Origin: Bacteroidota bacterium
Lineage (GTDB): Bacteria; Bacteroidota; JABWAT01
Assembly (NCBI GenBank): GCA_013360915.1
Contig: JABWAT010000003.1
Location: 62,001-126,000, forward strand
DNA length: 64,000 nucleotides
Reading direction: 5' to 3'
This document shows, one piece after another, positions 1-64,000 of this stretch (positions are counted from its first letter, which is position 1; the number at the start of each line of letters is the position of its first letter). Below the pieces are notes generated by a model. It ran no database searches. It had not been told where the DNA came from and saw nothing but the letters and a program-made list of their open reading frames with translations. The translations under genes and the position numbers were made by a program.

Positions 1-446
1 TCCGGTGTATGATTACTGAACTGATAGATGTGATCGCGGAAATCGTAGGCAGAGTAATCGTAAACCTTGGTCATCGTCAGACATTCGGTAGGGCACGGCC
101 AGGTACAGAGTCCGCAAAACATACACTTCGACATATCAATGTCGAATTTCTCGACCCACAGACGTTTCTTCTGTGTTTCCTTAACCGTTTCCACATCCTT
201 ATCAAGGCGTTTGAAGGACACGATTTCGATGCAGCTGACCGGACAGGCATTGGCACACTGGTTACATCCGATGCAATCATCGAAATGATTGTGAAGCCGG
301 TACCGGCCGGTATCGGGTACCGGTATGGATTTCTTCGGATACTCGATGGTTACAATATGTCCGGGCTGAACCATTTCCTTTGCTGTCAGACCCAGTCCGA
401 TCAGCGTGGTTTTCACTCCCCGTACGATATCAGAAAAATATCCCAT
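1..446 (-). CDS. nuoI: NADH-quinone oxidoreductase subunit I (partial)
   Basis: This is the N-terminal 148 codons of the ferredoxin-like complex I subunit; the gene runs off the left edge. Two 4Fe-4S motifs are visible: CIGCNQCANACP (cysteines 58, 61, 64, 68) and CMFCGLCTWPCP (108, 111, 114, 118). They bind clusters N6a and N6b, which pass electrons toward NuoB in the peripheral arm at the cytoplasmic membrane. I start it at the ATG at 446, which opens MGYFSDIVRG, 14 bases after the nuoH stop. It is the last visible gene of the nuoABCDHI operon. The reading frame was translated directly from the minus strand. Family identity is certain; only the C-terminus is unknown. Confidence 0.95.
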   Translation of the reverse strand, partial: MGYFSDIVRGVKTTLIGLGLTAKEMVQPGHIVTIEYPKKSIPVPDTGRYRLHNHFDDCIGCNQCANACPVSCIEIVSFKRLDKDVETVKETQKKRLWVEKFDIDMSKCMFCGLCTWPCPTECLTMTKVYDYSAYDFRDHIYQFSNHTP

Positions 447-460
447 TCACCCCTCTTCTC

Positions 461-1513
461 TCAATTCAGAATAAAAATTTCCCAGGCTGCCTGACCAATC
501 AGACAGGCAAAGGAAATGGGAATCAGTACCTTCCAGCACAGATACATGAGCTGATCCACCCGGAACCGCGGAAGGGTCCAGCGAAGCCAGATCTGCAGGA
601 ATACAAAAAACAGCGATTTGGTAATCATCCAGAAAATGCCCCAGACCGGTCCCGGATTGGTTCCCCACGGGGTCAGCCAGCCGCCGAGGAACAGCGACAC
701 TGCAATACCCGAAACAATAAACATGTTACCATACTCGGCCAGGAAAAACATGGCGAATTTCATTCCTGAGTATTCGGTATGATAACCGGCCACCAATTCC
801 GATTCGGCCTCTGGCAAATCGAAGGGAGTCCGGTTCACTTCGGCAAGCGAGGCGATCAGATAAATGATGAACGCAACAAAAAGGAAAGGAGAGGACCAGA
901 AATGACCAAACCACCACCCGGTCTGATCGGAAACAATGGTGGTCATATTCAGTGAACCCACAGCCACCACGGCGGTTAGGACGGCCAGTCCGGCGGGAAT
1001 TTCATAGGAAACAATCTGAGCCGTTGAACGGACTGCACCGTAAAGCGACCATTTGTTATTTGAGCCCCAGCCAGCCATCAGCAGACCGGCCACCACCAGC
1101 GAACTGATGGCCAGGATATAGAAAATGCCCACATTCAGGTCGGCCCCCACAAATCCATCGGACCAGGGAAGGGCTGCCAATGCAGAATATGTACCTACAA
1201 AAACCAGGATCGGCGCCACCACGAACAGTATTTTGTCGGCCGCTTTCGGGACAATGTCTTCTTTCTGAATCAGTTTCAGAATATCAGCCGTGGTCTGGAA
1301 CAGACCAAAAGGCCCTGTTTCAACCGGACCCATTCGATTCTGAATCACAGCCGAAATTTTCCGCTCGGCATAAACCGCCATCAGGGCAAAGACAATCAGA
1401 AACAAAAGAGGAAGCACGGCTGCCACAATGGGAATCAGCAGACTATCGGGCGCCAGCCCAAGCCACTCGTTCAGGGCCTGAAGATTCAGGGTATATTTAA
1501 CCAGATCATGCAT
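461..1513 (-). CDS. nuoH: NADH-quinone oxidoreductase subunit H
   Basis: Membrane subunit (350 aa) at the joint between the peripheral and membrane arms of complex I; it forms much of the quinone-binding chamber. The sequence has about eight hydrophobic helices. The conserved loop after the first helix reads [15 protein letters not shown], and [15 protein letters not shown] is the charged quinone-site loop typical of NuoH. Length is normal for the family. It follows nuoD by 19 bases and precedes nuoI, with no nuoE, nuoF or nuoG between nuoD and nuoH. That order is the one known from the 11-subunit complex I of Chlorobi and relatives. Confidence 0.96.
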
Positions 1514-1532
1514 AGAATAAATTGATTATCGG

Positions 1533-2678
1533 TTAGCGGTCCACTTCACCCAATACAATATCAATGGAACCAAGGATTGCCACGATATCGGACACCATGA
1601 TTCCCTTAGACAAGGCCGGCAGCACCGCCAGATTGACAAAACAGGGTGATTTTACTTTTACCCTGAATGGCTTGGTTCCCCCGTCGGAAATAATATAAAA
1701 ACCAAGCTCTCCTCTCGGATTTTCAGCCCGTACATAGACTTCGCCGACCGGTGGTTTAATTCGCCGGGGAACCGCTGCCTGCACATCGCTTGTATCGTCA
1801 ACAGGGAATTTGTCAATGGCCTGTTCAATGATTCTCAGCGACTGTTCAATTTCGAGGGCTCTGATGTGATACCGGTCCCAGCAATCGCCGACCTTCCCCA
1901 TTTCACCATGGCCAACGGGAATCTCGAATTCAAATTCGGGATAGATGGAATATGGATCGTTTTTCCGGAGATCCCACTTCACACCCGATCCGCGCAGAAC
2001 GGGACCGGTGCAGTTGTAATTAATCGCAACCTCGGCAGGAAGCACACCCACGTAGGCGGTCCGGTTAATGAAAATGTGGTTTCCGGTCAGAAGCGTATTC
2101 AGATCCTTCATCTTGGGCCGGAAGTACCGGATAAAGTCTGAAATTTTCTGCTGGAATCCGGCAGGAAAATCACGGGCCACTCCACCGGGCCACATATAAT
2201 TGTATAACATCCGGGCGCCGGTGAGTTCCTCGAACAGATTCAGGATGATTTCCCGGTCACGGAATGTCCAGAGAAATGGTGTGACGGCCCCGATATCGGC
2301 ACCAAAGGTTCCGATGGCCACCAGATGAGAAGCAATTCTCTGTAATTCTGCGGTGATCACCCGGATAAACTCGACTTTCCGGGGAACCTCGATGGACATC
2401 AGTTTTTCAACACCCAGCACGAAGGCATGGTTGTTGTTCATAGAGGCCAGGTAATCCAACCTGTCGGTAAACGGGATTATCATGGGATAGGTCAGTTCTT
2501 CACCATGCTTTTCAAAACACCGGTGCAGATAGCCGATATGCGGGGTGATGCGTTTCACCACTTCACCATCGGTGACCAGTTCCAACCGCAAAACCCCGTG
2601 TGTCGACGGGTGTTGCGGACCCATATTCATGATCATTTCTTCAGTGTGCAGGTGATGCACGGACTGATTCTCACTCAT
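1533..2678 (-). CDS. nuoD: NADH-quinone oxidoreductase subunit D
   Basis: The 49-kDa-type subunit (381 aa) that, with NuoB, forms the quinone reduction site in the peripheral arm. It opens the core with [14 protein letters not shown] and ends with the usual IVLGEVDR C-terminus. The [17 protein letters not shown] stretch is also typical. NuoC is a separate gene here, not fused as in some Proteobacteria. The start ATG at 2678 lies 24 bases downstream of the nuoC stop. Fully intact and of normal length. Confidence 0.97.
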
Positions 2679-2702
2679 GCTGGTTCTTGACCTCAGTTGA
2701 AA

Positions 2703-3185
2703 TTAAAAGGGAACCCTGATCCCGTGATAGTATTCCTGCGTCTGGTAATCCTTCCTTAACGGATGTCCTTCCCAATCATCGGGAAGCAGGATCCGGCGCA
2801 GATCCGGATGAAACTCAAAACGGATTCCGTACAGATCAAAAGCTTCGCGCTCGTGCCAGTTTGCGGCTTTATAGATGTGTTCAATGGTCGGGACGGACGG
2901 ATTTTCCCTCGGCAGCATCACCTTCACCACCAGCCAGTGCCCGTGGGTCATGCTGGTCAGGTGATAAACCACACCCAGATCTTTCCCTGCGCCATAATCC
3001 ACACCAGAGAGACAGGCCAGTGAATCAAAGGCCAGATCTTTCTCATCTCTGAGAAAATAGAGAATATCTTCAATCCAGAGCGGATCAACCTGAATCCATG
3101 GCTGCAGACCCGTTTCGTCGGTTTTCAGAATCCGGGAAGCAATTTCACCGGAAGCCAGCCGTTCAAAAATTTCAGACGGTTTCAT
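2703..3185 (-). CDS. nuoC: NADH-quinone oxidoreductase subunit C
   Basis: The 30-kDa-type subunit (160 aa) of the complex I connecting module. The family signature is the stretch [15 protein letters not shown], followed by a C-terminal [12 protein letters not shown] motif. The gene overlaps the end of nuoB by 14 bases, implying translational coupling. It has no enzymatic residues of its own; it binds NuoD and NuoB structurally. Length and ends look complete. Confidence 0.95.
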
Positions 3186-3669
3186 TTTTTTTCACCAGGG
3201 ACTGGTTTCTGATTTTTTCCTGCAGAAGCATGAGTCCGCCGATCAGCGCTTCGGGCCGGGGAGGACAACCGGGAATATACACATCGACCGGAATGACTCT
3301 GCTGACACTTTTCACCACATGGTATCCGTGCTGCCAGTAAGGACCACCCGAATTGGAACAGGAACCCATTGAAATCACATACTTCGGTTCTGGCATCTGT
3401 TCATACAGCCGCTTCACGCGTTCGGCCATTTTAAACGTCACCGTTCCGGCCACAATCATGACGTCTGATTGCCGGGGAGACGGGCGGGGAATAATTCCGA
3501 ACCGGTCGAGATCGTAATTGGATGCCATGGTGGCCATCATTTCGATGGCGCAGCAGGCCAGACCAAATCCCATGGGCCACATGGATGACAGACGGGCCCA
3601 GTTGAGCACGTTCTCGGCGCTGGTAATAACCACGCCACCCTGATCAAATTGTTTATCCAGCAATCCCAT
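3172..3669 (-). CDS. nuoB: NADH-quinone oxidoreductase subunit B
   Basis: This 165-residue subunit binds the terminal 4Fe-4S cluster N2, which reduces quinone. The four expected ligands are present: the tandem cysteines 39-40 in [11 protein letters not shown]104 in [11 protein letters not shown], and C135 in [13 protein letters not shown]. It overlaps nuoA by 17 bases and nuoC by 14, so the three are very likely translated as a coupled unit. Intact. Confidence 0.97.
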
Positions 3670-4129
3670 CGGGCGCTCCTTCCTCTCTGCCTGCTGATGC
3701 CTGCTCCTGCTGACGAAGCTGACGTGCTTTGATTTCCTTTCCTTCCAGAGTTGGAATCACGGGTTTAGGCCGGACCCAGTCCAGATCTCCTTTGGACCAT
3801 TCGTAAAGCATTCCCACTACCAGAATCCCCATGAAAATGAATCCGGTTACAAAACCGTAAACTCCAAACGACTGATAGACCGTCGCCCAGGGAAACAGGA
3901 AAATGACTTCCACATCGAACAGAATGAAGATAAGGGCCACCACATAAAACCGGATGTTGAACTGAACCCAGGAAGAACCGACCGGTTCCTCGCCGCATTC
4001 ATAAGAAGTCAGTTTTTCCGGTGTAGGCTTGTGTGGCCGGATTAAACGGGAAGTGAGAAAACCGATTACCACAAAAAGGAAACCGGTGATCATAAAGATC
4101 AGAACATAACCAAACTGTGAAATTTCCAT
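3653..4129 (-). CDS. nuoA: NADH-quinone oxidoreductase subunit A
   Basis: Small membrane subunit (158 aa) with three predicted helices: an N-terminal helix from about residue 8, and two in the middle separated by a short loop. The signature [20 protein letters not shown] is the conserved cytoplasmic loop of the family. The C-terminal tail after the third helix is charged and longer than usual for NuoA. First gene of the visible nuo operon. The preceding gene on the same strand is the DUF3276 gene, 11 bases upstream, so the operon may start there. Confidence 0.95.
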
Positions 4130-4140
4130 GGCGGGCTGTA

Positions 4141-4419
4141 TTAGTCGGATTCGGTTAGCTGGTGATGAGCGTGCCGGAATTCCTGTTGGGATGGATCACT
4201 TTTAATGAAATCCATGGTCTGGTGAAGTGCATCAATGAATTTATCAAAATCTTCCTGATAGAGGAAAACCTTGTGTTTTTCATAGTCGGTTTCGCCGACC
4301 CTCTTGCTTTCAGTGATGGTGATATATTGTTCGGAAGACTTGGTTGATTTGACGTCGAAAAAGTAAGTTCTCTTTCCGGCGCGAACCCGTTGGGTATACA
4401 ATTCGGTGCGGTTTTCCAC
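4141..4419 (-). CDS. DUF3276 / PUR-alpha-like nucleic-acid-binding protein
   Basis: A protein of 92 residues with the core [19 protein letters not shown] and the stretch YITITESKR, characteristic of the DUF3276 (PUR-alpha-like) family of Bacteroidota. These are thought to bind single-stranded nucleic acid through a PUR fold. The longest open frame begins near 4515. I choose the GTG at 4419 because a GGAGGAG ribosome-binding site lies just upstream, and a Bacteroidota-type promoter (4467-4496) sits inside the longer frame. Cellular role is not established. It lies 11 bases upstream of nuoA and could be co-transcribed with complex I. Confidence 0.8.
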
Positions 4420-4466
4420 TGCTTCTCCTCCCGGCTGATGCGCAACACACGGCGTTTTTGGGCGCT

Positions 4467-4496
4467 CAAAATTACGTGTATACCCGGGAAAATCAA
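4467..4496 (-). promoter_or_regulatory. Putative Bacteroidota-type promoter for DUF3276-nuo operon
   Basis: Reading the minus strand there is TTG (4496-4494), a 19-base spacer, and TAATTTTG (4474-4467). This matches the -33 TTG / -7 TAnnTTTG pattern known for the primary sigma factor of Bacteroidota. It ends about 48 bases before the chosen GTG start of the DUF3276 gene. Seen in sequence only; no transcription data. Confidence 0.5.
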
Positions 4497-4553
4497 ACCG
4501 GACCATATACTCCAATAAACTTTTAATTCGCCCGCAGGAGCAGGAGGAAGCAA

Positions 4554-4922
4554 TCAGCGGCCGAGTTTCAGCCGGAAGGTGGCCACGACCTGGGCCGGAT
4601 CGAGGGGATCGGTGAGTGTCACCAGACGGCGTGGTAACCGTCCGAGTTTTCGGACCTCGGGCAAATCGGCTTTCCTGACGACCATGGCCAGAACCGCCCT
4701 GGTATTGTGGTCGATGATGTGTTTTGCCAGGTCCATAAAAGAATCACCGGTAACGGAGTAATTAAAAAGAATGCCATCAATCCAGTCGGCATACTCCTGA
4801 AGGAAACCGGTCGATTCCGGAGTCATGTCCATGGCGATGAATGAAAAATCATCACCCAGATGGCCTTTCAACTCGGTTTCAAGCGCCGCTTCTTTTCCAA
4901 AAAGTACCAGCATTTTTCTCAT
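4554..4922 (-). CDS. Unknown protein, possibly a degenerate receiver-like domain
   Basis: A 122-residue protein I do not recognise. The likely start is the ATG opening MRKMLVLFGKE; a longer frame begins at 4940. The alternating hydrophobic strands and helices suggest a single Rossmann-like domain: strand KMLVLFG, strand DGILFNYS, strand AVLAMVV, strand RRLVTLTD. The order resembles a response-regulator receiver, with N where the phospho-acceptor aspartate would be (DGILFNYSVTGD) and no lysine before the last helix. That resemblance is my inference. It has no signal peptide or membrane helix and stands between the decarboxylase gene and the DUF3276-nuo operon, all on the minus strand. Confidence 0.55.
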   Translation of the reverse strand: MRKMLVLFGKEAALETELKGHLGDDFSFIAMDMTPESTGFLQEYADWIDGILFNYSVTGDSFMDLAKHIIDHNTRAVLAMVVRKADLPEVRKLGRLPRRLVTLTDPLDPAQVVATFRLKLGR

Positions 4923-5013
4923 ACCAGCCAATGGTTGCAAGAGTTATGCCAGTGCCCCCTGAAGCGGTTTCCTTACGATTGGCCCGATCTGAGAGTTACC
5001 TTTTTTCCGTTTG

Positions 5014-6438
5014 TTACCTTTCTTCCTCCAGAATCTGATTGGCCGTTTCCCTGATCAGCCTGCAGGCCGCCACGATGTGTCTTTCGGAGACGCGGGATTG
5101 GCCAGGCACCAGGCGCAGAATCAAACGGCCCTCCAACCGCGTGTGTGTGAAATACAACTGCCCGCTGCCATTCACCCGGTTCATGAGCTTTTCACTCAGC
5201 CGGTCATTTTCCTCCGGACGGTCCACACCGGAGGGCTCCCACCGGAAGGGAACCAGATTAAACCGGACCGGCATCACCACACGAAAGTCGGGTTGTGATC
5301 CGACCCACTCCGCAATCTGTTTTCCCAGCAACAGATGACCCCGCAGATAAGAACGGATTCCGCTGGCTCCGTAGGATCTCAGGACCATCCAAAGTTTCAG
5401 GGATCTGAAACGCCTTCCAAGCTGAACCGACCAGTCAGAATAATTCCGGGCTGTGCCATGAACCGGGGTCCGCAGATAGTCGGGAATCACCGACAGAGAA
5501 TGGACCAGATGTTCAGCATCCCGGACCAGCAGCACCGAACAGTCAAAATTGGTCAGCATCCATTTGTGCGGATTAAAAACAAAACTGTCAGCCCGGTCCA
5601 GACCCGTCTTCATCCAGCCAAACTCGGGCAACGCAAGCAAACTTCCTGCATACGCTGCATCGACATGCAGCCAGAGATTTTCGCGTCTGCAGATGGTTGC
5701 AATGGCATCTACCGGATCCACCGCCATGATCCCCGTGGTCCCGATGGTTGCCACCACAGCCAGCGGCACTTTCCCCGCCTTCCGGTCTTCCGCCACCATT
5801 TCCTCAAGTGCCCGTGGGTCCATTTCATAGCGTTCATTGGTGGCGACCTTCCGGAATCCGTCTGAACCAATCCCTGCCAGCCGGACCGCCTTTTCTGCCG
5901 ATGAATGGGTCTGTGAAGTTCCGTAAACGACCATCCGCTGGCCCGAAAAGCCGTTCTGATTCACAGACTCAGCCTTTTCTCTGGCAGCAATCAGGGCAGC
6001 CAGCGTGGAGGATGAGGCTGAATCCTGAATCACCCCCTCCCACTCATCCGGAAATCCAAACCAGTTTCTGATCCAGTTGATAACGGTGGTTTCAAGTTCA
6101 GTGGCGGCCGGTGAAGTATCCCATAGCATGCATTGGGCTCCAAGGGTGGCGGTAATCATTTCGGCCAGTACCGAGGGATAGCTGGTATTGGCCGGAAAGT
6201 AGGCCATGAACATCGGATGTTGCCAATGAGTCATTCCGGGAAGCAGATGATCACGGAAGTCGGCAAAAACCGAATCGAAAGAATCACCCTCTTCCGGAAC
6301 GGTGCCTGGGAATCTGCTGGCAATGTCACCCGGCTTCAGACCCACAGGCTTTACCGGGAGCGATTCGATGGTTTCATAATAATCGGCCATCCAGTCGGCC
6401 AGCTGATGGGCGTGTTTTCTGAATTCGTCGTTTGTCAT
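5014..6438 (-). CDS. PLP-dependent aromatic-L-amino-acid decarboxylase family protein
   Basis: Group II pyridoxal-phosphate decarboxylase (474 aa), related to DOPA/tyrosine/tryptophan decarboxylases; the expected product is an aromatic amine plus CO2. Visible motifs are the PLP-lysine in NPHKWMLTNFDCS (K292), the cofactor aspartate in HVDAAYAG (D260), and the ring-stacking histidine in TSQTHSSAEK (H178). The amino-terminal stretch LPGMTHWQHPMFMAYFP is the family's substrate-pocket region. Length fits the family (about 470-480). The exact substrate cannot be read from sequence. Stands alone with about 75 and 210 bases of flanking non-coding DNA. Confidence 0.9.
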   Translation of the reverse strand: MTNDEFRKHAHQLADWMADYYETIESLPVKPVGLKPGDIASRFPGTVPEEGDSFDSVFADFRDHLLPGMTHWQHPMFMAYFPANTSYPSVLAEMITATLGAQCMLWDTSPAATELETTVINWIRNWFGFPDEWEGVIQDSASSSTLAALIAAREKAESVNQNGFSGQRMVVYGTSQTHSSAEKAVRLAGIGSDGFRKVATNERYEMDPRALEEMVAEDRKAGKVPLAVVATIGTTGIMAVDPVDAIATICRRENLWLHVDAAYAGSLLALPEFGWMKTGLDRADSFVFNPHKWMLTNFDCSVLLVRDAEHLVHSLSVIPDYLRTPVHGTARNYSDWSVQLGRRFRSLKLWMVLRSYGASGIRSYLRGHLLLGKQIAEWVGSQPDFRVVMPVRFNLVPFRWEPSGVDRPEENDRLSEKLMNRVNGSGQLYFTHTRLEGRLILRLVPGQSRVSERHIVAACRLIRETANQILEEER

Positions 6439-6596
6439 GACTTTCCTTCACTCTGAGGATCTGAAAATTAACCGAACCGACAGGAAAGGACAACCCGTCC
6501 TTCTGAAAAGAAGCTCTGGAAGCAGCAGAAGAATGGGAATGGGCTTCAGAAAGGAAATCGAAAAAGGGCAGAAAAGCTGGAATCGCGGGGGTGGGG

Positions 6597-6635
6597 AAAA
6601 AACCGGCTCCCTTCCGGCTTAAGCGAAAGGGAGCC
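6597..6635 (-). terminator. Rho-independent terminator after the ECF sigma gene
   Basis: On the minus strand a 9-bp perfect stem (GGCTCCCTT with AAGGGAGCC) with a 13-base loop is followed by GG and a run of six T. It begins 12 bases after the stop of the sigma factor gene, where a terminator is expected. Confidence 0.85.
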
Positions 6636-6646
6636 ATTCGGTTCGG

Positions 6647-7246
6647 TCAGTAGCCGTCTTCGACTGCATAGCCACGAACAGCCGCGTAGTCTTTCAGTTT
6701 GTCAAAAAGCATTTTCCGGCCACGGTGCAGACGGCTGCGAACGGTTCCCACCGGACAGCCAACCATATCGGCGATTTCCTCATACGTCTGTCCTTCCATG
6801 TCACATAAGATCACTACTGTTCGGAAATCGGGGGGCAGGGATTGCAAGGCACGGGTGACATCGTCATCCAGAAGGTCTCCAAACAACTGATCTTCCAGAT
6901 TGTTCGGATCCACCGACTCATCACGGACCGAGTTGAAGTAATCCTTCACCTCATCATAATCAATCTTATTCGGCTCCTTAGCCATCTTCCGGTACTTGTT
7001 GATGAAGGAATTCTTCAGAATCCGGAACAGCCAGGCTTTCATGTTTGTGCCTTTTTCGAAGCTGTCGTAAAACCGGTAGGCTTTGAGCATGGTTTCCTGA
7101 ACCAGATCACGAGCATCCTCTTCATCTGCCGTCAGACGCAGAGCAAAATTGTACAAAGCCGGGGTATAGGGAACCACCACCGCTTCAAAATCGCGTTGTT
7201 TTCCCATCCAGTTGTCTGTTGTCAGTGTTGCCAGTACAGGGGCCAT
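6647..7246 (-). CDS. ECF-type RNA polymerase sigma factor
   Basis: A sigma-70 family member of the extracytoplasmic-function class (199 aa). Region 2 reads DARDLVQETMLKAYRFYDSF and MKAWLFRILKNSFINKYRK. Region 4 has the helix-turn-helix GQTYEEIADMVGCPVGTVRS followed by RLHRGRKML. The ATG at 7246 is supported by an AAGGAGG ribosome-binding site five bases upstream. No anti-sigma gene is adjacent: the next gene on this strand is the decarboxylase beyond a terminator. Divergent from the hybrid kinase gene, with a 317-base intergenic region that contains three GTTC repeats. Its regulon is unknown; autoregulation is possible but only inferred. Confidence 0.93.
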   Translation of the reverse strand: MAPVLATLTTDNWMGKQRDFEAVVVPYTPALYNFALRLTADEEDARDLVQETMLKAYRFYDSFEKGTNMKAWLFRILKNSFINKYRKMAKEPNKIDYDEVKDYFNSVRDESVDPNNLEDQLFGDLLDDDVTRALQSLPPDFRTVVILCDMEGQTYEEIADMVGCPVGTVRSRLHRGRKMLFDKLKDYAAVRGYAVEDGY

Positions 7247-7563
7247 GGTCCCTCCTTCAGGACGTTTCGTTCAAAACGTTCACAAGATGTTCAAACTATA
7301 CATTTTTGTCAAGATTGCCGTTGGCCGTTAAGTTAAATTAACTCAGAAAAAGCGGTTCTGCTGGAACTTTTTGCGCAAAACAGACAATCCGCGGACTTTT
7401 GGTTAAATTATTTAATGAATTGTTGACGATTTCCTGACTTTTTTAAAGACGGTTCTGCTTGTTCCGGTGTTCCGCTGATTCCGATTGATTTCGGGGTAAA
7501 AAAAAAGTTACTTCGTTCCGGTTACCGGGTTTAACAGCGTTCACCCGACGATGAGGTTTTTGT
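7247..7563. promoter_or_regulatory. Divergent intergenic region between ECF sigma and hybrid kinase
   Basis: A gene-free, AT-rich region of 317 bases. Close to the sigma gene are three copies of GTTCAAA/GTTCACA starting at 7269, 7278 and 7289 (read as TTTGAAC on the minus strand). The kinase side has a GATGAGG ribosome-binding-like sequence a few bases before the TTG start. I see no RNA gene, and no exact TAnnTTTG promoter on either strand. It must hold the promoters of both flanking genes. Confidence 0.6.
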
Positions 7564-9639
7564 TTGGCCCTTCTTTCCAACCTGCACTGGTTCAGGGTTC
7601 CTGAGTTTTCCTCGGCTGATGATCAGCGCCGGGCACGGATTATTTTCTACTTCAGTGTGGTGATTATCCTGGCCTCCGTGATTCCGGGCATCCATAATTA
7701 TATCAGGAAAAGCTACGCCACTGCCATTGTCCTGTTTTCCTTTCCGCTTTTCATCAGTTTTGCCGTTTTTTTTCTTTATCTGAAACGACTGGCACTTGCC
7801 GCCCATGCCCTCTCCTATGGATTGCTCGTTTTTGCCTTTCTGCTGGTGGTGACCGGTGAGGGCATCTACGATATTTCGGTCCTCACTTACCCGGCTTGTC
7901 TGATTGTCGGTGGATTGATTCTTTCAAACCGGGCCTTTTTCGTCTATCTCCTGGTGGCTCTTTTCAGCGTCTGGGGGTTCTGGATGCTCGAAATCAATGG
8001 TTACCTGCTTACCAAATTCGCAAACAAGGTCACCATAACCAGTCTGATCGACGTCTGGATTATTCTCATCGTGGTCGGATTGGCCATCCGGTTTTATATA
8101 CGGGATATCGACCGGGCCTTTTCACGCCTGAGGGAGCAAGAGGAGCAGCTACGTGAGTCGGAATCCAGGTTCAGAATGCTGTTTGAACGTTCACCCGATG
8201 TGATCATGCTGGTAGATTCTGATCACCGGATTCTTCTGATGAACCGCGGGGATACCAACTCCATAACGGGTTCCCTGCTGACGGATTGGGTTCATCCTGA
8301 TCACCGCGAAGCGCTCATCCGCCAGCTGTCGAGTGGCCGGGCTGTGTCTCTTGAAGCTCAGAGCATCCGCAACCAGTGGTATCGGCTGCGGCTTCAGCCC
8401 ATGGGAAGTCCATCGGAAAGTATACTCATTATTGCCACGGATATTTCAGAAACCCGTCGCCTGCTTGCCGAACGCGAACAACTCGAAACTCAGTTCCGGC
8501 AGGCCCAGAAACTGGAAAGTCTCGGACAACTCGCCGGAGGCATTTCTCATGATTTTAATAACCTGCTTTCGGTTATTATTACCCACGCCGACGGCCTGGA
8601 CCGGTTCCGTGATCAGCCGGAAAAGCTGAAGACCAAAACAGAGGCCATCCTGAAAGCAGCCGACCGGGGGGCGGCTCTCGTCAGACAGATTCTGACCTTT
8701 GCCCGCAAATCGGATCTGAAGCTCACCGATACCAACCTGAATTCACTCGTTCTTGAAATTGTTCATTTACTTGAAGAGACCTTTCCAAAAACCATTGCCA
8801 TCCGGATTGCCGAAGACCCCACACTTCCCATTCTGAAAACCGATTCAAATCAGATCCACCAGGTACTGATGAACCTGTGTGTCAATGCCCGCGATGCCAT
8901 GAGCGGATCAGGAACACTGTCCATTGAAACCAGACATGTTCAGGCCACCCCGCCCGGCGGAACCCTGACTTCCTGTGCCCTGCTGACGATTTCAGATACC
9001 GGATCCGGAATGCCGGCCGAGGTCAGACAACGGATATTTGAACCGTTTTTTACCACCAAAGCCAGAGACAAAGGCACCGGACTCGGGTTGGCCGTTGTAT
9101 ATGGCATCGTCAAGGCTCATCAGGGATGGATTGAAGTGGATTCTGCTGAAGGCCACGGCACCACCTTTCGTATCTTTTTACCGGCCCCGACCGGACAGCA
9201 GGGCTCTGAAGGAGTGCGTGAAGCCGGAAGACAAACCTCAGATGACTGGAAAGGAAAACGGATTTTACTGGCCGAAGCAGATTCAGATCTGCGGATCGTA
9301 CAGGAAGGAGCCCTTTCCGAAAAAGGGGCGAGGGTCGTAACCACGGGGAATGGCCAGGATGCATTGACTCTGTACAGCACCAGCCGCGAGCCCATTGACC
9401 TGGTGATGACGAATTATAACCTGCCCGGACTTTCGGGGTTGGAACTGATCCGGCAAATCAGACTGCTGAATCCCGACCAGACCATTCTTCTATCTACGGG
9501 AACCACCGACAACGAGGTTTATGTGCAGGTGGCCGATAACCACATTCCGGTGCTACTGAAACCATTCAGCCCACTGAAGCTCATCACCACCATCGATGGG
9601 TTGTTTCAGGCTCCTTCTTCAGACTCTCCTGCCAGCTGA
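7564..9639 (+). CDS. Membrane-bound hybrid sensor histidine kinase
   Basis: A 691-residue sensor kinase. Residues 24-178 hold about six membrane helices. A PAS-like domain spans about 203-295. The HisKA box LAGGISHDFNNLLS has the phospho-acceptor H329, and the ATPase domain has NLCVNARDAM (N box), DTGSGM (G1) and GTGLGL (G2). The C-terminus (about 566-685) is a receiver domain. The phospho-acceptor aspartate of this receiver is replaced by asparagine (N617 in LVMTNYNLPGLSG) and one acidic-pocket residue is also lost (AEAD where VEDD is usual), while the lysine in LLKPF remains. The start is a TTG at 7564 with GAGG upstream. The 3' end overlaps glgA, which is convergent, by 34 bases. No partner regulator is adjacent. 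Confidence 0.92.
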   Translation: MALLSNLHWFRVPEFSSADDQRRARIIFYFSVVIILASVIPGIHNYIRKSYATAIVLFSFPLFISFAVFFLYLKRLALAAHALSYGLLVFAFLLVVTGEGIYDISVLTYPACLIVGGLILSNRAFFVYLLVALFSVWGFWMLEINGYLLTKFANKVTITSLIDVWIILIVVGLAIRFYIRDIDRAFSRLREQEEQLRESESRFRMLFERSPDVIMLVDSDHRILLMNRGDTNSITGSLLTDWVHPDHREALIRQLSSGRAVSLEAQSIRNQWYRLRLQPMGSPSESILIIATDISETRRLLAEREQLETQFRQAQKLESLGQLAGGISHDFNNLLSVIITHADGLDRFRDQPEKLKTKTEAILKAADRGAALVRQILTFARKSDLKLTDTNLNSLVLEIVHLLEETFPKTIAIRIAEDPTLPILKTDSNQIHQVLMNLCVNARDAMSGSGTLSIETRHVQATPPGGTLTSCALLTISDTGSGMPAEVRQRIFEPFFTTKARDKGTGLGLAVVYGIVKAHQGWIEVDSAEGHGTTFRIFLPAPTGQQGSEGVREAGRQTSDDWKGKRILLAEADSDLRIVQEGALSEKGARVVTTGNGQDALTLYSTSREPIDLVMTNYNLPGLSGLELIRQIRLLNPDQTILLSTGTTDNEVYVQVADNHIPVLLKPFSPLKLITTIDGLFQAPSSDSPAS

Positions 9640-11090
9640 CGGTACAACTCCAGATACTTCCCGGCCGATCGTTCCCAGGAAAAATCGGCGGTCATGCCAT
9701 TGGTCTGAATCTGTCGCCATTCACCCGGATTGTAATAGACCAGCAAGGCACGCCGGATTGCATCGAGCAAGGCCTCGGGGTGCGGATTGCTGAAGGAAAA
9801 TCCGTTCCCGTTCTTCTTACCTGAAAGCAGAGATTCACCCCAGTCGATGATGGTATCGGCAAGTCCGCCCGTTTTTCTGACAATGGGAACCGTGCCGTAA
9901 CGCAGGCTGTAAATCTGATTCAATCCGCAGGGCTCATACAACGATGGCATCAGAAATACATCAGAGGCTGCTTCAATCAGGTGAGACAGCTGATTATCAT
10001 AACCCAGGTGAACCGATAACTTTTCTGGATACTGGTACTGAAAATCCTTGAACCGTTTTTCAATACCCGGATCCCCGCTGCCCAGAATAATCATCTGAAG
10101 GTTCATGGTCATGAGCTGCGGCATGAGTTTTTCGACCAGATGAAATCCTTTTTGGGAAACCATCCGTGATATCATACCGATGAGCGGAACGCCTGGCTGG
10201 GCTGGTAACCGCACCATTTCCTGCAGTTCCTTCTTGATCTGCTGTTTGCGGTCCAGGGTGCTCAGCGTGTAATTGACGGGTAAAAGAGGGTCAATGGCGG
10301 GATCCCAGATATCATAATCGGCCCCATTCAGAATGCCGACCAAATCGGGTTTCCGCACCTGGAGAATGCCATCGAATCCGGAACCGAATTCGGGAGTCAG
10401 GATTTCCTGAGCATAAGTCTCGCTGACAGTGGTGATTTTATCAGCATTCAGCAATCCGACCTTCAGAAAGCTGAACATGCCATAAAACTCATAATCACCG
10501 CCCGGATAGAAATGATCGTAGCTCAGGCCCGCTTTATTTACGGTCTCGGAACCAAACTTTCCTGGGTAGCCGATGTTATGAATGGTCAGAACCGAACGGG
10601 TCTCTGCAAAAAAAGGATCGTTGGCATACTTCGTCTTCAGATAAAGTGGCAACAAACCCGTGGGCCAGTCGTTGGCATGGATGATGTCAGGCTTCCATTT
10701 CAGCCGCTTCATCATTTCCATCACACCCATGTTGAACACAATAAACCGTTCGTTTTCATCAGGATCATTGGTATAGATCCACCGGTTATCGTGAGCGTGT
10801 GCGCAGTAAATAAAATTCACTTTGACCGTGGTTCCCGGCAGGGTCCCCTGGTACAGGTGCGCCTCGCATTGTTTTCCGTTCGACTGAACCGGGAGTTCGC
10901 CCACCTTCCAGTTATACTTCAGCTTAAACACATCATCCGAGATCATTGAATATTTCGGAAGAAACAACTGAACTTCGCAGCCCAGTTTTTCGAGTACCTT
11001 TGGAAGGGCCCCGATCACATCGCCCAACCCGCCGGCCTTCGCATACGGCACGGCTTCTGAAGCACACAGGGCGATTTTTAACTTTTTCAT
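9606..11090 (-). CDS. glgA: Glycogen synthase (ADP-glucose)
   Basis: GT5-family glycosyltransferase (494 aa) that adds glucose from ADP-glucose to a growing alpha-1,4-glucan. The N-terminal substrate-binding signature is present in AVPYAKAGGLGDV (lysine and GG), as are HANDWPTGLLPLYLK and the retaining-transferase motif PSLYEPCGLNQIYSLRYG near the C-terminus. Length is typical. It is 27 bases downstream of the acyl-CoA synthetase gene, so co-transcription is likely. No other glycogen genes are in the window. Confidence 0.95.
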   Translation of the reverse strand: MKKLKIALCASEAVPYAKAGGLGDVIGALPKVLEKLGCEVQLFLPKYSMISDDVFKLKYNWKVGELPVQSNGKQCEAHLYQGTLPGTTVKVNFIYCAHAHDNRWIYTNDPDENERFIVFNMGVMEMMKRLKWKPDIIHANDWPTGLLPLYLKTKYANDPFFAETRSVLTIHNIGYPGKFGSETVNKAGLSYDHFYPGGDYEFYGMFSFLKVGLLNADKITTVSETYAQEILTPEFGSGFDGILQVRKPDLVGILNGADYDIWDPAIDPLLPVNYTLSTLDRKQQIKKELQEMVRLPAQPGVPLIGMISRMVSQKGFHLVEKLMPQLMTMNLQMIILGSGDPGIEKRFKDFQYQYPEKLSVHLGYDNQLSHLIEAASDVFLMPSLYEPCGLNQIYSLRYGTVPIVRKTGGLADTIIDWGESLLSGKKNGNGFSFSNPHPEALLDAIRRALLVYYNPGEWRQIQTNGMTADFSWERSAGKYLELYRQLAGESEEGA

Positions 11091-11117
11091 CTGATTGATT
11101 CCTTTATTTCCATCCCC

Positions 11118-13178
11118 TCAGCCCATCACCGCCCTTACATCGAGCGCCCAGGCTCCCTGTCCCGGTTCGAGAACCAGCAGCGGATTGATTTCAAGTTCGC
11201 TGATTTCGGGGAAGTCGGCACCGATCTGTGATAACCTCACAATCACGTCAATGGCCGCATTCCAGTCACCCGGTTTTACCGACCGCCATCCGTTTAATCG
11301 TTTCCCGGCCAGAGTCGACGCAAGCAGTTCGACGGCTTGTTGCCGGTTTACCGGCGCAATTCCCACGGCCACATCCTTCAACAGTTCCACTTCAACGCCA
11401 CCCGATCCGACCACAATGACCGGTCCGAACTGTGGATCATGACGGACGCCAACCAGCAACTCATGGCCTTTTTCCATCATCTTCTGAACCAGAATTCCGT
11501 CTATCCGGACATCGGGTTTAATGAGCGTCACTGTTTTTACAATCATATCATATGCTTCAGAGACCGCCTCGGGTGTCTGAAGATTGGTCACCACACCACC
11601 CACTTCGGTCTTGTGGGTAAAGTCGGGAGATACCAGTTTCAGCACCACCGGATATCCGACCGAGTTGGCCTTGCTGACAGCCGCCTTGGCGGTTGTTACC
11701 AGATGGTCGGGCGGGATGGGAATGCTGTATGATTTCATGAGATTTTTAAAATGATGATGGTTGACCGCATGCTGTGCCGCCAGATGGTCTATTCCTGATA
11801 AGGCTTCACCGGCCAGAGGTCCGCGATCGAGCCACCGGGCCCGATCGAGCATGGCTTTTAAGGTAGAGCCCATCCGCTCGGGAAAGGTAAAATTGGGAAT
11901 TTTGCGCTGGCTCAGGATTTCCACTGCTTTCTGGATGGAAACATGACCCATCAGCGAACAGAGAACCGGTTTTTTGTGAACCATCGACACCTCACCGATC
12001 ACCTCGGCAAGACTCTCGGGCAGAAACCAGTCCTGTGGGGCTGAAATGACCACAGCAGCATCCACGGTCGGATCGGAGAGCAGGGCATCCAGTGCGATGG
12101 CATAGGTTCCGGGTCCCGATCCCGCAAGAATATCAACCGGATTGTTGATGCTTCCCGCCGCCGGCAGCCGGGGTTTCAGAAACGCACGGGTTTCATCGGT
12201 GAGCGGGGCAAGTTTAAGTCCGTTCTGTTCAAGATTATCCACGGCCATGATGGCTGGTCCGCCGGCATTTGTCAGCACCGCAACCCGGTTTCCGCGGGGC
12301 AGGGGCTGCCAGGCAAGTGCACGGGCCCAATCAAACAATTGTTCCATGGTTTCGGCCATCAGGACGCCCGACCGGGCAAAGGCGGCACGGTAAGCGTCGG
12401 AGCGTCCGGCCAGAGAACCCGTATGCGAAGCAACGGCTTTGGCTCCCCCTTCGCCGGTTCCGCCCTTCAGAACCACAACGGGTTTTTTCCGTGCTGCTTC
12501 CTCGGCAATGGCCATGAATTCCCGTCCCTGACTCACCCCTTCCACATAAGCAGAAATCACCCGGGTTTGCGGATCACTGACCATGGAAGCGATCATTTCG
12601 CGTTCATTCACATCAATCTGATTTCCCAGGCTGACGATGCGGGAAAAACCGATACCCGCTCCCAGGGACCAGTCGATCACCGCAGCCACCATGGCTCCGG
12701 ATTGAGACGTGAATCCGATTTCACCGGCAGCCGGCATTCCCATGATAAAGGTTGAGTTCAGGGGTGAATGTGTATCGATAGTACCAATACAATTCGGCCC
12801 GATCAGTCTGATGCCCGCTTTATCTGCAATGGCCTTAAGTTCCTGCTCCTTTTGTTTTCCCTCTGGTCCGGTTTCTGCAAATCCGCCGCTGGTAACAATG
12901 ACATGCCGCACCCCCCGCTTGCCGCATTGAGTAATCATGTCGGCTACCTGACCGGCTGGTACCACAATGACGGCCAGATCAACCGGATCGGGCACTTTCA
13001 GCACCGATGGGTAACATTCCAGGCCCAGAATATCGGTTGCGTTGGCATTAACTGGGTAAATGGCCCCTTTGAATTTGTATCTGATCAGGTTTCTGACCAC
13101 TCCGTAACCCAGCTTGTGCGGATCGCGGGAGGCACCAATAACAGCCACCCCTTTGGGTTTGAAAAAGGATTCAAGCAT
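11118..13178 (-). CDS. Acyl-CoA synthetase (ADP-forming), fused alpha-beta
   Basis: A 686-residue enzyme of the acetate-CoA ligase (ADP-forming) family, which makes ATP from acetyl-CoA (or a related acyl-CoA), ADP and phosphate. Order of domains: N-terminal CoA-binding Rossmann domain (VAVIGASRDPHKLGYG), two succinyl-CoA-ligase-like domains with the phospho-histidine in ASHTGSLAG (H252), then an ATP-grasp domain from about residue 470 ending in ELEINPLLVLEPG. In archaea alpha and beta are often separate genes; here they are one chain. Substrate cannot be told from sequence. Its position between the cysteine-desulfurase-like gene and glgA suggests fermentation or overflow carbon metabolism. 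Confidence 0.9.
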   Translation of the reverse strand: MLESFFKPKGVAVIGASRDPHKLGYGVVRNLIRYKFKGAIYPVNANATDILGLECYPSVLKVPDPVDLAVIVVPAGQVADMITQCGKRGVRHVIVTSGGFAETGPEGKQKEQELKAIADKAGIRLIGPNCIGTIDTHSPLNSTFIMGMPAAGEIGFTSQSGAMVAAVIDWSLGAGIGFSRIVSLGNQIDVNEREMIASMVSDPQTRVISAYVEGVSQGREFMAIAEEAARKKPVVVLKGGTGEGGAKAVASHTGSLAGRSDAYRAAFARSGVLMAETMEQLFDWARALAWQPLPRGNRVAVLTNAGGPAIMAVDNLEQNGLKLAPLTDETRAFLKPRLPAAGSINNPVDILAGSGPGTYAIALDALLSDPTVDAAVVISAPQDWFLPESLAEVIGEVSMVHKKPVLCSLMGHVSIQKAVEILSQRKIPNFTFPERMGSTLKAMLDRARWLDRGPLAGEALSGIDHLAAQHAVNHHHFKNLMKSYSIPIPPDHLVTTAKAAVSKANSVGYPVVLKLVSPDFTHKTEVGGVVTNLQTPEAVSEAYDMIVKTVTLIKPDVRIDGILVQKMMEKGHELLVGVRHDPQFGPVIVVGSGGVEVELLKDVAVGIAPVNRQQAVELLASTLAGKRLNGWRSVKPGDWNAAIDVIVRLSQIGADFPEISELEINPLLVLEPGQGAWALDVRAVMG

Positions 13179-13214
13179 ACGGGCTCCCCGGCAGCATGTT
13201 TACCATGATTTCGT

Positions 13215-14582
13215 TCATACTTTAAAGTTGTAATAATCGGTTTGGCAGCGATCGTAACCAGTTCCTGAAGAGTAATCACCCGCCCACTTACCATCTGCCA
13301 TTTTTCTGAGAGCATCTGCCAGCACATCAATCTCCTCGCGGGTATTGTACAGACCGATGGTTGCACGTACGGCACCCGGAACTCTCGTTTCCTCGCCCTT
13401 CAGCATCCTCTCCCGGAGGCCAGCGGTTTCTTCCTCTGTCAGACCAAGCAGGCGGGTCAGAAGGGGATGCGCACAAAAGCAACCGTTCCGGGTGGCAATG
13501 GCATACTCATTATTCAGAATCACCGAGACCAGATCGTGTGCAAGATTGCTCAGGTTAAACGTCAGCACGCCACTTTTCCGGTCGGCCGACTCAGGACCAT
13601 ACAGCGTCAGTCCCGGAATGGCACGTAAAACATCCATGGCATACACGGTCAGTTCACGTTCATGTTCGCGGACGGTTTCCATTCCGATTTCAGAGAGGTA
13701 GTTCAGTGCCGCGCCCACAGCAATGGCCCCGGCAATGTTGGGGGTTCCGCCCTGATGCCGGTCGGGTGATGCAGCAAACAACACATCCGTGCCGGTCACA
13801 AACCGCACGGTTCCTCCACCGGGAAGGTAGGGCTCGGCGGCATCGAACAGATCACGCGGACCGAAGAGAAATCCGCTTCCCATGGGTGCATAGGCTTTAT
13901 GTCCGGCAGCAGCCAGCAGATCGATGTGTTCCGGATGGTCATTGGGTTTCACATCTATTTTATCATGTGCAATCAGCTGGGCCGCATCCACCAGAATAAG
14001 AGCGCCCGCTTCATGAGCCATCCTCGCAATGCGATGAATATCAGGGAAATAACCCGTCACGTTTGAACAACCGGTCACAGCCACCAGTCGGATACGGTGT
14101 TTCTTCAGCTGCTGTGCCAGATCCTGATAGTCGAGACTTCCATCCTCCGCATGAACATCCACATGCAGAACCGGTCCACGTTTCCGGTGTGGCAGATCAT
14201 TGGAATGATGTTCCATCAGGGTGGTCAGCGTGGTCCCGTCAAGATGGGAGACCATGTGGGCCGCCATATCGAGGGCCTGTGTGGTGTTCTGAGTGAATAA
14301 AATGCAGTTCTGAGAGGGATTGCCGCCAATAAACTGGAAAATGATCTCGGATACATGATCGAACAACTCGGTCGACACCTGGCTGAGGTGGTGATGTCCC
14401 CGGTGAACATTGGCATAATATCCGGAAAGGAATTGGTGGTACTTATCCAGAACCGGCTGAGGGGCATGGGTTGAAGCCCCGTGGTCCATGTAGATCAGTG
14501 GTTGATCGCCCGTCCGGCCGGTAACCGGAAAGCGAAGGCGGGTGACAGGAAAGTCGGATCGGATTTCTGAAAAGGTCTTCAT
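13215..14582 (-). CDS. Class V aminotransferase, cysteine desulfurase-like
   Basis: A PLP enzyme (455 aa) of the SufS/CsdA type, which takes sulfur from cysteine and holds it as a persulfide. Visible motifs: YMDHGASTHAPQPVL at the N-terminus, ANVHRGHHHLSQ, the PLP-lysine in AAAGHKAYAPMG (K229), and GCFCAHPLLTRLLG where C372 aligns with the catalytic cysteine of SufS. Typical SufS is about 405-415 residues; this protein is longer. No suf genes are adjacent. It follows the unknown 14592-15356 gene by nine bases. It could serve Fe-S assembly or another sulfur pathway; the sulfur acceptor is unknown. Confidence 0.85.
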   Translation of the reverse strand: MKTFSEIRSDFPVTRLRFPVTGRTGDQPLIYMDHGASTHAPQPVLDKYHQFLSGYYANVHRGHHHLSQVSTELFDHVSEIIFQFIGGNPSQNCILFTQNTTQALDMAAHMVSHLDGTTLTTLMEHHSNDLPHRKRGPVLHVDVHAEDGSLDYQDLAQQLKKHRIRLVAVTGCSNVTGYFPDIHRIARMAHEAGALILVDAAQLIAHDKIDVKPNDHPEHIDLLAAAGHKAYAPMGSGFLFGPRDLFDAAEPYLPGGGTVRFVTGTDVLFAASPDRHQGGTPNIAGAIAVGAALNYLSEIGMETVREHERELTVYAMDVLRAIPGLTLYGPESADRKSGVLTFNLSNLAHDLVSVILNNEYAIATRNGCFCAHPLLTRLLGLTEEETAGLRERMLKGEETRVPGAVRATIGLYNTREEIDVLADALRKMADGKWAGDYSSGTGYDRCQTDYYNFKV

Positions 14583-14591
14583 CGGTTTGGG

Positions 14592-15356
14592 TCAGTTGCC
14601 GGGAAGCACGGTCAGCATGGCCGTCTGAACCGAAGCAAGCCATTGCTTCACCGTTTGCTGTTTGGTTTCGGGGCCGAAACGGCCTGTTAATTCCGACAGA
14701 TACCGGTCGGATAGCGGTGCACGAAGGGAAGGTTCCACCTGTGCCAGGTTCCAAAGAAAAATACAGTAATGATCGATCAGGTGCCGGTTCCTGCTATCTG
14801 AAATATTGAAATCAACCGACATCTGTCTGGAAAACGCATACAAGGGAAAGGAAGGAGCATACTGCAGAATACGGCCATTTTTCATGCGGTAGCGGTAGGC
14901 CGGCACCGCCAGTCTGAAATGAATATCATCGACCAGGCCCTGCATATTCATGACCTGGAAAAAAATGCGCCTGACCGAAGCACCGGTTTGTTTCAGCGAA
15001 CCGGCAAACCGGGGAATCTGGCAAAGTATGGTGGTTACTGCTTCGATGGCCTCCTGCCGGGTCTCATCATCCAACGCTGCTCCTTCCGTCACAAGAGCCT
15101 GAAACAGGTCTGACGTCCACAGGGACCATTCATCGTCGGGCGGTAAGGGCGGCCCCAAATCGGGATCGGCAGTGAATGAAACGCCGGCCAGCGGCATCAG
15201 TTGCCGGGTAAATTCATGAAAACCATCCAGATAGACCCTGAAATGATCATCCTGAAGTCGGTTCAGCAGAGCGGCATCGGCGGTCGGATTCAGAGGGCGT
15301 TCCCGGTGCGACCGGATGGCCGGGGGCTGACGCTGAAAAACGGACCGGGTGAACAT
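14592..15356 (-). CDS. Protein of unknown function
   Basis: A soluble-looking protein of 254 residues that I do not recognise. It has no signal peptide or membrane helix, an arginine/proline-rich first 20 residues, and an apparently helical body. The ATG at 15356 has an AGGAGG ribosome-binding site three bases upstream, which supports the start. It is the first gene of the minus-strand run that continues with the cysteine desulfurase-like gene (nine bases away), and the pair may work together. Divergent from the metallo-hydrolase gene, sharing a promoter region with inverted repeats. Confidence 0.7.
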   Translation of the reverse strand: MFTRSVFQRQPPAIRSHRERPLNPTADAALLNRLQDDHFRVYLDGFHEFTRQLMPLAGVSFTADPDLGPPLPPDDEWSLWTSDLFQALVTEGAALDDETRQEAIEAVTTILCQIPRFAGSLKQTGASVRRIFFQVMNMQGLVDDIHFRLAVPAYRYRMKNGRILQYAPSFPLYAFSRQMSVDFNISDSRNRHLIDHYCIFLWNLAQVEPSLRAPLSDRYLSELTGRFGPETKQQTVKQWLASVQTAMLTVLPGN

Positions 15357-15384
15357 GTTCCTCCTGATAGCAGTCCGTCAATAT

Positions 15385-15417
15385 ACAAAGGCTTTGTCTG
15401 ATCTTCCACAGATCAGA
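15385..15417. promoter_or_regulatory. Two abutting inverted repeats in a divergent promoter region
   Basis: Between divergent start codons at 15356 and 15464 there are two palindromes end to end. The first is ACAAAG-G-CTTTGT (15385-15397). The second is TCTGATCT-TCCAC-AGATCAGA (15397-15417), with 8-bp perfect arms. Their place suggests operators for a dimeric regulator, or a hairpin in a leader RNA. No regulator gene is adjacent, so the binder is unknown. Confidence 0.5.
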
Positions 15418-15463
15418 AAAGTCGGCCCGGAATGTTTTTTTCCGCTCAGATGTTCTGTGCGTT

Positions 15464-16564
15464 ATGTCGTTATCTATCAACCCTTCATTCACCTGGCGGA
15501 TTCCGTTCATCTCACTTGGCCTGTCGGTCTTGGCCACCGGCTGTTCGGATGCTCAGGAGGTCTCCATGAAACCCCACCACTCTCCGGACGGTTTTCTTAA
15601 CAACTACCCGCATGCCGGAAAAACGTTTGCCGACTTTCTGAAGTGGTCATGGGACCGGACCAGCCCTGAACCGGTAACCTTTCCTCTGACCGCAAACAAT
15701 CCGGAATTTCTGAAATCAAACCGGACTGAAACCTCCCTGACCTGGGTGGGTCATTCAACCTTCCTCCTGCAGTGGGAAGGCCTGAATATTCTGACTGATC
15801 CTCACTTCACGGAACGCGCCTCGCCGGTCAGTTTTGCCGGTCCGAAGCGCCATACCCCTGCCGGGTTGTCCCTCGATCAGCTTCCAGACATCGATGTGGT
15901 TATTATCAGTCATGATCATTATGATCACCTTGATCTTAAATCGGTGCAAAGGCTGTATGAACGCCAGAAAGCCCGGCCACCCGTTTTTCTCGTTCCGCTC
16001 AGACTGAAGGACTGGTTTGCAGACAATGGTATTCCGGTTGCAGATGAACTGGACTGGTGGGATTTCCGGCAGGTTTCCGGACTCCGGTTTCATTGTGTCC
16101 CGGTTCAGCATTTTTCCGGTCGCAGTCTGACCAACCGGAATTCAACTCTCTGGTGCGGATGGGTAATTGAATCCACCAGCGGAAACCGTGTTTTCTTTGC
16201 CGGGGATACTGGTTATTCTAACGATTTTAAAGACATCAGAAACCGGCTGGGCGACATGACCCTGTCTCTCATTCCGGTGGGTGCTTATGATCCACGGTGG
16301 TTTATGCAATCGATGCATGTCAATCCGGAAGAGGCCGTTCAGATTCATGAGGATGTCGGGTCGGCTTACTCGGTCGGAATGCATTGGGGAACGTTCATTC
16401 TAACCGATGAACCCATGACTGAACCGCCAGCACGGCTGGCCGGAGCCATGAAGGCGAAAGGTCTGAATCCTGCCGCCTTTACTGTCATGCAACATGGTGA
16501 AACCCGTCACCTCAACGATCTGTTTTCGACAAAACCGGCTGCTGTTGCCGAACAGGACCCCTGA
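15464..16564 (+). CDS. Lipoprotein metallo-beta-lactamase-fold hydrolase
   Basis: A 366-residue protein of the MBL fold, close in layout to NAPE-phospholipase D/UlaG-like hydrolases. The zinc signature ISHDHYDHLD gives H150, D151, H152, D154 and H155. Also present are TWVGHSTFLLQW before it and FFAGDTGYSNDF after it, plus a late histidine in GMHWGTF. The N-terminus has a hydrophobic helix ending SVLATGC (C27), a plausible lipobox, so it is probably membrane-anchored outside the cytoplasm. The substrate may be a phospholipid or phosphodiester; sequence does not settle this. The next gene starts four bases after its stop. Confidence 0.85.
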   Translation: MSLSINPSFTWRIPFISLGLSVLATGCSDAQEVSMKPHHSPDGFLNNYPHAGKTFADFLKWSWDRTSPEPVTFPLTANNPEFLKSNRTETSLTWVGHSTFLLQWEGLNILTDPHFTERASPVSFAGPKRHTPAGLSLDQLPDIDVVIISHDHYDHLDLKSVQRLYERQKARPPVFLVPLRLKDWFADNGIPVADELDWWDFRQVSGLRFHCVPVQHFSGRSLTNRNSTLWCGWVIESTSGNRVFFAGDTGYSNDFKDIRNRLGDMTLSLIPVGAYDPRWFMQSMHVNPEEAVQIHEDVGSAYSVGMHWGTFILTDEPMTEPPARLAGAMKAKGLNPAAFTVMQHGETRHLNDLFSTKPAAVAEQDP

Positions 16565-16567
16565 TTG

Positions 16568-17299
16568 ATGAAGAATCCCGTTTTTTCTCTGCTGACCCTT
16601 CTGCTGTTTGCCCTGGGTTGTGAACAACCCCGGCCCGGGCCGGTTTCTGAATCGGCTCCCTCAGAGCCAGATAACCGTCCGGTGGTGCTTTGTCTGGGAA
16701 ATTCGCTGACGGCTGCCTATGGTCTTGATCTTTCGGATGGATGGGTGGCCCTTCTGCAGAAACGGGTCGACTCGCTGGGATTGGGTTACCGGCTGATCAA
16801 TGCCGGTGTCAGCGGAGAGACTACCTCTGGTCTCCGCTCACGAATGGGTTGGATGCTTCAGGGAAATATCCACACGGTCATTGTGGAAAGTGGTGCAAAC
16901 GATGGGCTCCGGGGCACCGAACTGACCACAACCCGGGACAATCTGTCGGCCATTATTGATACCATCCGGGTGTTCAATCCGGCAGCCACTGTTATTCTGG
17001 CCGGCATGCTGGTTCCCCCAAACATGGGTCCTGATTACTCTGAACGTTTCCGGAAAATGTATCCCGGACTGGCCAGAGAGAAAAACGTTCTGCTCATTCC
17101 CTATTTTCTCGATGGGGTGGGAGGAAATCCCGATCTGAACCTGCCTGATGGAATCCATCCGAACCAGAAGGGCCAGAAAGTAGTCGCCGAAACCGTCTGG
17201 AAAGTGCTCGGTCCGGTTCTGCAGGCTCAGCCGCCACTGGTTGGCGGAATGAGCGCCAGTTCATCTCCATCAGAAACAGGTACGACCTCCGTCAGATAA
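16568..17299 (+). CDS. SGNH/GDSL-family lipoprotein esterase (arylesterase/TesA-like)
   Basis: A 243-residue esterase of the SGNH family. Block I is LCLGNSLTAAYGL: the nucleophile S46 is kept, while the usual GDSL aspartate is N45, a variant I recall from arylesterases of Bacteroidota. The oxyanion residues are in NAGVSGETTSG and SGANDGLRG, and the DxxH pair is in PDGIHPNQKG. The N-terminus ends LLLFALGC (C18), a lipobox. I use the ATG at 16568; a TTG just before it is also open. It follows the MBL hydrolase gene with three bases between, so the pair likely forms an envelope lipid or ester hydrolase operon. Its 3' end overlaps moaD on the other strand by 73 bases. Confidence 0.88.
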   Translation: MKNPVFSLLTLLLFALGCEQPRPGPVSESAPSEPDNRPVVLCLGNSLTAAYGLDLSDGWVALLQKRVDSLGLGYRLINAGVSGETTSGLRSRMGWMLQGNIHTVIVESGANDGLRGTELTTTRDNLSAIIDTIRVFNPAATVILAGMLVPPNMGPDYSERFRKMYPGLAREKNVLLIPYFLDGVGGNPDLNLPDGIHPNQKGQKVVAETVWKVLGPVLQAQPPLVGGMSASSSPSETGTTSVR

Positions 17300-17472
17300 T
17301 CCTGGTTCAGTGCAGACCGGCAGCTGGTCCGGTACTTTTCAAGCTGGGGGAACTGCCGGTACACCTCCTCCAGAACATCCGAGGTGGTGGCGCCTTCTCT
17401 GACATCCACTTTCAGCATGGGAACGCCGGCGGCATCCTGCATGGAGGCAAAAAACCGGATGGTTACTTTCAC
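17227..17472 (-). CDS. moaD: MoaD/ThiS-family sulfur carrier protein
   Basis: A small beta-grasp protein (81 aa) ending in PPTSGG. The double-glycine C-terminus is the site that is adenylated and thiocarboxylated in MoaD, which donates sulfur to molybdopterin. It starts MKVTIRFFASMQDAAG, as MoaD proteins do. Its ATG overlaps the holB stop (ATGA), so translation is coupled. No other molybdopterin genes are in the window, so the pathway assignment rests on the family alone. The last 73 bases are antisense to the end of the SGNH esterase gene. Confidence 0.85.
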   Translation of the reverse strand: MKVTIRFFASMQDAAGVPMLKVDVREGATTSDVLEEVYRQFPQLEKYRTSCRSALNQDYLTEVVPVSDGDELALIPPTSGG

Positions 17473-18575
17473 GCTTTCACTCCTTTTGCCTTGCTTCTGC
17501 TTTCTCTGAATTGCTTTCTGAACCGGATGGCCAGCGACAACAGCGTTAATCCCGAATTCACATTCCGTTCCAGACGGTAGCGGGCCAGCTCAACATCACT
17601 CGTCGCCAGATCCAGATTTAAAACCGACCAGGCTAACATCATCGCCTGCCGCTGACCAGCCAGGTCGGGCCGGTTCCATTCATTGACAGGCACCCCCGAA
17701 CGACTTCTCAATGCATCCTGCAGGAACCGTAGCAAAGCCGCCAGCATCAGCAAAACCTGATCTTTTCCGCCCGATTCCCAGTCCTGAAATTCCTTGTAAA
17801 GCGCCGGAAGATTGCCGGTTACCATGGCCTGAAGAAACGGATCCAACCGGGAATCGGCATCGGAAACCGGTGACGCCGCTGCGGCAAGCAGGGATTCCAG
17901 GCTGCGGCCTTCCTGCGAAGCGAGGACCCGCGCGGCCGACGGATCCACCGACCTGCTTAACAGAAACGTCAGGCGATCGGCGGCGGTCAGCGGGGTCATG
18001 CTCAGACGCTGACACCGCGACAGGATCGTGGGCAGCAGATCAGTGGTCGCAGGAGCCAGCAGAATAAAGAAAGTACCATCCGGTGGTTCTTCAAGTGTTT
18101 TCAGAAAGGCATTGGCAGCCTCTTTGCGTAAACGGTCCGCACCAAACAGAATAATGACCTGGCGGTTCGATTCGAAAGTGGACCGGCTGGTAATGCGCCC
18201 GATGTCGCGGATCGAGCTGATCAGAATATCGGCTGTATCGGGGTAATCACAACGGATGATCGGATCGGTGGCAAGTGCCTGAATCCAGTTACGGATGTCT
18301 TCGTTGTTTGTTGAACCGGTGGTGGGAAATACGAAATGCAGATCCGGATGGGTCAGGTGGTCATTTTTCTGACAGGCCAAACAGGTTCCGCAGGGCTGAC
18401 CATTTTCAGCAAAGCATAAAATCTGTTTGGCAATGCGCAGCGCCAGCGCCTGTAACAAACCGTCATCAGGACCCGTGAGTAACAGACTGTGGGGAATCCG
18501 GTTGCTGGCGCCCGCCCGCCCGATGGCTTCGAGGACTGTTTGCTGTCCGGGTAAATCCTCGGGTCGGATGAGCAT
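17469..18575 (-). CDS. holB: DNA polymerase III subunit delta-prime
   Basis: A clamp-loader subunit (368 aa). The AAA+ fold begins PHSLLLTGPDDGLLQALA, with a degenerate P-loop as is normal for delta-prime, which does not hydrolyse ATP. A zinc module is formed by cysteines in CFAENGQPCGTCLACQK. NAFLKTLEEPPDGTFFILL is the family's sensor region and SRCQRL follows. Located between ilvE (8 bases upstream) and moaD (overlapping by 4 bases). It acts with the sliding clamp encoded by dnaN at 38 kb. Confidence 0.92.
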   Translation of the reverse strand: MLIRPEDLPGQQTVLEAIGRAGASNRIPHSLLLTGPDDGLLQALALRIAKQILCFAENGQPCGTCLACQKNDHLTHPDLHFVFPTTGSTNNEDIRNWIQALATDPIIRCDYPDTADILISSIRDIGRITSRSTFESNRQVIILFGADRLRKEAANAFLKTLEEPPDGTFFILLAPATTDLLPTILSRCQRLSMTPLTAADRLTFLLSRSVDPSAARVLASQEGRSLESLLAAAASPVSDADSRLDPFLQAMVTGNLPALYKEFQDWESGGKDQVLLMLAALLRFLQDALRSRSGVPVNEWNRPDLAGQRQAMMLAWSVLNLDLATSDVELARYRLERNVNSGLTLLSLAIRFRKQFRESRSKAKGVKA

Positions 18576-18583
18576 CTTTCCTG

Positions 18584-19492
18584 TCAGAAAAAGGTCAGCA
18601 TGTTATACGGATCGTTTCCATCCTTTACAATGCCGAAAAAGGCATCCTGAAGGGATCGGGTCACCGGGAAGGTTCCGGTTCCGACATTGACTTTATCCAC
18701 CGAGCGGATGGGACAGACTTCGGCAGCCGTTCCGGTAAAGAACAATTCATCTGCGGTATAAAGCATCCCGCGAGGCACTTCCGTCTCAATCACCGTCAAT
18801 CCCTTATCACGAGCCAGACGGATGATCAGGTTCCGGGTTATTCCGATAAGAATCGAGGATCCGACCGGCGGGGTGTAAATCACACCGTCTTTAACCACAA
18901 ACAGGTTGGCTCCCGAGGCTTCCGACACCATTCCATGAACATCGAGCATGATCGCATCGGCATACCCCAACCGGACGGCATCAATTTTTGCAAGCTGTGC
19001 GTTCATGTAGCCGCCACCTGCTTTGGCGATTCCCGGCAAGGTGTTCCCCGAAATCCGGTTCCAGGATGAAACCATCACATCCACACCGTTGGTCAGGGAA
19101 TCCTGCCCGAGGTAGGCACCCCATTCCCAGATAGCAATTGCCACATCAACCGGACTCTGGAGCGGATTAACGCCCAGTTCACCGAAGCCCCTGTACACCA
19201 CCGGACGGATATAGCAGGCTTCAAGGCCATTGGCCAGAATGGTTTCGATGGCAGCCCGGTTTAACTGCTCCACATTGTAGGGGATCTCGGTCCGGTAAAT
19301 CCGTGCGCTGTCGATAAGCCGGCGCATGTGCGCATCAAGGGCAAGCACCGCCTTCCCTTTTGCCGTTTTATAGCTGCGGATTCCTTCAAAGAAAGAAGAG
19401 CCGTAATGAACCACATGAGAAAGCACATGGATTTGTGCGTCGTGCCAGGGAACCTGTTTCCCGTTCATCCAGATTGAGGTAAGCGGTTTCAT
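18584..19492 (-). CDS. ilvE: Branched-chain amino acid aminotransferase
   Basis: Fold-type IV PLP aminotransferase (302 aa) catalysing the last step of valine, leucine and isoleucine synthesis. The PLP-lysine is K157 in GIAKAGGGYMNAQLA. Other family stretches are VHYGSSFFEGIRSY, RPVVYRGFGELGVNP and EASGANLFVVKDG. Length matches IlvE and the start MKPLTSIWMNGKQVPW is typical. Followed by holB after eight bases. A 121-base gap separates it from hutH upstream, which may hold a promoter. Confidence 0.95.
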   Translation of the reverse strand: MKPLTSIWMNGKQVPWHDAQIHVLSHVVHYGSSFFEGIRSYKTAKGKAVLALDAHMRRLIDSARIYRTEIPYNVEQLNRAAIETILANGLEACYIRPVVYRGFGELGVNPLQSPVDVAIAIWEWGAYLGQDSLTNGVDVMVSSWNRISGNTLPGIAKAGGGYMNAQLAKIDAVRLGYADAIMLDVHGMVSEASGANLFVVKDGVIYTPPVGSSILIGITRNLIIRLARDKGLTVIETEVPRGMLYTADELFFTGTAAEVCPIRSVDKVNVGTGTFPVTRSLQDAFFGIVKDGNDPYNMLTFF

Positions 19493-19613
19493 CGGAGGGC
19501 CTCTTTAAAAATGCGTGAAATGGTTTAATTTTACCGGATTTTCCGGTCTGAATCAAACCAAAACAGGTCGGAAGGGCTAAAAAGTTGATCGGACCGTGCC
19601 CGGGAATTGCTTC

Positions 19614-21146
19614 TCAGACCAAACGAATTCCGGCAGCCGTTACCGCCAGAAGGACCGATCGGTTTCTGATCAGAGCCAGACTGGCTTGAATGTCATCGGA
19701 AAAACGGCGGTCACTGTCAGCATGTCTGACCACCTGACGGATGGCCTTGTGAGCGGCTTCCACTCCTCGTCCCGGCCGCACCGGCTGTCTGAAATCGAGG
19801 GCCTGCGCCGCACAGAGCAATTCGATGGCCAGTACCGTTTCGGTATTCTGCAGCACCCGGTATAATTTCAGCGCACCCACACTGCCCATTGACACATGGT
19901 CCTCCTGCCCGAGCGAAGTTGGAATGGAATCGACCGAGGCCGGATGGGCCAGAACCTTGTTTTCTGAAACGAGGGAAGCCGAGGTGTATTGAGGAATCAT
20001 AAAACCCGAGTTAATTCCGGTATCCTGCATCAGCAGTTTCGGCAGTCCGTCGGGACCTTCGAGCAGCAGATATTGCCGCCGCTCAGAAATACTGGCAAGC
20101 TCGGCCAGGGCAATGGCACAATAATCGATGGGCAACGCCAGCGGCTGACCGTGAAAATTCCCACCCGATATGACCGTGGCCGAATCAAAAATTAGCGGAT
20201 TATCAGTTGCCGAATTGATTTCCGTTTCAAGGATTTCCACCGAATGGGCAATGGCATGACGGCTGGCACCGTGTACCTGCGGAACACACCGCAGCGAATA
20301 CGGATCCTGAACCTTCGGACAGTTTTCATGCGATTTCAGAATTTCGGACCGATCCATCAATGACCGGATATTTGAAGCCGTTTCAATCTGACCTTTGTGC
20401 GGTCTTAATTCATGAATACGCGGATCAAAGGGTCGGATGCTGCCCCGGTAAGCCTCAAGAGACATGGCAGCCAGCAGATCGGCCATCCTTAGCAGATAGC
20501 GGGATTCCATCAGGACATAGGCCAGATAGCCAGACATCAGTTGGGTGCCATTGATCAGCGCCAATCCTTCCTTTGATTGCAGCCGGATGGGCTCAAGACC
20601 GTTCAGCGACAGCAGGGCCTGCGCAGGAAGTGTTCCTCCATCCACCCACACCTGACCCATTCCCATCAGCGGAAGAACCAGATGAGCAAGCGGAGACAGA
20701 TCGCCGCTGGCTCCCACCGAGCCCTGAGAGGGTATGACCGGAATCCAGCCCCGATTAAGAAAAAGCATCAGCCGCTCGAGGGTCTCGAGGCGGATTCCCG
20801 AATAACCAAGTGCAAGAGAATTGATCTTGATCAGCATCATCAGCCGGACCACCTGAACCGGAACCGGGTCTCCGACCCCGACCGCGTGGGAAACAATCAG
20901 GTTTTCCTGTAATTTTTCCAGCTGATCAACCGGAATCTGAACCTGACACAACTTGCCAAAGCCAGTATTGATCCCATAGAAGGGCTCGTTCAGACCCTCG
21001 ATCTGTTCAACAGTTTCGCGGGATCGGGCAATCCGTTTCCGGGCTTTCTGTGACAGGTCGACCTGCAGCTGATGCCGGGTAAAAGCCTCGAGGTCGTCCA
21101 GGGTCAGCGGACGCTCTCCGATGGAAAGAGGAGAAGGGGTCTTCAT
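19614..21146 (-). CDS. hutH: Histidine ammonia-lyase
   Basis: Aromatic amino acid lyase (510 aa) that deaminates histidine to urocanate. The self-forming MIO cofactor comes from A146-S147-G148 in GSVGASGDLSPLAH. YGINTGFG near the N-terminus supplies the catalytic tyrosine, and the active-site lid region and QDTGINSGFMIPQYT are present. No hutU, hutI or hutG is nearby, so a full histidine-degradation operon is not shown here. The family also includes phenylalanine and tyrosine lyases; the histidine assignment is by overall resemblance. Confidence 0.9.
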   Translation of the reverse strand: MKTPSPLSIGERPLTLDDLEAFTRHQLQVDLSQKARKRIARSRETVEQIEGLNEPFYGINTGFGKLCQVQIPVDQLEKLQENLIVSHAVGVGDPVPVQVVRLMMLIKINSLALGYSGIRLETLERLMLFLNRGWIPVIPSQGSVGASGDLSPLAHLVLPLMGMGQVWVDGGTLPAQALLSLNGLEPIRLQSKEGLALINGTQLMSGYLAYVLMESRYLLRMADLLAAMSLEAYRGSIRPFDPRIHELRPHKGQIETASNIRSLMDRSEILKSHENCPKVQDPYSLRCVPQVHGASRHAIAHSVEILETEINSATDNPLIFDSATVISGGNFHGQPLALPIDYCAIALAELASISERRQYLLLEGPDGLPKLLMQDTGINSGFMIPQYTSASLVSENKVLAHPASVDSIPTSLGQEDHVSMGSVGALKLYRVLQNTETVLAIELLCAAQALDFRQPVRPGRGVEAAHKAIRQVVRHADSDRRFSDDIQASLALIRNRSVLLAVTAAGIRLV

Positions 21147-21187
21147 GGATTTTTTCTTTTAAATGGACAAGGCCCGGTGTAAATACC

Positions 21188-24073
21188 TCACCCGATGGCA
21201 TCGCGTCGCCGGCGGGCCAGATCTGCCTGCCAGTGATTCAATGTAGATAAAATGGCAATGGCCTTTTCGTAACTTTTCACTGCATCATGATCGTGTTTCA
21301 TGGCCAGCTGACAGTCAGCCAGCACCCGCCAGGCAATGCCTTCCATTTCGGGAATCTGACTTTTCGAGGCCAGACTGAGTGCCGACCGGGCTTGCTTATC
21401 GGCCGGTGACACATCACGCGCAATCAGGTAAGCCTGGGCCCTCAGAATGTACAACTGGGGACGCAGATAATTGAACTGTGACCGGTCCACCAGACCAAAT
21501 GCCTCATCGACCAGATGGTGAGCATGTGCGGTATCACCACTCTCGAGAGCAAACTGTGCCTTCTGAACCAGAACCCGGGCACTGACCAGCGGACTTCCGA
21601 TTTCGGATGCAATTTTCCATGCCTCTGCCAGATAGCCGCCTGCCTCGGAGCCACGACCGGATTCCAGCCTCATTTTAGCCAGGTTGTACAGAGCCAATGC
21701 TTCCGATTCCCGGTCACCGATGGATCTGGAAATATCCAGTCGTTTTCTGAAAAGATCATCTCCCTTATTCAGGTCACCGGTTCGGTAGAAGATTTCACCC
21801 AGATTGCTGTAGACCATTCCGGTTTCACGCTTGGGTGATGATTTCAGAAGAATGTCGAGGGCTTCTTCTCCTGCCCGGATGCTTCGCTCATAATCGCCCA
21901 GAATGCGATAGATCCAGCATTCTTCACCCAGAAGCATGCCGTAAAGCGATACGTTTCCGGAAATCAGTTTTTTGGCACGGGTGAGTAAATTCAGGGCATC
22001 GCCATAGGCTGCGCGGTAGCTGTGAATCTGCGCCATCAGCAGCAGGTTATAAGCGGCACCATACTGATTTCCCCGGGCTTCCATCAGTTTTGCCGATTTG
22101 GTCAGCCGCTTGAACGCTTCATCGTTGCGGCCCAGATACTGAAGAATCTCTCCTTCCTTCTGTACCATGTCGGCGAAATTGGCATCATTCCGCTGAATTT
22201 TAGCAATTTCCCGCGCACGTGAGAAAAAGAGAAAGGCGGTTTCGTAATCGTAAACCTGTTTGGCCTGAACGGCGCAATCCAATGCATACCGGTACGACTT
22301 GTCCCACTCGGCAGCCAGATAGTAATGATCGGCCAGATGGGAGATATCCTTCTCGCTTCCCGTTCGTTTCTCGAGCATGTCGGCTACCTGCCGGTGATAT
22401 CCCCGGCGCTTTTTCATGCTCATTGCATTATACACCACCGACCGGACCATCGGGTGTGAGAAGTGATAAACACCGGTATGTGAGGCAGTGGCAGAATCTG
22501 CAATCACATTTTTAAATTTCAGCGCATCAACCAGCGACTGGACGTGATACTCATTCCGCCCGGACATCCAGCCGATCTGGTCATGGTGAATTTCAAACCC
22601 AAGCACGGAAAGAAAACGGGTGAATTCCATTTCCTCTCTGGTCAGACTCGAGAGTTCTCCCAATACGATATCCTGAATGGTGGTGGGGATATCGAACCCC
22701 TCCTGAGTTTGTCCTTTTTCAATTTTTCTGATCAGTCTGGGACTGGCTACCAGATACTTGGCCAACTCCACTATATAAAGCGGATTTCCCTTCGAAATCT
22801 GGTAAATGAACTCCACCCCTTTTGGTGGCAAGCGCCGGAAAAACCGGAATTCATGACAGAAGGCCGCCGTTTCTTCAAGCGTAAACGGCTGAAGACGGTG
22901 AAACCGGATGGAAGGCTGATTCCGGAGTTCGTAAAACAATTCCCTCATGGACTGAGGGTAGCGCGGATTCTCGAAATCAATTTCACGGGCCGTGATCAGA
23001 ATAAAAATGGATTTGGAAGCAATGCTTCCCGACAGATAGCGAAGAAAATTCCAACTTCCGGCATCGGCATCGTGAAAATCCTCAAACCAGATAACGAGGG
23101 GTCCCGTTTCTGCAACCAGATCGAGGAATCGGATCAGGCTGTCAAACAGAGCAAAGTCATAATGCTGCCCGGGCGTGCTGAAGTCCATCCGGGTAAGCCG
23201 TTCGGCATCCAGTTCGGGCATGATCTGATAGATTTCCCTGATGTCAACCCCGCTTAACCGGTTCAGAAGATCATAAAACCGGTCCTGGTTCTGATGAAGA
23301 AAACGGGAAAGGGCGCGTCTGATCAGGTGATGCGGTGGCGGAATCCGGGCATGGTGCGCCATTCCGAGCAACAGGGTTGGATCAAAGTTTTCGCGGACAT
23401 CAGACAGAAACTGACTGATCAGCTTGGTCTTTCCAATTCCGGCCTGTCCCTCAATGAAAAGAATGCTTCCCTTCGATACCAGAGATTCCCTGAACTGACG
23501 GTTCAGCAAATCCAGATCGGCCTGCCGGCGGATGATTTTGCTCTTCATCGGGAAAAAATACGTCTCGGGAAGGGCCCCGCCCGTATCGACAATCGGAGTC
23601 CGCAGTTTTTTCGATTTGCTGAACAGCTGACGGGCTCTGAAGTAGACGGTTTCGAGGGGTTCGCCCGCCGAGCGGGAAATGGCCGATGCGGCATTCAGTT
23701 TCACTGTCACCGGTTTACCATCGGACCCGGTACCCACTTCCACCGGGGTGGCGGTGATGGTCTGCACCAATTCACCGACCTGGTCGGGACCGGTATGATC
23801 ATACAGAATAAACTCATCACCAGCCAGCCGGAACAGTTTTGTTCCCTTTGGTTTCCGGTTTATCAGCCACAGGGCAACCTTCTCAATGGCCTGGTCGCCG
23901 GTTGAAGAGCCGTATTTCAGGTTCAGGTTTCCAAGTCCCTTGATGTCAATAATCACAAAGGCAGCCGATTGAATGCCGGTATCGGCCAGTCCGGTCTGGC
24001 TGAGCAGATCCAGAAATTCAGTCCGGCCGGGCAGGCTGGCTGCCAGTGGGGTGTCGGTTTGGGTAGCGGTCAT
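21188..24073 (-). CDS. GGDEF domain-AAA ATPase-TPR regulatory protein
   Basis: A large cytoplasmic protein (961 aa) with three parts. Residues about 18-165 form a GGDEF-type cyclase domain whose signature is AGDEF (84-88), with FVIIDIKGLGNLNLKYG before it. About 175-560 is an AAA/MalT-type ATPase with P-loop GQAGIGKT (209-216) and a Walker-B-like LVIWFEDFHDAD. About 600-950 is a row of TPR repeats (for example YNLLLMAQIHSY, YSNLGEIFYRTGDLNKGD, ALYNLAKMRLESG). No DNA-binding domain is seen. The layout mirrors the common class III adenylate cyclase-AAA-TPR proteins with the cyclase exchanged for GGDEF. It could make or sense c-di-GMP or another dinucleotide; this is untested. Six bases after prfA. 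Confidence 0.85.
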   Translation of the reverse strand: MTATQTDTPLAASLPGRTEFLDLLSQTGLADTGIQSAAFVIIDIKGLGNLNLKYGSSTGDQAIEKVALWLINRKPKGTKLFRLAGDEFILYDHTGPDQVGELVQTITATPVEVGTGSDGKPVTVKLNAASAISRSAGEPLETVYFRARQLFSKSKKLRTPIVDTGGALPETYFFPMKSKIIRRQADLDLLNRQFRESLVSKGSILFIEGQAGIGKTKLISQFLSDVRENFDPTLLLGMAHHARIPPPHHLIRRALSRFLHQNQDRFYDLLNRLSGVDIREIYQIMPELDAERLTRMDFSTPGQHYDFALFDSLIRFLDLVAETGPLVIWFEDFHDADAGSWNFLRYLSGSIASKSIFILITAREIDFENPRYPQSMRELFYELRNQPSIRFHRLQPFTLEETAAFCHEFRFFRRLPPKGVEFIYQISKGNPLYIVELAKYLVASPRLIRKIEKGQTQEGFDIPTTIQDIVLGELSSLTREEMEFTRFLSVLGFEIHHDQIGWMSGRNEYHVQSLVDALKFKNVIADSATASHTGVYHFSHPMVRSVVYNAMSMKKRRGYHRQVADMLEKRTGSEKDISHLADHYYLAAEWDKSYRYALDCAVQAKQVYDYETAFLFFSRAREIAKIQRNDANFADMVQKEGEILQYLGRNDEAFKRLTKSAKLMEARGNQYGAAYNLLLMAQIHSYRAAYGDALNLLTRAKKLISGNVSLYGMLLGEECWIYRILGDYERSIRAGEEALDILLKSSPKRETGMVYSNLGEIFYRTGDLNKGDDLFRKRLDISRSIGDRESEALALYNLAKMRLESGRGSEAGGYLAEAWKIASEIGSPLVSARVLVQKAQFALESGDTAHAHHLVDEAFGLVDRSQFNYLRPQLYILRAQAYLIARDVSPADKQARSALSLASKSQIPEMEGIAWRVLADCQLAMKHDHDAVKSYEKAIAILSTLNHWQADLARRRRDAIG

Positions 24074-24078
24074 GTGGA

Positions 24079-25167
24079 TTATCCCTGAAGTTCCGCCTGC
24101 AGTTTTTCAGTTCTTTCCTGAAGTTTCAGCGCGTTGAGCATTTCATCAATGTGTCCATCCATAAAATCCTGCAGTGAGTAAAGGGTCAGACCAATCCGGT
24201 GATCAGTAACCCGTCCCTGAGGAAAATTATAGGTGCGGATTTTTGCACTGCGGTCTCCGGTGGATACCAGACTTTTCCGCTCGGCGGCAATCCGTGCCTG
24301 TTGTTCGGCCAGAGCCTGCTCATACAATCTTGCTCTCAGCACTTTCCAGGCTTTTTCCTTGTTCTTAATCTGTGAATTTTCGTCCTGGCACGAAACCACC
24401 AGTCCGGTCGGAATATGGGTAAGGCGGATGGCGGTTTCAACTTTATTTACATTCTGTCCTCCCGATCCGCTCGCACGAAACACATCGGTCCGCACATCGG
24501 CCGGGTTTATATCAATATCGACTTCATCGACTTCGGGAAGAACCGCCACGGTGGCCGCAGAGGTATGAATCCGCCCGCTGGCCTCGGTTTTCGGCACACG
24601 CTGAACGCGGTGAACGCCCGATTCAAATTTCATGGTACCGTAAACGCCGTCTCCATCGAGACCGAAAACCACTTCCTTTAAACCATTCAATCCGGTGTAA
24701 CCAATATCAACCACATCGATTTTCCAACCACGACGATCGGCATAGCGGGTGTACATTCTGAACAGATCCGCAGCAAAAAGTCCCGCCTCATCGCCACCGG
24801 TTCCTGCCCGGATTTCCACGATGGCAGGATGGGAATCCTCTTTATCCCTTGGAATCAAAGCGGTTTTAAGTTCTTCTTCGAGCCGGCTGGCCGTTTCGTT
24901 TGCGCCGGTGAGTTCATCCTGAGCCAACTGACGCATTTCACGGTCTGTTTCGGTACGGATCATGGTCTGAAGATCCTGAACAGCCTGCATGGCTTTCTGG
25001 TACCGGGTCCATGCCCCGACCACCGGATCAAGTTCACGGAGCTCGCGGCTGAGACTCCGGTAGCGATTCTGGTCACCGATCACTGCCGGATCGGTGAGCA
25101 TGCCGGTTACTTTCACGCGCCGGAGCTCCAGATCGGTCAGCCGGCGTTGCATCGACTCAGTCAGCAT
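24079..25167 (-). CDS. prfA: Peptide chain release factor 1
   Basis: Class I release factor (362 aa) reading UAA and UAG. The catalytic GGQ is at 236-238 in SGSGGQNVNKVETAIR. The stop-codon-reading tripeptide is P-K-T (192-194) in QRVPKTEASGRIHTS, the RF1 form and not the SPF of RF2. Complete at both ends. Its ATG overlaps the stop of the upstream DUF1385 gene by one base, a neighbour frequently seen beside prfA in other bacteria. No prmC methylase gene follows. Confidence 0.96.
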   Translation of the reverse strand: MLTESMQRRLTDLELRRVKVTGMLTDPAVIGDQNRYRSLSRELRELDPVVGAWTRYQKAMQAVQDLQTMIRTETDREMRQLAQDELTGANETASRLEEELKTALIPRDKEDSHPAIVEIRAGTGGDEAGLFAADLFRMYTRYADRRGWKIDVVDIGYTGLNGLKEVVFGLDGDGVYGTMKFESGVHRVQRVPKTEASGRIHTSAATVAVLPEVDEVDIDINPADVRTDVFRASGSGGQNVNKVETAIRLTHIPTGLVVSCQDENSQIKNKEKAWKVLRARLYEQALAEQQARIAAERKSLVSTGDRSAKIRTYNFPQGRVTDHRIGLTLYSLQDFMDGHIDEMLNALKLQERTEKLQAELQG

Positions 25168-26225
25168 CAGGCCGCCGCTTTCATCCGGTACCGGCGGGTA
25201 TAGGCGTTTTCTGTGTCGGTCTTCAGATCGTAGGGTTCCATTCCCAGGGCCGACCGAAGCGCAACCAGCGCCACTTCCAGTTGTGAATCATCGGGTTCCT
25301 TGGTAGTGATGTACTGCAGCCACAAACCCGGTAAAGTCAGAAACCGTCCCCAAACGGTGCCGGTATTCCGGGCGGTGAATTTGATGATTTCGTAGGCGAT
25401 ACCTGCAATGACCGGAATAAAGGGCAGATGACTGGCCAGGCGCACAGGCAAACTCAGCGACCCAAGCCACCAGATGAGCAGCGTGTCGATCACTGCAAAG
25501 GCCAGAATACTGGTCAGCATCACCACCAGCAAAAAGGAGGTTCCGCAACGAGGGTGCAGGGTGGGAAACCCCTTTGCCATTCCCAATGACACCGATCGCT
25601 GCTCTTCAAAGGCAAAAATGGATTTGTGTTCCGCCCCATGATACTGAAACAACCTGAACACATCGGGAATCAGCGAAATGCCCCACATATACAGCAGAAG
25701 CAACGTCACACGGAATCCGCCGCTCACGAGATTAAATGTCACGGCCTGCTGGTCAAGCGAAAACAACCACGAGGTCAGAAGCAACGGCCCCGCAAAAAAC
25801 AGGGCGACCGCCAGTACCAGAGAAAATGCAATGGTTGCCACGGCTCCCCAGTCGGTCTTTGCCGGCCCAGTATCGGCTTTCGTGGCCTTTCCCTCGGCCA
25901 CATCGGCCGACCAGTTGAGGAACTTCATGCCCAGAACCAACATTTCAAACAGACCCGCCGCCCCTCTGATCACCGGAATACGCCCCCATCGGGTCCGCTC
26001 GGCCAGACTGACAAACGGTTCCCTCCGGACCAGAATATCCCCGTCGGGTGTCCGCACTGCTGCAGCCACGGCACCGGGCGCACGCATCATCACGCCTTCA
26101 ATAATGGCCTGTCCACCGACCGTTAAGGGTTTCTCCGGATCATATTCATAGGGAAGCCGGACGGGTTGCGGATCATTGGCCGTCAGGCTGGTCGCCTGAA
26201 TAACCGTAACAGATTGAGGGTCCAT
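25167..26225 (-). CDS. DUF1385 family membrane protein
   Basis: A 352-residue membrane protein with the family signature VGGQAIIEGVMMRAPGAVAAAVR at the N-terminus (shown here as 20 or fewer key residues: GGQAIIEGVMMRAP). Two hydrophobic helices lie in the middle (IAFSLVLAVALFFAGPLLL and the following LLLYMWGISLIPDVF), then YHGAEHKSIFAFE and HPRCGTSFLLVV, the other conserved blocks. The longest open frame starts at 26405, but I choose the ATG at 26225 because the conserved domain begins soon after. The upstream flippase gene already occupies most of the extra stretch. Function unknown; the family is also called YqhQ. Confidence 0.88.
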   Translation of the reverse strand: MDPQSVTVIQATSLTANDPQPVRLPYEYDPEKPLTVGGQAIIEGVMMRAPGAVAAAVRTPDGDILVRREPFVSLAERTRWGRIPVIRGAAGLFEMLVLGMKFLNWSADVAEGKATKADTGPAKTDWGAVATIAFSLVLAVALFFAGPLLLTSWLFSLDQQAVTFNLVSGGFRVTLLLLYMWGISLIPDVFRLFQYHGAEHKSIFAFEEQRSVSLGMAKGFPTLHPRCGTSFLLVVMLTSILAFAVIDTLLIWWLGSLSLPVRLASHLPFIPVIAGIAYEIIKFTARNTGTVWGRFLTLPGLWLQYITTKEPDDSQLEVALVALRSALGMEPYDLKTDTENAYTRRYRMKAAA

Positions 26226-27679
26226 AATTTGAAAATAAAGATTAATCCGATGACTACCAATGAAATCAGGACTTTCAGCCAAAGGGTAAGCGGCGTGCCA
26301 TGATAGTGGAAAAACACCATAAACCAGGCAGGAACCATGACCAGAGCCGTGCGGAACAGAAAGCCGGTTCCAATGCTGAATGGTCGGGTTTTCAGTGACA
26401 TCCATGCCATCATCAGTGCCATAACCAGATAGCAGAGAAACACCGTGGCAGCCGACCCGGCTATTCCGGCCACCGGCAACAGAAACAGGTTCCCGGCAAG
26501 GGTGATGATTACCCCGGATACCATGATGATCAGGATGGCCCCCGATCGTTTTTCAAGAAACAATCCATAGGAAAAAAACACGTAAATCCCATTAAAAACA
26601 TAGGCCAGAACCACCCAGGGAACCACAACCAGACCCGACCAGTAGGCCGGGGGAATCAGATGGTAGCCGGCAATGGAAACCACCAGCACATCATCCATAA
26701 AAAACGCCAGAAGAAATCCGGAAACAAGCAACCCGATGAGCAATACCCTGAACAATCCCGACAAGGACTCACCAAAGGTGGGCTTTTTGCTTTCCTGCAG
26801 GAAGAATGGCGTCCAGGCCATGCTGAACATCTGGACAATCAGAAACATGAACAATCCCAGTTTATGACCAGCCGAATAGTATCCGACCAGATCCTGATTC
26901 GTCAATGAAACGGGACCAGACCAATTCCGGATGGTTTCCTGACTCAGATTCTGAATAAACAATCGGTCTGCCACTTCGTTAAACATGGTACCGAAGCCGG
27001 TTGGAATGAGCGGGACCGAAAAAACCAGCACCGGCCACAATTCTTTCCATCCCAGATTCAGACGGCCGGCCAGATGATCCCTCGTCAGCCAAAGGGTCAC
27101 CGCAAGCGTAAATAACGAGGCCAGAGCATTGGCATAAAACACACCTTCAATGCCCGTTTTAAATCCGACAAGGAAAATCACATTTCCGGTCAGGTTTATA
27201 AGCACATTCATCAGCTTGACCAGAGAGAAGGCCAGACTCCGGTTTTCCAGACGCAATTGGTTAAAGGGAATCATGGCCAGTGCATCCAGGGTAAGGATGA
27301 TGAGAACCCAGGGAAGCAGTTTGAAGGACTCTGACGGAAATTCCAGCAGCGTCAGCAGTGCCCCGTGACCCGCCAGCAGCACCAGACTGAAGGAAACCGA
27401 GACCATCAGCAGAACCAACTGAAGAGAAACAAACAGGGAGGATCGTTCGCTGCCACTCCGGTCCGCGGCAAAGCGCAGATATCCCTGGGGCAGTCCGAAC
27501 TGAAAGAGAATATTCAAGAAGGCAATCAGCGAAAACCAGGTGCTCACCACCCCAAAATCGGCAGGAAGGAACAGCTGGGTGTAAAATGGCGTCAGCAGAA
27601 AATTAAGAAACCGGGCACCAATGGTACTGATTCCGTAGACAGCCGATTCCTTTGCAAGCCGGCGGACGGCTCCGCTCAT
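26183..27679 (-). CDS. Polysaccharide/oligosaccharide flippase (MOP superfamily)
   Basis: An integral membrane protein of 498 residues with about 12-14 hydrophobic segments, resembling Wzx/MATE-type lipid-linked oligosaccharide flippases. The N-terminal stretch STIGARFLNFLLTPFYTQLF is typical of the family, as is GVVSTWFSLIAFLNILFQFGL. The ATG at 27679 overlaps the aroQ stop as ATGA, so I reject the longer frame beginning at 27757. No glycosyltransferases are next to it, so the substrate (capsule, O-antigen or lipid II) is not indicated. Confidence 0.85.
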   Translation of the reverse strand: MSGAVRRLAKESAVYGISTIGARFLNFLLTPFYTQLFLPADFGVVSTWFSLIAFLNILFQFGLPQGYLRFAADRSGSERSSLFVSLQLVLLMVSVSFSLVLLAGHGALLTLLEFPSESFKLLPWVLIILTLDALAMIPFNQLRLENRSLAFSLVKLMNVLINLTGNVIFLVGFKTGIEGVFYANALASLFTLAVTLWLTRDHLAGRLNLGWKELWPVLVFSVPLIPTGFGTMFNEVADRLFIQNLSQETIRNWSGPVSLTNQDLVGYYSAGHKLGLFMFLIVQMFSMAWTPFFLQESKKPTFGESLSGLFRVLLIGLLVSGFLLAFFMDDVLVVSIAGYHLIPPAYWSGLVVVPWVVLAYVFNGIYVFFSYGLFLEKRSGAILIIMVSGVIITLAGNLFLLPVAGIAGSAATVFLCYLVMALMMAWMSLKTRPFSIGTGFLFRTALVMVPAWFMVFFHYHGTPLTLWLKVLISLVVIGLIFIFKLWTLNLLRLFRRPA

Positions 27680-28113
27680 TGCGGCCTTTCGTCTGCAAAT
27701 ACCCGGACAGCCAGATGGTAACTGCGTGCACCGAATCCGGAAATGGCTCCCATGCATACCGGACTGAGCAGGGAAGTATGACGGAAAGATTCACGTGCAA
27801 ACACATTGCTCAGGTGTACCTCGATGGCAGGGATTTTCACGGCACTGATGGCATCGCGGATGGCAATGGAGGTATGGGTATAGGCGCCGGCATTGATTAC
27901 CAGCCCATCGGCTTCCTTCTGGAATGCCTGATGAATGGCATCGACCAGATCACCCTCATGGTTACTCTGAACAAAAATAAAGTCAATCTCGGGAAACGCC
28001 TGTCTGATTTCATCATTGATCTGTTTCAGCGTCTGGGAACCATAAATTCCGGGCTCCCGTTCACCCAGCAGGTTCAGGTTGGGCCCGTTGATCACAAAAA
28101 GTTTCTTTTTCAT
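27676..28113 (-). CDS. aroQ: 3-dehydroquinate dehydratase, type II
   Basis: Third enzyme of the shikimate pathway (145 aa), removing water from 3-dehydroquinate. Visible features are GPNLNLLGEREPGIYG with the catalytic Y24, QSNHEGDLVD, NAGAYTHTSIAIRDA, and EVHLSNVFARESFRH with H100. I use the ATG at 28113, preceded by an AGGG ribosome-binding sequence, not the longer frame from 28197. It is the first gene of the long minus-strand run to moaD and is divergent from dsbD. Confidence 0.95.
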   Translation of the reverse strand: MKKKLFVINGPNLNLLGEREPGIYGSQTLKQINDEIRQAFPEIDFIFVQSNHEGDLVDAIHQAFQKEADGLVINAGAYTHTSIAIRDAISAVKIPAIEVHLSNVFARESFRHTSLLSPVCMGAISGFGARSYHLAVRVFADERPQ

Positions 28114-28242
28114 CTTGTCCCTGTATTTCAAAACCTGTAAAAATAGGCTCCTCTGACCGAAGAACCCATTTTTGGTGTGTATCTTGCAACCAACCAATGA
28201 TCATTTTTAAAACCAATTATATCCGGTAATCCGGCGATAAGT

Positions 28243-30174
28243 ATGACCCACCGTTTTTCCTTTCTGATTTTCCTTGGTTTTCTGGCGCTGCTCCCCGTGT
28301 CACTGACCGCCCAAAAGGCCAGTGATGTGGTCCGGTTTTCGGTTACCTCTGCCACGCTTTCCGGGCAGGAGCTGACGGTCTCTCTGCAAGCCACCATCAC
28401 CGAACCCTGGCACCTCTATTCGACTCAGATTGCAGAAGGCGGACCCGTACCGACTTCTTTTGAACTGGTGTCGGCGGGCCGGGTAACGCGGGTAACCGAA
28501 TCGGAAGCCATCCGGGCGTTTGACCCGAATTTTAACATGGAAACAGGATGGTTTGCCCAAACGGCGCGCTTTACGGTTACCGCACAGGTCGACTCAGTCA
28601 AAGCCGGTTATCTGCTTAAGGCCAGGTTTATGGTTTGTAACGAAAGCCTTTGTCTGCCCCCGGTCCGCGTACAGATTCCCGTTCAGATAACCGCCACCGG
28701 AGCAAAATCCCCGAAATCGCTTCCGGCGGCCGCTCCGGCAAAACTGGCCGAACCAACGATTCCGGTGGTCATCGCGGCAGAGCCCAAAACAGAAGCAATT
28801 ACTCCAGATACGACCACCAGAACACCGGTTCTGGCTGGCACCCAGGTTCAGGGACTGTCTCTCTGGGCCTTTCTGCTGCTCGCCATGTCGGTAGGGGCCC
28901 TCACACTCCTGACTCCCTGCGTATTCCCGATGATTCCCATCACCGTATCCTATTTCACCAAACGCCAGGAAGGCGGAGGGGTCCATCCGGTCCGGGATGC
29001 GTTCTTTTTCATGGTCGGAATCGTTCTCACGTTTACCCTTCTGGGCATGATGCTGGCCATTCTGTTCGGAGCCTCCGGTCTGAATCAGTTTGCAACCAAT
29101 CCGTGGATCAATCTGGGCGTGGCCCTGTTATTTGTCTTCTTTGCATTGAACCTGTTTGGTCTGTTCGAAATCGGACTTCCGTCCTCCTGGCAAACCCGGC
29201 TGACGTCTTCTTCTTCGGGTGGCGGATTCACTGGCCTGATTCTGATGGCGCTTACCTTCACCGTTACCAGCTTTACCTGTACCATGCCCTTCGTCGGAAC
29301 CATTCTGGTATCGGCTGCTCAGGGTGATTGGTTTTTCCCGGCAGTCGGGATGATGGCATTCAGTCTGGTTTTCAGCATTCCGTTCTTTTTACTGGCCATT
29401 TTCCCAAGCTGGATTGCCAAACTGCCCCGGTCTGGCAACTGGATGCTGTCTGTCAAGGTACTGATGGGGTTTCTTGAACTGGCCGCCGCCGTGAAGTTTT
29501 TCTCCAATGCCGATCTGGTCTGGCAGGCCGAGTGGCTCACCCGCGACCGGTTTCTGGCTGTCTGGGCGGCCATCATGCTGATTTCGGGCTTGTATGTACT
29601 CGGTGTTTTCCGAATGGCCCATGAATCACTCACCGGCGATGGTCTTCACCCGGTCCGGGTGCTGATTGCTCTGTTTTTCTTTTATTTTTTCGTGGATTTT
29701 TCGGCTGGCATTTTCGGGAAACCGCTCGGTGAACTCGATGCCTTCCTGCCTCCCCGTGACTACGGTCAGCAGGCTGGATGGATTAACTCACGATCGGGAA
29801 ATCCTTCACAGGAAGTCTGGTATGAAAATCTGGAGAGCGGACTGGCCGAGGCCCGCCGGCAGGGAAAGCCGGTCTTCATTGATTTTACCGGTTACACCTG
29901 CACCAACTGCCGCTGGATGGAGCAGAACATTTTTACCCGTCCCGAAATAGCAGAGGAATTTAAAAACTTTGTTCTGATTAAACTTTACACCGATGGGGAA
30001 GGGGCCACCTACGAGGCCAATCAGACTTATCAGGAAACGACTTTCGGAACGGTTGCCCTTCCTCTTTATGCCGTCATGACCCCCGATCAGACCATTCTGG
30101 GCCGTTTTGAAGGCATGACAAGAAATCCGCAGGAGTTTAAGGAATTTTTGGAACAGGCACGCGCAGGAAAGTAA
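28243..30174 (+). CDS. dsbD: Thiol:disulfide interchange protein DsbD
   Basis: A 643-residue protein that carries electrons from cytoplasmic thioredoxin to the periplasm. After a signal peptide (about 1-23) comes the DsbD-alpha domain with C132 and C137 (FMVCNESLCLPP). Then come about eight membrane helices with C226 (LLTPCVFPMIP) and C346 (SFTCTMPFVG), and a C-terminal thioredoxin domain with C553-T-N-C556 and the cis-proline in VALPLYAV. All three cysteine pairs are intact. Possible roles are disulfide isomerisation or cytochrome c maturation. Followed by the small membrane protein gene after six bases. Confidence 0.94.
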   Translation: MTHRFSFLIFLGFLALLPVSLTAQKASDVVRFSVTSATLSGQELTVSLQATITEPWHLYSTQIAEGGPVPTSFELVSAGRVTRVTESEAIRAFDPNFNMETGWFAQTARFTVTAQVDSVKAGYLLKARFMVCNESLCLPPVRVQIPVQITATGAKSPKSLPAAAPAKLAEPTIPVVIAAEPKTEAITPDTTTRTPVLAGTQVQGLSLWAFLLLAMSVGALTLLTPCVFPMIPITVSYFTKRQEGGGVHPVRDAFFFMVGIVLTFTLLGMMLAILFGASGLNQFATNPWINLGVALLFVFFALNLFGLFEIGLPSSWQTRLTSSSSGGGFTGLILMALTFTVTSFTCTMPFVGTILVSAAQGDWFFPAVGMMAFSLVFSIPFFLLAIFPSWIAKLPRSGNWMLSVKVLMGFLELAAAVKFFSNADLVWQAEWLTRDRFLAVWAAIMLISGLYVLGVFRMAHESLTGDGLHPVRVLIALFFFYFFVDFSAGIFGKPLGELDAFLPPRDYGQQAGWINSRSGNPSQEVWYENLESGLAEARRQGKPVFIDFTGYTCTNCRWMEQNIFTRPEIAEEFKNFVLIKLYTDGEGATYEANQTYQETTFGTVALPLYAVMTPDQTILGRFEGMTRNPQEFKEFLEQARAGK

Positions 30175-30180
30175 CCGTTC

Positions 30181-30813
30181 ATGTCCCCATTGAAAAACCT
30201 TAAAACCCGTCTCTCCTTCATCCGCCCCGACCATTTGTTTCAGGCCGGATTGATTTTTCTGAGTGTGTTCCTGGGCACCATTGCGGCTGACTGGAATGAA
30301 AACCGCAAAGAAGAGGCCCGTACCACCGATTTTCTGGTAAGATTATCCGAAGAACTCTCCGACAACCAGAAACGGATCGATTCATCAATGGTGTACCATT
30401 CCCGGTTCAGCAAACTGTCCGATAGTCTGTTTCATCTGCTGGCAGAAAAAAAGATTCCTTCAAGGTTCATCGAATATGGCGGAACCAGCAAAATTCCCGG
30501 ATGGAAGGGTACCGGTTTTGCTGGCCTCGATCACTCCATTTATCAATCGGGTTACCTCAGCGGAGTGGTATCAAACCTTCCTCTGGATTTGCTGACCCAG
30601 CTTTCCAGGCTTCAGAAAGCTCAGGAAAGCTATAAGAAGTTTACCGAAGAGCTGTTTCAACGGATAGTCAATGTAAAAATGGATACCGAAACCAGTGAGT
30701 GGGTCATCCTTCTCAACTTCATGGGTGGTGACCTCTTAGCCCTCGAAAAACGGATTTCCGGACTGAATCAGGATGTACTTTCCCGCATCCGGACCGAGTT
30801 GGAACGCCGGTAA
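30181..30813 (+). CDS. Small membrane-anchored protein, DUF6090-like
   Basis: A protein of 210 residues with one N-terminal helix (LFQAGLIFLSVFLGTIAADW) followed by NENRKEEARTTDFL and a charged, helical remainder outside the membrane. The helix followed by a WNE-rich motif and then long helices is characteristic of a Bacteroidota family annotated DUF6090; I match it from memory of that pattern, so this is moderate. Function unknown. It starts six bases after dsbD and may be co-transcribed. An 85-base gap then precedes the NSS transporter gene. Confidence 0.7.
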   Translation: MSPLKNLKTRLSFIRPDHLFQAGLIFLSVFLGTIAADWNENRKEEARTTDFLVRLSEELSDNQKRIDSSMVYHSRFSKLSDSLFHLLAEKKIPSRFIEYGGTSKIPGWKGTGFAGLDHSIYQSGYLSGVVSNLPLDLLTQLSRLQKAQESYKKFTEELFQRIVNVKMDTETSEWVILLNFMGGDLLALEKRISGLNQDVLSRIRTELERR

Positions 30814-30898
30814 TTCCTACCCCGGTTTTGCTTACGCTGTTTCCTTATTTAATTTTATTCCAGTTATCCATTAATTTTTTAATGAATCCGGAGCTCTC

Positions 30899-32479
30899 AT
30901 GCCCAATTTATCTGCCCGGGAATCCTGGGGAACCCGCTTTGGTCTGATTTTCGCCGTAGCGGGAAATGCCATCGGACTCGGAAATTTCCTTCGTTTCCCA
31001 GTTCAGGCTGCCGAAAATGGTGGCGGTTCCTTCATGATTCCCTATATCATTGCCTTCCTGCTGATCGGTATTCCGCTTATGTGGATGGAATGGACCATTG
31101 GTCGGTACGGAGGTCGGTATGGCCATGGGACCACGCCCGGTATGTTTGCCCGGTTATGGAACCATCCGGCCGCCAAATACCTGGGGGTTCTCGGTCTGAT
31201 CATCCCTTTTATTGTTCTCACCTACTATGTTTTTATTGAATCCTGGACATTTGCCTATTCGGTTTTCTCTCTGACCGGCCTGTTTGGTGACTACATGGTA
31301 GTCAATGGCGGATCCTCTTCCGAGTTGTCTCTTATGAAGGATTTTCTTCTTGGCTATACCGGCCAGCAGCATGATCCCTTTTTCTGGGGTATCGGTATGG
31401 CGGCTATTTTTCTTGGTATTACTCTTGTCGCCAACTTTTGGATTTTATACAAGGGCCTCTCGGGCGGAATTGAATGGTTTGCCAAATGGGCGCTTCCCAC
31501 CTTGTTCATTTTCGCCATCATTCTGGTTATCCGCATTTTCACCCTCGATCAGATTCCCGGCAGCAACGGAACCGTCTGGCAGGGATTGGGGTACATCTGG
31601 AATCCCGATTATTCACGGCTGGGCGATGTGAACGTCTGGCTGGCCGCAGCCGGTCAGATCTTTTTCACCCTCTCTGTCGGAATGGGAACGATTCATACCT
31701 ATGCTTCCTATCTGCGCAGCAAGGAAGACATCGCCCTGAATGGTCTTGCCACCGGAATGACCAATGAGTTTGCAGAAATTGTTCTCGGTGTCTGCATTGC
31801 CATCCCGGTTGCCGTTTTGTTTTTCGGACTTTCCGAGACCATCACCATTGCACAGGGAGGATCGTTTAACCTTGGATTCGTTTCCATGTCGGTGATTTTC
31901 AATCACATCGAATTCGGGCCCTTTTTCGGTTTCATCTGGTTCTTCCTTCTGTTTTTTGCCGGAATCACTTCATCGGTTGCCATGGGGCAGCCCATTGTTA
32001 CCTTCCTTCAGGAAGAACTGAAATGGTCCCATCGCAAATCGGTCACCGCCCTTCTTGTGCTGACCGTCGGTTGTGTGATTCCTGTGCTTCTGTTCTCTCA
32101 GTATGGCTACCTGGATGAACTCGATTTCTGGGCAGGAACCTTCCTGCTGGTTCTTTTCGGAACCATCGAATGCATACTGCTTGCCTGGGTCTTTGGTATG
32201 GATAAAACCTGGGCCGAGATGAACCTGGGTGCCGCCATCACCATTCCGCGCATTTTTTACTTCATTATTAAATGGGTCACTCCGCTTTTCCTGATCGCCC
32301 TGCTGGCTGTCTGGTTTTTCAACAGCGCCTGGGGTATTCTCATCTTCGCCAACGAGGACAATCCGGATAAAATTGCAGCGGCCATCGGTGCCCGTCTTTT
32401 CATCGTTGTTATTTTCGTTGCCTTTTCTTTCCTGGTTTACCGCTCCTGGAAATCGGGCACTCATCGGGAGTTAAAATGA
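30899..32479 (+). CDS. Sodium-dependent neurotransmitter:sodium symporter (NSS) family transporter
   Basis: A secondary transporter of 526 residues with about 12 membrane helices. Helix 1 has the unwound sodium/substrate site AGNAIGLGNFLRFPVQAAENGGG, given here by its key part GLGNFLRFP, followed by PYIIAFLLIGIPLMWMEW. Bacterial relatives (LeuT, MhsT, MetP) import amino acids with sodium. The ATG at 30899 has GGAG upstream. Its stop overlaps the start of a 53-codon membrane peptide gene (ATGA), matching the MetP-MetS arrangement. The substrate is probably an amino acid, not identified. Confidence 0.93.
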   Translation: MPNLSARESWGTRFGLIFAVAGNAIGLGNFLRFPVQAAENGGGSFMIPYIIAFLLIGIPLMWMEWTIGRYGGRYGHGTTPGMFARLWNHPAAKYLGVLGLIIPFIVLTYYVFIESWTFAYSVFSLTGLFGDYMVVNGGSSSELSLMKDFLLGYTGQQHDPFFWGIGMAAIFLGITLVANFWILYKGLSGGIEWFAKWALPTLFIFAIILVIRIFTLDQIPGSNGTVWQGLGYIWNPDYSRLGDVNVWLAAAGQIFFTLSVGMGTIHTYASYLRSKEDIALNGLATGMTNEFAEIVLGVCIAIPVAVLFFGLSETITIAQGGSFNLGFVSMSVIFNHIEFGPFFGFIWFFLLFFAGITSSVAMGQPIVTFLQEELKWSHRKSVTALLVLTVGCVIPVLLFSQYGYLDELDFWAGTFLLVLFGTIECILLAWVFGMDKTWAEMNLGAAITIPRIFYFIIKWVTPLFLIALLAVWFFNSAWGILIFANEDNPDKIAAAIGARLFIVVIFVAFSFLVYRSWKSGTHRELK

Positions 32480-32637
32480 TCACCCTGTTTCAGAACACAA
32501 GCGATCTTACCACAGCCGGTCTTATTTTCATGCTGGTTGTGTGGAGCCTGACCATCGGATTTACCATCTACTGTTTCATCCGGATTCTAAAAATCGGCAA
32601 CAAGCTTCCGGCTGATACACCGGGTCAGGACGAATAA
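32476..32637 (+). CDS. Small transmembrane partner of the NSS transporter (MetS-like)
   Basis: A 53-residue open frame that starts inside the stop of the transporter gene (ATGA overlap). It begins MITLFQNTSDLTTAGLIFML and has one hydrophobic helix (about residues 13-34: AGLIFMLVVWSLTIGFTIYC) followed by a short basic and then polar tail. Known NSS transporters such as MetP of actinobacteria need a small membrane subunit of about 60 residues (MetS) encoded just after them. The position, size and topology match that; sequence similarity alone is too short to prove it. Its 3' end overlaps the convergent DUF2851 gene by 13 bases. Confidence 0.72.
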   Translation: MITLFQNTSDLTTAGLIFMLVVWSLTIGFTIYCFIRILKIGNKLPADTPGQDE

Positions 32638-33944
32638 CCTGCCGATGAAATGATCTGCTGCCCCACTCTGCATTCCAGACAGCGCTTGGGGCGGCAGTAT
32701 TCATCATCCAGCCGGAGCAATCCCCAATGTGTTGAGAAACTGGTTCCCGCCGGATCAAAAACCGACCGGAGACCTGAATCCCGGGCAATGTGCTGCCGGT
32801 GCGAATGACTGTCACACAAATCAAGAATACTTCTCTGAATGTCGGGTCTCTGGTGATCCCGTGCCCACAGATACAATACCGGAAACCAGGTGTTAAACAG
32901 CACCGACTCCCGTCTTTCCTTCCCGATGGTCCCCCCGAACCGATCTTCGGGTACCAGCAACTCATCCAACTGATTAAACAACCGTCGTTTATCCGAGGTC
33001 ATCATCAGGGCGGCATCCAGCGTCAGAAGCAACGGTTTCAGAAATCCGGTCTGCAGATATCTGGTCACCAGACCCGCTGCCGCCTGTAACCGGCCGGCCG
33101 GCTGATTGGCTGCCCGGACCGATCGGGTCCGCCAGGTAGTACTGCTCGTTTTTTTCAACAGAGGGCGGGGTGACCGTGGCAATTCACTGACGGAAGGAGC
33201 CAGATCCGCCATCCATAACCAATCTGAAAGTAGTTGTGCGGGAGGATCTTCAGAACCTGAGGGCCAATCGCAAAACGGCGTGTTTTTGGCCAGTTCTTCC
33301 ATGGCCAGCTGATTGTGAGGATATCCCAGTGCCCGGAACAATCCTTCATATAACAACTGATCCCAGATCTCCCGCTTGCCGGCTGTGTACCGGTAATCAG
33401 CCAGCAACTCGCGTTTTCTCGACTCGTAACGGGCCAGCTTGGTCAGAAAAGACCGATGCCCCAATTCCTGTATCCAGGCGCTCAAGACGGGCTCGGTTCC
33501 GATCAGCTGGGGCTGGCAGGGGAAGTTCCTGGTAAAATTCAGTCGATCAGCAGCCGTCAGCACAGTCAGAATATCCCTGAGGGTATATTTGGGGGTCAGG
33601 ACCACCTGCGGGACTCTGATTCCTGGTAAGGCAGGAACAGAATCGTACCCGGGCCGGTTTTCATATACCAGATGCATAATGGTGCCAGAAAAGGCCGGAT
33701 CGTTGTGGTGATTGTGATGAAACCAGTCTTCTGAACGGACGTGCATTTCGACATCACCCGTCAGACGCTGATCACTGATTAAGAGGGTCGCTCCCGTAAA
33801 GTCGGGCCCGGAAGAGGTAGCCGGCTGGCCTGGATCCAGAATGATGACCGGTTGACCGGTCGAAGTGTGTAGCGGTTTTCCGAATAAATAACCAGAAACC
33901 CAGAAGCGGTATAAATACCGTTCAGGAAAAAGTGGCGCTGTCAT
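32625..33944 (-). CDS. DUF2851 family protein
   Basis: A soluble protein of 439 residues belonging to a Bacteroidota family of unknown function. Recognisable blocks are SGPDFTGATLLISDQRL, GDVEMHVRSEDWFHHNHHND and HLVYENRPG. The C-terminus has cysteines in CRPKRCLECRVG, which could bind a metal. The D-H-H pattern of the N-terminal half recalls nuclease-like folds, but I do not assign a reaction. Last gene of the run pfkB-like, rmlD-like, serS, pyrF; 39 bases after pyrF. The end overlaps the convergent MetS-like gene by 13 bases. Confidence 0.85.
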   Translation of the reverse strand: MTAPLFPERYLYRFWVSGYLFGKPLHTSTGQPVIILDPGQPATSSGPDFTGATLLISDQRLTGDVEMHVRSEDWFHHNHHNDPAFSGTIMHLVYENRPGYDSVPALPGIRVPQVVLTPKYTLRDILTVLTAADRLNFTRNFPCQPQLIGTEPVLSAWIQELGHRSFLTKLARYESRKRELLADYRYTAGKREIWDQLLYEGLFRALGYPHNQLAMEELAKNTPFCDWPSGSEDPPAQLLSDWLWMADLAPSVSELPRSPRPLLKKTSSTTWRTRSVRAANQPAGRLQAAAGLVTRYLQTGFLKPLLLTLDAALMMTSDKRRLFNQLDELLVPEDRFGGTIGKERRESVLFNTWFPVLYLWARDHQRPDIQRSILDLCDSHSHRQHIARDSGLRSVFDPAGTSFSTHWGLLRLDDEYCRPKRCLECRVGQQIISSAGYSS

Positions 33945-33983
33945 GTTAGTACCCCGGGATCAAGGTTTCCCGAAGGTACTCAA

Positions 33984-34811
33984 TCAAACGGTGATAGTAA
34001 ACCGGACCTTGTTAATAGCAGCGACGTAATCGCCGGTTCGTTTGGCAACCGATGCACGGAAATTCTCATCCCGGGAGGCATACAGAATATCCCGGCCAAC
34101 GTTTATCAGCACCCCGCGCCGGTATTTATCAAGACTGTTGGCCAGTGTTTCCTTCAGGTCACCACCCTGTGCACCAATTCCCGGAATCAGAAATACCATA
34201 TCCGGAACACGATTTCTGATGGATTTCAGTTGATCGGACCTCGTGGCACCTGTGACGATTCCAAGGTTTCCGTGTTTATTCCATGCAGAGGCCTGATCGA
34301 TCACCGATTCATAAAGCGACCGGCCATCATCCAATCGTTGTACCTGGAAATCGGCCGAACCCGGATTGCTGGTCAGAGCAAGCAGGAAAGCGCCCTTACC
34401 CGGCCGCCTGATAAATGGTTCCACCGAATCGGTTCCCATGTAAGGACTGACGGTAATGGAATCGAATGCGAATTCATCCAGATAGGTCGAGGCCCATTTC
34501 TCTGACGAATTGCCAATATCACCAACCTTGGCGTCGGCGATGGTAACCACACCGGAGGGAATGACCGACAGAACCCGCCGCATGGTGCTCCATCCCCGTT
34601 CACCCAGAGCCGCAAAAAAAGCGATATTCAGTTTATAGGCACAGACAGAAGAGGCCGATTCCTCGATAACAGCCTTGCAGAATTCAAAGACAGGATCCTC
34701 CGTCTCGAGAAGATGATGGGGAATTTTCTCCAGATCAGGATCCAGCCCCAGACAGAGCAGACTGTTCGAATTCAGAATCGATTGATTCAGCTTCTGGCTG
34801 TAGGGTATCAT
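33984..34811 (-). CDS. pyrF: Orotidine 5'-phosphate decarboxylase
   Basis: Last step of UMP synthesis (275 aa). The length and the arrangement CLGLDPDLEKIPHHL then AYKLNIAFFAALG point to the longer type 2 subfamily. The catalytic K-x-x-D set appears as DAKVGDIGNSS; the usual arginine after the lysine is valine here, while the lysine and the second aspartate are kept. LIPGIGAQGGDLKET closes the phosphate site. Four bases separate it from the upstream serS stop. Confidence 0.93.
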   Translation of the reverse strand: MIPYSQKLNQSILNSNSLLCLGLDPDLEKIPHHLLETEDPVFEFCKAVIEESASSVCAYKLNIAFFAALGERGWSTMRRVLSVIPSGVVTIADAKVGDIGNSSEKWASTYLDEFAFDSITVSPYMGTDSVEPFIRRPGKGAFLLALTSNPGSADFQVQRLDDGRSLYESVIDQASAWNKHGNLGIVTGATRSDQLKSIRNRVPDMVFLIPGIGAQGGDLKETLANSLDKYRRGVLINVGRDILYASRDENFRASVAKRTGDYVAAINKVRFTITV

Positions 34812-34815
34812 GATA

Positions 34816-36099
34816 TCACCCTATCGGCTGAATGCTGTCGAACCGTGTATAGGGTCTCAGGGCCGGCGGAATGAGAACCGATCCGTCGGCTTGCTGATTG
34901 TTCTCCAGCAAACTCACCATCAGCCGGGAAGTCGCCAGACCCGATCCATTCAGCGTATGCACATACTCAGGTTTGGCATTGGCATCCCGCTTAAATCGAA
35001 TGTTGGCCCGTCTGGCCTGAAAATCTTCAAAGTTGGAGCAGGAAGAGGCTTCGAGGTATTTGTTTTCGGCCGGCGACCAGACTTCAACATCGTAACACTT
35101 GGCTGCATTGAAACTCAGATCTCCGCTGCAAAGCAATAAAATCCGGTAGGGAACACCCAGCGATTTCAGAATCCCTTCCACATTCCCGACCATCGATTCC
35201 AGTTCGTCATAACTGGTGGCCGGATCTGCAAACTTGACCAATTCAACCTTATTGAACTGATGAACCCGAAGAAATCCCTTCGTGTCTTTTCCATAACTGC
35301 CGGCCTCGCGACGGAAGCAGGCCGAGTACCCGCAATACTTCACCGGCAGGGAGGCACCCTTCAGGGTTTCATCCCGCAGCAGGTTGGTGATCGGAACTTC
35401 AGCCGTTGGAATCAGATACAATCCGTCCAGACCAATGGTATACATGTCTTCAGCGAATTTTGGAAGTTGCCCGGTTCCTCTCATCGAGGCTTCATTCACC
35501 ACAAATGGAGGAAACACCTCGGTGTAACCGTTCTGGCCGGTGTGGGTGTCGAGGAAAAAGTTAATCAGGGCTCTTTCAAGCGCAGCACCTTTTCCTATGT
35601 AGACCGGAAAACCGGAACCTGAAATTTTTGCACCCCGTTCAAAATCCAGAATACCCAGTTTCTTCCCCAGTTCCAGATGGTCCAGCGGTTTGAATGAACC
35701 GTCAAAACGACCGGTATCCCAACGCCTGACCTCCACATTATCAGCGGCCGACCGGCCCGGTGGTACCGAGTCATGGGGTGCATTGGGCGTGTAAATAAGA
35801 AGTTCTTCAATCCGGGTCTCAACGGTGGCCAATTCCGCATCCAGGTCCTTGATCCGGTCGGAAACCACCTTCATTTCCGCAATCAGTTCATCAGCCGGCT
35901 GTCCCTGTTTCTTCCGGGCGGCAATCTCGGCAGTTGCCTTATTCCGGTCGGCTTTTAACTGCTCAACCATCTGAAGAATGTCTTTCCTGCGTGTATCGGC
36001 GGAAAGCACCTGATCCACAACAGTGGGGTCGGCCAGCTTACTGGCGATTTTGGCTTTATATCGGTCCGGATTTTCCCGGATCAGTTTAAGATCGAGCAT
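34816..36099 (-). CDS. serS: Seryl-tRNA synthetase
   Basis: Class II aminoacyl-tRNA synthetase (427 aa). The N-terminal long coiled coil (about 30-105, rich in K, E and D) grips the long variable arm of tRNA-Ser. [13 protein letters not shown], motif 2 ([21 protein letters not shown]), given here by key part FRREAG, and motif 3 ([20 protein letters not shown]) are all present. Two bases separate its start from the rmlD-like stop. Complete. Confidence 0.97.
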
Positions 36100-36101
36100 G
36101 G

Positions 36102-37022
36102 TTATACCAATCCTGCTATTTGAAGTTGTTGTTTCAGGCGGATGAGGCCTTCTCTCGTGGTTGAAAATTTCATTCCCAGCTCCGATTCGGCCTTCAGAAC
36201 AATCAGACCCGAATTCAAGGGCCGGGGAGCGGGCTGATTCAGATCACTGGTCACCACCGGACTGATCAGGGAGCGGTCATAGCCGAACACATCGGCCAAT
36301 TCAAGGGCAAAATCAAAACGACTGCCAATGTCACGGCCAGCCGCGTTATAAATTCCATTCACCGAGCGTTCCACCCCACGGTAAATGGCCTCTGCCAGGT
36401 CATCAACCAGCGTGGAATTTCCAATCTGGTCGGTGACAATTCTGACCGGACGGCCCGATTTGAGTTCATTTACCAGCCACAAGGCAAAATTGCTCTTGGT
36501 TCCGATTCCGTAGCCGTAAACCACCATTGTTCTGAAAATGATGTGAGCGATACCGGCTGACAGAACTTCGTTTTCGCTCGCCAGTTTCGATTTTCCATAA
36601 TAAGATAACGGATTGACTCGCTGTTCCTCCGTATAGGGACCCTGCCGGCCATCAAAGACGTAATCCGTCGAGACATGAACCAGTCTGATCCCCAGACTTT
36701 TGCTCATTTCAGCCAGATACCGGACCCCATCCACATTGATTTTCCAGCAGGATTCGCGGTCGGTTTCACATTTGTCCACATGAGTCATGGCCGCACAATT
36801 GATGATTACGTCCGGCTCAAAATTCCGGACCACCTCGTGGACCGATTTCCGGTCGGTGATATCCAGAAAGGAAAATCCGCAGCTGACGGTTTTCAGGTGA
36901 AGGGATTCCGACTTGTGAGTGGCCATCACATCATAGTCCGGATTGGAAGCAAACAGCGCAGTGACTTTTTGTCCCAGCAATCCATTGGCCCCGGTTATCA
37001 GAATGCATTTTGCAGTGGTCAA
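36102..37022 (-). CDS. RmlD-type NAD(P)-dependent sugar-nucleotide reductase
   Basis: A short-chain dehydrogenase-like protein (306 aa) of the dTDP-4-dehydrorhamnose reductase family. The dinucleotide fold begins [17 protein letters not shown]. The catalytic pair is in [13 protein letters not shown], with VSTDYVFDG before it. No rmlA, rmlB or rmlC is nearby, so the dTDP-rhamnose role is not proven; methionine adenosyltransferase regulator-like relatives share the same fold. The start is a TTG at 37022 that overlaps the stop of the kinase-like gene, with GGAG seven bases before it. Confidence 0.85.
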
Positions 37023-38026
37023 AGTAAGGCTCCGTTCAGTCGGATATGTTCCGCTTTTCTTGAAAAATTCTCTTTTGCAGCTGCCAGCGCAGCCAGATTC
37101 AGCGCCTTGATCGCCGATGATTTCACCTGCTGAGTCCGGACCAGTCCGGCCGAAAAGACCGGACCGAACACATGTCCGCAGCCTGCAGACTGCTGATCGG
37201 GATGAACGGCGGGAGGTCTCAGAATCAGGCTTTGAATCTGACCCAGAATCCGTTCCCAGATTACCACACCCCGGCTTCCGCGGGTTACCACCATAAAACG
37301 GGCTTTCCCTTCAAGAAGGGCCATCCGGATCAGTCCTTTTTCTGTGGTTCCGGCCGAAAAGAACAATTGCTGAAGTTCACGCTGATTCACCTGAATGGCA
37401 TCCACCGAATCAAACAATGTTTGCAGATCCTCCTTCACACGGTCCTCTCCCAGACGGGACCGTTTGAAAAACGAGCCCGGCAGCATTTGCAGATCGGCAT
37501 AAATGAAGGCCGACGGATAGTAGGCCCTGATCTGTTTCAAATCGCTGACCGACAAGTCCTGTGGGGTTTCCACTGACAGATAAATCAGATCAGTCTCCGC
37601 CGGAATGGAAAGCTCTATGGCCGGATCAGCCACTGTTACCGGCTCATCCAACCAATCCCCCGACTCCCATTTCCGGTGAATAAACCGGGTGGGAACCTCC
37701 GGGTGACTGTCCATGAAATCAAACCCCGTAAAGGGAAGATAGTCTTTCACCTGACTGATGGCCCGACGGGTTTCCTGATCGGCCGGGATCACCGGAACCA
37801 CCCGGTCTCCTGCTTTCAGAACCGAGTTAAATGCAAAGAGCGACAGCAGGGCAGAACCCGGTTCCGGAAGTCCCTCAGATACTGTTGTTGAATGGTTGAC
37901 CCAGGTCCACTGGCTTAATAAACTGATCAGCATTGTGTTAAGTCCGGCAAAAATAACCCCCTGTGAAACGATTTGGAATTGCCCGGCCACGAATTTGAAA
38001 CAACCCGATTTCCTTTTCGGGTTCAT
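37019..38026 (-). CDS. PfkB-like sugar kinase homologue with altered active site
   Basis: About 335 residues of the ribokinase/PfkB fold: an N-terminal strand VIFAGLNTML, a middle with DAIQVNQRELQQLF, then MVVTRGSRGVVIW and SAGCGHVFGPVFSAG. In active PfkB enzymes the last block reads GCGD, where D is the catalytic base. Here it is H (codon CAT, confirmed on the minus strand). The start is uncertain: ATG at 38026 or 37933, or a GTG between; the first strand of the fold needs residues before 37933. It may be a degenerate or re-purposed kinase. First gene of the run through serS and pyrF, and the neighbour of the oriC candidate. Confidence 0.65.
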   Translation of the reverse strand: MNPKRKSGCFKFVAGQFQIVSQGVIFAGLNTMLISLLSQWTWVNHSTTVSEGLPEPGSALLSLFAFNSVLKAGDRVVPVIPADQETRRAISQVKDYLPFTGFDFMDSHPEVPTRFIHRKWESGDWLDEPVTVADPAIELSIPAETDLIYLSVETPQDLSVSDLKQIRAYYPSAFIYADLQMLPGSFFKRSRLGEDRVKEDLQTLFDSVDAIQVNQRELQQLFFSAGTTEKGLIRMALLEGKARFMVVTRGSRGVVIWERILGQIQSLILRPPAVHPDQQSAGCGHVFGPVFSAGLVRTQQVKSSAIKALNLAALAAAKENFSRKAEHIRLNGALL

Positions 38027-38303
38027 TCGTGGTAAATTTACAGGTTGAAAACGCTGTGGATAACCTACGGAAAAAGCGTGAACACGATGTGGAAATCCGC
38101 CGGAATCCAAAGTGGGTTCCTCCGTACTGACCTGATCATCTGAATAACCCGCCCGGCCGGTGTGGATAAAAAACCGGACAATATGGGTTAAACAACCATC
38201 GGGACCGCCACCGGCTGGAGTTATCCACTTGTTAACAGCCCCAAGCGATAACATCAAACAGATTTTCAATCTTTATCTGTATATTGGAAGGACAACCTCA
38301 CCG
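38027..38303. other. Candidate chromosomal replication origin (oriC)
   Basis: Intergenic DNA between the divergent pfkB-like and dnaN genes. DnaA boxes (consensus TTWTNCACA): two perfect copies as TGTGGATAA at 38055-38063 and 38161-38169; one-mismatch copies TGTGGAAAT (38088-38096) and TTATCCACT (38221-38229). An AT-rich stretch follows (38250-38285, with TTTATCTGTATATT), a possible unwinding element. Genes to the left are mostly minus strand and genes to the right mostly plus strand, as expected for replication leaving this point both ways. Inferred; not tested. Confidence 0.7.
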
Positions 38304-39413
38304 ATGAAATTCAAGGTCAATTCCGGACTGCTTCTCAAAGCTCTCAACAAAGTCAACAGCGTTGTTCCTGCAAAAACCCCGCTTCCCATTCTCGAAAATA
38401 TCCTGTTCAAACTATCCGGAAACCGGCTAAGCCTGTCAGCTACTGACCTGGAAGTTTCCATGCTGACTGAAATTGCAGTCACCGGTGAAAAGGATGGATT
38501 GGTAGCCATTCCCGCAAAACGACTGATTGACACACTGAAGGCCTTGCCCGATACCTCCCTTGCTTTTGACGTCAATGATCAGAATCAGATCACTTTCAGC
38601 ACCGACCGCGGAACGTATAAACTTTCTGGTGAAAATGGTCTCGATTTTCCGGCCATTGCCTCTATTTCAGGCGGAACCAGCATGTCCATTGACAGCAAGC
38701 AGCTGGCACGGATGATCAACCACACTCTTTTTGCTGTTTCTTCAGATGAACTGCGGCCGGCCATGATGGGCGTTTTGTTCCAGTTTCATGCCGACGAGTT
38801 CAAAACCGTGGCCACCGATGGTCACCGGCTGGTGGCCTTTTCCTTTAAAGGTCTCGCCATTGATGAACCAAGAACCATCATTGTTCCTTCAAAAGCCCTC
38901 AATATTCTGCTGAAGAACATTGAAGGTCCGACCATTCCGGTACGTGTGGATGACAAATTTGTCTCCTTTGAACTGGAAAGTGGTATTTTGGTTTCCCGTC
39001 TGATCAAGGAGAACTACCCGAATTACGAGGCGGTCATCCCATCAGAAAACAACCGTACTCTTGTGATTTCGAATGTGGAACTTAAATCGGCTGTTAAGCG
39101 GGTCTCGTTGTTTTCAAACTCAAGTACCCACCAGATCCGGTTTGCCATGTCGGATCAGCCTCTGAAAATCACAGGCGAAGATTACGATCAGGGCCGTTCG
39201 GCTGTTGAATCGGTTCCTTCTCTGTTCACCGGTGAATCACTCGAAATCGGATTTAATGCCAACTACATCCAGGATATTCTCGATCATATCGAAACCGATG
39301 AAGTTCGTTTTGAATTTTCGGGTCCCACCCGTGCTTCCGTTATCTTACCGGCAGAACAACTTGAAAATGAACACCTGCTCATGCTGGTCATGCCGGTACG
39401 GATCAATAACTGA
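38304..39413 (+). CDS. dnaN: DNA polymerase III beta subunit (sliding clamp)
   Basis: Ring-forming processivity factor (369 aa) with the usual three-domain repeat. The true start is the ATG at 38304 opening MKFKVNSGLLLKALNKV, which matches the family N-terminus; the open frame extends back to 38160 but that part covers a DnaA box and is not clamp-like. VATDGHRLVAF and the C-terminal VMPVRI, the hydrophobic pocket region, are recognisable. First gene of the plus-strand replication cluster; recF follows after six bases. Confidence 0.96.
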   Translation: MKFKVNSGLLLKALNKVNSVVPAKTPLPILENILFKLSGNRLSLSATDLEVSMLTEIAVTGEKDGLVAIPAKRLIDTLKALPDTSLAFDVNDQNQITFSTDRGTYKLSGENGLDFPAIASISGGTSMSIDSKQLARMINHTLFAVSSDELRPAMMGVLFQFHADEFKTVATDGHRLVAFSFKGLAIDEPRTIIVPSKALNILLKNIEGPTIPVRVDDKFVSFELESGILVSRLIKENYPNYEAVIPSENNRTLVISNVELKSAVKRVSLFSNSSTHQIRFAMSDQPLKITGEDYDQGRSAVESVPSLFTGESLEIGFNANYIQDILDHIETDEVRFEFSGPTRASVILPAEQLENEHLLMLVMPVRINN

Positions 39414-39419
39414 CCCTGA

Positions 39420-40529
39420 ATGTTTATCAGGCGACTGGAGGTCCGTACTTTCCGGAATCACCGCCAAACATCACTTGAATTCGATTCTCCTGTAAACCTG
39501 ATCGTTGGAAACAACGGTCAGGGAAAAACCAACCTTCTTGATGCCATTTACCTGTCGGCATTGACAAAATCCTTTCAGGTAAGTTCCGATCTGCACTGCA
39601 TCATGCACGGAGCGGACGGATATCTCGTCTCACAGGAAACAAACGATGAAGCCGGGCGGTCCTATCACATCCAGGTCCGCATGGACAGGCTGGAAGGAAA
39701 AACCTGCTTTCTTCACAAGGAACGGCTTCAGGGATCCTCAGACCTTATCGGGTTGATACCAACCGTACTTCTGACTCTGGAAGACCGGTTTATCACCATG
39801 GGAAGTCCGGCCGATCGCCGGAAATTCATCGACGGAATTCTCTATCAGGTTTCACCCGCCTATATCGATCATTCACGTAAGTACAGGCGTGCACTCAGAC
39901 AGCGGAATGATCTGCTCGTGTCGGGTTCAAGAAATACCCCTTCCTGGTCCGACCTGCTAGATTCCTGGACTGATGAACTGATCACCTACGCAGTTTCCAT
40001 TGTTTCCAGAAGGCTCGATCTGGTCAGAGAACTGAACGATCGTCTTGCATCCTTGTTTGAAGAAGACCTTTCCGGATTCGAAAAGCCAGAACTGAATTAC
40101 CTCTGTGAAGGAATCAGAGAACCGGATCCCGCTTCTCTCATCGATCAGTACCGATCGGTTTTCCGCGATCTGAAGGGTGAAGAGGCTGCGCGGCAGGTTA
40201 CGCTGGCTGGTCCGCACCGTGATGACATGGGAATAACCTTCAATGGACAGGATGTCCGGTATTTTGCTTCCCAGGGCCAGCACAAGCATCTGCTTCTCAT
40301 GCTTAAAATGGCTTCCTTTTTTTATCTGAAGGAGAAGAAGTCAGAAACTCCCCTCCTGTTGCTCGATGATATGTTTTCTGAACTGGATTCGTCACGGCTT
40401 TCTGTGTTCAGTCGGTTTCTCCCGCGGTTCGGACAGGTTTTTGTGACCATGACCAACCGTGAACTGCTTCCGGTTGATTCACCTTTTTCCATTTTCACCG
40501 TTTCAGAGGGTACAGTTACCAGACAATGA
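39420..40529 (+). CDS. recF: DNA replication/repair protein RecF
   Basis: SMC-like ATPase (369 aa) that helps load RecA at gaps. Walker A is GNNGQGKT (30-37). The ABC signature region holds VTLAGPHRDDM, and Walker B is LLLLDDMFSELDSSRL. Normal length and ends. Its stop overlaps the start of the DUF721 gene (ATGA), so translation is coupled. Confidence 0.96.
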   Translation: MFIRRLEVRTFRNHRQTSLEFDSPVNLIVGNNGQGKTNLLDAIYLSALTKSFQVSSDLHCIMHGADGYLVSQETNDEAGRSYHIQVRMDRLEGKTCFLHKERLQGSSDLIGLIPTVLLTLEDRFITMGSPADRRKFIDGILYQVSPAYIDHSRKYRRALRQRNDLLVSGSRNTPSWSDLLDSWTDELITYAVSIVSRRLDLVRELNDRLASLFEEDLSGFEKPELNYLCEGIREPDPASLIDQYRSVFRDLKGEEAARQVTLAGPHRDDMGITFNGQDVRYFASQGQHKHLLLMLKMASFFYLKEKKSETPLLLLDDMFSELDSSRLSVFSRFLPRFGQVFVTMTNRELLPVDSPFSIFTVSEGTVTRQ

Positions 40530-40822
40530 GATCACACATCGGAAAACTGTTTCATATAAGCGACTGGCTGAATTTGTTCCGCTCGGGAACCCGCGCCGGC
40601 CAGCACATGAAGAAGTACGATGTGATTGTTCAATGGGAATCGGTTGTTGGCCGGTCCATTGCGGCAGTGGCCAAACCGGAGCGGATTGAAAAGCACGTAC
40701 TTACCCTCCGCGTTCAGCATGCCGTCTGGCGGCAGGAACTGCTTTTCAGAAAGAATGAACTGATCGGACAGATCAACACATACTTCGGCGAAAACATTGT
40801 AAAAGATATCATTTTTCGGTAA
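40526..40822 (+). CDS. DUF721 protein, DciA-like helicase loader
   Basis: A 98-residue protein of the DUF721 family. The DciA members of this family load the replicative helicase in bacteria that lack DnaC or DnaI. Family features seen: VIVQWESVVGRSIAAVAKPERI, given by its key part WESVVG, followed by LTLRVQHAVWRQELLFRKNELI. The position between recF and gyrB agrees with a replication role. It is shorter than proteobacterial DciA and contains only the core domain. Confidence 0.85.
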   Translation: MRSHIGKLFHISDWLNLFRSGTRAGQHMKKYDVIVQWESVVGRSIAAVAKPERIEKHVLTLRVQHAVWRQELLFRKNELIGQINTYFGENIVKDIIFR

Positions 40823-40827
40823 ATTTG
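40797..40827 (+). promoter_or_regulatory. Putative Bacteroidota-type promoter for gyrB
   Basis: TTG (40797-40799), a 20-base spacer and TAAATTTG (40820-40827) match the -33/-7 TTG-TAnnTTTG pattern. It overlaps the last codons of the DUF721 gene and ends 36 bases before the gyrB ATG. Confidence 0.5.
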
Positions 40828-40839
40828 CAGGTTATTTAA

Positions 40840-42810
<1,971 letters not shown>

Positions 42811-42846
42811 CCCACCCATCTTATCAGAACTGATTGACTATTGATT

Positions 42847-45300
42847 ATGGCATCTAACGACCGTATACGACCAAACCAGATTGTCGAGGAAATGAAACTT
42901 TCCTACCTCGACTATTCCATGTCGGTAATTGTTTCAAGAGCGCTTCCCGATGTGAGGGACGGATTGAAACCTGTTCACCGCCGGGTTCTGTTCGGAATGA
43001 ATGAACTGAGCATGGGTGCGGGCAGGGCCTTTAAGAAGTCGGCCCGTCTGGTCGGAGAAGTGCTCGGTAAGTATCACCCGCATGGTGACAGTGCAGTTTA
43101 TGACTCTCTGGTACGGATGGCCCAGGAATTCTCCATGCGCTATCCCCTGGTCGATGGTCAGGGTAACTTTGGTTCGATCGATGGTGATGCCCCGGCGGCC
43201 ATGCGGTATACTGAAGTAAGAATGAAACGCATGGCAGAGGAAATGCTGCGGGATCTGGATAAGGAGACGGTTGATTTTCAATCCAACTTCGATGATTCGC
43301 TGGAAGAACCCAAAGTACTGCCCAGTGCCGTTCCAAATCTGTTGGTGAACGGATCTTCTGGAATTGCGGTCGGAATGGCCACCAATATTCCTCCTCATAA
43401 TCTGGGAGAAGTGGTGAATGCCCTTCTTGCCATGATCGACAATCCAGAAATAGAACTGCTCGATCTGATGGATCTGGTAAAGGCACCCGATTTTCCTACG
43501 GGTGGAATCATTTATGGGATGGCCGGTGTGCGTGAGGCGTACCGGAGCGGACGTGGCCGGTGTGTGATCCGGGCTAAAGCTTCCTTTGAAACCAAACCCA
43601 ATGGTCGCGAATCCATCATTATTCATGAAATTCCATTCATGACCAATAAGGCCTCCATCATTGAAAAGATTGCCGAACTGGTCAAGGATAAGAAAGTAGA
43701 AGGTATTTCCGATATCCGGGATGAATCGGACCGTGAAGGGATGCGCGTGGTTATCGATCTTAAGAAAGATGCCATGGGAACGGTCGTCCTGAATCAATTG
43801 TATAAATACACCCAGTTGCAGAATACGTTTGGTATCATCATGCTGGCACTGGTTGGAGGCATTCCAAGGGTGCTCAGTCTGAAAGAGGTGCTTCGTCACT
43901 ACCTCGATCACCGGATGGATGTGGTGATTCGTCGCACCCGTTTTGAACTGAAGCAGGCCGAGGCACGTGCCCATATTCTGGAAGGTCTGAAAATTGCGCT
44001 GGATCATCTGGATGAAGTGATCAGCCTGATCCGCTCCTCACCCGATACCGAAACTGCACAATCTGGTCTGATGACCAACTTTGGTCTGAGTGAAATTCAG
44101 GCAAAAGCCATTCTGGAAATGAGATTACAAAGACTTACCGGTCTTGAACGCCAGAAAATTGAGGATGAATATCAGGAACTCCTTAAACTGATCGAAAAAT
44201 TACGTTCAATTCTCGATTCTGAACTCCTGAGACTTCAAATTATCCGCGAAGAGCTTAATGAAGTTCGTGAAAAGTATGCCGATGAACGCCGAAGTGAGAT
44301 TGTTCAGGCTGATGATGAAATAGATATGGAAGATCTGATCGCTGATGATCAGGTGGTGGTGACCCTTTCCAATCAGGGCTTTATCAAGCGGGTTGCTATC
44401 GGAGAGTACCGGGCTCAGGGACGCGGAGGTCGCGGAATCACCGCCGCTGCTATCGGCGATGATGATTACATGGCCCACATGATGGCGACAACCAATCATC
44501 AGTGGCTGATGTTTTTCACCAACCTTGGCCGGTGTTACTGGTTAAAAACCTGGGTGATTCCAGAGGGCAGCCGCCAAAGCCGCGGCCGTTCCATTGCAAA
44601 CCTGCTCAATATGTTACCCGGAGAGAAGGTTGCTGCATTTATTGCCGTTCGCGGATTCGATCAGGGTGGCTTTATCATGAAGTGTACCCGCAAGGGAATT
44701 GTGAAGAAAACCGAGCTCGAAGCTTACAGCAATGTCAGAAAGGGCGGGATCATTGCAGTTAACATCCGCGAGGATGATGAACTGATCGAAGCCAGGCTGA
44801 CCTCAGGTACCGATCAGGTGATTCTGGGATCACGCTTTGGAAAGTCGATCCGTTTTGAAGAATCAGATGTGCGTGACATGGGCAGAAATGCCACCGGTGT
44901 GAAAGGAATGACACTCGAGGACGGAGATGAGGTGGTCGGTATGGTAACCACCGGCAGTCCCGATATTTCACTGCTGGTTGTGACCGAAAAAGGACTGGGA
45001 AAACGGTCCCCACTCGATGAATACCGTGTCCAGACCCGGGGAGGAAAGGGAATCCTGACCGTCAAGACCACCGATAAGAATGGAAAAATGGTCGCCATCC
45101 GCGAAGTGGATGATACCAAGGATCTGATGATTATCACCACTCAGGGGACCATCATCAGGCAGGCCTGTTCAGAATTACGAGATATGGGACGGAATACCCA
45201 GGGTGTGCGGCTTATTCGTCTGAACGAAGGCGACACCATTGCTGCGGTTGAAGTCGTTGATCATGAAGAATTGATAGATGATCAAACCCCCTCCGCTTAA
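42847..45300 (+). CDS. gyrA: DNA gyrase subunit A
   Basis: Cleavage subunit of gyrase (817 aa). Catalytic tyrosine Y121 in AMRYTEVRM. The quinolone-region stretch [18 protein letters not shown] keeps S82 and D86, equivalent to E. coli S83 and D87, the drug-sensitive state. The C-terminal wrapping domain has the GyrA box as QGRGGRG, which separates it from ParC. I use the ATG at 42847; a TTG at 42841 is also open. A strong terminator lies just after the stop, shared with convergent glnA. Confidence 0.96.
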
Positions 45301-45326
45301 GCAGTCTTTACCAGATTCGTTAAAAT

Positions 45327-45355
45327 AAAAAAGCCCGGTTTAGCCGGGCTTTTTT
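45327..45355. terminator. Bidirectional Rho-independent terminator between gyrA and glnA
   Basis: A perfect 12-bp stem (six A and GCCCGG on the left, CCGGGC and six T on the right) around a 5-base loop TTTAG. Because the stem is flanked by an A-run and a T-run it can end transcription from gyrA on the plus strand and from glnA on the minus strand. Confidence 0.95.
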
Positions 45356-45379
45356 GTTGATCAGATAGTCCGGGAAGGC

Positions 45380-46804
45380 TTACACATCGTAGTAGTAAGC
45401 GAATTCGATCGGATGCGGATACAGGGAAGCAGGTTTTACTTCCTTTTCCATCTTGTAAGAGATCCAGTGCTTAACCACATCCTCGGGGAATACTCCGCCG
45501 CGGGTTAGCCAGTCATGGCTGGCTTCGAGGTTTTTAAGCGCCTCATACAGAGAAGCAGGTGTGGAAGGAACATTGGCCAGTTCTTCCGGCTTCATATCAT
45601 AGATATCCTTATCGAGCGGATCACCCGGGTGAATCTTATTGATCACGCCATCAATACCGGCCATGGCCATGGCAGCAAAGGCCAGGTAGGGATTACAGCT
45701 CGGATCCGGACAACGGAACTCGATCCGTTTTGCCTTGGCGGAAGCTCCTGTGACAGGAATCCGGATGGAGGCAGAACGGTTCCGTTGTGAATAGGCCAGG
45801 TTTACTGGTGCTTCATAGCCGGGAACCAGACGGTGATATGAGTTCAGGGTCGGATTGGTCAGGGCCAGAAGGGCAGGAGCATGTTTCAGAATTCCGCCGA
45901 TATAATAGAGGGCGGTTTCAGAAAGATTTCCGTAACCATTTCCGAAGAAGAGGTTTTTGCCATCTTTCCACAAGGACTGGTGACAGTGCATTCCAGATCC
46001 GTTGTCACCCTGAATGGGTTTGGGCATGAAGGTAACGGACTTGCCATTCTGGTAAGCCACGTTTTTGATCACATACTTGAATGTGCTGAGGTTATCTGCA
46101 CACTTGGTCAATGTATTGAACCGGATACCGATTTCACATTGACCCGCAGAGGCCACTTCGTGATGAAGAACTTCAACAGTCAGACCAACACTTTCGAGAA
46201 CATTGGACATGGCCATCCGCAAATCAGCCAGTTTATCCTTCGGAGCAACAGGAACATACCCTTCCTTCACCCGGTTTTTGTAACCCAGGTTGGGTCCTTC
46301 ATCGCGTCCGGTGTTCCAGGCTGCCTCAAAAGAATCTACATTGTAATAGCTGTAGTTACCGGATACATCGTAACGAACGTCATCAAAGACGAAAAATTCT
46401 GCTTCGGGTCCAAAGAAGATGGTATCAGCGATTCCGGTAGAACGAATGTAGGCTTCTGCTTTTTCGGCAATACCGCGGGTACAGCGATCGTAGCGCTCGC
46501 GGGTGAGCGGATCGTAAATATCGCAGTAAAGTGACAGGGTGGTTTCGGCGTAGAACGGATCGATAAAGGCCGATTCCGGATCCGGGATCATGAGCATGTC
46601 AGACTCATGAATGGATTTCCATCCGCGGATGGAAGATCCGTCGAAAGGTTTTCCTTCAGTGAAGGTCTCTTCCGAGAACATGCTGACGGGATAGGTGATG
46701 TGTTGAAGACTGCCGATAAAGTCCATGAACTTGAAGTCAATAAACTTCACGTTATGGTCTTTAATGGTGGCCATTACTTTTGCAATGGCTTCGTTCTTAC
46801 TCAT
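45380..46804 (-). CDS. glnA: Glutamine synthetase, type I
   Basis: Dodecameric enzyme (474 aa) making glutamine from glutamate, ammonia and ATP. Visible: [21 protein letters not shown], the metal/ATP site [15 protein letters not shown] and [11 protein letters not shown]402 in [10 protein letters not shown] falls where the adenylylated tyrosine of the GSI-beta class sits, so adenylylation control is possible; no glnE is in the window. The lrp-like regulator gene is 29 bases upstream on the same strand and is the obvious candidate for control of transcription. Confidence 0.96.
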
Positions 46805-46833
46805 GGAGTTCTCCTTTTGTTTTGATTAAACAA

Positions 46834-47295
46834 TCATTCCGGGAGAGGGATCACTGTACTTTCCTTCATCGTGGAAAGGACGATACTGGTTTTTGTGCCA
46901 TGTACGCCGTCCCATGATTGAATTTTGCTCAGCAGCCACTCAATTTCTGAGGTATTTCTCACTTTGATCTTGAGCAGATGGCTTCCTTCACCGGTAACCG
47001 AATGACATTCAGTGATATGCTCAGTTTCCTTTACCTTTTCAGTGAAACTGTCATAGTACTTGCTGCCATCCACATTTACTGCAATAAATGCTGTGATGTC
47101 GAAACCAAGTCGTTTGGCATCCAGAATGACCGAGTACCCTTTAATGATACCCTTGTCTGTCATCTTCTTCATCCGTTCACTGACGGCCGGCAGGGACAGG
47201 CCCACTTCCGCTGCAATCTCGTTACGGCGCCGGCGTCCGTTTTCCATCAGAATCTGAAGAATCTTCAGATCGATACTGTCCAACTTTTCTACCAT
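46834..47295 (-). CDS. Lrp/AsnC family transcriptional regulator
   Basis: A 153-residue regulator with an N-terminal helix-turn-helix (DLKILQILMENGRRRRNEIA and GLSLPAVSERMKKMTDKGII) and a C-terminal RAM effector-binding domain (AFIAVNVDG, EHITECHSVTGEGSHLLKI). These dimerise and often sense amino acids. The longest frame starts at 47310, but that codon lies within the promoter; I choose ATG 47295 opening MVEKLDSIDLKIL, the family start. It is transcribed just before glnA, suggesting local control of nitrogen assimilation. Confidence 0.92.
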   Translation of the reverse strand: MVEKLDSIDLKILQILMENGRRRRNEIAAEVGLSLPAVSERMKKMTDKGIIKGYSVILDAKRLGFDITAFIAVNVDGSKYYDSFTEKVKETEHITECHSVTGEGSHLLKIKVRNTSEIEWLLSKIQSWDGVHGTKTSIVLSTMKESTVIPLPE

Positions 47296-47307
47296 AGTTT
47301 CTTCCTG

Positions 47308-47338
47308 CAAAAATATTAATAAAGTTATCGTTGATCAA
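47308..47338 (-). promoter_or_regulatory. Putative Bacteroidota-type promoter for lrp-glnA
   Basis: On the minus strand TTG (47338-47336), a 20-base spacer and TATTTTTG (47315-47308) match TTG-TAnnTTTG. The -7 element ends 13 bases before the ATG of the Lrp-like gene, so the leader would be very short. Confidence 0.5.
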
Positions 47339-47589
47339 GAATGCTGCTTAAAAAATTAAGGAAATAATCAGAAACCCTTAAAAAAATACTGATTTCGCAA
47401 TAAATATCAGGAAATCAAAGGACCAGCATGCATAACTCAGCAACGTGAAATTACGAAAAAAAGTAAGTCCAATGAACCTGTTATGTTAAAAAAGTTAATA
47501 AAAGGATAGATGAGTGTGGCTTTTTTCCCAACCAATCACAGTGGTCTACCTGAAGTCTGATGGCCCAGCAGAATGGCTCCTTCCCGGAA
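47339..47589. other. AT-rich non-coding stretch upstream of dnaA
   Basis: Part of the 548-base gene-free region between the lrp and dnaA start codons. It is rich in A and T with short A-runs. A 62-codon minus-strand frame at 47481-47669 does not look coding. I see no RNA gene and no perfect DnaA box in this part. Confidence 0.6.
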
Positions 47590-47752
47590 TGTGGAAAACT
47601 GGTGGAAAAACGACCGATCCTTGAGAATCTCGGGTAAAAAAGAGGATTGAAAAAGATAATATTCTGCATATAAATTATTTAAAAACAGTTACTTACAGAA
47701 ATTTTTGACAATGGGGAAAACTTTATCCGACCCTTCTCTTCAATGGGGATAA
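47590..47752. promoter_or_regulatory. DnaA-box-like cluster upstream of dnaA
   Basis: Sites close to TTWTNCACA: a perfect match as TGTGGAAAA (47590-47598), then one-mismatch copies GGTGGAAAA (47601-47609), TGGGGAAAA (47712-47720) and TGGGGATAA (47744-47752), all in the same orientation. An AT-rich stretch (47650-47705) lies between them. They may be autoregulatory sites for dnaA or a second part of a bipartite origin. Confidence 0.55.
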
Positions 47753-47756
47753 AATG

Positions 47757-47786
47757 TTGAAATTCGGTCGCTCTGCTCTAATTTTG
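47757..47786 (+). promoter_or_regulatory. Putative Bacteroidota-type promoter for dnaA
   Basis: TTG (47757-47759), a 19-base spacer and TAATTTTG (47779-47786) match TTG-TAnnTTTG. It ends 57 bases before the ATG at 47844 and lies inside the longer open frame, which argues that the frame's first 30 codons are not translated. Confidence 0.5.
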
Positions 47787-47843
47787 CTCCCCGGATTCAT
47801 ATCCGGTATTCGCTCGTTGATTTCTTTCCTTTACTCTGCCAAC

Positions 47844-49265
47844 ATGATCAGTATGGTTTATTCACCCGATGCGCGGGAAATCTGGAACAAGTGTCTGAAA
47901 GGCATCCGCAGTGATGTTTCTGCACAGGCGTTCAAAACCTGGTTTGAACCAATCACAGCTGTCAACCTGGTGGGTAACGAACTGATCATACAGGTTCCCA
48001 GTAAGTTTCATTATGAATGGCTGGAATCGAACTTTCTGAATACCATCCGGAAAAGCATTACCCACACACTGGGAGCCTCGGCAGTATTAAAGTATCAGAT
48101 TGCACAGGAAGATTCCGGACCCGATCCACTTCCCGATCCGGTTCGCACATCCGTTCAGCAGGAACCAACAGGCAAACGGCCGTCTTCTGCCGATAAGCCG
48201 GTCCGTCCGGAGGCCCCTGCTGTGGGTGACTCGATCGATTCCAATCTCAATCCACGCCACACTTTTGATTCTTTCATCAAGGGAGACAGCAATCAACTGG
48301 CAAGGGCGGCCGCCTTTGCCGTTTCAGATAACCCAGGTGGCAACAGTTTCAATCCACTCTTTATATATGGAGGGGTTGGACTGGGCAAGACCCACTTGCT
48401 GCAAGCCATCGGTAACCGGGTTAAACACCATAAACCTAATAAGAAGGTGGTTTACCTGTCCTCTGAACGGTTCACAATAGATTTTGTGAATGCCATTCAG
48501 AACAACCGGGTGAGTGAGTTTACAACCTTCTACAGGGGGGTTGATCTGCTTCTGATGGATGATGTTCAGTTTTTTTCGGGTAAGGAAAAAACCCAGGAAG
48601 AATTCTTCCACATCTTTAATACCCTTCATCAAAGCGGACGGCAGATCGTTCTGACCAGTGACCGGCCGCCAAAGGACATGAAGTTTTTTGAAGAACGGTT
48701 ACTCAGCCGGTTTCAATGGGGACTGGCAGCCGACATTCAACCGCCTGACCTCGAGACCCGTATCGCGATTCTTCATCATAAAAGCCGTGAACAGGATTTT
48801 ACCCTCGAACCGGAAATTATTGAATACATCGCCCTTAATGTCACCAACAATGTCAGACAACTGGAAGGATGTCTGGTAAAGTTAATTGCCCAATCAAGTC
48901 TCACCCATGCGACCATCACACTGGCCATGGCCCGGGATACCCTGCGTGATATTATCAAACCCTCAAAAATCAATTTGTCAATTGAGGCGATTCAGCGGAT
49001 TGTCAGTGAGTACTTCGGGATTCCTGATGACCTGCTCAGAGATTCAACCCGAAAACAGGAAATTGTTCGGGCCCGCCAGATTGCCATGTATCTGGCAAAA
49101 GAATTTACCCAATCCAGCCTGAAAACCATTGGTCTGCATTTCGGACGGCGTGATCATACCACCGTCATTCATGCCTGTGAGTCGGTGCAGAATCAGGCAG
49201 AAACAAACGATAAATACCGCCGGACGCTGGATGACATCCGCCGGAAAATTGAAATGAGTCTCTGA
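47844..49265 (+). CDS. dnaA: Chromosomal replication initiator protein DnaA
   Basis: AAA+ initiator (473 aa). Domain I begins IWNKCLKGIRSDVSAQAFKTW. Domain II is a short polar linker. Domain III has the P-loop GGVGLGKT (about 176-183) and Walker B LLLMDDVQFF. Domain IV carries the DNA-binding signature GRRDHTTVIHACESV. The open frame reaches back to 47754, but its hydrophobic leader is not DnaA-like and contains a promoter match; ATG 47844 (or 47853) is preferred. Unusually, dnaA is 9.5 kb from dnaN, separated by recF, gyrBA and lrp-glnA. The kinase gene starts directly after the stop. Confidence 0.95.
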   Translation: MISMVYSPDAREIWNKCLKGIRSDVSAQAFKTWFEPITAVNLVGNELIIQVPSKFHYEWLESNFLNTIRKSITHTLGASAVLKYQIAQEDSGPDPLPDPVRTSVQQEPTGKRPSSADKPVRPEAPAVGDSIDSNLNPRHTFDSFIKGDSNQLARAAAFAVSDNPGGNSFNPLFIYGGVGLGKTHLLQAIGNRVKHHKPNKKVVYLSSERFTIDFVNAIQNNRVSEFTTFYRGVDLLLMDDVQFFSGKEKTQEEFFHIFNTLHQSGRQIVLTSDRPPKDMKFFEERLLSRFQWGLAADIQPPDLETRIAILHHKSREQDFTLEPEIIEYIALNVTNNVRQLEGCLVKLIAQSSLTHATITLAMARDTLRDIIKPSKINLSIEAIQRIVSEYFGIPDDLLRDSTRKQEIVRARQIAMYLAKEFTQSSLKTIGLHFGRRDHTTVIHACESVQNQAETNDKYRRTLDDIRRKIEMSL

Positions 49266-49901
49266 GTGGCAGGCAACAGGCGCTTTTTTATTGGCATTGC
49301 AGGAAGCATCGGGTCGGGCAAATCATCGATTACCACGTTGCTGGCAAAACAGTACGGTTTCCGTCCTTTTTTCGAATCGGTGGATGACAATCCCTATCTC
49401 GAAGATTTCTACAATGACATGTCGAGATGGTCGTTCCATCTTCAGATTTACTTTCTATCCTCCCGTTTTCGTCAGCAGAATCAGCTGGCAGGGTCAAAAG
49501 AGTCCATCATCATGGATCGGACCATCTATGAGGACGCAGAAATCTTTGCCAGAAACCTGTATGAAATCGGCAAGATGGATGAGCGGGATTATCAGAATTA
49601 TCTGGCAATATACAGAGAAATGACCTCCTTTCTCGAGATTCCCGATCTGCTGGTTTATCTGAGGGCCTCGGTTCCAACCCTGGTCAGGCAGATACAGAAA
49701 CGGGGTAGGGACTACGAATCGGCGATCTCTATCGACTACCTCAACCGATTGAATTCATTGTATGAAGACTGGATTGCCCGGTACTCCATGGGGCCCAAGC
49801 TGATCATTGAAACAGATGATCTCGACTTTGTGAACCGGGCCGAAGATTTTGGAGTTGTACTTCAGATGATAGACCGCCGCCTGAACAATCTGTTTGGATG
49901 A
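49266..49901 (+). CDS. Deoxynucleoside kinase
   Basis: A 211-residue deoxyadenosine/deoxyguanosine-type kinase that salvages deoxynucleosides to monophosphates. P-loop GIAGSIGSGKSS near the N-terminus, then EDFYNDMSRWSFHLQIYFLSSRF, given by key part MSRWSFHLQ, and MDRTIYEDAEIFA with the DR(S/T) catalytic motif. The lid region has RGRDYESAI. It begins with GTG directly after the dnaA stop codon, so the two are almost certainly one transcript. Which deoxynucleoside it prefers is not evident. Confidence 0.9.
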   Translation: MAGNRRFFIGIAGSIGSGKSSITTLLAKQYGFRPFFESVDDNPYLEDFYNDMSRWSFHLQIYFLSSRFRQQNQLAGSKESIIMDRTIYEDAEIFARNLYEIGKMDERDYQNYLAIYREMTSFLEIPDLLVYLRASVPTLVRQIQKRGRDYESAISIDYLNRLNSLYEDWIARYSMGPKLIIETDDLDFVNRAEDFGVVLQMIDRRLNNLFG

Positions 49902-49913
49902 ATGCACTCAGAC

Positions 49914-49944
49914 TTGCATCAGGATAGATAAAAATCTAAATTTG
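49914..49944 (+). promoter_or_regulatory. Putative Bacteroidota-type promoter for rpmH-rnpA
   Basis: TTG (49914-49916), a 20-base spacer and TAAATTTG (49937-49944) match TTG-TAnnTTTG. It ends 36 bases before the rpmH ATG in a 79-base intergenic gap. Confidence 0.55.
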
Positions 49945-49980
49945 CGGTTCTTTAAAATTTAATGGTGGGGACCTTTAGTT

Positions 49981-50127
49981 ATGAAACGGACTTTTCAGCC
50001 AAGTAACCGGAAGCGTAAAAACAAGCATGGATTCCGGTCACGGATGGCCTCAAAAAATGGTCGGTTGGTGTTGAAGCGCCGGCGTGCAAAAGGAAGAAAG
50101 CGTCTGACCGTCAGCGATTCGTTCTGA
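49981..50127 (+). CDS. rpmH: Large ribosomal subunit protein bL34
   Basis: A 48-residue, very basic protein beginning [20 protein letters not shown] and containing [19 protein letters not shown], the unmistakable bL34 signature. It binds 23S rRNA in the 50S subunit. The rnpA gene begins nine bases after its stop, the usual pairing near dnaA. Confidence 0.97.
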
Positions 50128-50136
50128 TTTATCTGA

Positions 50137-50562
50137 GTGCCTGAAGCCAGGGAGTCAAAGGGACTCTACCGCTCACGGGTAATCAGAGGAAAAGACCGGT
50201 TAACGGCCATTTATGAAAATGGATCCGTCTTCCGGTCCTCATCAGTCCTGGTCCGGTTCCTGTTAGAACCCAACCGGTATCAGCCACAGGAACCCGTTCA
50301 GGTGGCATTTACCATCTCTCGCCGGGTTGGCAATGCGGTCCGGAGAAACCAGATCCGCAGATGGATGCGCGAGTCCATCCGGCTCCGGTTTTCTGAGCTG
50401 CAGCGGATTCCCGTTCCTGTGGACAATACCCTGTCAATTGTACTTTCCTACCGGAGTGTGACAGGTACCAGTCCCGGATGGAAAGAAATTCAATCATCGG
50501 TAGAATCGGTTGTGGGCCGTCTGGTGGCACTTGGTGAAAAAGGTTTTTCTGCTCGTCATTAA
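50137..50562 (+). CDS. rnpA: Ribonuclease P protein component
   Basis: Protein subunit of RNase P (141 aa), which binds the tRNA 5' leader. The RNR signature is [18 protein letters not shown] (62-79). Starts at a GTG at 50137. The C-terminus overlaps yidD by 29 bases. The RNA partner gene (rnpB) is not in the window. Confidence 0.93.
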
Positions 50563-50743
50563 AGGATACCAGGCAATTATATCGCCATGGCTTCCTGCTT
50601 CCTGTCGGTTTGTTCCCACCTGTTCAGTTTACACGAGTCTTGCAATTGAGAAATACGGTGCCTGGAAAGGAAGTCTGCTGGGCTTCAGGCGAATCCTGAA
50701 ATGCCATCCTTTCCATCCCGGAGGTTTTGACCCCCTTCCCTGA
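50534..50743 (+). CDS. yidD: Membrane protein insertion efficiency factor YidD
   Basis: A 69-residue protein with the family core [20 protein letters not shown] and [12 protein letters not shown]. It assists YidC-dependent insertion at the inner membrane. The start is taken as GTG 50534 (the preceding TTG is also possible); the first codons overlap rnpA in another frame. yidC starts 12 bases downstream. Confidence 0.93.
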
Positions 50744-50755
50744 TCTTGGAGATTT

Positions 50756-52486
50756 ATGGATCGTCAACAAGTTATTGGTCTGGTTTTAATTACCGTCATC
50801 TTCATCGGTTGGTTTTACTGGTCCTATGAACAGCAAAGGGACTATGTCAGCCGGACTCCGGCTCAGGTTACCGATTCCACGGTTGTGGCTGAACAGAAAC
50901 CGGTTCAGATCCAACCCGAGCAACCCCAAACCAACCAGGTAACCACCGATACCAGCCGGTTTGTACCTGTGACTGGCCCGGAGACGCTGACAGTGATCAC
51001 CAAAGAGTACACTGCCAAATTGTCCCGGGATGGCGCACGTCTGACCAGCTTTAAAGTCAACCACTATCTCGAAAACGGGTCTCCCGCTGAATTGCTTCCG
51101 GGCGGAGCAGGTCACGGACTGAATTATCAGCTGCAACTGGCTGATGGCGCTTTGCTGCAAACTCAATCCCTGACTTTTCAGGTATCGGGAAGTGACAGCC
51201 TGTTTCAGCTGAATTCTCCAGGTGATTCGGTTACCATTCGCTTTGAATCTAAGACTCGTGCCGGGGAAATCATCGGAATGGTGTATCGTTTCTATGGTTC
51301 CGGCTTCAGAATCGGACATCAGCTCTACCTGAGCGGATGGCAGAATGGGCTTGCGGCACAACAGATCCAACTGCAATGGAAAGATGGACTTCGCCTGACC
51401 GAACCTGATAAAACTGTGGAAGCTTCTTCGGCAGAGGCCATGTTCAGATCAGACGAAGACAATGACTATCTGAATGCCACCGCCACCGATGAAGATGAAG
51501 AACTCATCTATCCCAAAGCGTTTAACTGGTCTTCTATCAGAACCAAATACTTCGCTGTGGCCATTCTGAATACCGATCAGAAGGCTGGCTCCGTGCGGCT
51601 GACCGGCCGAACTTATAATGACAAGAACGGTCACCCCGAGGAAAAGTATACCATGGTTCACTTTTTCTCCTATCAGCGTGAATCCTACTTCAGTAAAACC
51701 TCGACCATTTTCCTGACGCCGCTTGATTACTATTACCTGAAGGGACTGGATCTTGAACTTCACAACATCATGTCTCTGGGTTTACCTTATCTGGTAAAGC
51801 CGATTTCTGAATATTTCATTTTACCGCTATTTATCTTCCTTCATGACTGGATTCCTTCCTGGGGTCTTGTCATCATCGTCTTTACTATCCTGATCAAAAT
51901 TCTCCTTTATCCACTGACCGAAAGTCAGACAGCCGGATTTAAAAAAATGGCTGAAGTGGCTCCTAAAATGAAGGAAATACAGGATAAGTACTCCAACGAT
52001 AAGGAGCGAATGCAGCAGGAAATGCTGAAATTGTACCGTGAACACGGGTACAATCCGCTGGGAGGCTGTCTGCCACTGCTTCTGCAAATGCCCATTCTGT
52101 TTGCGCTCTATATCGTCTTCGCAAATGCCATCGAGTTTCGTCAGGCTGAATTCCTCTGGATTTCGGATCTGAGTCTGCCCGATGTTCTGGTGCCATTGCC
52201 ATTCCATATTCCGATTTATGGTGCTCATATCTCCTTGTTTGCTTTGCTGGTCGCTTGTTCACAAATCTGGCAAATGAAACTTCAGCCCCAGACAAACAAG
52301 GAACAGGCTGCCATTATGATGTGGGTATTTCCGATCATGATGTTATTGATATTCAATAACTTATCCTCTGGTCTGAACATGTACTACTTCCTGTTTAACC
52401 TGCTGACGATCGCACAAACCTGGTTCTTCAACCGTCGTCAATCCAGCTTGCTGGAATCAGGAGCCTCTGATAAAAAACCAGGATGA
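50756..52486 (+). CDS. yidC: Membrane protein insertase YidC
   Basis: An Oxa1-family insertase (576 aa) with an N-terminal helix (VIGLVLITVIFIGWFYWSY), a large periplasmic domain (about 60-340) with beta strands, and five C-terminal helices starting at GLVIIVFTILIKILLYPLTE. The cytoplasmic hairpin PKMKEIQDKYSNDKERMQQE and NPLGGCLPLLLQMPILFAL are the family's functional blocks. Its stop overlaps the mnmE start by four bases. Confidence 0.96.
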   Translation: MDRQQVIGLVLITVIFIGWFYWSYEQQRDYVSRTPAQVTDSTVVAEQKPVQIQPEQPQTNQVTTDTSRFVPVTGPETLTVITKEYTAKLSRDGARLTSFKVNHYLENGSPAELLPGGAGHGLNYQLQLADGALLQTQSLTFQVSGSDSLFQLNSPGDSVTIRFESKTRAGEIIGMVYRFYGSGFRIGHQLYLSGWQNGLAAQQIQLQWKDGLRLTEPDKTVEASSAEAMFRSDEDNDYLNATATDEDEELIYPKAFNWSSIRTKYFAVAILNTDQKAGSVRLTGRTYNDKNGHPEEKYTMVHFFSYQRESYFSKTSTIFLTPLDYYYLKGLDLELHNIMSLGLPYLVKPISEYFILPLFIFLHDWIPSWGLVIIVFTILIKILLYPLTESQTAGFKKMAEVAPKMKEIQDKYSNDKERMQQEMLKLYREHGYNPLGGCLPLLLQMPILFALYIVFANAIEFRQAEFLWISDLSLPDVLVPLPFHIPIYGAHISLFALLVACSQIWQMKLQPQTNKEQAAIMMWVFPIMMLLIFNNLSSGLNMYYFLFNLLTIAQTWFFNRRQSSLLESGASDKKPG

Positions 52487-53844
52487 GACCCACCGATGAT
52501 CTGATTGCAGCACTGGCCACACCACCGGGTTATGCCGGCCTGGCTGTGATCAGAGTATCGGGACCTGGTTCCATCGAAAAGGTGGCTGGCTTTCTTACCC
52601 AGCCTGGTCTTGAAAAAGCTGCAGGTAACACCCTTCATTATTCAAAATTCGCCGGCCACGATAAACAGATCATTGATGAGGTGATCTGCGCCGTTTTCCG
52701 TTCCCCCAAAAGTTTTACCACCGAGGATACAGTTGAAATTTCCTGCCATGGGGGACCTGTCCTGTATCAGGCTATTCTCCAGGAATTGTTTAGATCAGGA
52801 GTCCGGCCGGCTGACCCGGGTGAGTTCACCCAACGTGCTTACCTCAATGGCCGGATTGATCTGGCCCAGGCCGAGGCCATCGCCGATCTGATTCATTCAT
52901 CCACCCAACTGTCTCGTCAGGCATCGCTGTATCAACTTTCAGGATCCTATTCAAAAAAGCTGGCCTCTCTGAGAGCTCAGCTGATTCATCTCATTTCTCT
53001 TCTTGAACTCGAATTGGATTTTTCAGAGGAGGATGTTGAGTTTGCTTCGCGGGAGGATCTGCTTTCCAGAATTGATGATACCACCGCTTATCTTTCCAAT
53101 CTGATGGAAAGTTATCTGGTCGGACGGATCATCCGTGATGGGATCCGGCTGGTCATCGCCGGGAAACCCAATGCCGGCAAATCGACGTTATTGAACACAC
53201 TGACCGGCGAGGATCGGGCTATTGTGACGGACATACCAGGAACCACACGGGATACACTCGATGTGCAGCTCTCACTGGGTGGTCTTCGGTTTATTGTAAC
53301 GGACACAGCTGGCTTAAGAGAAACCACTGACATTGTTGAACGTCTTGGCGTGGAACGGACCCATGAGGCAATCCGGCAGGCGGCTGTTCTGATCTATCTG
53401 ATCGACAACGGAGTCGGTCCGGATGAAAATGAGCGGGCTTTTATAAATCAGTTGAAGCAGGACCATCCGCAGATGTCCGTTTTAGTGGTGGCCAGCAAGA
53501 GTGATCAGCCAGGGGCGATTCTCTTTGACCGGGATTGTCAGATCAGCGCACGAACGGGAGAGGGAATGGAAGTGCTTACCTCTCTTCTGATCAGGACGGC
53601 CACCGGAGATCGTCCGCTGGATGCTGCGGCTGAATCGGTAACCAATGCCCGTCACTTTCATGCCATGGAAGCAGCCAGCCGCCATCTGACCGAAGCAAAG
53701 CATGCCATTCAAATGTCGGTCAGTCCGGACTTTATATCTGCGGATATCCGTCGGGCGATCAACTGTATCGGAGAGATCACCGGCGAGGTGACAACAGATG
53801 AGATTCTTGGTCATATCTTTTCGTCGTTTTGTATAGGGAAGTAA
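52483..53844 (+). CDS. mnmE: tRNA modification GTPase MnmE
   Basis: Partner of MnmG in making 5-carboxymethylaminomethyl-uridine at the tRNA wobble position (453 aa). N-terminal folate-binding domain (ATPPGYAGLAVIRVSG). G domain with GKPNAGKS (227-234), DIPGTTRD, DTAG (274-277) and ASKSDQ in place of the usual NKxD. The C-terminus ends FSSFCIGK, the conserved CIGK tail holding the catalytic cysteine. Overlaps yidC by 4 bases. Confidence 0.96.
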   Translation: MRPTDDLIAALATPPGYAGLAVIRVSGPGSIEKVAGFLTQPGLEKAAGNTLHYSKFAGHDKQIIDEVICAVFRSPKSFTTEDTVEISCHGGPVLYQAILQELFRSGVRPADPGEFTQRAYLNGRIDLAQAEAIADLIHSSTQLSRQASLYQLSGSYSKKLASLRAQLIHLISLLELELDFSEEDVEFASREDLLSRIDDTTAYLSNLMESYLVGRIIRDGIRLVIAGKPNAGKSTLLNTLTGEDRAIVTDIPGTTRDTLDVQLSLGGLRFIVTDTAGLRETTDIVERLGVERTHEAIRQAAVLIYLIDNGVGPDENERAFINQLKQDHPQMSVLVVASKSDQPGAILFDRDCQISARTGEGMEVLTSLLIRTATGDRPLDAAAESVTNARHFHAMEAASRHLTEAKHAIQMSVSPDFISADIRRAINCIGEITGEVTTDEILGHIFSSFCIGK

Positions 53845-53849
53845 GCAGG

Positions 53850-55727
53850 GTGTTTGTAGTAGACGAAACTTACGATGTCATTGTAGTTGGCGGAGGCCAT
53901 GCCGGTTGTGAGGCAGCCTGGGCTTCAGCCAGAATGGGTTTGAACACCCTGATGGTAACCATGAATCTGAATACCATTGCTCAGATGTCCTGCAATCCGG
54001 CCATCGGAGGAACCGCCAAGGGTCATCTCGTCAGAGAAATCGATGCCCTGGGTGGTGTGATGGGCCGGGTCATTGATCAGACAGGAATTCAGTTCAGAAT
54101 GCTGAACCGCAGCAAAGGACCAGCGGTCTGGTCTCCGCGAGCCCAGGCAGATCGGACGGCCTACGCAATCACCATGAGAAAACTACTCGAAACGCTCCCC
54201 AGCCTTTCGTTCAGGCAGGATTCGGTTCATGATCTGATCATTGAGGACCGGCGGGTTACCGGTATCAGAACCACACTTGGAGTGACAATCCGAGCCCGGG
54301 CGGTTGTGCTGACGACGGGTACTTTCATGAACGGATTGATGCATATCGGATTAAAAAACCTGCACGGAGGCAGGAGTGGGGAAGCTTCGAGTACCGGCAT
54401 TACCGAGACTTTGGTGAATCATGGATTTGTCTTTGGCCGTCTGAAAACAGGCACTCCTCCCCGGATTGACAGCCGGTCAGTGGACTACAGCAAAGTCGAA
54501 GCTCAGCCCGGGGACACACCGCCCTCTCCCTTTTCATTCTATTCGTCGGGTATCACGCAGCCGCAAATCGACATGTACATGACGCGTACCACCGAGGAAA
54601 CCCATTCCGTTTTAAAAACCGGCTTTGATGAAAGTCCCATGTTTACCGGACGGATTCAGGGAATCGGTCCGCGTTACTGTCCGTCGATTGAGGACAAGAT
54701 CAATCGGTTTGCCGACAAAGAATCACATCAGTTGTTTCTGGAGCCGGAAGGAATCGGCACCAACGAAATGTATATCAATGGTTTCTCGACCTCCTTACCC
54801 GAACCGGTACAGTACCAGGCACTGCGCACCATTCCGGGTCTTGAGAAAGTGAAAATGATCAGACCGGGTTATGCCATCGAGTATGATTATTTTCCGCCGT
54901 ATCAGATTCGGGTCAGCACCGAAACAAAAACCATCAGGGGGCTTTTCTTCGCCGGTCAGATTAATGGTACCAGCGGATACGAAGAGGCTGCCGCCCAGGG
55001 ACTCGTGGCCGGAATCAACGCGGGTCTTTATTGCAGGAACGCAGACCCCTTCGTTCTGAAACGAAGTGAAGCCTACATGGGAGTGCTCATGGATGATCTG
55101 GTCAGCAAGGGGACCGACGAACCTTACCGGATGTTTACCAGCCGGGCCGAACACCGCATTGCTCTTCGTCAGGACAATGCAGATCGCCGGCTGATGGAAA
55201 TGGGATATCAGCTTGGACTGGTGGATGAGTGGAAGTACAAAAGAATGGTCTCCAAACGGACCTTCATTCAGGAACTATTTCAGCTTTCACAACGGATTGC
55301 CGTCACACCGGCACAGGTTAACACGTATCTGGAGCGGTGCGGATCCACTCCGATTGAACAAAAAGTGAAACTTTCCGACTTATTAAAGCGTCCGGAAGTC
55401 GATTTGGCGGAAATATCCTCTCAAGTTCAAGAAATACAAGTACTTATGACGAATTTCGACCATTCGGAAAGCTATTTGCCGGATGCTGAAATTGAGATAA
55501 AATACGAGGGCTATCTGAAGCGGGAATTGGAGCAGATTGAAAAGGTTCATCAGATGGATGGCTATCCCATTCCCGATAAAATGAACTATGATTCCATCAA
55601 ATCTCTGTCTACGGAAGGTCGCGAAAAACTGAAACGCATGAAACCAGAAACCATTGGTCAGGCCAGCCGGATACCGGGAGTGACCGCCTCTGATGTAAGT
55701 GTGTTGCTGATTTATCTGAGGCATTAA
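53850..55727 (+). CDS. mnmG: tRNA uridine 5-carboxymethylaminomethyl modification enzyme MnmG
   Basis: FAD-dependent partner of MnmE (about 625 aa). The FAD fold begins YDVIVVGGGHAGCEAAWASA. Downstream are CNPAIGGTAKGHLVREIDA, LNRSKGPAVWSPRAQ, LKTGTPPRID and the C-terminal helical domain. A TTG at 53829 is open but I prefer the GTG at 53850, which begins FVVDETYDVIV and lies just after the mnmE stop. Directly followed by rsmG with no gap. Confidence 0.96.
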   Translation: MFVVDETYDVIVVGGGHAGCEAAWASARMGLNTLMVTMNLNTIAQMSCNPAIGGTAKGHLVREIDALGGVMGRVIDQTGIQFRMLNRSKGPAVWSPRAQADRTAYAITMRKLLETLPSLSFRQDSVHDLIIEDRRVTGIRTTLGVTIRARAVVLTTGTFMNGLMHIGLKNLHGGRSGEASSTGITETLVNHGFVFGRLKTGTPPRIDSRSVDYSKVEAQPGDTPPSPFSFYSSGITQPQIDMYMTRTTEETHSVLKTGFDESPMFTGRIQGIGPRYCPSIEDKINRFADKESHQLFLEPEGIGTNEMYINGFSTSLPEPVQYQALRTIPGLEKVKMIRPGYAIEYDYFPPYQIRVSTETKTIRGLFFAGQINGTSGYEEAAAQGLVAGINAGLYCRNADPFVLKRSEAYMGVLMDDLVSKGTDEPYRMFTSRAEHRIALRQDNADRRLMEMGYQLGLVDEWKYKRMVSKRTFIQELFQLSQRIAVTPAQVNTYLERCGSTPIEQKVKLSDLLKRPEVDLAEISSQVQEIQVLMTNFDHSESYLPDAEIEIKYEGYLKRELEQIEKVHQMDGYPIPDKMNYDSIKSLSTEGREKLKRMKPETIGQASRIPGVTASDVSVLLIYLRH

Positions 55728-56432
55728 ATGGTTCCACGTGAAACGTTTTTACAATGGGCTGAATCAGAACGAAAGTGGCTGGAACTCTTTGCTGACCGTA
55801 ACCAGCTGTCCTTGACAGTTGAACAAGTGGATCAACTTCTTCGCTATGGCGCCGGACTCAGAGAAATCAATCAGATTCATAATCTGGTCTCGCGGAAGGA
55901 CGAAGAGGGAATCATCAGGCGCCATATCGCTCACGCTCTTACCATCCTGTATTATTGTACCATACCCGATGATGGTTCCCTGGCTGACTGGGGGAGCGGG
56001 GGAGGGATTCCCGGTATCCCCCTTTCCATTTGCCTGCCCCGACAATCGGTTGCACTGATCGACAGTATTCAGAAGAAATCAGATGCACAGCAGGAGATGA
56101 TTCAGTACCTGGGGTTAACCAATTGCAAAGCAATCCGTGGCCGGATTGAAGAGCTAGGAAGTCATTACCCAGCCAAGGTGGTGGTGGCCAGGGCTGTTGC
56201 AGATCTGACCGACTTATTTAAGTGGGGCAAGACGTGGATGGCCACCCAGACCCAACAGTTTATTCTGCTGAAGGGAACGACCTTCACCGAAGAGTTGAAA
56301 CAATTACCCATGGCATCGAAGCAATTGATTGAGGATATCCGACTTCATTCCATTGATCTGTTCGGACATGAAGAAATCGGAGAGAACAAACTCGTGGCTG
56401 AAATATGGATAAAAAAACACAAGATCAACTGA
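55728..56432 (+). CDS. rsmG: 16S rRNA (guanine-527-N7)-methyltransferase RsmG
   Basis: A 234-residue SAM-dependent methyltransferase. Typical blocks are INQIHNLVSRKDEEGIIRRH, given by key part HNLVSR, the SAM loop DWGSGGGIPGIPLSI, and VVVARAVADL. It starts immediately after mnmG. The first codons after ATG (VPRETF) are encoded by a parS-like palindrome. In many bacteria parA and parB follow rsmG; here murQ and mfd follow. Confidence 0.94.
   Translation: MVPRETFLQWAESERKWLELFADRNQLSLTVEQVDQLLRYGAGLREINQIHNLVSRKDEEGIIRRHIAHALTILYYCTIPDDGSLADWGSGGGIPGIPLSICLPRQSVALIDSIQKKSDAQQEMIQYLGLTNCKAIRGRIEELGSHYPAKVVVARAVADLTDLFKWGKTWMATQTQQFILLKGTTFTEELKQLPMASKQLIEDIRLHSIDLFGHEEIGENKLVAEIWIKKHKIN
55730..55745. 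other. parS site in the start of rsmG
   Basis: GGTTCCACGTGAAACG contains the full 14-base palindromic core GTTNCACGTGAAAC of the ParB-binding parS consensus TGTTNCACGTGAAACA; only the two outermost bases differ. It overlaps the rsmG start codon region. Confidence 0.85.
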
Positions 56433-57322
56433 TCCTCCAACTGGGTCGGCTGGCAACCGAAACCACGTCTGAAGAGTGGCCAGACTGGTGTCTGGAATCC
56501 AATGAATCCATCCTTCAGTATCAGCTTGCAGACTACCATCGGATGGTGACGAGTCTCGAACCAGTCATTCCTTTACTATCCAGACTGATTGATCGGGCCG
56601 TTTCCATACTGGGAAACGGAGGGTCAGTAATTTATGCAGGAGCCGGTACATCGGGAAGATTGGGTGTACTGGATTCGTCTGAATGTCCACCTACATTCGG
56701 GGTTCCGCCGACAATGGTCAGAGGAGTCATCGCCGGAGGAGACCGTGCACTAAGATCATCGGTCGAAGGAGCGGAGGATAATCGGGAACAGGCCCGGGTT
56801 GATTATCAATCATCCTCGATCAGACCAGAGGACCTGGTAATCGGAATAACCGCTTCCAGCAGAACACCGTGGGTACTTGAGTTCCTCATGGCCCATAAGG
56901 AAGTGGGCGGGATGACCGGACTTCTTGTATGCAATACAACAGAATTAAGCGCCTACAGCTATGTGGATCATCTGTTGCCTCTTCAGGCAGGAAATGAGAT
57001 GATAACGGGCTCTACCCGTCTGAAATCAGGCACGCTGACTAAAATGGTGCTGAATCTCTTTTCTTCCATCACTTTTATCCGCCTGGGAAAAACCTACAAA
57101 AACAGAATGGTTGATCTGGTAGCAGTGAATGAAAAGCTGAAAGCACGGGCAGTAAAGACCATGATGGAACTGACCGCTTTGCCAGCAGACGAATGCAGAA
57201 CCTACCTGGAACGATCAGATTTCCAACTCAAAACAGCGTTGGTTTGCCACCAGAGAAAGGTAATTCCGACTGTCGCCAGAGAGCTGATCGAAAAGGACCC
57301 TCTCGTTTTATACCATTCATGA
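56405..57322 (+). CDS. murQ: N-acetylmuramic acid 6-phosphate etherase
   Basis: A 305-residue SIS-fold enzyme that splits the lactyl ether of MurNAc-6-phosphate during cell-wall recycling. The signature is GGSVIYAGAGTSGRLGVLDSSECPPTFG, given by key part AGTSGRLGVLDSSECPPTFG, followed by AGGDRALRSSVEGAEDN and VIGITASSRTPWV. Its ATG lies within the end of rsmG (28-base overlap). Its stop overlaps the mfd start (ATGA), so three genes are coupled. No anmK or transporter for recycling is in view. Confidence 0.94.
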   Translation: MDKKTQDQLILQLGRLATETTSEEWPDWCLESNESILQYQLADYHRMVTSLEPVIPLLSRLIDRAVSILGNGGSVIYAGAGTSGRLGVLDSSECPPTFGVPPTMVRGVIAGGDRALRSSVEGAEDNREQARVDYQSSSIRPEDLVIGITASSRTPWVLEFLMAHKEVGGMTGLLVCNTTELSAYSYVDHLLPLQAGNEMITGSTRLKSGTLTKMVLNLFSSITFIRLGKTYKNRMVDLVAVNEKLKARAVKTMMELTALPADECRTYLERSDFQLKTALVCHQRKVIPTVARELIEKDPLVLYHS

Positions 57323-60300
57323 ATCCGCTTCTATCCGATGTTTCACGTGAAACGATAAAGGCCATTGGTCCTGCAGTTGGGAATCAGGAAATCGGATTAC
57401 CCGAATCGTCTGCAGCAGCCTTTTACCTTCATCATCTGTATCTATCCGGAGAGGGAAGGCTTCTGGTTGTTGTTCCATCCGACAATCAGATACAGGCTTT
57501 CCGGGATGATTTGGAGAGCATCGATGCCAATCTGGTTGTGTTTCATTACGAAGAATTCAATTGGGAACGCGTCTATTCTGAAGAAAATGAGATACGCTTA
57601 CTGAGTGAGCGGGTTGAAACCCTGCGTTTATTACAGGAAACCAAACGGGCGATTATCTTTCTTTCTGCCCGTTCCCTGGTGCAGAAGGTCCCCCCACCAA
57701 AAGACTTTTTTACCAAACAGATCCAAATAAAGGCAGGAATGGTTCATTCATGGGAGCCGTTTCTGCAGAAACTGGAGGGTCTTTCGTATCAACGGGAAAC
57801 CATCGTAACCAGACCGGGAGACTATGCGGTAAGGGGCGGGTTGGTGGATGTGTTCAGTTTTGGTCAGGAAGCACCGGTCCGTATTGACTTCTTCGGGGAT
57901 GTGGTGGAGTCCATCCGCTTGTTCGATCCCAGGACACAATTAAGTCTGCAGCCCGTATCCACCACCACCATCTATCCGGGATACAGCCAGTCAAGAGGAT
58001 TGAAAAGTCAGGTGTGTTTGTTTGATTACCTCCAATCGGATGATCGGATTGCCTTTGTAAATGAAACCGATTGCCGGTCTTTGGTGGGAGAGGTAAAAAA
58101 GAGCGGAGGGATCGATGCCACGGGAACACCAGTCCAGGTGTCCTCCTGGGAGGAACTCGCTTCCTATTTTGATTTCTTTCCTGTTTTCCGGTTTCGCTGG
58201 CCGGTTGAACACCCCTCTGTGAAGGTACAATCGAGCCTTTCGGTTGGAGAAAAAACGTTCCAGGCCAGGGTGGCGGAATATGTACAAAGCGGATACCGGG
58301 TGCTGGTTTCTTATGATTTGCCCTCACAGGAAGAACGGATAAGGACGCTGCTGGCCGGACTTGGTCTGGAACAACGCGTAACGCTCGTTAAGCCTTCCTT
58401 TCATGAGGGCTTTGAACTGCCCGACAGTAAACTGTTGTTGCTGGCCGAACATCAGGTGTTCGACCGGTACCGGCGACCTTCAGCCCGTCATCAGATCAGA
58501 ATCAGAAATGAGTTTAAAATTCAGAATCTCTCAGAGATAAGACGGGGAGATTTTGTGGTCCATGAGGACCATGGGATTGGAAAATTCATTGGCCTGACGA
58601 AGATCCGTATCGGTGACCGGGAGAATGAGGTGATCCGTATCGAGTTTCAGAACAGGGATGTGCTGTTTCTGAATGTGAAAATGGTCGATAAAATCGCCCG
58701 GTACCGGTCAAGAGAAGCCGGGATCACCGAGCTGAATAAGCTGGGGGCTCCGGAATGGGAGCGAAAACGCCAGCAAACCAGAAACAAAATCAAAGAATAT
58801 GCCCGCGAACTGATCGGGTTGTATGCCAAACGGAAGCAAAGCAAAGGGTACTCGTTTGGTCCCCGAACGGCCTGGTCCGCTGAATTGGAAGCGTCTTTTA
58901 TGTATGAAGACACTCCCGATCAGGAAAAGGCATGGAAGGAAGTGGCCGCCGACATGGAGAACGAAAGTCCAATGGACAGGCTGATATGCGGGGATGTGGG
59001 TTTCGGAAAAACAGAAATCGCAGTACGTGCAGCCTTTAAAGCCGTACAGGATACCAAACAGGTGGCTGTGCTCGTTCCAACCACCATTCTGGCCGAACAA
59101 CATGTTCAGACCTTCAGGAAACGCATGAGTGCCTTTCCGGTCCGGGTGGATGTAATGTCCAGGTTCAGAACATCACGGGAACTGAAGGAAATTAAAGAGC
59201 AACTGGCAGCAGGAAAAATAGATATCATCATCGGGACGACCAGCCTGCTTGGAAGCGAAGTGGCCTTCAAGGACCTGGGGCTGCTGATTATCGATGAAGA
59301 GCATCGGTTCGGGGTCAAGGAAAAGGAACGGATTAAAAGTCTCAAAACGAACGTCGATATACTATCTCTCAGTGCGACACCCATTCCCCGGACCATGCAG
59401 CTGAGCATGATGGGGGCCCGGGATCTTTCCCTGATTGCAACTCCACCAGTGAACAGAAGACCGATCAGGGTATCGGTTGAACCGTTTGCCGAGGATAAAA
59501 TCAAAACCATCGTTCTGCAGGAACTGAACCGAGGCGGGCAGGTCTTCTTCATTCACAACCGGGTGAAAAGCATTTATGCCATGGCAAACTTTTTAAAACG
59601 GCTGCTTCCACGCATCCGGATTCAGGTGGCCCATGGAAAAATGACCGGCCGGGAGCTGGAAGACATCATGCATGCTTTTGTGAGCAGGGAAATCGACGTC
59701 CTTCTTTCCACCAATATTGTAGAAAGCGGAGTGGATATCCCCAACGCCAACACCATCATCATAAATCGTGCTGACCGGTTTGGCCTGGCTGAGCTGTATC
59801 AGTTGAAAGGTCGGGTGGGTCGTTCCACCACGCAGGGATACTGTTATCTGTTGATTCCACCTATGACTTTACTCAAAAAGGACTCCATTCGCCGGTTACT
59901 GACCATCGAGGAGTTTTCTGATCTTGGGAGCGGGTTCAATGTGGCGATGAGAGACCTGGATCTGCGCGGCAGCGGAAACATACTTGGAATGGAACAATCG
60001 GGATTTACTGAGACCATGGGATTAGAACTGTATCACCAGTTGCTGGAAGATGCAGTTGAAGAATTAAAAGATGAGGAATTTTCCGATTTGTTTGCCCGTC
60101 AACCCAAGCGATTGATTGTCAGAGAAGTGGTGGTTGAGTCATGGGTATCTGGTCAGCTCCCTGAAACCTATATTGACGAGCCAGCCCTTCGGTTTGATGT
60201 TTACAAGCGGCTTTCCCGTTCAACCCAACCAGAACAGATTTCAGAACTTGAAGCAGAAATGAATGACCGGTTTGGCCAGCCTCCCATTGAGGCAAAAGTA

Positions 60301-60594
60301 TTGGTATGGGAAACCCGGATCCGGTTGGCAGGACAGAAAATCGGAGCTGTTAAAATCGCTCTTCAGCATGATCAGATGCAGCTTCAGTTCCCGCCTGCCG
60401 ACCATCGGTTTTTCAAAAACGGATACTTTGAACAACTACTGAATAAATTAACAGTTGTAACCTACCCACATACCTTCACCGATCAGAAGGGAATACTCAC
60501 GCTTGGAATCAGAGTACCCGAATGGAAGGGCCTTGCCCCCGAAAAGTGGTTCGGCAAGGCTTATGACCTCCTGAGCGGCCTTCAGGTGGTCTAA
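57319..60594 (+). CDS. mfd: Transcription-repair coupling factor
   Basis: A 1091-residue translocase that removes stalled RNA polymerase and recruits UvrA. Order: UvrB-like N-terminal module, RNA-polymerase-binding (RID/CarD-like) domain at about 409-468 (FVVHEDHGIGKFIGLTKI), RecG-type helicase with GDVGFGKT (558-565) and DEEH (659-662), SATPIPRTMQLSMMGARDLS, and the C-terminal TRCF domain. I choose ATG 57319, overlapping the murQ stop; the open frame reaches back to 57193 inside murQ. Codons 7-13 carry a parS site. Confidence 0.96.
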   Translation: MNPLLSDVSRETIKAIGPAVGNQEIGLPESSAAAFYLHHLYLSGEGRLLVVVPSDNQIQAFRDDLESIDANLVVFHYEEFNWERVYSEENEIRLLSERVETLRLLQETKRAIIFLSARSLVQKVPPPKDFFTKQIQIKAGMVHSWEPFLQKLEGLSYQRETIVTRPGDYAVRGGLVDVFSFGQEAPVRIDFFGDVVESIRLFDPRTQLSLQPVSTTTIYPGYSQSRGLKSQVCLFDYLQSDDRIAFVNETDCRSLVGEVKKSGGIDATGTPVQVSSWEELASYFDFFPVFRFRWPVEHPSVKVQSSLSVGEKTFQARVAEYVQSGYRVLVSYDLPSQEERIRTLLAGLGLEQRVTLVKPSFHEGFELPDSKLLLLAEHQVFDRYRRPSARHQIRIRNEFKIQNLSEIRRGDFVVHEDHGIGKFIGLTKIRIGDRENEVIRIEFQNRDVLFLNVKMVDKIARYRSREAGITELNKLGAPEWERKRQQTRNKIKEYARELIGLYAKRKQSKGYSFGPRTAWSAELEASFMYEDTPDQEKAWKEVAADMENESPMDRLICGDVGFGKTEIAVRAAFKAVQDTKQVAVLVPTTILAEQHVQTFRKRMSAFPVRVDVMSRFRTSRELKEIKEQLAAGKIDIIIGTTSLLGSEVAFKDLGLLIIDEEHRFGVKEKERIKSLKTNVDILSLSATPIPRTMQLSMMGARDLSLIATPPVNRRPIRVSVEPFAEDKIKTIVLQELNRGGQVFFIHNRVKSIYAMANFLKRLLPRIRIQVAHGKMTGRELEDIMHAFVSREIDVLLSTNIVESGVDIPNANTIIINRADRFGLAELYQLKGRVGRSTTQGYCYLLIPPMTLLKKDSIRRLLTIEEFSDLGSGFNVAMRDLDLRGSGNILGMEQSGFTETMGLELYHQLLEDAVEELKDEEFSDLFARQPKRLIVREVVVESWVSGQLPETYIDEPALRFDVYKRLSRSTQPEQISELEAEMNDRFGQPPIEAKVLVWETRIRLAGQKIGAVKIALQHDQMQLQFPPADHRFFKNGYFEQLLNKLTVVTYPHTFTDQKGILTLGIRVPEWKGLAPEKWFGKAYDLLSGLQVV
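57339..57354. other. parS site in the start of mfd
   Basis: TGTTTCACGTGAAACG matches 15 of 16 bases of the parS consensus TGTTNCACGTGAAACA, with the complete core. It is in frame within mfd, encoding VSRETI. It lies 1.6 kb from the rsmG parS and about 19 kb from the oriC candidate. Confidence 0.9.
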
Positions 60595-60634
60595 CTCCCG
60601 CGAGAATTGATTTGAATACAATGGCAAAAAACAG

Positions 60635-60665
60635 TCATAAGTATATATTATTAAATAACTTATGA
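60635..60665. repeat. AT-rich inverted repeat downstream of mfd
   Basis: TCATAAGT (60635-60642) and ACTTATGA (60658-60665) are perfect 8-bp arms around a loop of 15 A/T bases. It lies in the 264-base gap between mfd and mraZ. No T-run follows in a terminator position. It could be a regulator site or a weak hairpin. Confidence 0.5.
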
Positions 60666-60820
60666 ATCATTTTGGCTTGCTGAGAATTTAACAGATTATC
60701 AGTCCCCTCCCGGTACCCCACATTTAATCTACTCTGATCACGTCACTTTTTAGTCAGTGAGAGCGTTTGGAAAAGCGCCCGGCCCCTCCATCCGATTTGT
60801 ATTGACTTTACTATTGAAAA

Positions 60821-60853
60821 GTGGGATTTTAGCGCTTAGTGGGTCAAAGTGGC
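60821..60853 (+). promoter_or_regulatory. Putative MraZ operator upstream of mraZ
   Basis: GTGGG at 60821 and 60839, then GTGGC at 60849. The last two are separated by a five-base spacer, giving the 10-base period known for MraZ boxes upstream of the dcw cluster. The first is 18 bases away, off that period. A TTGACT at 60802 just before them could be a -35 element. Suggests autoregulation of the division cluster. Confidence 0.5.
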
Positions 60854-60858
60854 GAAAA

Positions 60859-61317
60859 ATGTCAAATTCTGTGAAACAATATGGGTTCATGGGGGAATAC
60901 CACTATTCCCTCGACAGCAAGGGCCGGGTAAGTCTGCCGCAACGATTGCGGAAGAATTTACCGGGTGATACTGTCTTTGTGATCACCCGCGGATTTGATC
61001 AATGTTTGCTGCTGTATCCCCATTCCACCTGGCAGGACATTTCTGAAAAGCTTTCCCAATTCAGTTACATCGCATCCCCCGACAACCGGGCCTTTATCAG
61101 GATCTTTCTTTCCTGGGCCAATGAATTGGAACTGGATAGTCAGTACCGGTTGAACATTCCTCAACGACACCTTGACTTCGCCCACATTACCACTGAGTCG
61201 GTTATCCTTGGATTGATGGACAAGATCGAACTCTGGAATCCGGACCGCTATCAGGAATACCTGTCAAAGACCGGTGCTGATTACGAGACCATCGCCGGGA
61301 AAATCATGGGACTCTGA
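60859..61317 (+). CDS. mraZ: Transcriptional regulator MraZ
   Basis: A 152-residue AbrB-like DNA-binding protein with two tandem MraZ repeats: GEYHYSLDSKGRVSLPQRLR in the first and LDSQYRLNIPQRHLDFA in the second. It controls the division and cell wall cluster it heads. The start is uncertain: ATG 60859 (MSNSVKQYGF) or the ATG ten codons later (MGEYHYS). The longer frame from 60757 would cover its own operator and is rejected. Stop and rsmH start overlap by one base. Confidence 0.92.
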   Translation: MSNSVKQYGFMGEYHYSLDSKGRVSLPQRLRKNLPGDTVFVITRGFDQCLLLYPHSTWQDISEKLSQFSYIASPDNRAFIRIFLSWANELELDSQYRLNIPQRHLDFAHITTESVILGLMDKIELWNPDRYQEYLSKTGADYETIAGKIMGL

Positions 61318-62240
61318 TGGAGTACCATGAGCCGGTATTGTTACAACCGGCCATCGGACTTCTGGTTACCAATCCGGACGGAGTCTATGTGGATGGCACG
61401 CTCGGTGGCGGAGGCCACAGTTTTCACCTTTTACAGTCGGCCGGACCTGAGTGTCGCTGCATTGGGTTTGATGTGGATCCTGTCGCCATTGCCTTTGCTT
61501 CAGCTCGGTTGAAAACGTTCGGAAGCAGGTTTACGGCCATTCAATCAAATACGGCCCTGATGGAAGAGGGTTTGTACCGGCTGGGCATCAGAAAGGTGGA
61601 TGGTATTCTTCTGGACCTTGGCGTTTCCTCTCGTCAATTGGATGACGAATCCAAGGGATTCACTTTCAGAAAAGATACCAGATTGGATTTAAGACTGGAT
61701 CCTTCTTTACCGGAAACGGCAGAAAGCTGGATCAACACCCGGTCTTTTGAAGAAATAGACCGGGTATTACGCGAGAATGGAGAAGAGCCATATTCGCGCA
61801 AAGTGGCATCGGCCATTATTAAGGCCCGGGAAAAAGGTCCGGTTCTTTCTACCGGGGCCCTGACCGACATTATTGATACAGTCATCTTTCCGGATAAGCG
61901 GAAGAAAACCTATGCAAGGGTTTTTCAGGCGATCCGGATGGAGATTAACAAGGAAATGGACCGCTTAAAAGAGATGCTGCAGGCAGGCACCGGACTGCTG
62001 AAGCCGGGCGGGAGACTGGTGGTGATCAGTTACCACTCTCTTGAGGACCGGATGGTTAAAACATGGTTCAGGGACCGTGAAAATCCATGTACCTGTCCAC
62101 CCGGATTACCGGTTTGTATCTGTGGTAAAAAACCAGAACTGAAGGTGTTGACCCGTAAAGCGGTGATGCCTGATGATGAAGAATTGAAAACCAATCCAAG
62201 ATCGAGAAGTGCCCGGTTAAGGGCTGCAGAAAAATGTTAG
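61317..62240 (+). CDS. rsmH: 16S rRNA (cytosine-1402-N4)-methyltransferase RsmH
   Basis: A 307-residue SAM-dependent methyltransferase, also called MraW. The family starts YHEPVLL, then has DGTLGGGGHSFHLL for SAM, LLDLGVSSRQLDDESKGFTF, and YHSLEDRMVKTWFRD. It modifies the ribosomal P site region. Second gene of the dcw cluster, between mraZ and ftsL. Confidence 0.96.
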   Translation: MEYHEPVLLQPAIGLLVTNPDGVYVDGTLGGGGHSFHLLQSAGPECRCIGFDVDPVAIAFASARLKTFGSRFTAIQSNTALMEEGLYRLGIRKVDGILLDLGVSSRQLDDESKGFTFRKDTRLDLRLDPSLPETAESWINTRSFEEIDRVLRENGEEPYSRKVASAIIKAREKGPVLSTGALTDIIDTVIFPDKRKKTYARVFQAIRMEINKEMDRLKEMLQAGTGLLKPGGRLVVISYHSLEDRMVKTWFRDRENPCTCPPGLPVCICGKKPELKVLTRKAVMPDDEELKTNPRSRSARLRAAEKC

Positions 62241-62256
62241 CGGGTATCGGACGCTG

Positions 62257-62586
62257 GTGAAAACAGTCATTGCAAAAGTCGAGAAAGCCCATCCAATGAT
62301 GGTGGTCGGACTGGTTGGGGTGGTCACCCTGATCCTGGTGATTTACATCAGCAATATCCTGTCGGTGAGAAGTTTGCTGGACCGGAATACACAGCTGACC
62401 GATAGTCTGGCCATCCAGAAAATCCGCACAGATCATTTACTGACTGAAACCAATCTGCTTGAATCGGTGGAGCGGATACAGGCCATGGCGCAAAAGGAAT
62501 TCCGGATGGCGACTCCGGCCAGACCGCCGATGATCATACAGGTTCCGGCTGAAGAGATTAATCTGCTGCGGGGTGATCAGAAATGA
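62257..62586 (+). CDS. ftsL: FtsL-like division protein
   Basis: A 109-residue bitopic membrane protein with one helix (about 14-37, VVGLVGVVTLILVIYISNIL) followed by a heptad-rich periplasmic segment (LLDRNTQLTDSLAIQKIRTD). The family has little sequence conservation; assignment comes from topology, length and position between rsmH and the penicillin-binding protein gene. GTG start at 62257. Its stop overlaps the next start (ATGA). Confidence 0.8.
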   Translation: MKTVIAKVEKAHPMMVVGLVGVVTLILVIYISNILSVRSLLDRNTQLTDSLAIQKIRTDHLLTETNLLESVERIQAMAQKEFRMATPARPPMIIQVPAEEINLLRGDQK

Positions 62587-64000
62587 TACCTGTTCAGGGC
62601 CTGAACCGATTCTTTTTCATCAGCATGGGGCTGATGATCCTCTTTGTCATTCTGGTCATCCGATTGTTCTGGGTGCAAGTCATTGAAGGAACCCGTTACC
62701 GCGAAATCGGGCAGAAGCAATACCAGGAACGGTTTGTCGTAAAGGCCAACCGCGGTGTGATCTACGATCGGTCCGGTGTTCCTCTGGTTACCAATCAGAT
62801 TCAGTATAGTTTCGGGGTTGATCCATACATGACCAGTCCGGAAGAGGCACCCCTGATTGCACGCCGGTTCAGCAAGGTCTTCGGAAAATCCTACAGTGGG
62901 TATCTGGCGAAGATCAGACAGAAAACAAATTTTGTGTGGCTGGAACGGGGAGTGTCACCCGATCAGCGTGACCGGTTGGCGTTACAGAATTTCAATTCAG
63001 TGGTTGAGGTAAAGGAACCCACCAGACTCTACCGTTACAATGAGCGCGCCGGTCAGTTACTTGGATTTACCAACATTGACAACAAGGGAATCAGCGGGTT
63101 GGAATTGTTTCATGATTCGCACATCCGGGGACGGGATGGTTTTGTGGTGATGCAGCGTGACGGAAGGGGGCGCCGGGTGCCATCGCCTGATTATGCCCGG
63201 CAGGATCCGGTCAATGGGAAATCGGTGGAATTGACTGTAGATGTAGTCACGCAAAGTATTGTGGATGAAGAACTTATACAGGGTGTAAAATCGGCCGGAG
63301 GAACTGGTGGAGTGGCCATTTTTATGGTTCCGCAAACCGGAGAAATCGTGGCGATGTCACACTATCCGCCCATCAATCCGAACCGGCCAGAGAAAATTGA
63401 TATGAAAGATGCCCGTCTGAGGGCAGTTACCGATGTTTTTGAGCCAGGTTCAACCTTTAAGGTGGTAACAGCCGCAGCTGCGTATGAATATGGAATCAGA
63501 CGAAGCTCTGATTGGCTGAATGCAGAGAACGGAACGTGGTTGTACAAAGGAGAGAAAGTCATTGACCATGAACGACTTGGACGCATCACCTTCAAGGAGG
63601 CGATCATCCATTCAAGCAATGTGGGAATGGCAAAAACAGGGTTGATGCTCGGAGAAGAACGATTCTATAAAATAGCCCGGAATTTCGGTTTCGGAATGGA
63701 AACAGGAATCGATCTTCCCGGAGAGATTGCCGGAACATTGAAGCAGCCCCTTGAATGGTCGGGGATCTCACTTCCCTGGATGTCCTTTGGTTATGAAGTC
63801 CTGGTAACGCCGGTCCAGATGCTGAACGCCTATGCCGCCGTGGCCAACCGAGGAAGACTGATGCGGCCATTCGTGGTCCGGAAAATCACAGGTCCTGATG
63901 GAACCGTGGTGCTGGAAAACCGACCCTCGGCCATCAGGCAGGTCATCTCGGCCTCCACTGTCGATACACTCGTTCCAGCCCTGAGTGCAGTGGTTTCAGA
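62583..64000 (+). CDS. ftsI: Penicillin-binding protein (FtsI/PBP2-type transpeptidase), partial
   Basis: The first 472 codons of a class B penicillin-binding protein; the gene runs off the right edge. After a short cytoplasmic tail comes one helix (about 9-33), then the pedestal domain (ANRGVIYDRSGVPL), and the transpeptidase domain with the active serine S290 in FEPGSTFKVV (SxxK) and SSN (344-346). The KTG motif and C-terminus lie beyond the window. It cross-links septal peptidoglycan. The start overlaps ftsL by four bases. Confidence 0.93.
   Translation, partial: MIPVQGLNRFFFISMGLMILFVILVIRLFWVQVIEGTRYREIGQKQYQERFVVKANRGVIYDRSGVPLVTNQIQYSFGVDPYMTSPEEAPLIARRFSKVFGKSYSGYLAKIRQKTNFVWLERGVSPDQRDRLALQNFNSVVEVKEPTRLYRYNERAGQLLGFTNIDNKGISGLELFHDSHIRGRDGFVVMQRDGRGRRVPSPDYARQDPVNGKSVELTVDVVTQSIVDEELIQGVKSAGGTGGVAIFMVPQTGEIVAMSHYPPINPNRPEKIDMKDARLRAVTDVFEPGSTFKVVTAAAAYEYGIRRSSDWLNAENGTWLYKGEKVIDHERLGRITFKEAIIHSSNVGMAKTGLMLGEERFYKIARNFGFGMETGIDLPGEIAGTLKQPLEWSGISLPWMSFGYEVLVTPVQMLNAYAAVANRGRLMRPFVVRKITGPDGTVVLENRPSAIRQVISASTVDTLVPALSAVVS

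Follow-up and report, generated by a model that had tools for sequence, protein, structure and literature searches.

The window analyzed here, a stretch of 64,000 nucleotides from a Bacteroidota bacterium, encodes a 961-residue protein in which a GGDEF domain stands ahead of a STAND-type ATPase core and an array of TPR-like helix pairs (Table 1). We consider a cytoplasmic diguanylate cyclase controlled by its STAND ATPase to be the best explanation of this protein and, judging from the sequence, put its probability at about one half. In favor of this reading are the GGDEF fold, catalytic residues that are identical despite GGDEF identities of 40–42%, the dN/dS ratio and the aligned STAND motifs. 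Against it are the losses at PleD positions K332, the Asp after N335 and GRN/R446, a GGDEF domain less conserved than every other part, the erosion of the hhGRE motif, and the lack of PilZ, EAL and MshEN domains in profile searches of the genome. In composition, the protein combines known parts in an uncommon, conserved arrangement and does not amount to a novel type of system.

Table 1. Features of the locus, with positions in the window.
Feature	Position	Strand	Basis or remark
GGDEF-AAA_16(STAND)-TPR protein, complete gene, 961 aa	21188..24073	−	ORF 24073–21188 of 961 codons, start 5 bp past prfA stop; Pfam; orthologues in 3 other genomes
GGDEF domain, residues 13–156	23606..24037	−	Pfam PF00990, E 2.5e-9; model resembles the structures of PleD and the T. 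maritima DGC
GGDEF active-site motifs: DIKGLGNLN (43–51), GD (59–60), AGDEF (84–88)	within 23606..24037	−	
AAA_16 nucleotide-binding domain, residues 181–357	23003..23533	−	Pfam PF13191, E 6.7e-15; motif alignment with cyclase-AAA-TPR relatives
AAA_16 motifs: P-loop GQAGIGKT (209–216), Walker B LVIWFEDFHDAD (326–337)	within 23003..23533	−	
STAND core helical and winged-helix subdomains, residues 358–550	22424..23002	−	Motif alignment; TIGR03903 partial match
STAND core motifs: GNP (429–431), FSHPMVRSVVY with H540	within 22424..23002	−	Motif alignment
About 10 TPR-like helix pairs, residues 553–942	21248..22417	−	Pfam TPR_12 in 5 stretches, E 1.2e-16; helix pairs in full-length model
prfA (peptide chain release factor 1)	24079..25167	−	Pfam PCRF and RF-1; 5 bp upstream of GGDEF gene
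hutH-type aromatic amino acid lyase	19614..21146	−	Pfam PF00221; 41 bp downstream, kept in relatives

Domain architecture and predicted fold

The GGDEF, AAA_16 and TPR_12 matches all exceed the curated Pfam cut-offs, with the GGDEF match scoring 37.6 bits against a cut-off of 23.8. A chance or misassembled ORF was ruled out by orthologues of nearly full length (54–56% identity) in three other genomes. At the N-terminus, Pfam finds the GGDEF domain and no class III cyclase domain (PF00211, Guanylate_cyc). The protein has no transmembrane segment by hydropathy (the highest 19-residue Kyte–Doolittle mean, 1.27, lies in the ATPase core), and neither Pfam nor the profile search that returned TIGR03903 matches a DNA-binding domain in the protein itself. 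The absence of membrane and DNA-binding segments, as given in the preliminary description, is thereby borne out, leaving aside the winged-helix subdomain of the STAND core, which is normally structural.

Residues 1–178, modeled with AlphaFold2 together with the three orthologues, gave a pLDDT of 77 and a pTM of 0.76. When this model was compared to the PDB with Foldseek, the matches listed were GGDEF-domain structures, the best being activated PleD with c-di-GMP (2v0n; E 3.2e-11, TMq 0.70), with Thermotoga maritima TM1788 close behind; a sequence profile search concurs. The region previously called GGDEF-like, for which a structure prediction had been proposed, is thus predicted to adopt the diguanylate cyclase fold and belongs to the GGDEF profile family, and a different fold for residues 18–165 is ruled out by the model and its matches. 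In the full-length model, the TPR-like helix pairs are mostly at pLDDT 85–97 from about residue 650 on, while the STAND ATPase core, modeled from a shallow alignment, is of low confidence.

The ATPase core carries the motifs of STAND proteins. Besides the P-loop, it has a Walker B motif with the extra acidic residue (WFEDFHDAD, corresponding to EDxHxxD), and both the GNP (GxP motif) and winged-helix H540 align with relatives. In PH0952, the GxP motif touches the nucleotide, and the winged-helix His binds its phosphates (PMC6468293). The hhGRE motif preceding the P-loop has eroded to IIRRQADL; in one relative it reads ISFRKREL. The core motifs align with those of three class III cyclase-STAND proteins from other Bacteroidota genomes (22–23% identity over the core), and the TIGR03903 kinase/cyclase model matches residues 180–616, the ATPase part only, with 114.3 bits; the curated whole-protein cut-off is 705.75 bits, which places the protein outside the TOMM kinase/cyclases. 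The STAND proteins MalT and PH0952 likewise join a STAND core to a helical-repeat sensor towards the C-terminus, and in these two an inducer drives ADP/ATP exchange and multimerization (PMC4381067, PMC6468293). The output of MalT is transcription, whereas that of the window protein would be the N-terminal GGDEF domain.

In the nearest relatives of the ATPase outside this bacterial class, a class III cyclase occupies the same N-terminal place, and of the plasmid matches to the ATPase region that carry an annotation, most are called adenylate/guanylate cyclase or AAA proteins. These cyclase-bearing relatives point to the exchange of one palm domain for another on a chassis already known; GGDEF domains have the same fold as class III cyclases. 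The earlier view that a GGDEF domain occupies the cyclase position thus agrees with both the predicted fold and the class III cyclase-STAND relatives. The closest known systems, the class III cyclase-AAA_16(STAND)-TPR proteins (L034, L035, L006, those of rhizobial plasmids and, as a distant model, TIGR03903), have the same order of a palm-type N-terminal cyclase followed by a STAND core, with helical repeats after the core in L035 as in the window protein. Their product would be cAMP or cGMP, whereas that expected of the GGDEF domain is c-di-GMP, and the window protein differs further in its eroded hhGRE. There are also PknK-like multidomain kinases that pair AAA_16 with a GGDEF domain, which is C-terminal in them. 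A published parallel for the swap comes from STAND/vWA conflict systems, where GGDEF replaces the cNMP cyclase on occasion (PMC7159879).

Conserved and lost residues of the GGDEF active site

The T. maritima enzyme and the genome's own canonical GGDEF domains served as references for aligning the GGDEF domain, and the functions of the PleD residues were taken from PMC7288161 and PMC12943098. The metal ligands and catalytic Glu of diguanylate cyclases (D43, D86 and E87, corresponding to PleD D327, E370 and E371) and the guanine contacts (N51 and D60, corresponding to N335 and D344) are present and identical in all four orthologues, in a domain with about 31% invariant columns. The GGDEF motif reads LAGDEF (residues 83–88), and [A/S]GDEF is a signature of the bacterial class, with AGDEF in the window protein and SGDEF in its three relatives. 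The exact GG[D/E]EF sequence, absent here, is usual in diguanylate cyclases but not strictly required, because AGDEF and SGDEF enzymes are both active, in Vibrio and Pectobacterium (PMC3974145). The AGDEF motif singled out in the preliminary description is therefore real but not strange as such: AG(D/E)EF occurs in about 1.6% of GGDEF domains, and with natural variants active (PMC3974145), the motif alone does not imply an inactive domain.

The picture on the phosphate side is different, as the set formed by PleD K332, K442 and R446 is incomplete. Gly48 takes the position of K332 (the "FK" lysine) in four of four orthologues, Leu52 stands where an Asp follows N335 in PleD, and the GRN motif at the C-terminal end, which includes R446, is lost; the K442 position holds K or R. 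The corresponding segment of the T. maritima enzyme likewise has no GRN, and its second DxD position is Ala. Although K332 has been described as contacting phosphate through its main chain only (PMC7288161), it has also been named a transition-state stabilizer (PMC12943098), and its replacement is the most serious doubt on the putative catalysis. The unusual GLGNLN segment is invariant in the class, and no RxxD I-site is present upstream of AGDEF in the window protein. On balance, the kept residues favor, without proving, an enzyme that would convert GTP to c-di-GMP, and between the two roles originally left open, an ATPase-gated synthase or a protein that senses the signal, they lean towards the enzyme.

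Compared to PleD and TM1788 (4urg/4urs), with which it has the GGDEF fold and the main catalytic residues in common, the window protein starts the motif with A/S, lacks both a K332 equivalent and an I-site, and has its GGDEF domain at the N-terminus with the sensor behind. To our knowledge, the enzymes VCA0965 (AGDEF) and ECA3270 (SGDEF) have no ATPase-TPR module. Both are active with these same variant motifs (PMC3974145) and differ from the window protein in family and regulation.

Locus, orthologues and distribution

The gene and prfA are probably co-transcribed. Pfam identifies the other neighbors as DUF1385, an aminotransferase class IV and a polysaccharide flippase, and no signaling gene adjoins the locus among the neighbors identified, consistent with its reported placement between prfA and hutH away from other signaling genes. 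Orthologues with 54–56% identity make the gene present in four of four genomes examined from its class-level Bacteroidota lineage, where the order DUF1385-prfA-X-hutH is kept (X being this gene) and prfA directly adjoins X in two of the three relatives. In UWPOB_BACT1 alone, a YhcG/DUF1016 PDDEXK nuclease gene (L024:4910–5902) lies between prfA and X. The copy in this genome is split over two contigs, which share an exact 127-bp end overlap and hence represent one gene. The two closest orthologues give dN/dS values of 0.054 for the GGDEF domain and 0.049 overall, ratios that are rough because dS is saturated. Conservation is lowest in the GGDEF domain, with 40–42% identity to the window protein versus 50–68% elsewhere.

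The 395 Bacteroidota genomes searched include these four, and outside them no match covers both domains. When 84,980 species genomes were scanned with two short peptide patterns, which reach close relatives only, the same relatives alone came up. A literature search found no described example of a protein with GGDEF, AAA/STAND and TPR parts. For the domain order, which the preliminary description suggested searching for, the 391 other Bacteroidota genomes sampled and the literature searched thus give no further example; phyla beyond Bacteroidota were sampled weakly, through plasmids only, and the distribution may be wider. A mobile or viral origin was rejected, with no relative among viral contigs and phage records matching mainly the GGDEF stretch. 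Four such records of uncultured phages from human feces (MT837409, MT839792, MT836492, MT836119) contain unannotated GGDEF-like stretches with 27–30% identity to the GGDEF domain described here.

Proposed mechanism and alternatives

If the protein is a STAND-gated diguanylate cyclase, its resting state would be a monomer closed around ADP and shut by the TPR array. Binding of an inducer, which may be a protein or a small molecule, to this array would let the STAND core swap ADP for ATP, open and oligomerize, and oligomerization would in turn pair the N-terminal GGDEF domains in antiparallel fashion, the arrangement that GGDEF enzymes need, so that they could turn GTP into c-di-GMP. Since there is no RxxD I-site, the usual product inhibition would be absent, and the ATPase cycle would act as the main off-switch. 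More tentatively, the protein may represent a new class of c-di-GMP enzyme, derived from a cyclase swap and a core gene of one bacterial class, in which control of a variant GGDEF domain with [A/S]GDEF, no FK lysine and no I-site lies with a STAND/TPR switch and not with a membrane or two-component sensor. The STAND outputs known so far are mostly transcription, cell death or defense; if c-di-GMP is made, an NLR-like ATPase switch would have a direct link to the chief lifestyle messenger of bacteria. Such an enzyme would also make class III cyclases and GGDEF domains interchangeable outputs, and it would be a test of how far the canonical GGDEF active site can be reduced.

The main rivals of this reading are a degenerate GGDEF domain that senses GTP and one that binds the product. 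A GTP sensor would bind GTP with Mg2+ but not condense it, and its occupancy would tune the STAND switch. This would suit a site that keeps the metal and guanine contacts and has lost the K332 and R446 equivalents, and PMC7288161 cites a precedent in Caulobacter CC3396, whose GGDEF domain senses GTP and activates an EAL partner. We regard it as possible but doubtful: the catalytic E87 and the metal-binding D86, less needed by a pure binder, are invariant, and Pfam finds no attached output domain such as EAL. It is unlikely that the domain is instead a c-di-GMP receptor, or a GGDEF-GGDEF docking module for another GGDEF protein of the genome, signaling to a STAND-TPR part that acts on a partner protein. 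Degenerate GGDEF domains usually serve as receptors through the RxxD I-site, and none lies upstream of AGDEF, even though a receptor is missing in this genome, which has four more canonical GGDEF ORFs and none of the known c-di-GMP receptor domains.

Two further explanations have far less to recommend them. An antiphage or conflict STAND sensor, for which the cyclic nucleotide made by the GGDEF domain would be an alarm signal, seems decidedly improbable. Defense genes are normally patchy, whereas this one occurs in all four genomes of the class in a housekeeping neighborhood (prfA, hutH) that contains neither effector nor receptor genes, and viral contigs yielded no relative. In its support, one relative has the YhcG/DUF1016 nuclease gene next door, and replacement of a cNMP cyclase by GGDEF has been reported in conflict systems (PMC7159879). 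Production of cGAMP or another dinucleotide by a hybrid-promiscuous enzyme, an option also raised in the preliminary description, is scarcely to be expected: the GLGNLN segment is unusual and invariant, but another dinucleotide is disfavored because the guanine-contact Asp D60 (PleD D344) is kept, where the Hypr cGAMP enzymes have Ser (PMC7288161).

For a STAND-gated diguanylate cyclase, the rest of the genome offers a plausible setting. Five more GGDEF ORFs are present, one of them degenerate and four canonical, together with two ORFs of the HD-GYP type and six that encode class III cyclases. The canonical GGDEF and HD-GYP ORFs make c-di-GMP turnover plausible, while profile searches of the genome place no EAL, PilZ or MshEN domain over the cut-off. 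One long ORF (L017, G000:C4:80401–80871) ends in a clearly degenerate GGDEF domain with VGPATF for GGDEF and EID for DID, and a receiver-type ORF (L055, G000:C6:49180–49638) has at its end a class III cyclase domain that is divergent and scores 36.7 bits.

Follow-up and report, generated by a model that had tools for sequence, protein, structure and literature searches.

A probable replication origin beside dnaN, some 10 kb from dnaA, in a lineage of Bacteroidota

Where does chromosome replication start in a bacterium in which dnaA is not found in front of dnaN? This question is raised by a 64-kb stretch of DNA (the window) that represents positions 62001-126000 of contig C3 (204,839 bp) in a draft genome of the Bacteroidota (G000; 3.65 Mb, 51 contigs), whose DnaN is 76-77% identical to that of named relatives (Bacteroidetes MAGs). 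From 37 kb of the window onwards, the gene order is a pfkB-like gene (minus strand), an intergenic gap, dnaN (beta clamp; 38304-39413, plus strand, TIGR00663), recF (39420-40529, plus), dciA (replicative helicase operator of 98 aa; 40526-40822, plus, PF05258), gyrB (40864-42810, plus), gyrA (42841-45300, plus), glnA (minus), lrp/asnC (minus) and dnaA (47844-49265, plus, TIGR00362). The encoded DnaA is complete, and its domain IV matches 1j1v. The preliminary description of the window had placed dnaA 9.5 kb from dnaN, and the start coordinates bear this out. After dnaA follow genes for a deoxynucleoside kinase, rnpA, yidC, mnmE, mnmG, rsmG, a SIS-domain gene, mfd and mraZ. The block rnpA-yidC-mnmE-mnmG-rsmG (49266-56432) is therefore found 3' of dnaA on the same strand, behind the deoxynucleoside kinase gene; in many bacteria, this block lies on the opposite flank of dnaA and is directed away from the origin.

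The gap between the pfkB-like gene (minus) and dnaN (plus) comprises 370 bases (37934-38303; the bounds depend on the start codons chosen, i.e., ATG at 37933 for the pfkB-like gene and at 38304 for dnaN) and lies 5' of dnaN-recF-dciA-gyrB-gyrA. On the evidence of its sequence, it is very probably the chromosomal replication origin (oriC), of the ordinary DnaA type. It contains two perfect DnaA boxes TTATCCACA on the minus strand (38055-38063 and 38161-38169), a weak box ATTTCCACA (38088-38096, minus, one mismatch to TTWTNCACA) and the box TTATCCACT (38221-38229, plus, one mismatch to TTATCCACA). The two perfect boxes and the span of 175 bases (38055-38229) agree with what had been noted previously, but the number of one-mismatch boxes, given there as two, depends on the consensus: there is one (38221) with the strict consensus TTATCCACA and three (38088, 38139, 38221) with the looser TTWTNCACA, so that the near-perfect boxes of the gap number one to three, in addition to the two perfect ones. 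This clustering exceeds chance, as the box score of the region was reached by none of 2000 Markov-shuffled copies and, in a separate shuffle test, by none of 1000. Furthermore, the 3' end of the box at 38221 is directed towards an adjoining AT-rich, easily melted element (38247-38296), which is the 50-bp stretch of lowest stability in the gap (dG -57.0 kcal/mol) and a candidate DNA unwinding element. Only 0.57% of the contig windows are equally unstable, in line with the AT-rich patch described earlier beside the boxes, although the element is milder than the gap before dnaA.

One feature counts against the oriC reading. In the available text of PMC8287927, a basal unwinding system consists of a DnaA box, a spacer (up to 16) and at least three DnaA-trios. 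With the motif as defined in that paper, no trios were found after the boxes of the G000 dnaN gap, which does not qualify as such a system by this definition; the three-trio matches in the relatives follow other boxes, not the one facing the AT-rich element. Note that the strand of the trios was deduced from the 3'-GAT-5' consensus.

The composition of the contig points to the same neighbourhood. The cumulative GC-skew minimum is located at C3:102152 (window 40152, inside recF), ~1.85 kb right of the dnaN start, and at C21:347698 in G003, C22:159206 in G001 and C42:37524 in G002; in every one of the four genomes, it is 1.5-1.9 kb to the right of the dnaN start. The first of these minima comes from a contig of a draft assembly, and the three relatives concur with it. 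A minimum at 47.6 kb or elsewhere had been named beforehand as the result that would speak against an origin at dnaN; the position at 40152 and the equivalent places in the relatives argue for it. The genes switch strand here as well, as had been claimed: according to a simple ORF caller, 12 of 15 ORFs are on the minus strand in the 20 kb left of the gap (31 of 43 in 50 kb), and 12 of 14 are on the plus strand in the 20 kb right of it (31 of 39 in 50 kb). No minus-to-plus switch was found on the other G000 contigs sampled: skew samples were negative on C1 (16 of 17, the first being +0.026), C5 (3/3) and C8 (3/3), and positive on C2 (8/8, from the first 370 of 620 kb), C6 (4/4) and C4 (1/1); the sample covered only a minor part of C4, very little of C7 and no contig beyond C8. 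A parS-like site TGTTTCACGTGAAACG is present at 57339-57354 (plus). Its exact core TGTTTCACGTGAAAC occurs once each in G000, G002 and G003 and twice in G001. All these copies are 18.1-19.7 kb to the right of dnaN, and the remainder of the four assemblies has none.

In the textbook arrangement, the origin would be the gap before dnaA (47311-47843), and the boxes before dnaN would merely regulate dnaN. A two-level skew fit with gene strand as covariate bears on this. Its change-point optimum relative to dnaN is +2.2 kb in G000, +1.8 kb in G003, +2.1 kb in G001 and about +15.5 kb in G002, where the contig is short and the fit poorly resolved. The loss against the optimum is 4.3, 1.7, 3.2 and 3.4 log units at dnaN (G000, G003, G001 and G002, respectively) and 7.2, 3.2, 5.7 and 3.9 at dnaA, so dnaN is favoured in each genome (by about 2.9, 1.6, 2.5 and 0.6 log units). 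The earlier statement that the switch falls exactly in the gap needs a qualification: the skew optimum lies outside the gap, ~2 kb right of the dnaN start, which counts against an exact placement. Four-fold-degenerate sites (training set: 344 genes on the leading and 167 on the lagging strand, all from other contigs) gave a flat curve over 38-51 kb, lowest after gyrA, which does not separate dnaN from dnaA and is compatible with an origin before dnaA; being too flat, this placing of the switch was dropped. Composition thus puts the origin within ~10 kb, at dnaN rather than dnaA, with modest resolution, and the box array gives the spot.

The gap before dnaA has further features expected of an origin. 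Its stability is below that of the dnaN gap in all four genomes, both gaps score 7 in G000 with the loose consensus, and it harbours DnaA sites on the minus strand (47590-47752: TTTTCCACA at 47590, TTTTCCCCA at 47712, TTATCCCCA at 47744), two of which align at a distance of 122 bp in all four genomes (TTTTCCACA and TTTTCCCCA, 47590/47712, in G000; a perfect TTATCCACA and TTATCAACA in G001-G003). However, with the strict consensus there are just two boxes per genome before dnaA versus 3, 6, 6 and 5 before dnaN, the cumulative skew minimum is 7-8 kb away, and the gene-strand switch falls at dnaN. Moreover, directly 3' of the DnaA sites there is a perfect match to TTG-N19-TAnnTTTG (47757-47786, plus), one of two in the window, which we take to be a promoter motif of the Bacteroidetes type. 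Such a promoter just 5' of dnaA would account for both the sites and the AT-richness as autoregulation. We consequently read these sites as a putative autoregulated dnaA promoter, which may have a second role in initiation, and regard the gap before dnaA as very unlikely to be the origin.

The array before dnaN is retained in the family, which is represented here by G000 and its relatives G001, G002 and G003 (two genera; the class, too, is represented here by these four genomes). The right-hand gene order is common to all three relatives, as seen from ORF sizes and strands, except for an extra ORF of ~132 aa after gyrA. Boxes with at most one mismatch to TTATCCACA number 3 (G000), 6 (G003), 6 (G002) and 5 (G001) within 300 bp before dnaN, and no other cluster scores higher than this one in any of the four stretches that were read (one per genome). 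The core of the array is a (-)/(+) pair of boxes, consisting in G000 of those at 38161 and 38221; the last (-)/(+) boxes are located at -143/-83, -150/-89, -150/-89 and -151/-90 relative to dnaN, i.e., 60, 61, 61 and 61 bp apart. An unstable stretch follows 3' of the pair in all four genomes, starting 57-69 bp before dnaN. MAFFT aligned the (+) box in all four genomes but not the (-) box of G000, and the spacing was therefore taken from coordinates. A search for perfect boxes alone overlooks the arrays of G002 and G003, since neither has a perfect box before dnaN. Blast of the G000 gap against the relatives gave no match in any of the three. Judged from these comparisons, the relatives have the plan of the array in common, not its sequence, and the numbers and positions of the boxes beyond the core pair vary. 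The nearby skew minimum and the conserved array together support the origin candidate of the preliminary description.

The dnaN gap is not the only dense box cluster on the contig. It ties as the densest one with a cluster between the divergent genes tatD and carB (C3:32135-32375). The latter lies outside the window (full extent C3:32074-32481). Genome-wide, G000 has 53 perfect boxes, of which three pairs are less than 300 bp apart, in the dnaN gap, between tatD and carB, and on C7; the C7 pair was rejected as an origin, as it sits in repetitive coding sequence. A box pair on C11 of G001 was likewise discarded, being within an ORF read by eye as leuB-like. The tatD-carB cluster is conserved, with a pair of perfect boxes at a distance of 208-210 bp in those three genomes in which it was read, a score equal or nearly equal to that of the dnaN gap and the 14-mer TGTGGATAACTTGT 318-325 bp before carB in all four family genomes. 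Nevertheless, there is no minus-to-plus skew switch at this place in G000 or G003, and its position relative to dnaN shifts from genome to genome (-68, +67, -30 and +84 kb), which makes the chance that it is the true origin practically negligible. Possibly, it is a datA/DARS-like or regulatory site. Two perfect boxes only 21 bp apart were also seen at contig ends in G003 (L089:9829-9858) and G002 (L090:7203-7232), just before an apparent rRNA operon promoter, as read by eye.

The tatD-carB cluster demonstrates that DnaA-box clusters do occur away from skew switches in G000. By analogy, the cluster before dnaN could regulate the dnaN operon or titrate DnaA, the origin being elsewhere within ~10 kb. 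We consider this very unlikely, as there is no other equally dense box cluster near the switch on the contig, and the gap between recF and gyrB was rejected as an origin because it codes for DciA, whose usual place is between these two genes according to the available part of PMC5109545. It is also highly improbable that the origin is bipartite, with a dnaA-upstream half that travelled with dnaA and a dnaN half that stayed, both acting across 9.5-10.2 kb through DnaA looping; in this case, the 122-bp pair before dnaA and the 60-61-bp pair before dnaN would be the two ends.

If the gap before dnaN is oriC, as we favour, DnaA encoded 9.5 kb away would bind the box array, and the (+) box at 38221 would point to the AT-rich element at 38247-38296, where the duplex would open. 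The helicase would then be loaded, presumably with DciA, whose gene is 2.2 kb away, and two forks would depart, which would explain the switch in strand and skew. In all four genomes, dnaA starts 9.5-10.2 kb downstream of dnaN and never directly before it as in a textbook oriC, and the split must therefore be old. We infer that dnaA, formerly in front of this site, moved away from dnaN in the lineage and that the origin remained with dnaN; the same applies to the binding of DnaA, the place where the duplex opens, the loading of the helicase and bidirectional firing.

The split itself had been regarded as a departure from the usual neighbourhood. It is real, but hardly peculiar within the phylum, where dnaA is directly before dnaN in just 28 of 60 genomes (9 of 24 families). 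In 13 genomes, four of which are the family described here, both genes share a contig but are separated or differ in strand (in G004, one of the 13, the distance is perhaps ~7 kb if the contig is circular), and in 19 they are on different contigs (including G030 and G050, which count neither way, as dnaN is ~135 bases or less from a contig end). The outgroup G054, in which dnaA immediately precedes dnaN, has its local skew minimum at 176674, 168 bp inside dnaN. The split genomes G008, G032, G042, G056 and G058, in which both genes are flanked, revealed no clear minus-to-plus switch at dnaN or dnaA; G007 had none at either gene, and G028 had a possible but ambiguous one at dnaN. An origin staying with dnaN is thus not a rule for the phylum. 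G004 possesses five DnaA boxes in less than 300 bp (C1:11561-11852, L183), ~10 kb from dnaA and close to where the skew changes sign; this cluster is a candidate for an origin at neither dnaA nor dnaN.

In Bacillus subtilis, the unwinding region incC sits between dnaA and dnaN. There too, several DnaA boxes adjoin the opening site (available text of PMC6669920), but the G000 gap has no clear DnaA-trios and no dnaA in front. In Melioribacter roseus (Ignavibacteria), the origin immediately precedes dnaN and coincides with a skew transition, as in G000, yet it lies between dnaA and dnaN, with dnaA still in front (PMC3534657, in the part available). The closest layout is that of cyanobacteria, whose oriC can be near dnaN without dnaA: as far as the accessible portions of PMC4674748 and PMC7198777 go, a box array and an AT-rich stretch adjoin dnaN in Synechococcus elongatus PCC 7942 and Cyanothece ATCC 51142, with dnaA apart, and the S. 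elongatus oriC is at the GC-skew shift. In G000, the array likewise adjoins dnaN with dnaA elsewhere, but the cyanobacterial boxes are mostly TTTTCCACA, whereas those of G000 are of the TTATCCACA type and dnaA is just 9.5 kb off. The resemblance is one of layout alone, and common descent is not claimed. Among Bacteroidetes, oriC is commonly far from dnaA, e.g., in Prevotella intermedia, where it does not adjoin dnaA either (PMC4755523, available text); unlike these dnaA-distant origins, that of G000 is linked to dnaN and less than 10 kb from dnaA.

The preliminary description was right in substance but slightly too exact on the switch. The split is not as unusual as it seemed at first. The concept of an origin is not changed by the finding. 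It provides a class-level lineage, represented here by four genomes, with an origin that can be put to the test, and a clean case of an origin that is with dnaN while dnaA is ~10 kb off. For the annotation of such chromosomes, it is a warning that base 1 should not be set at dnaA by habit.
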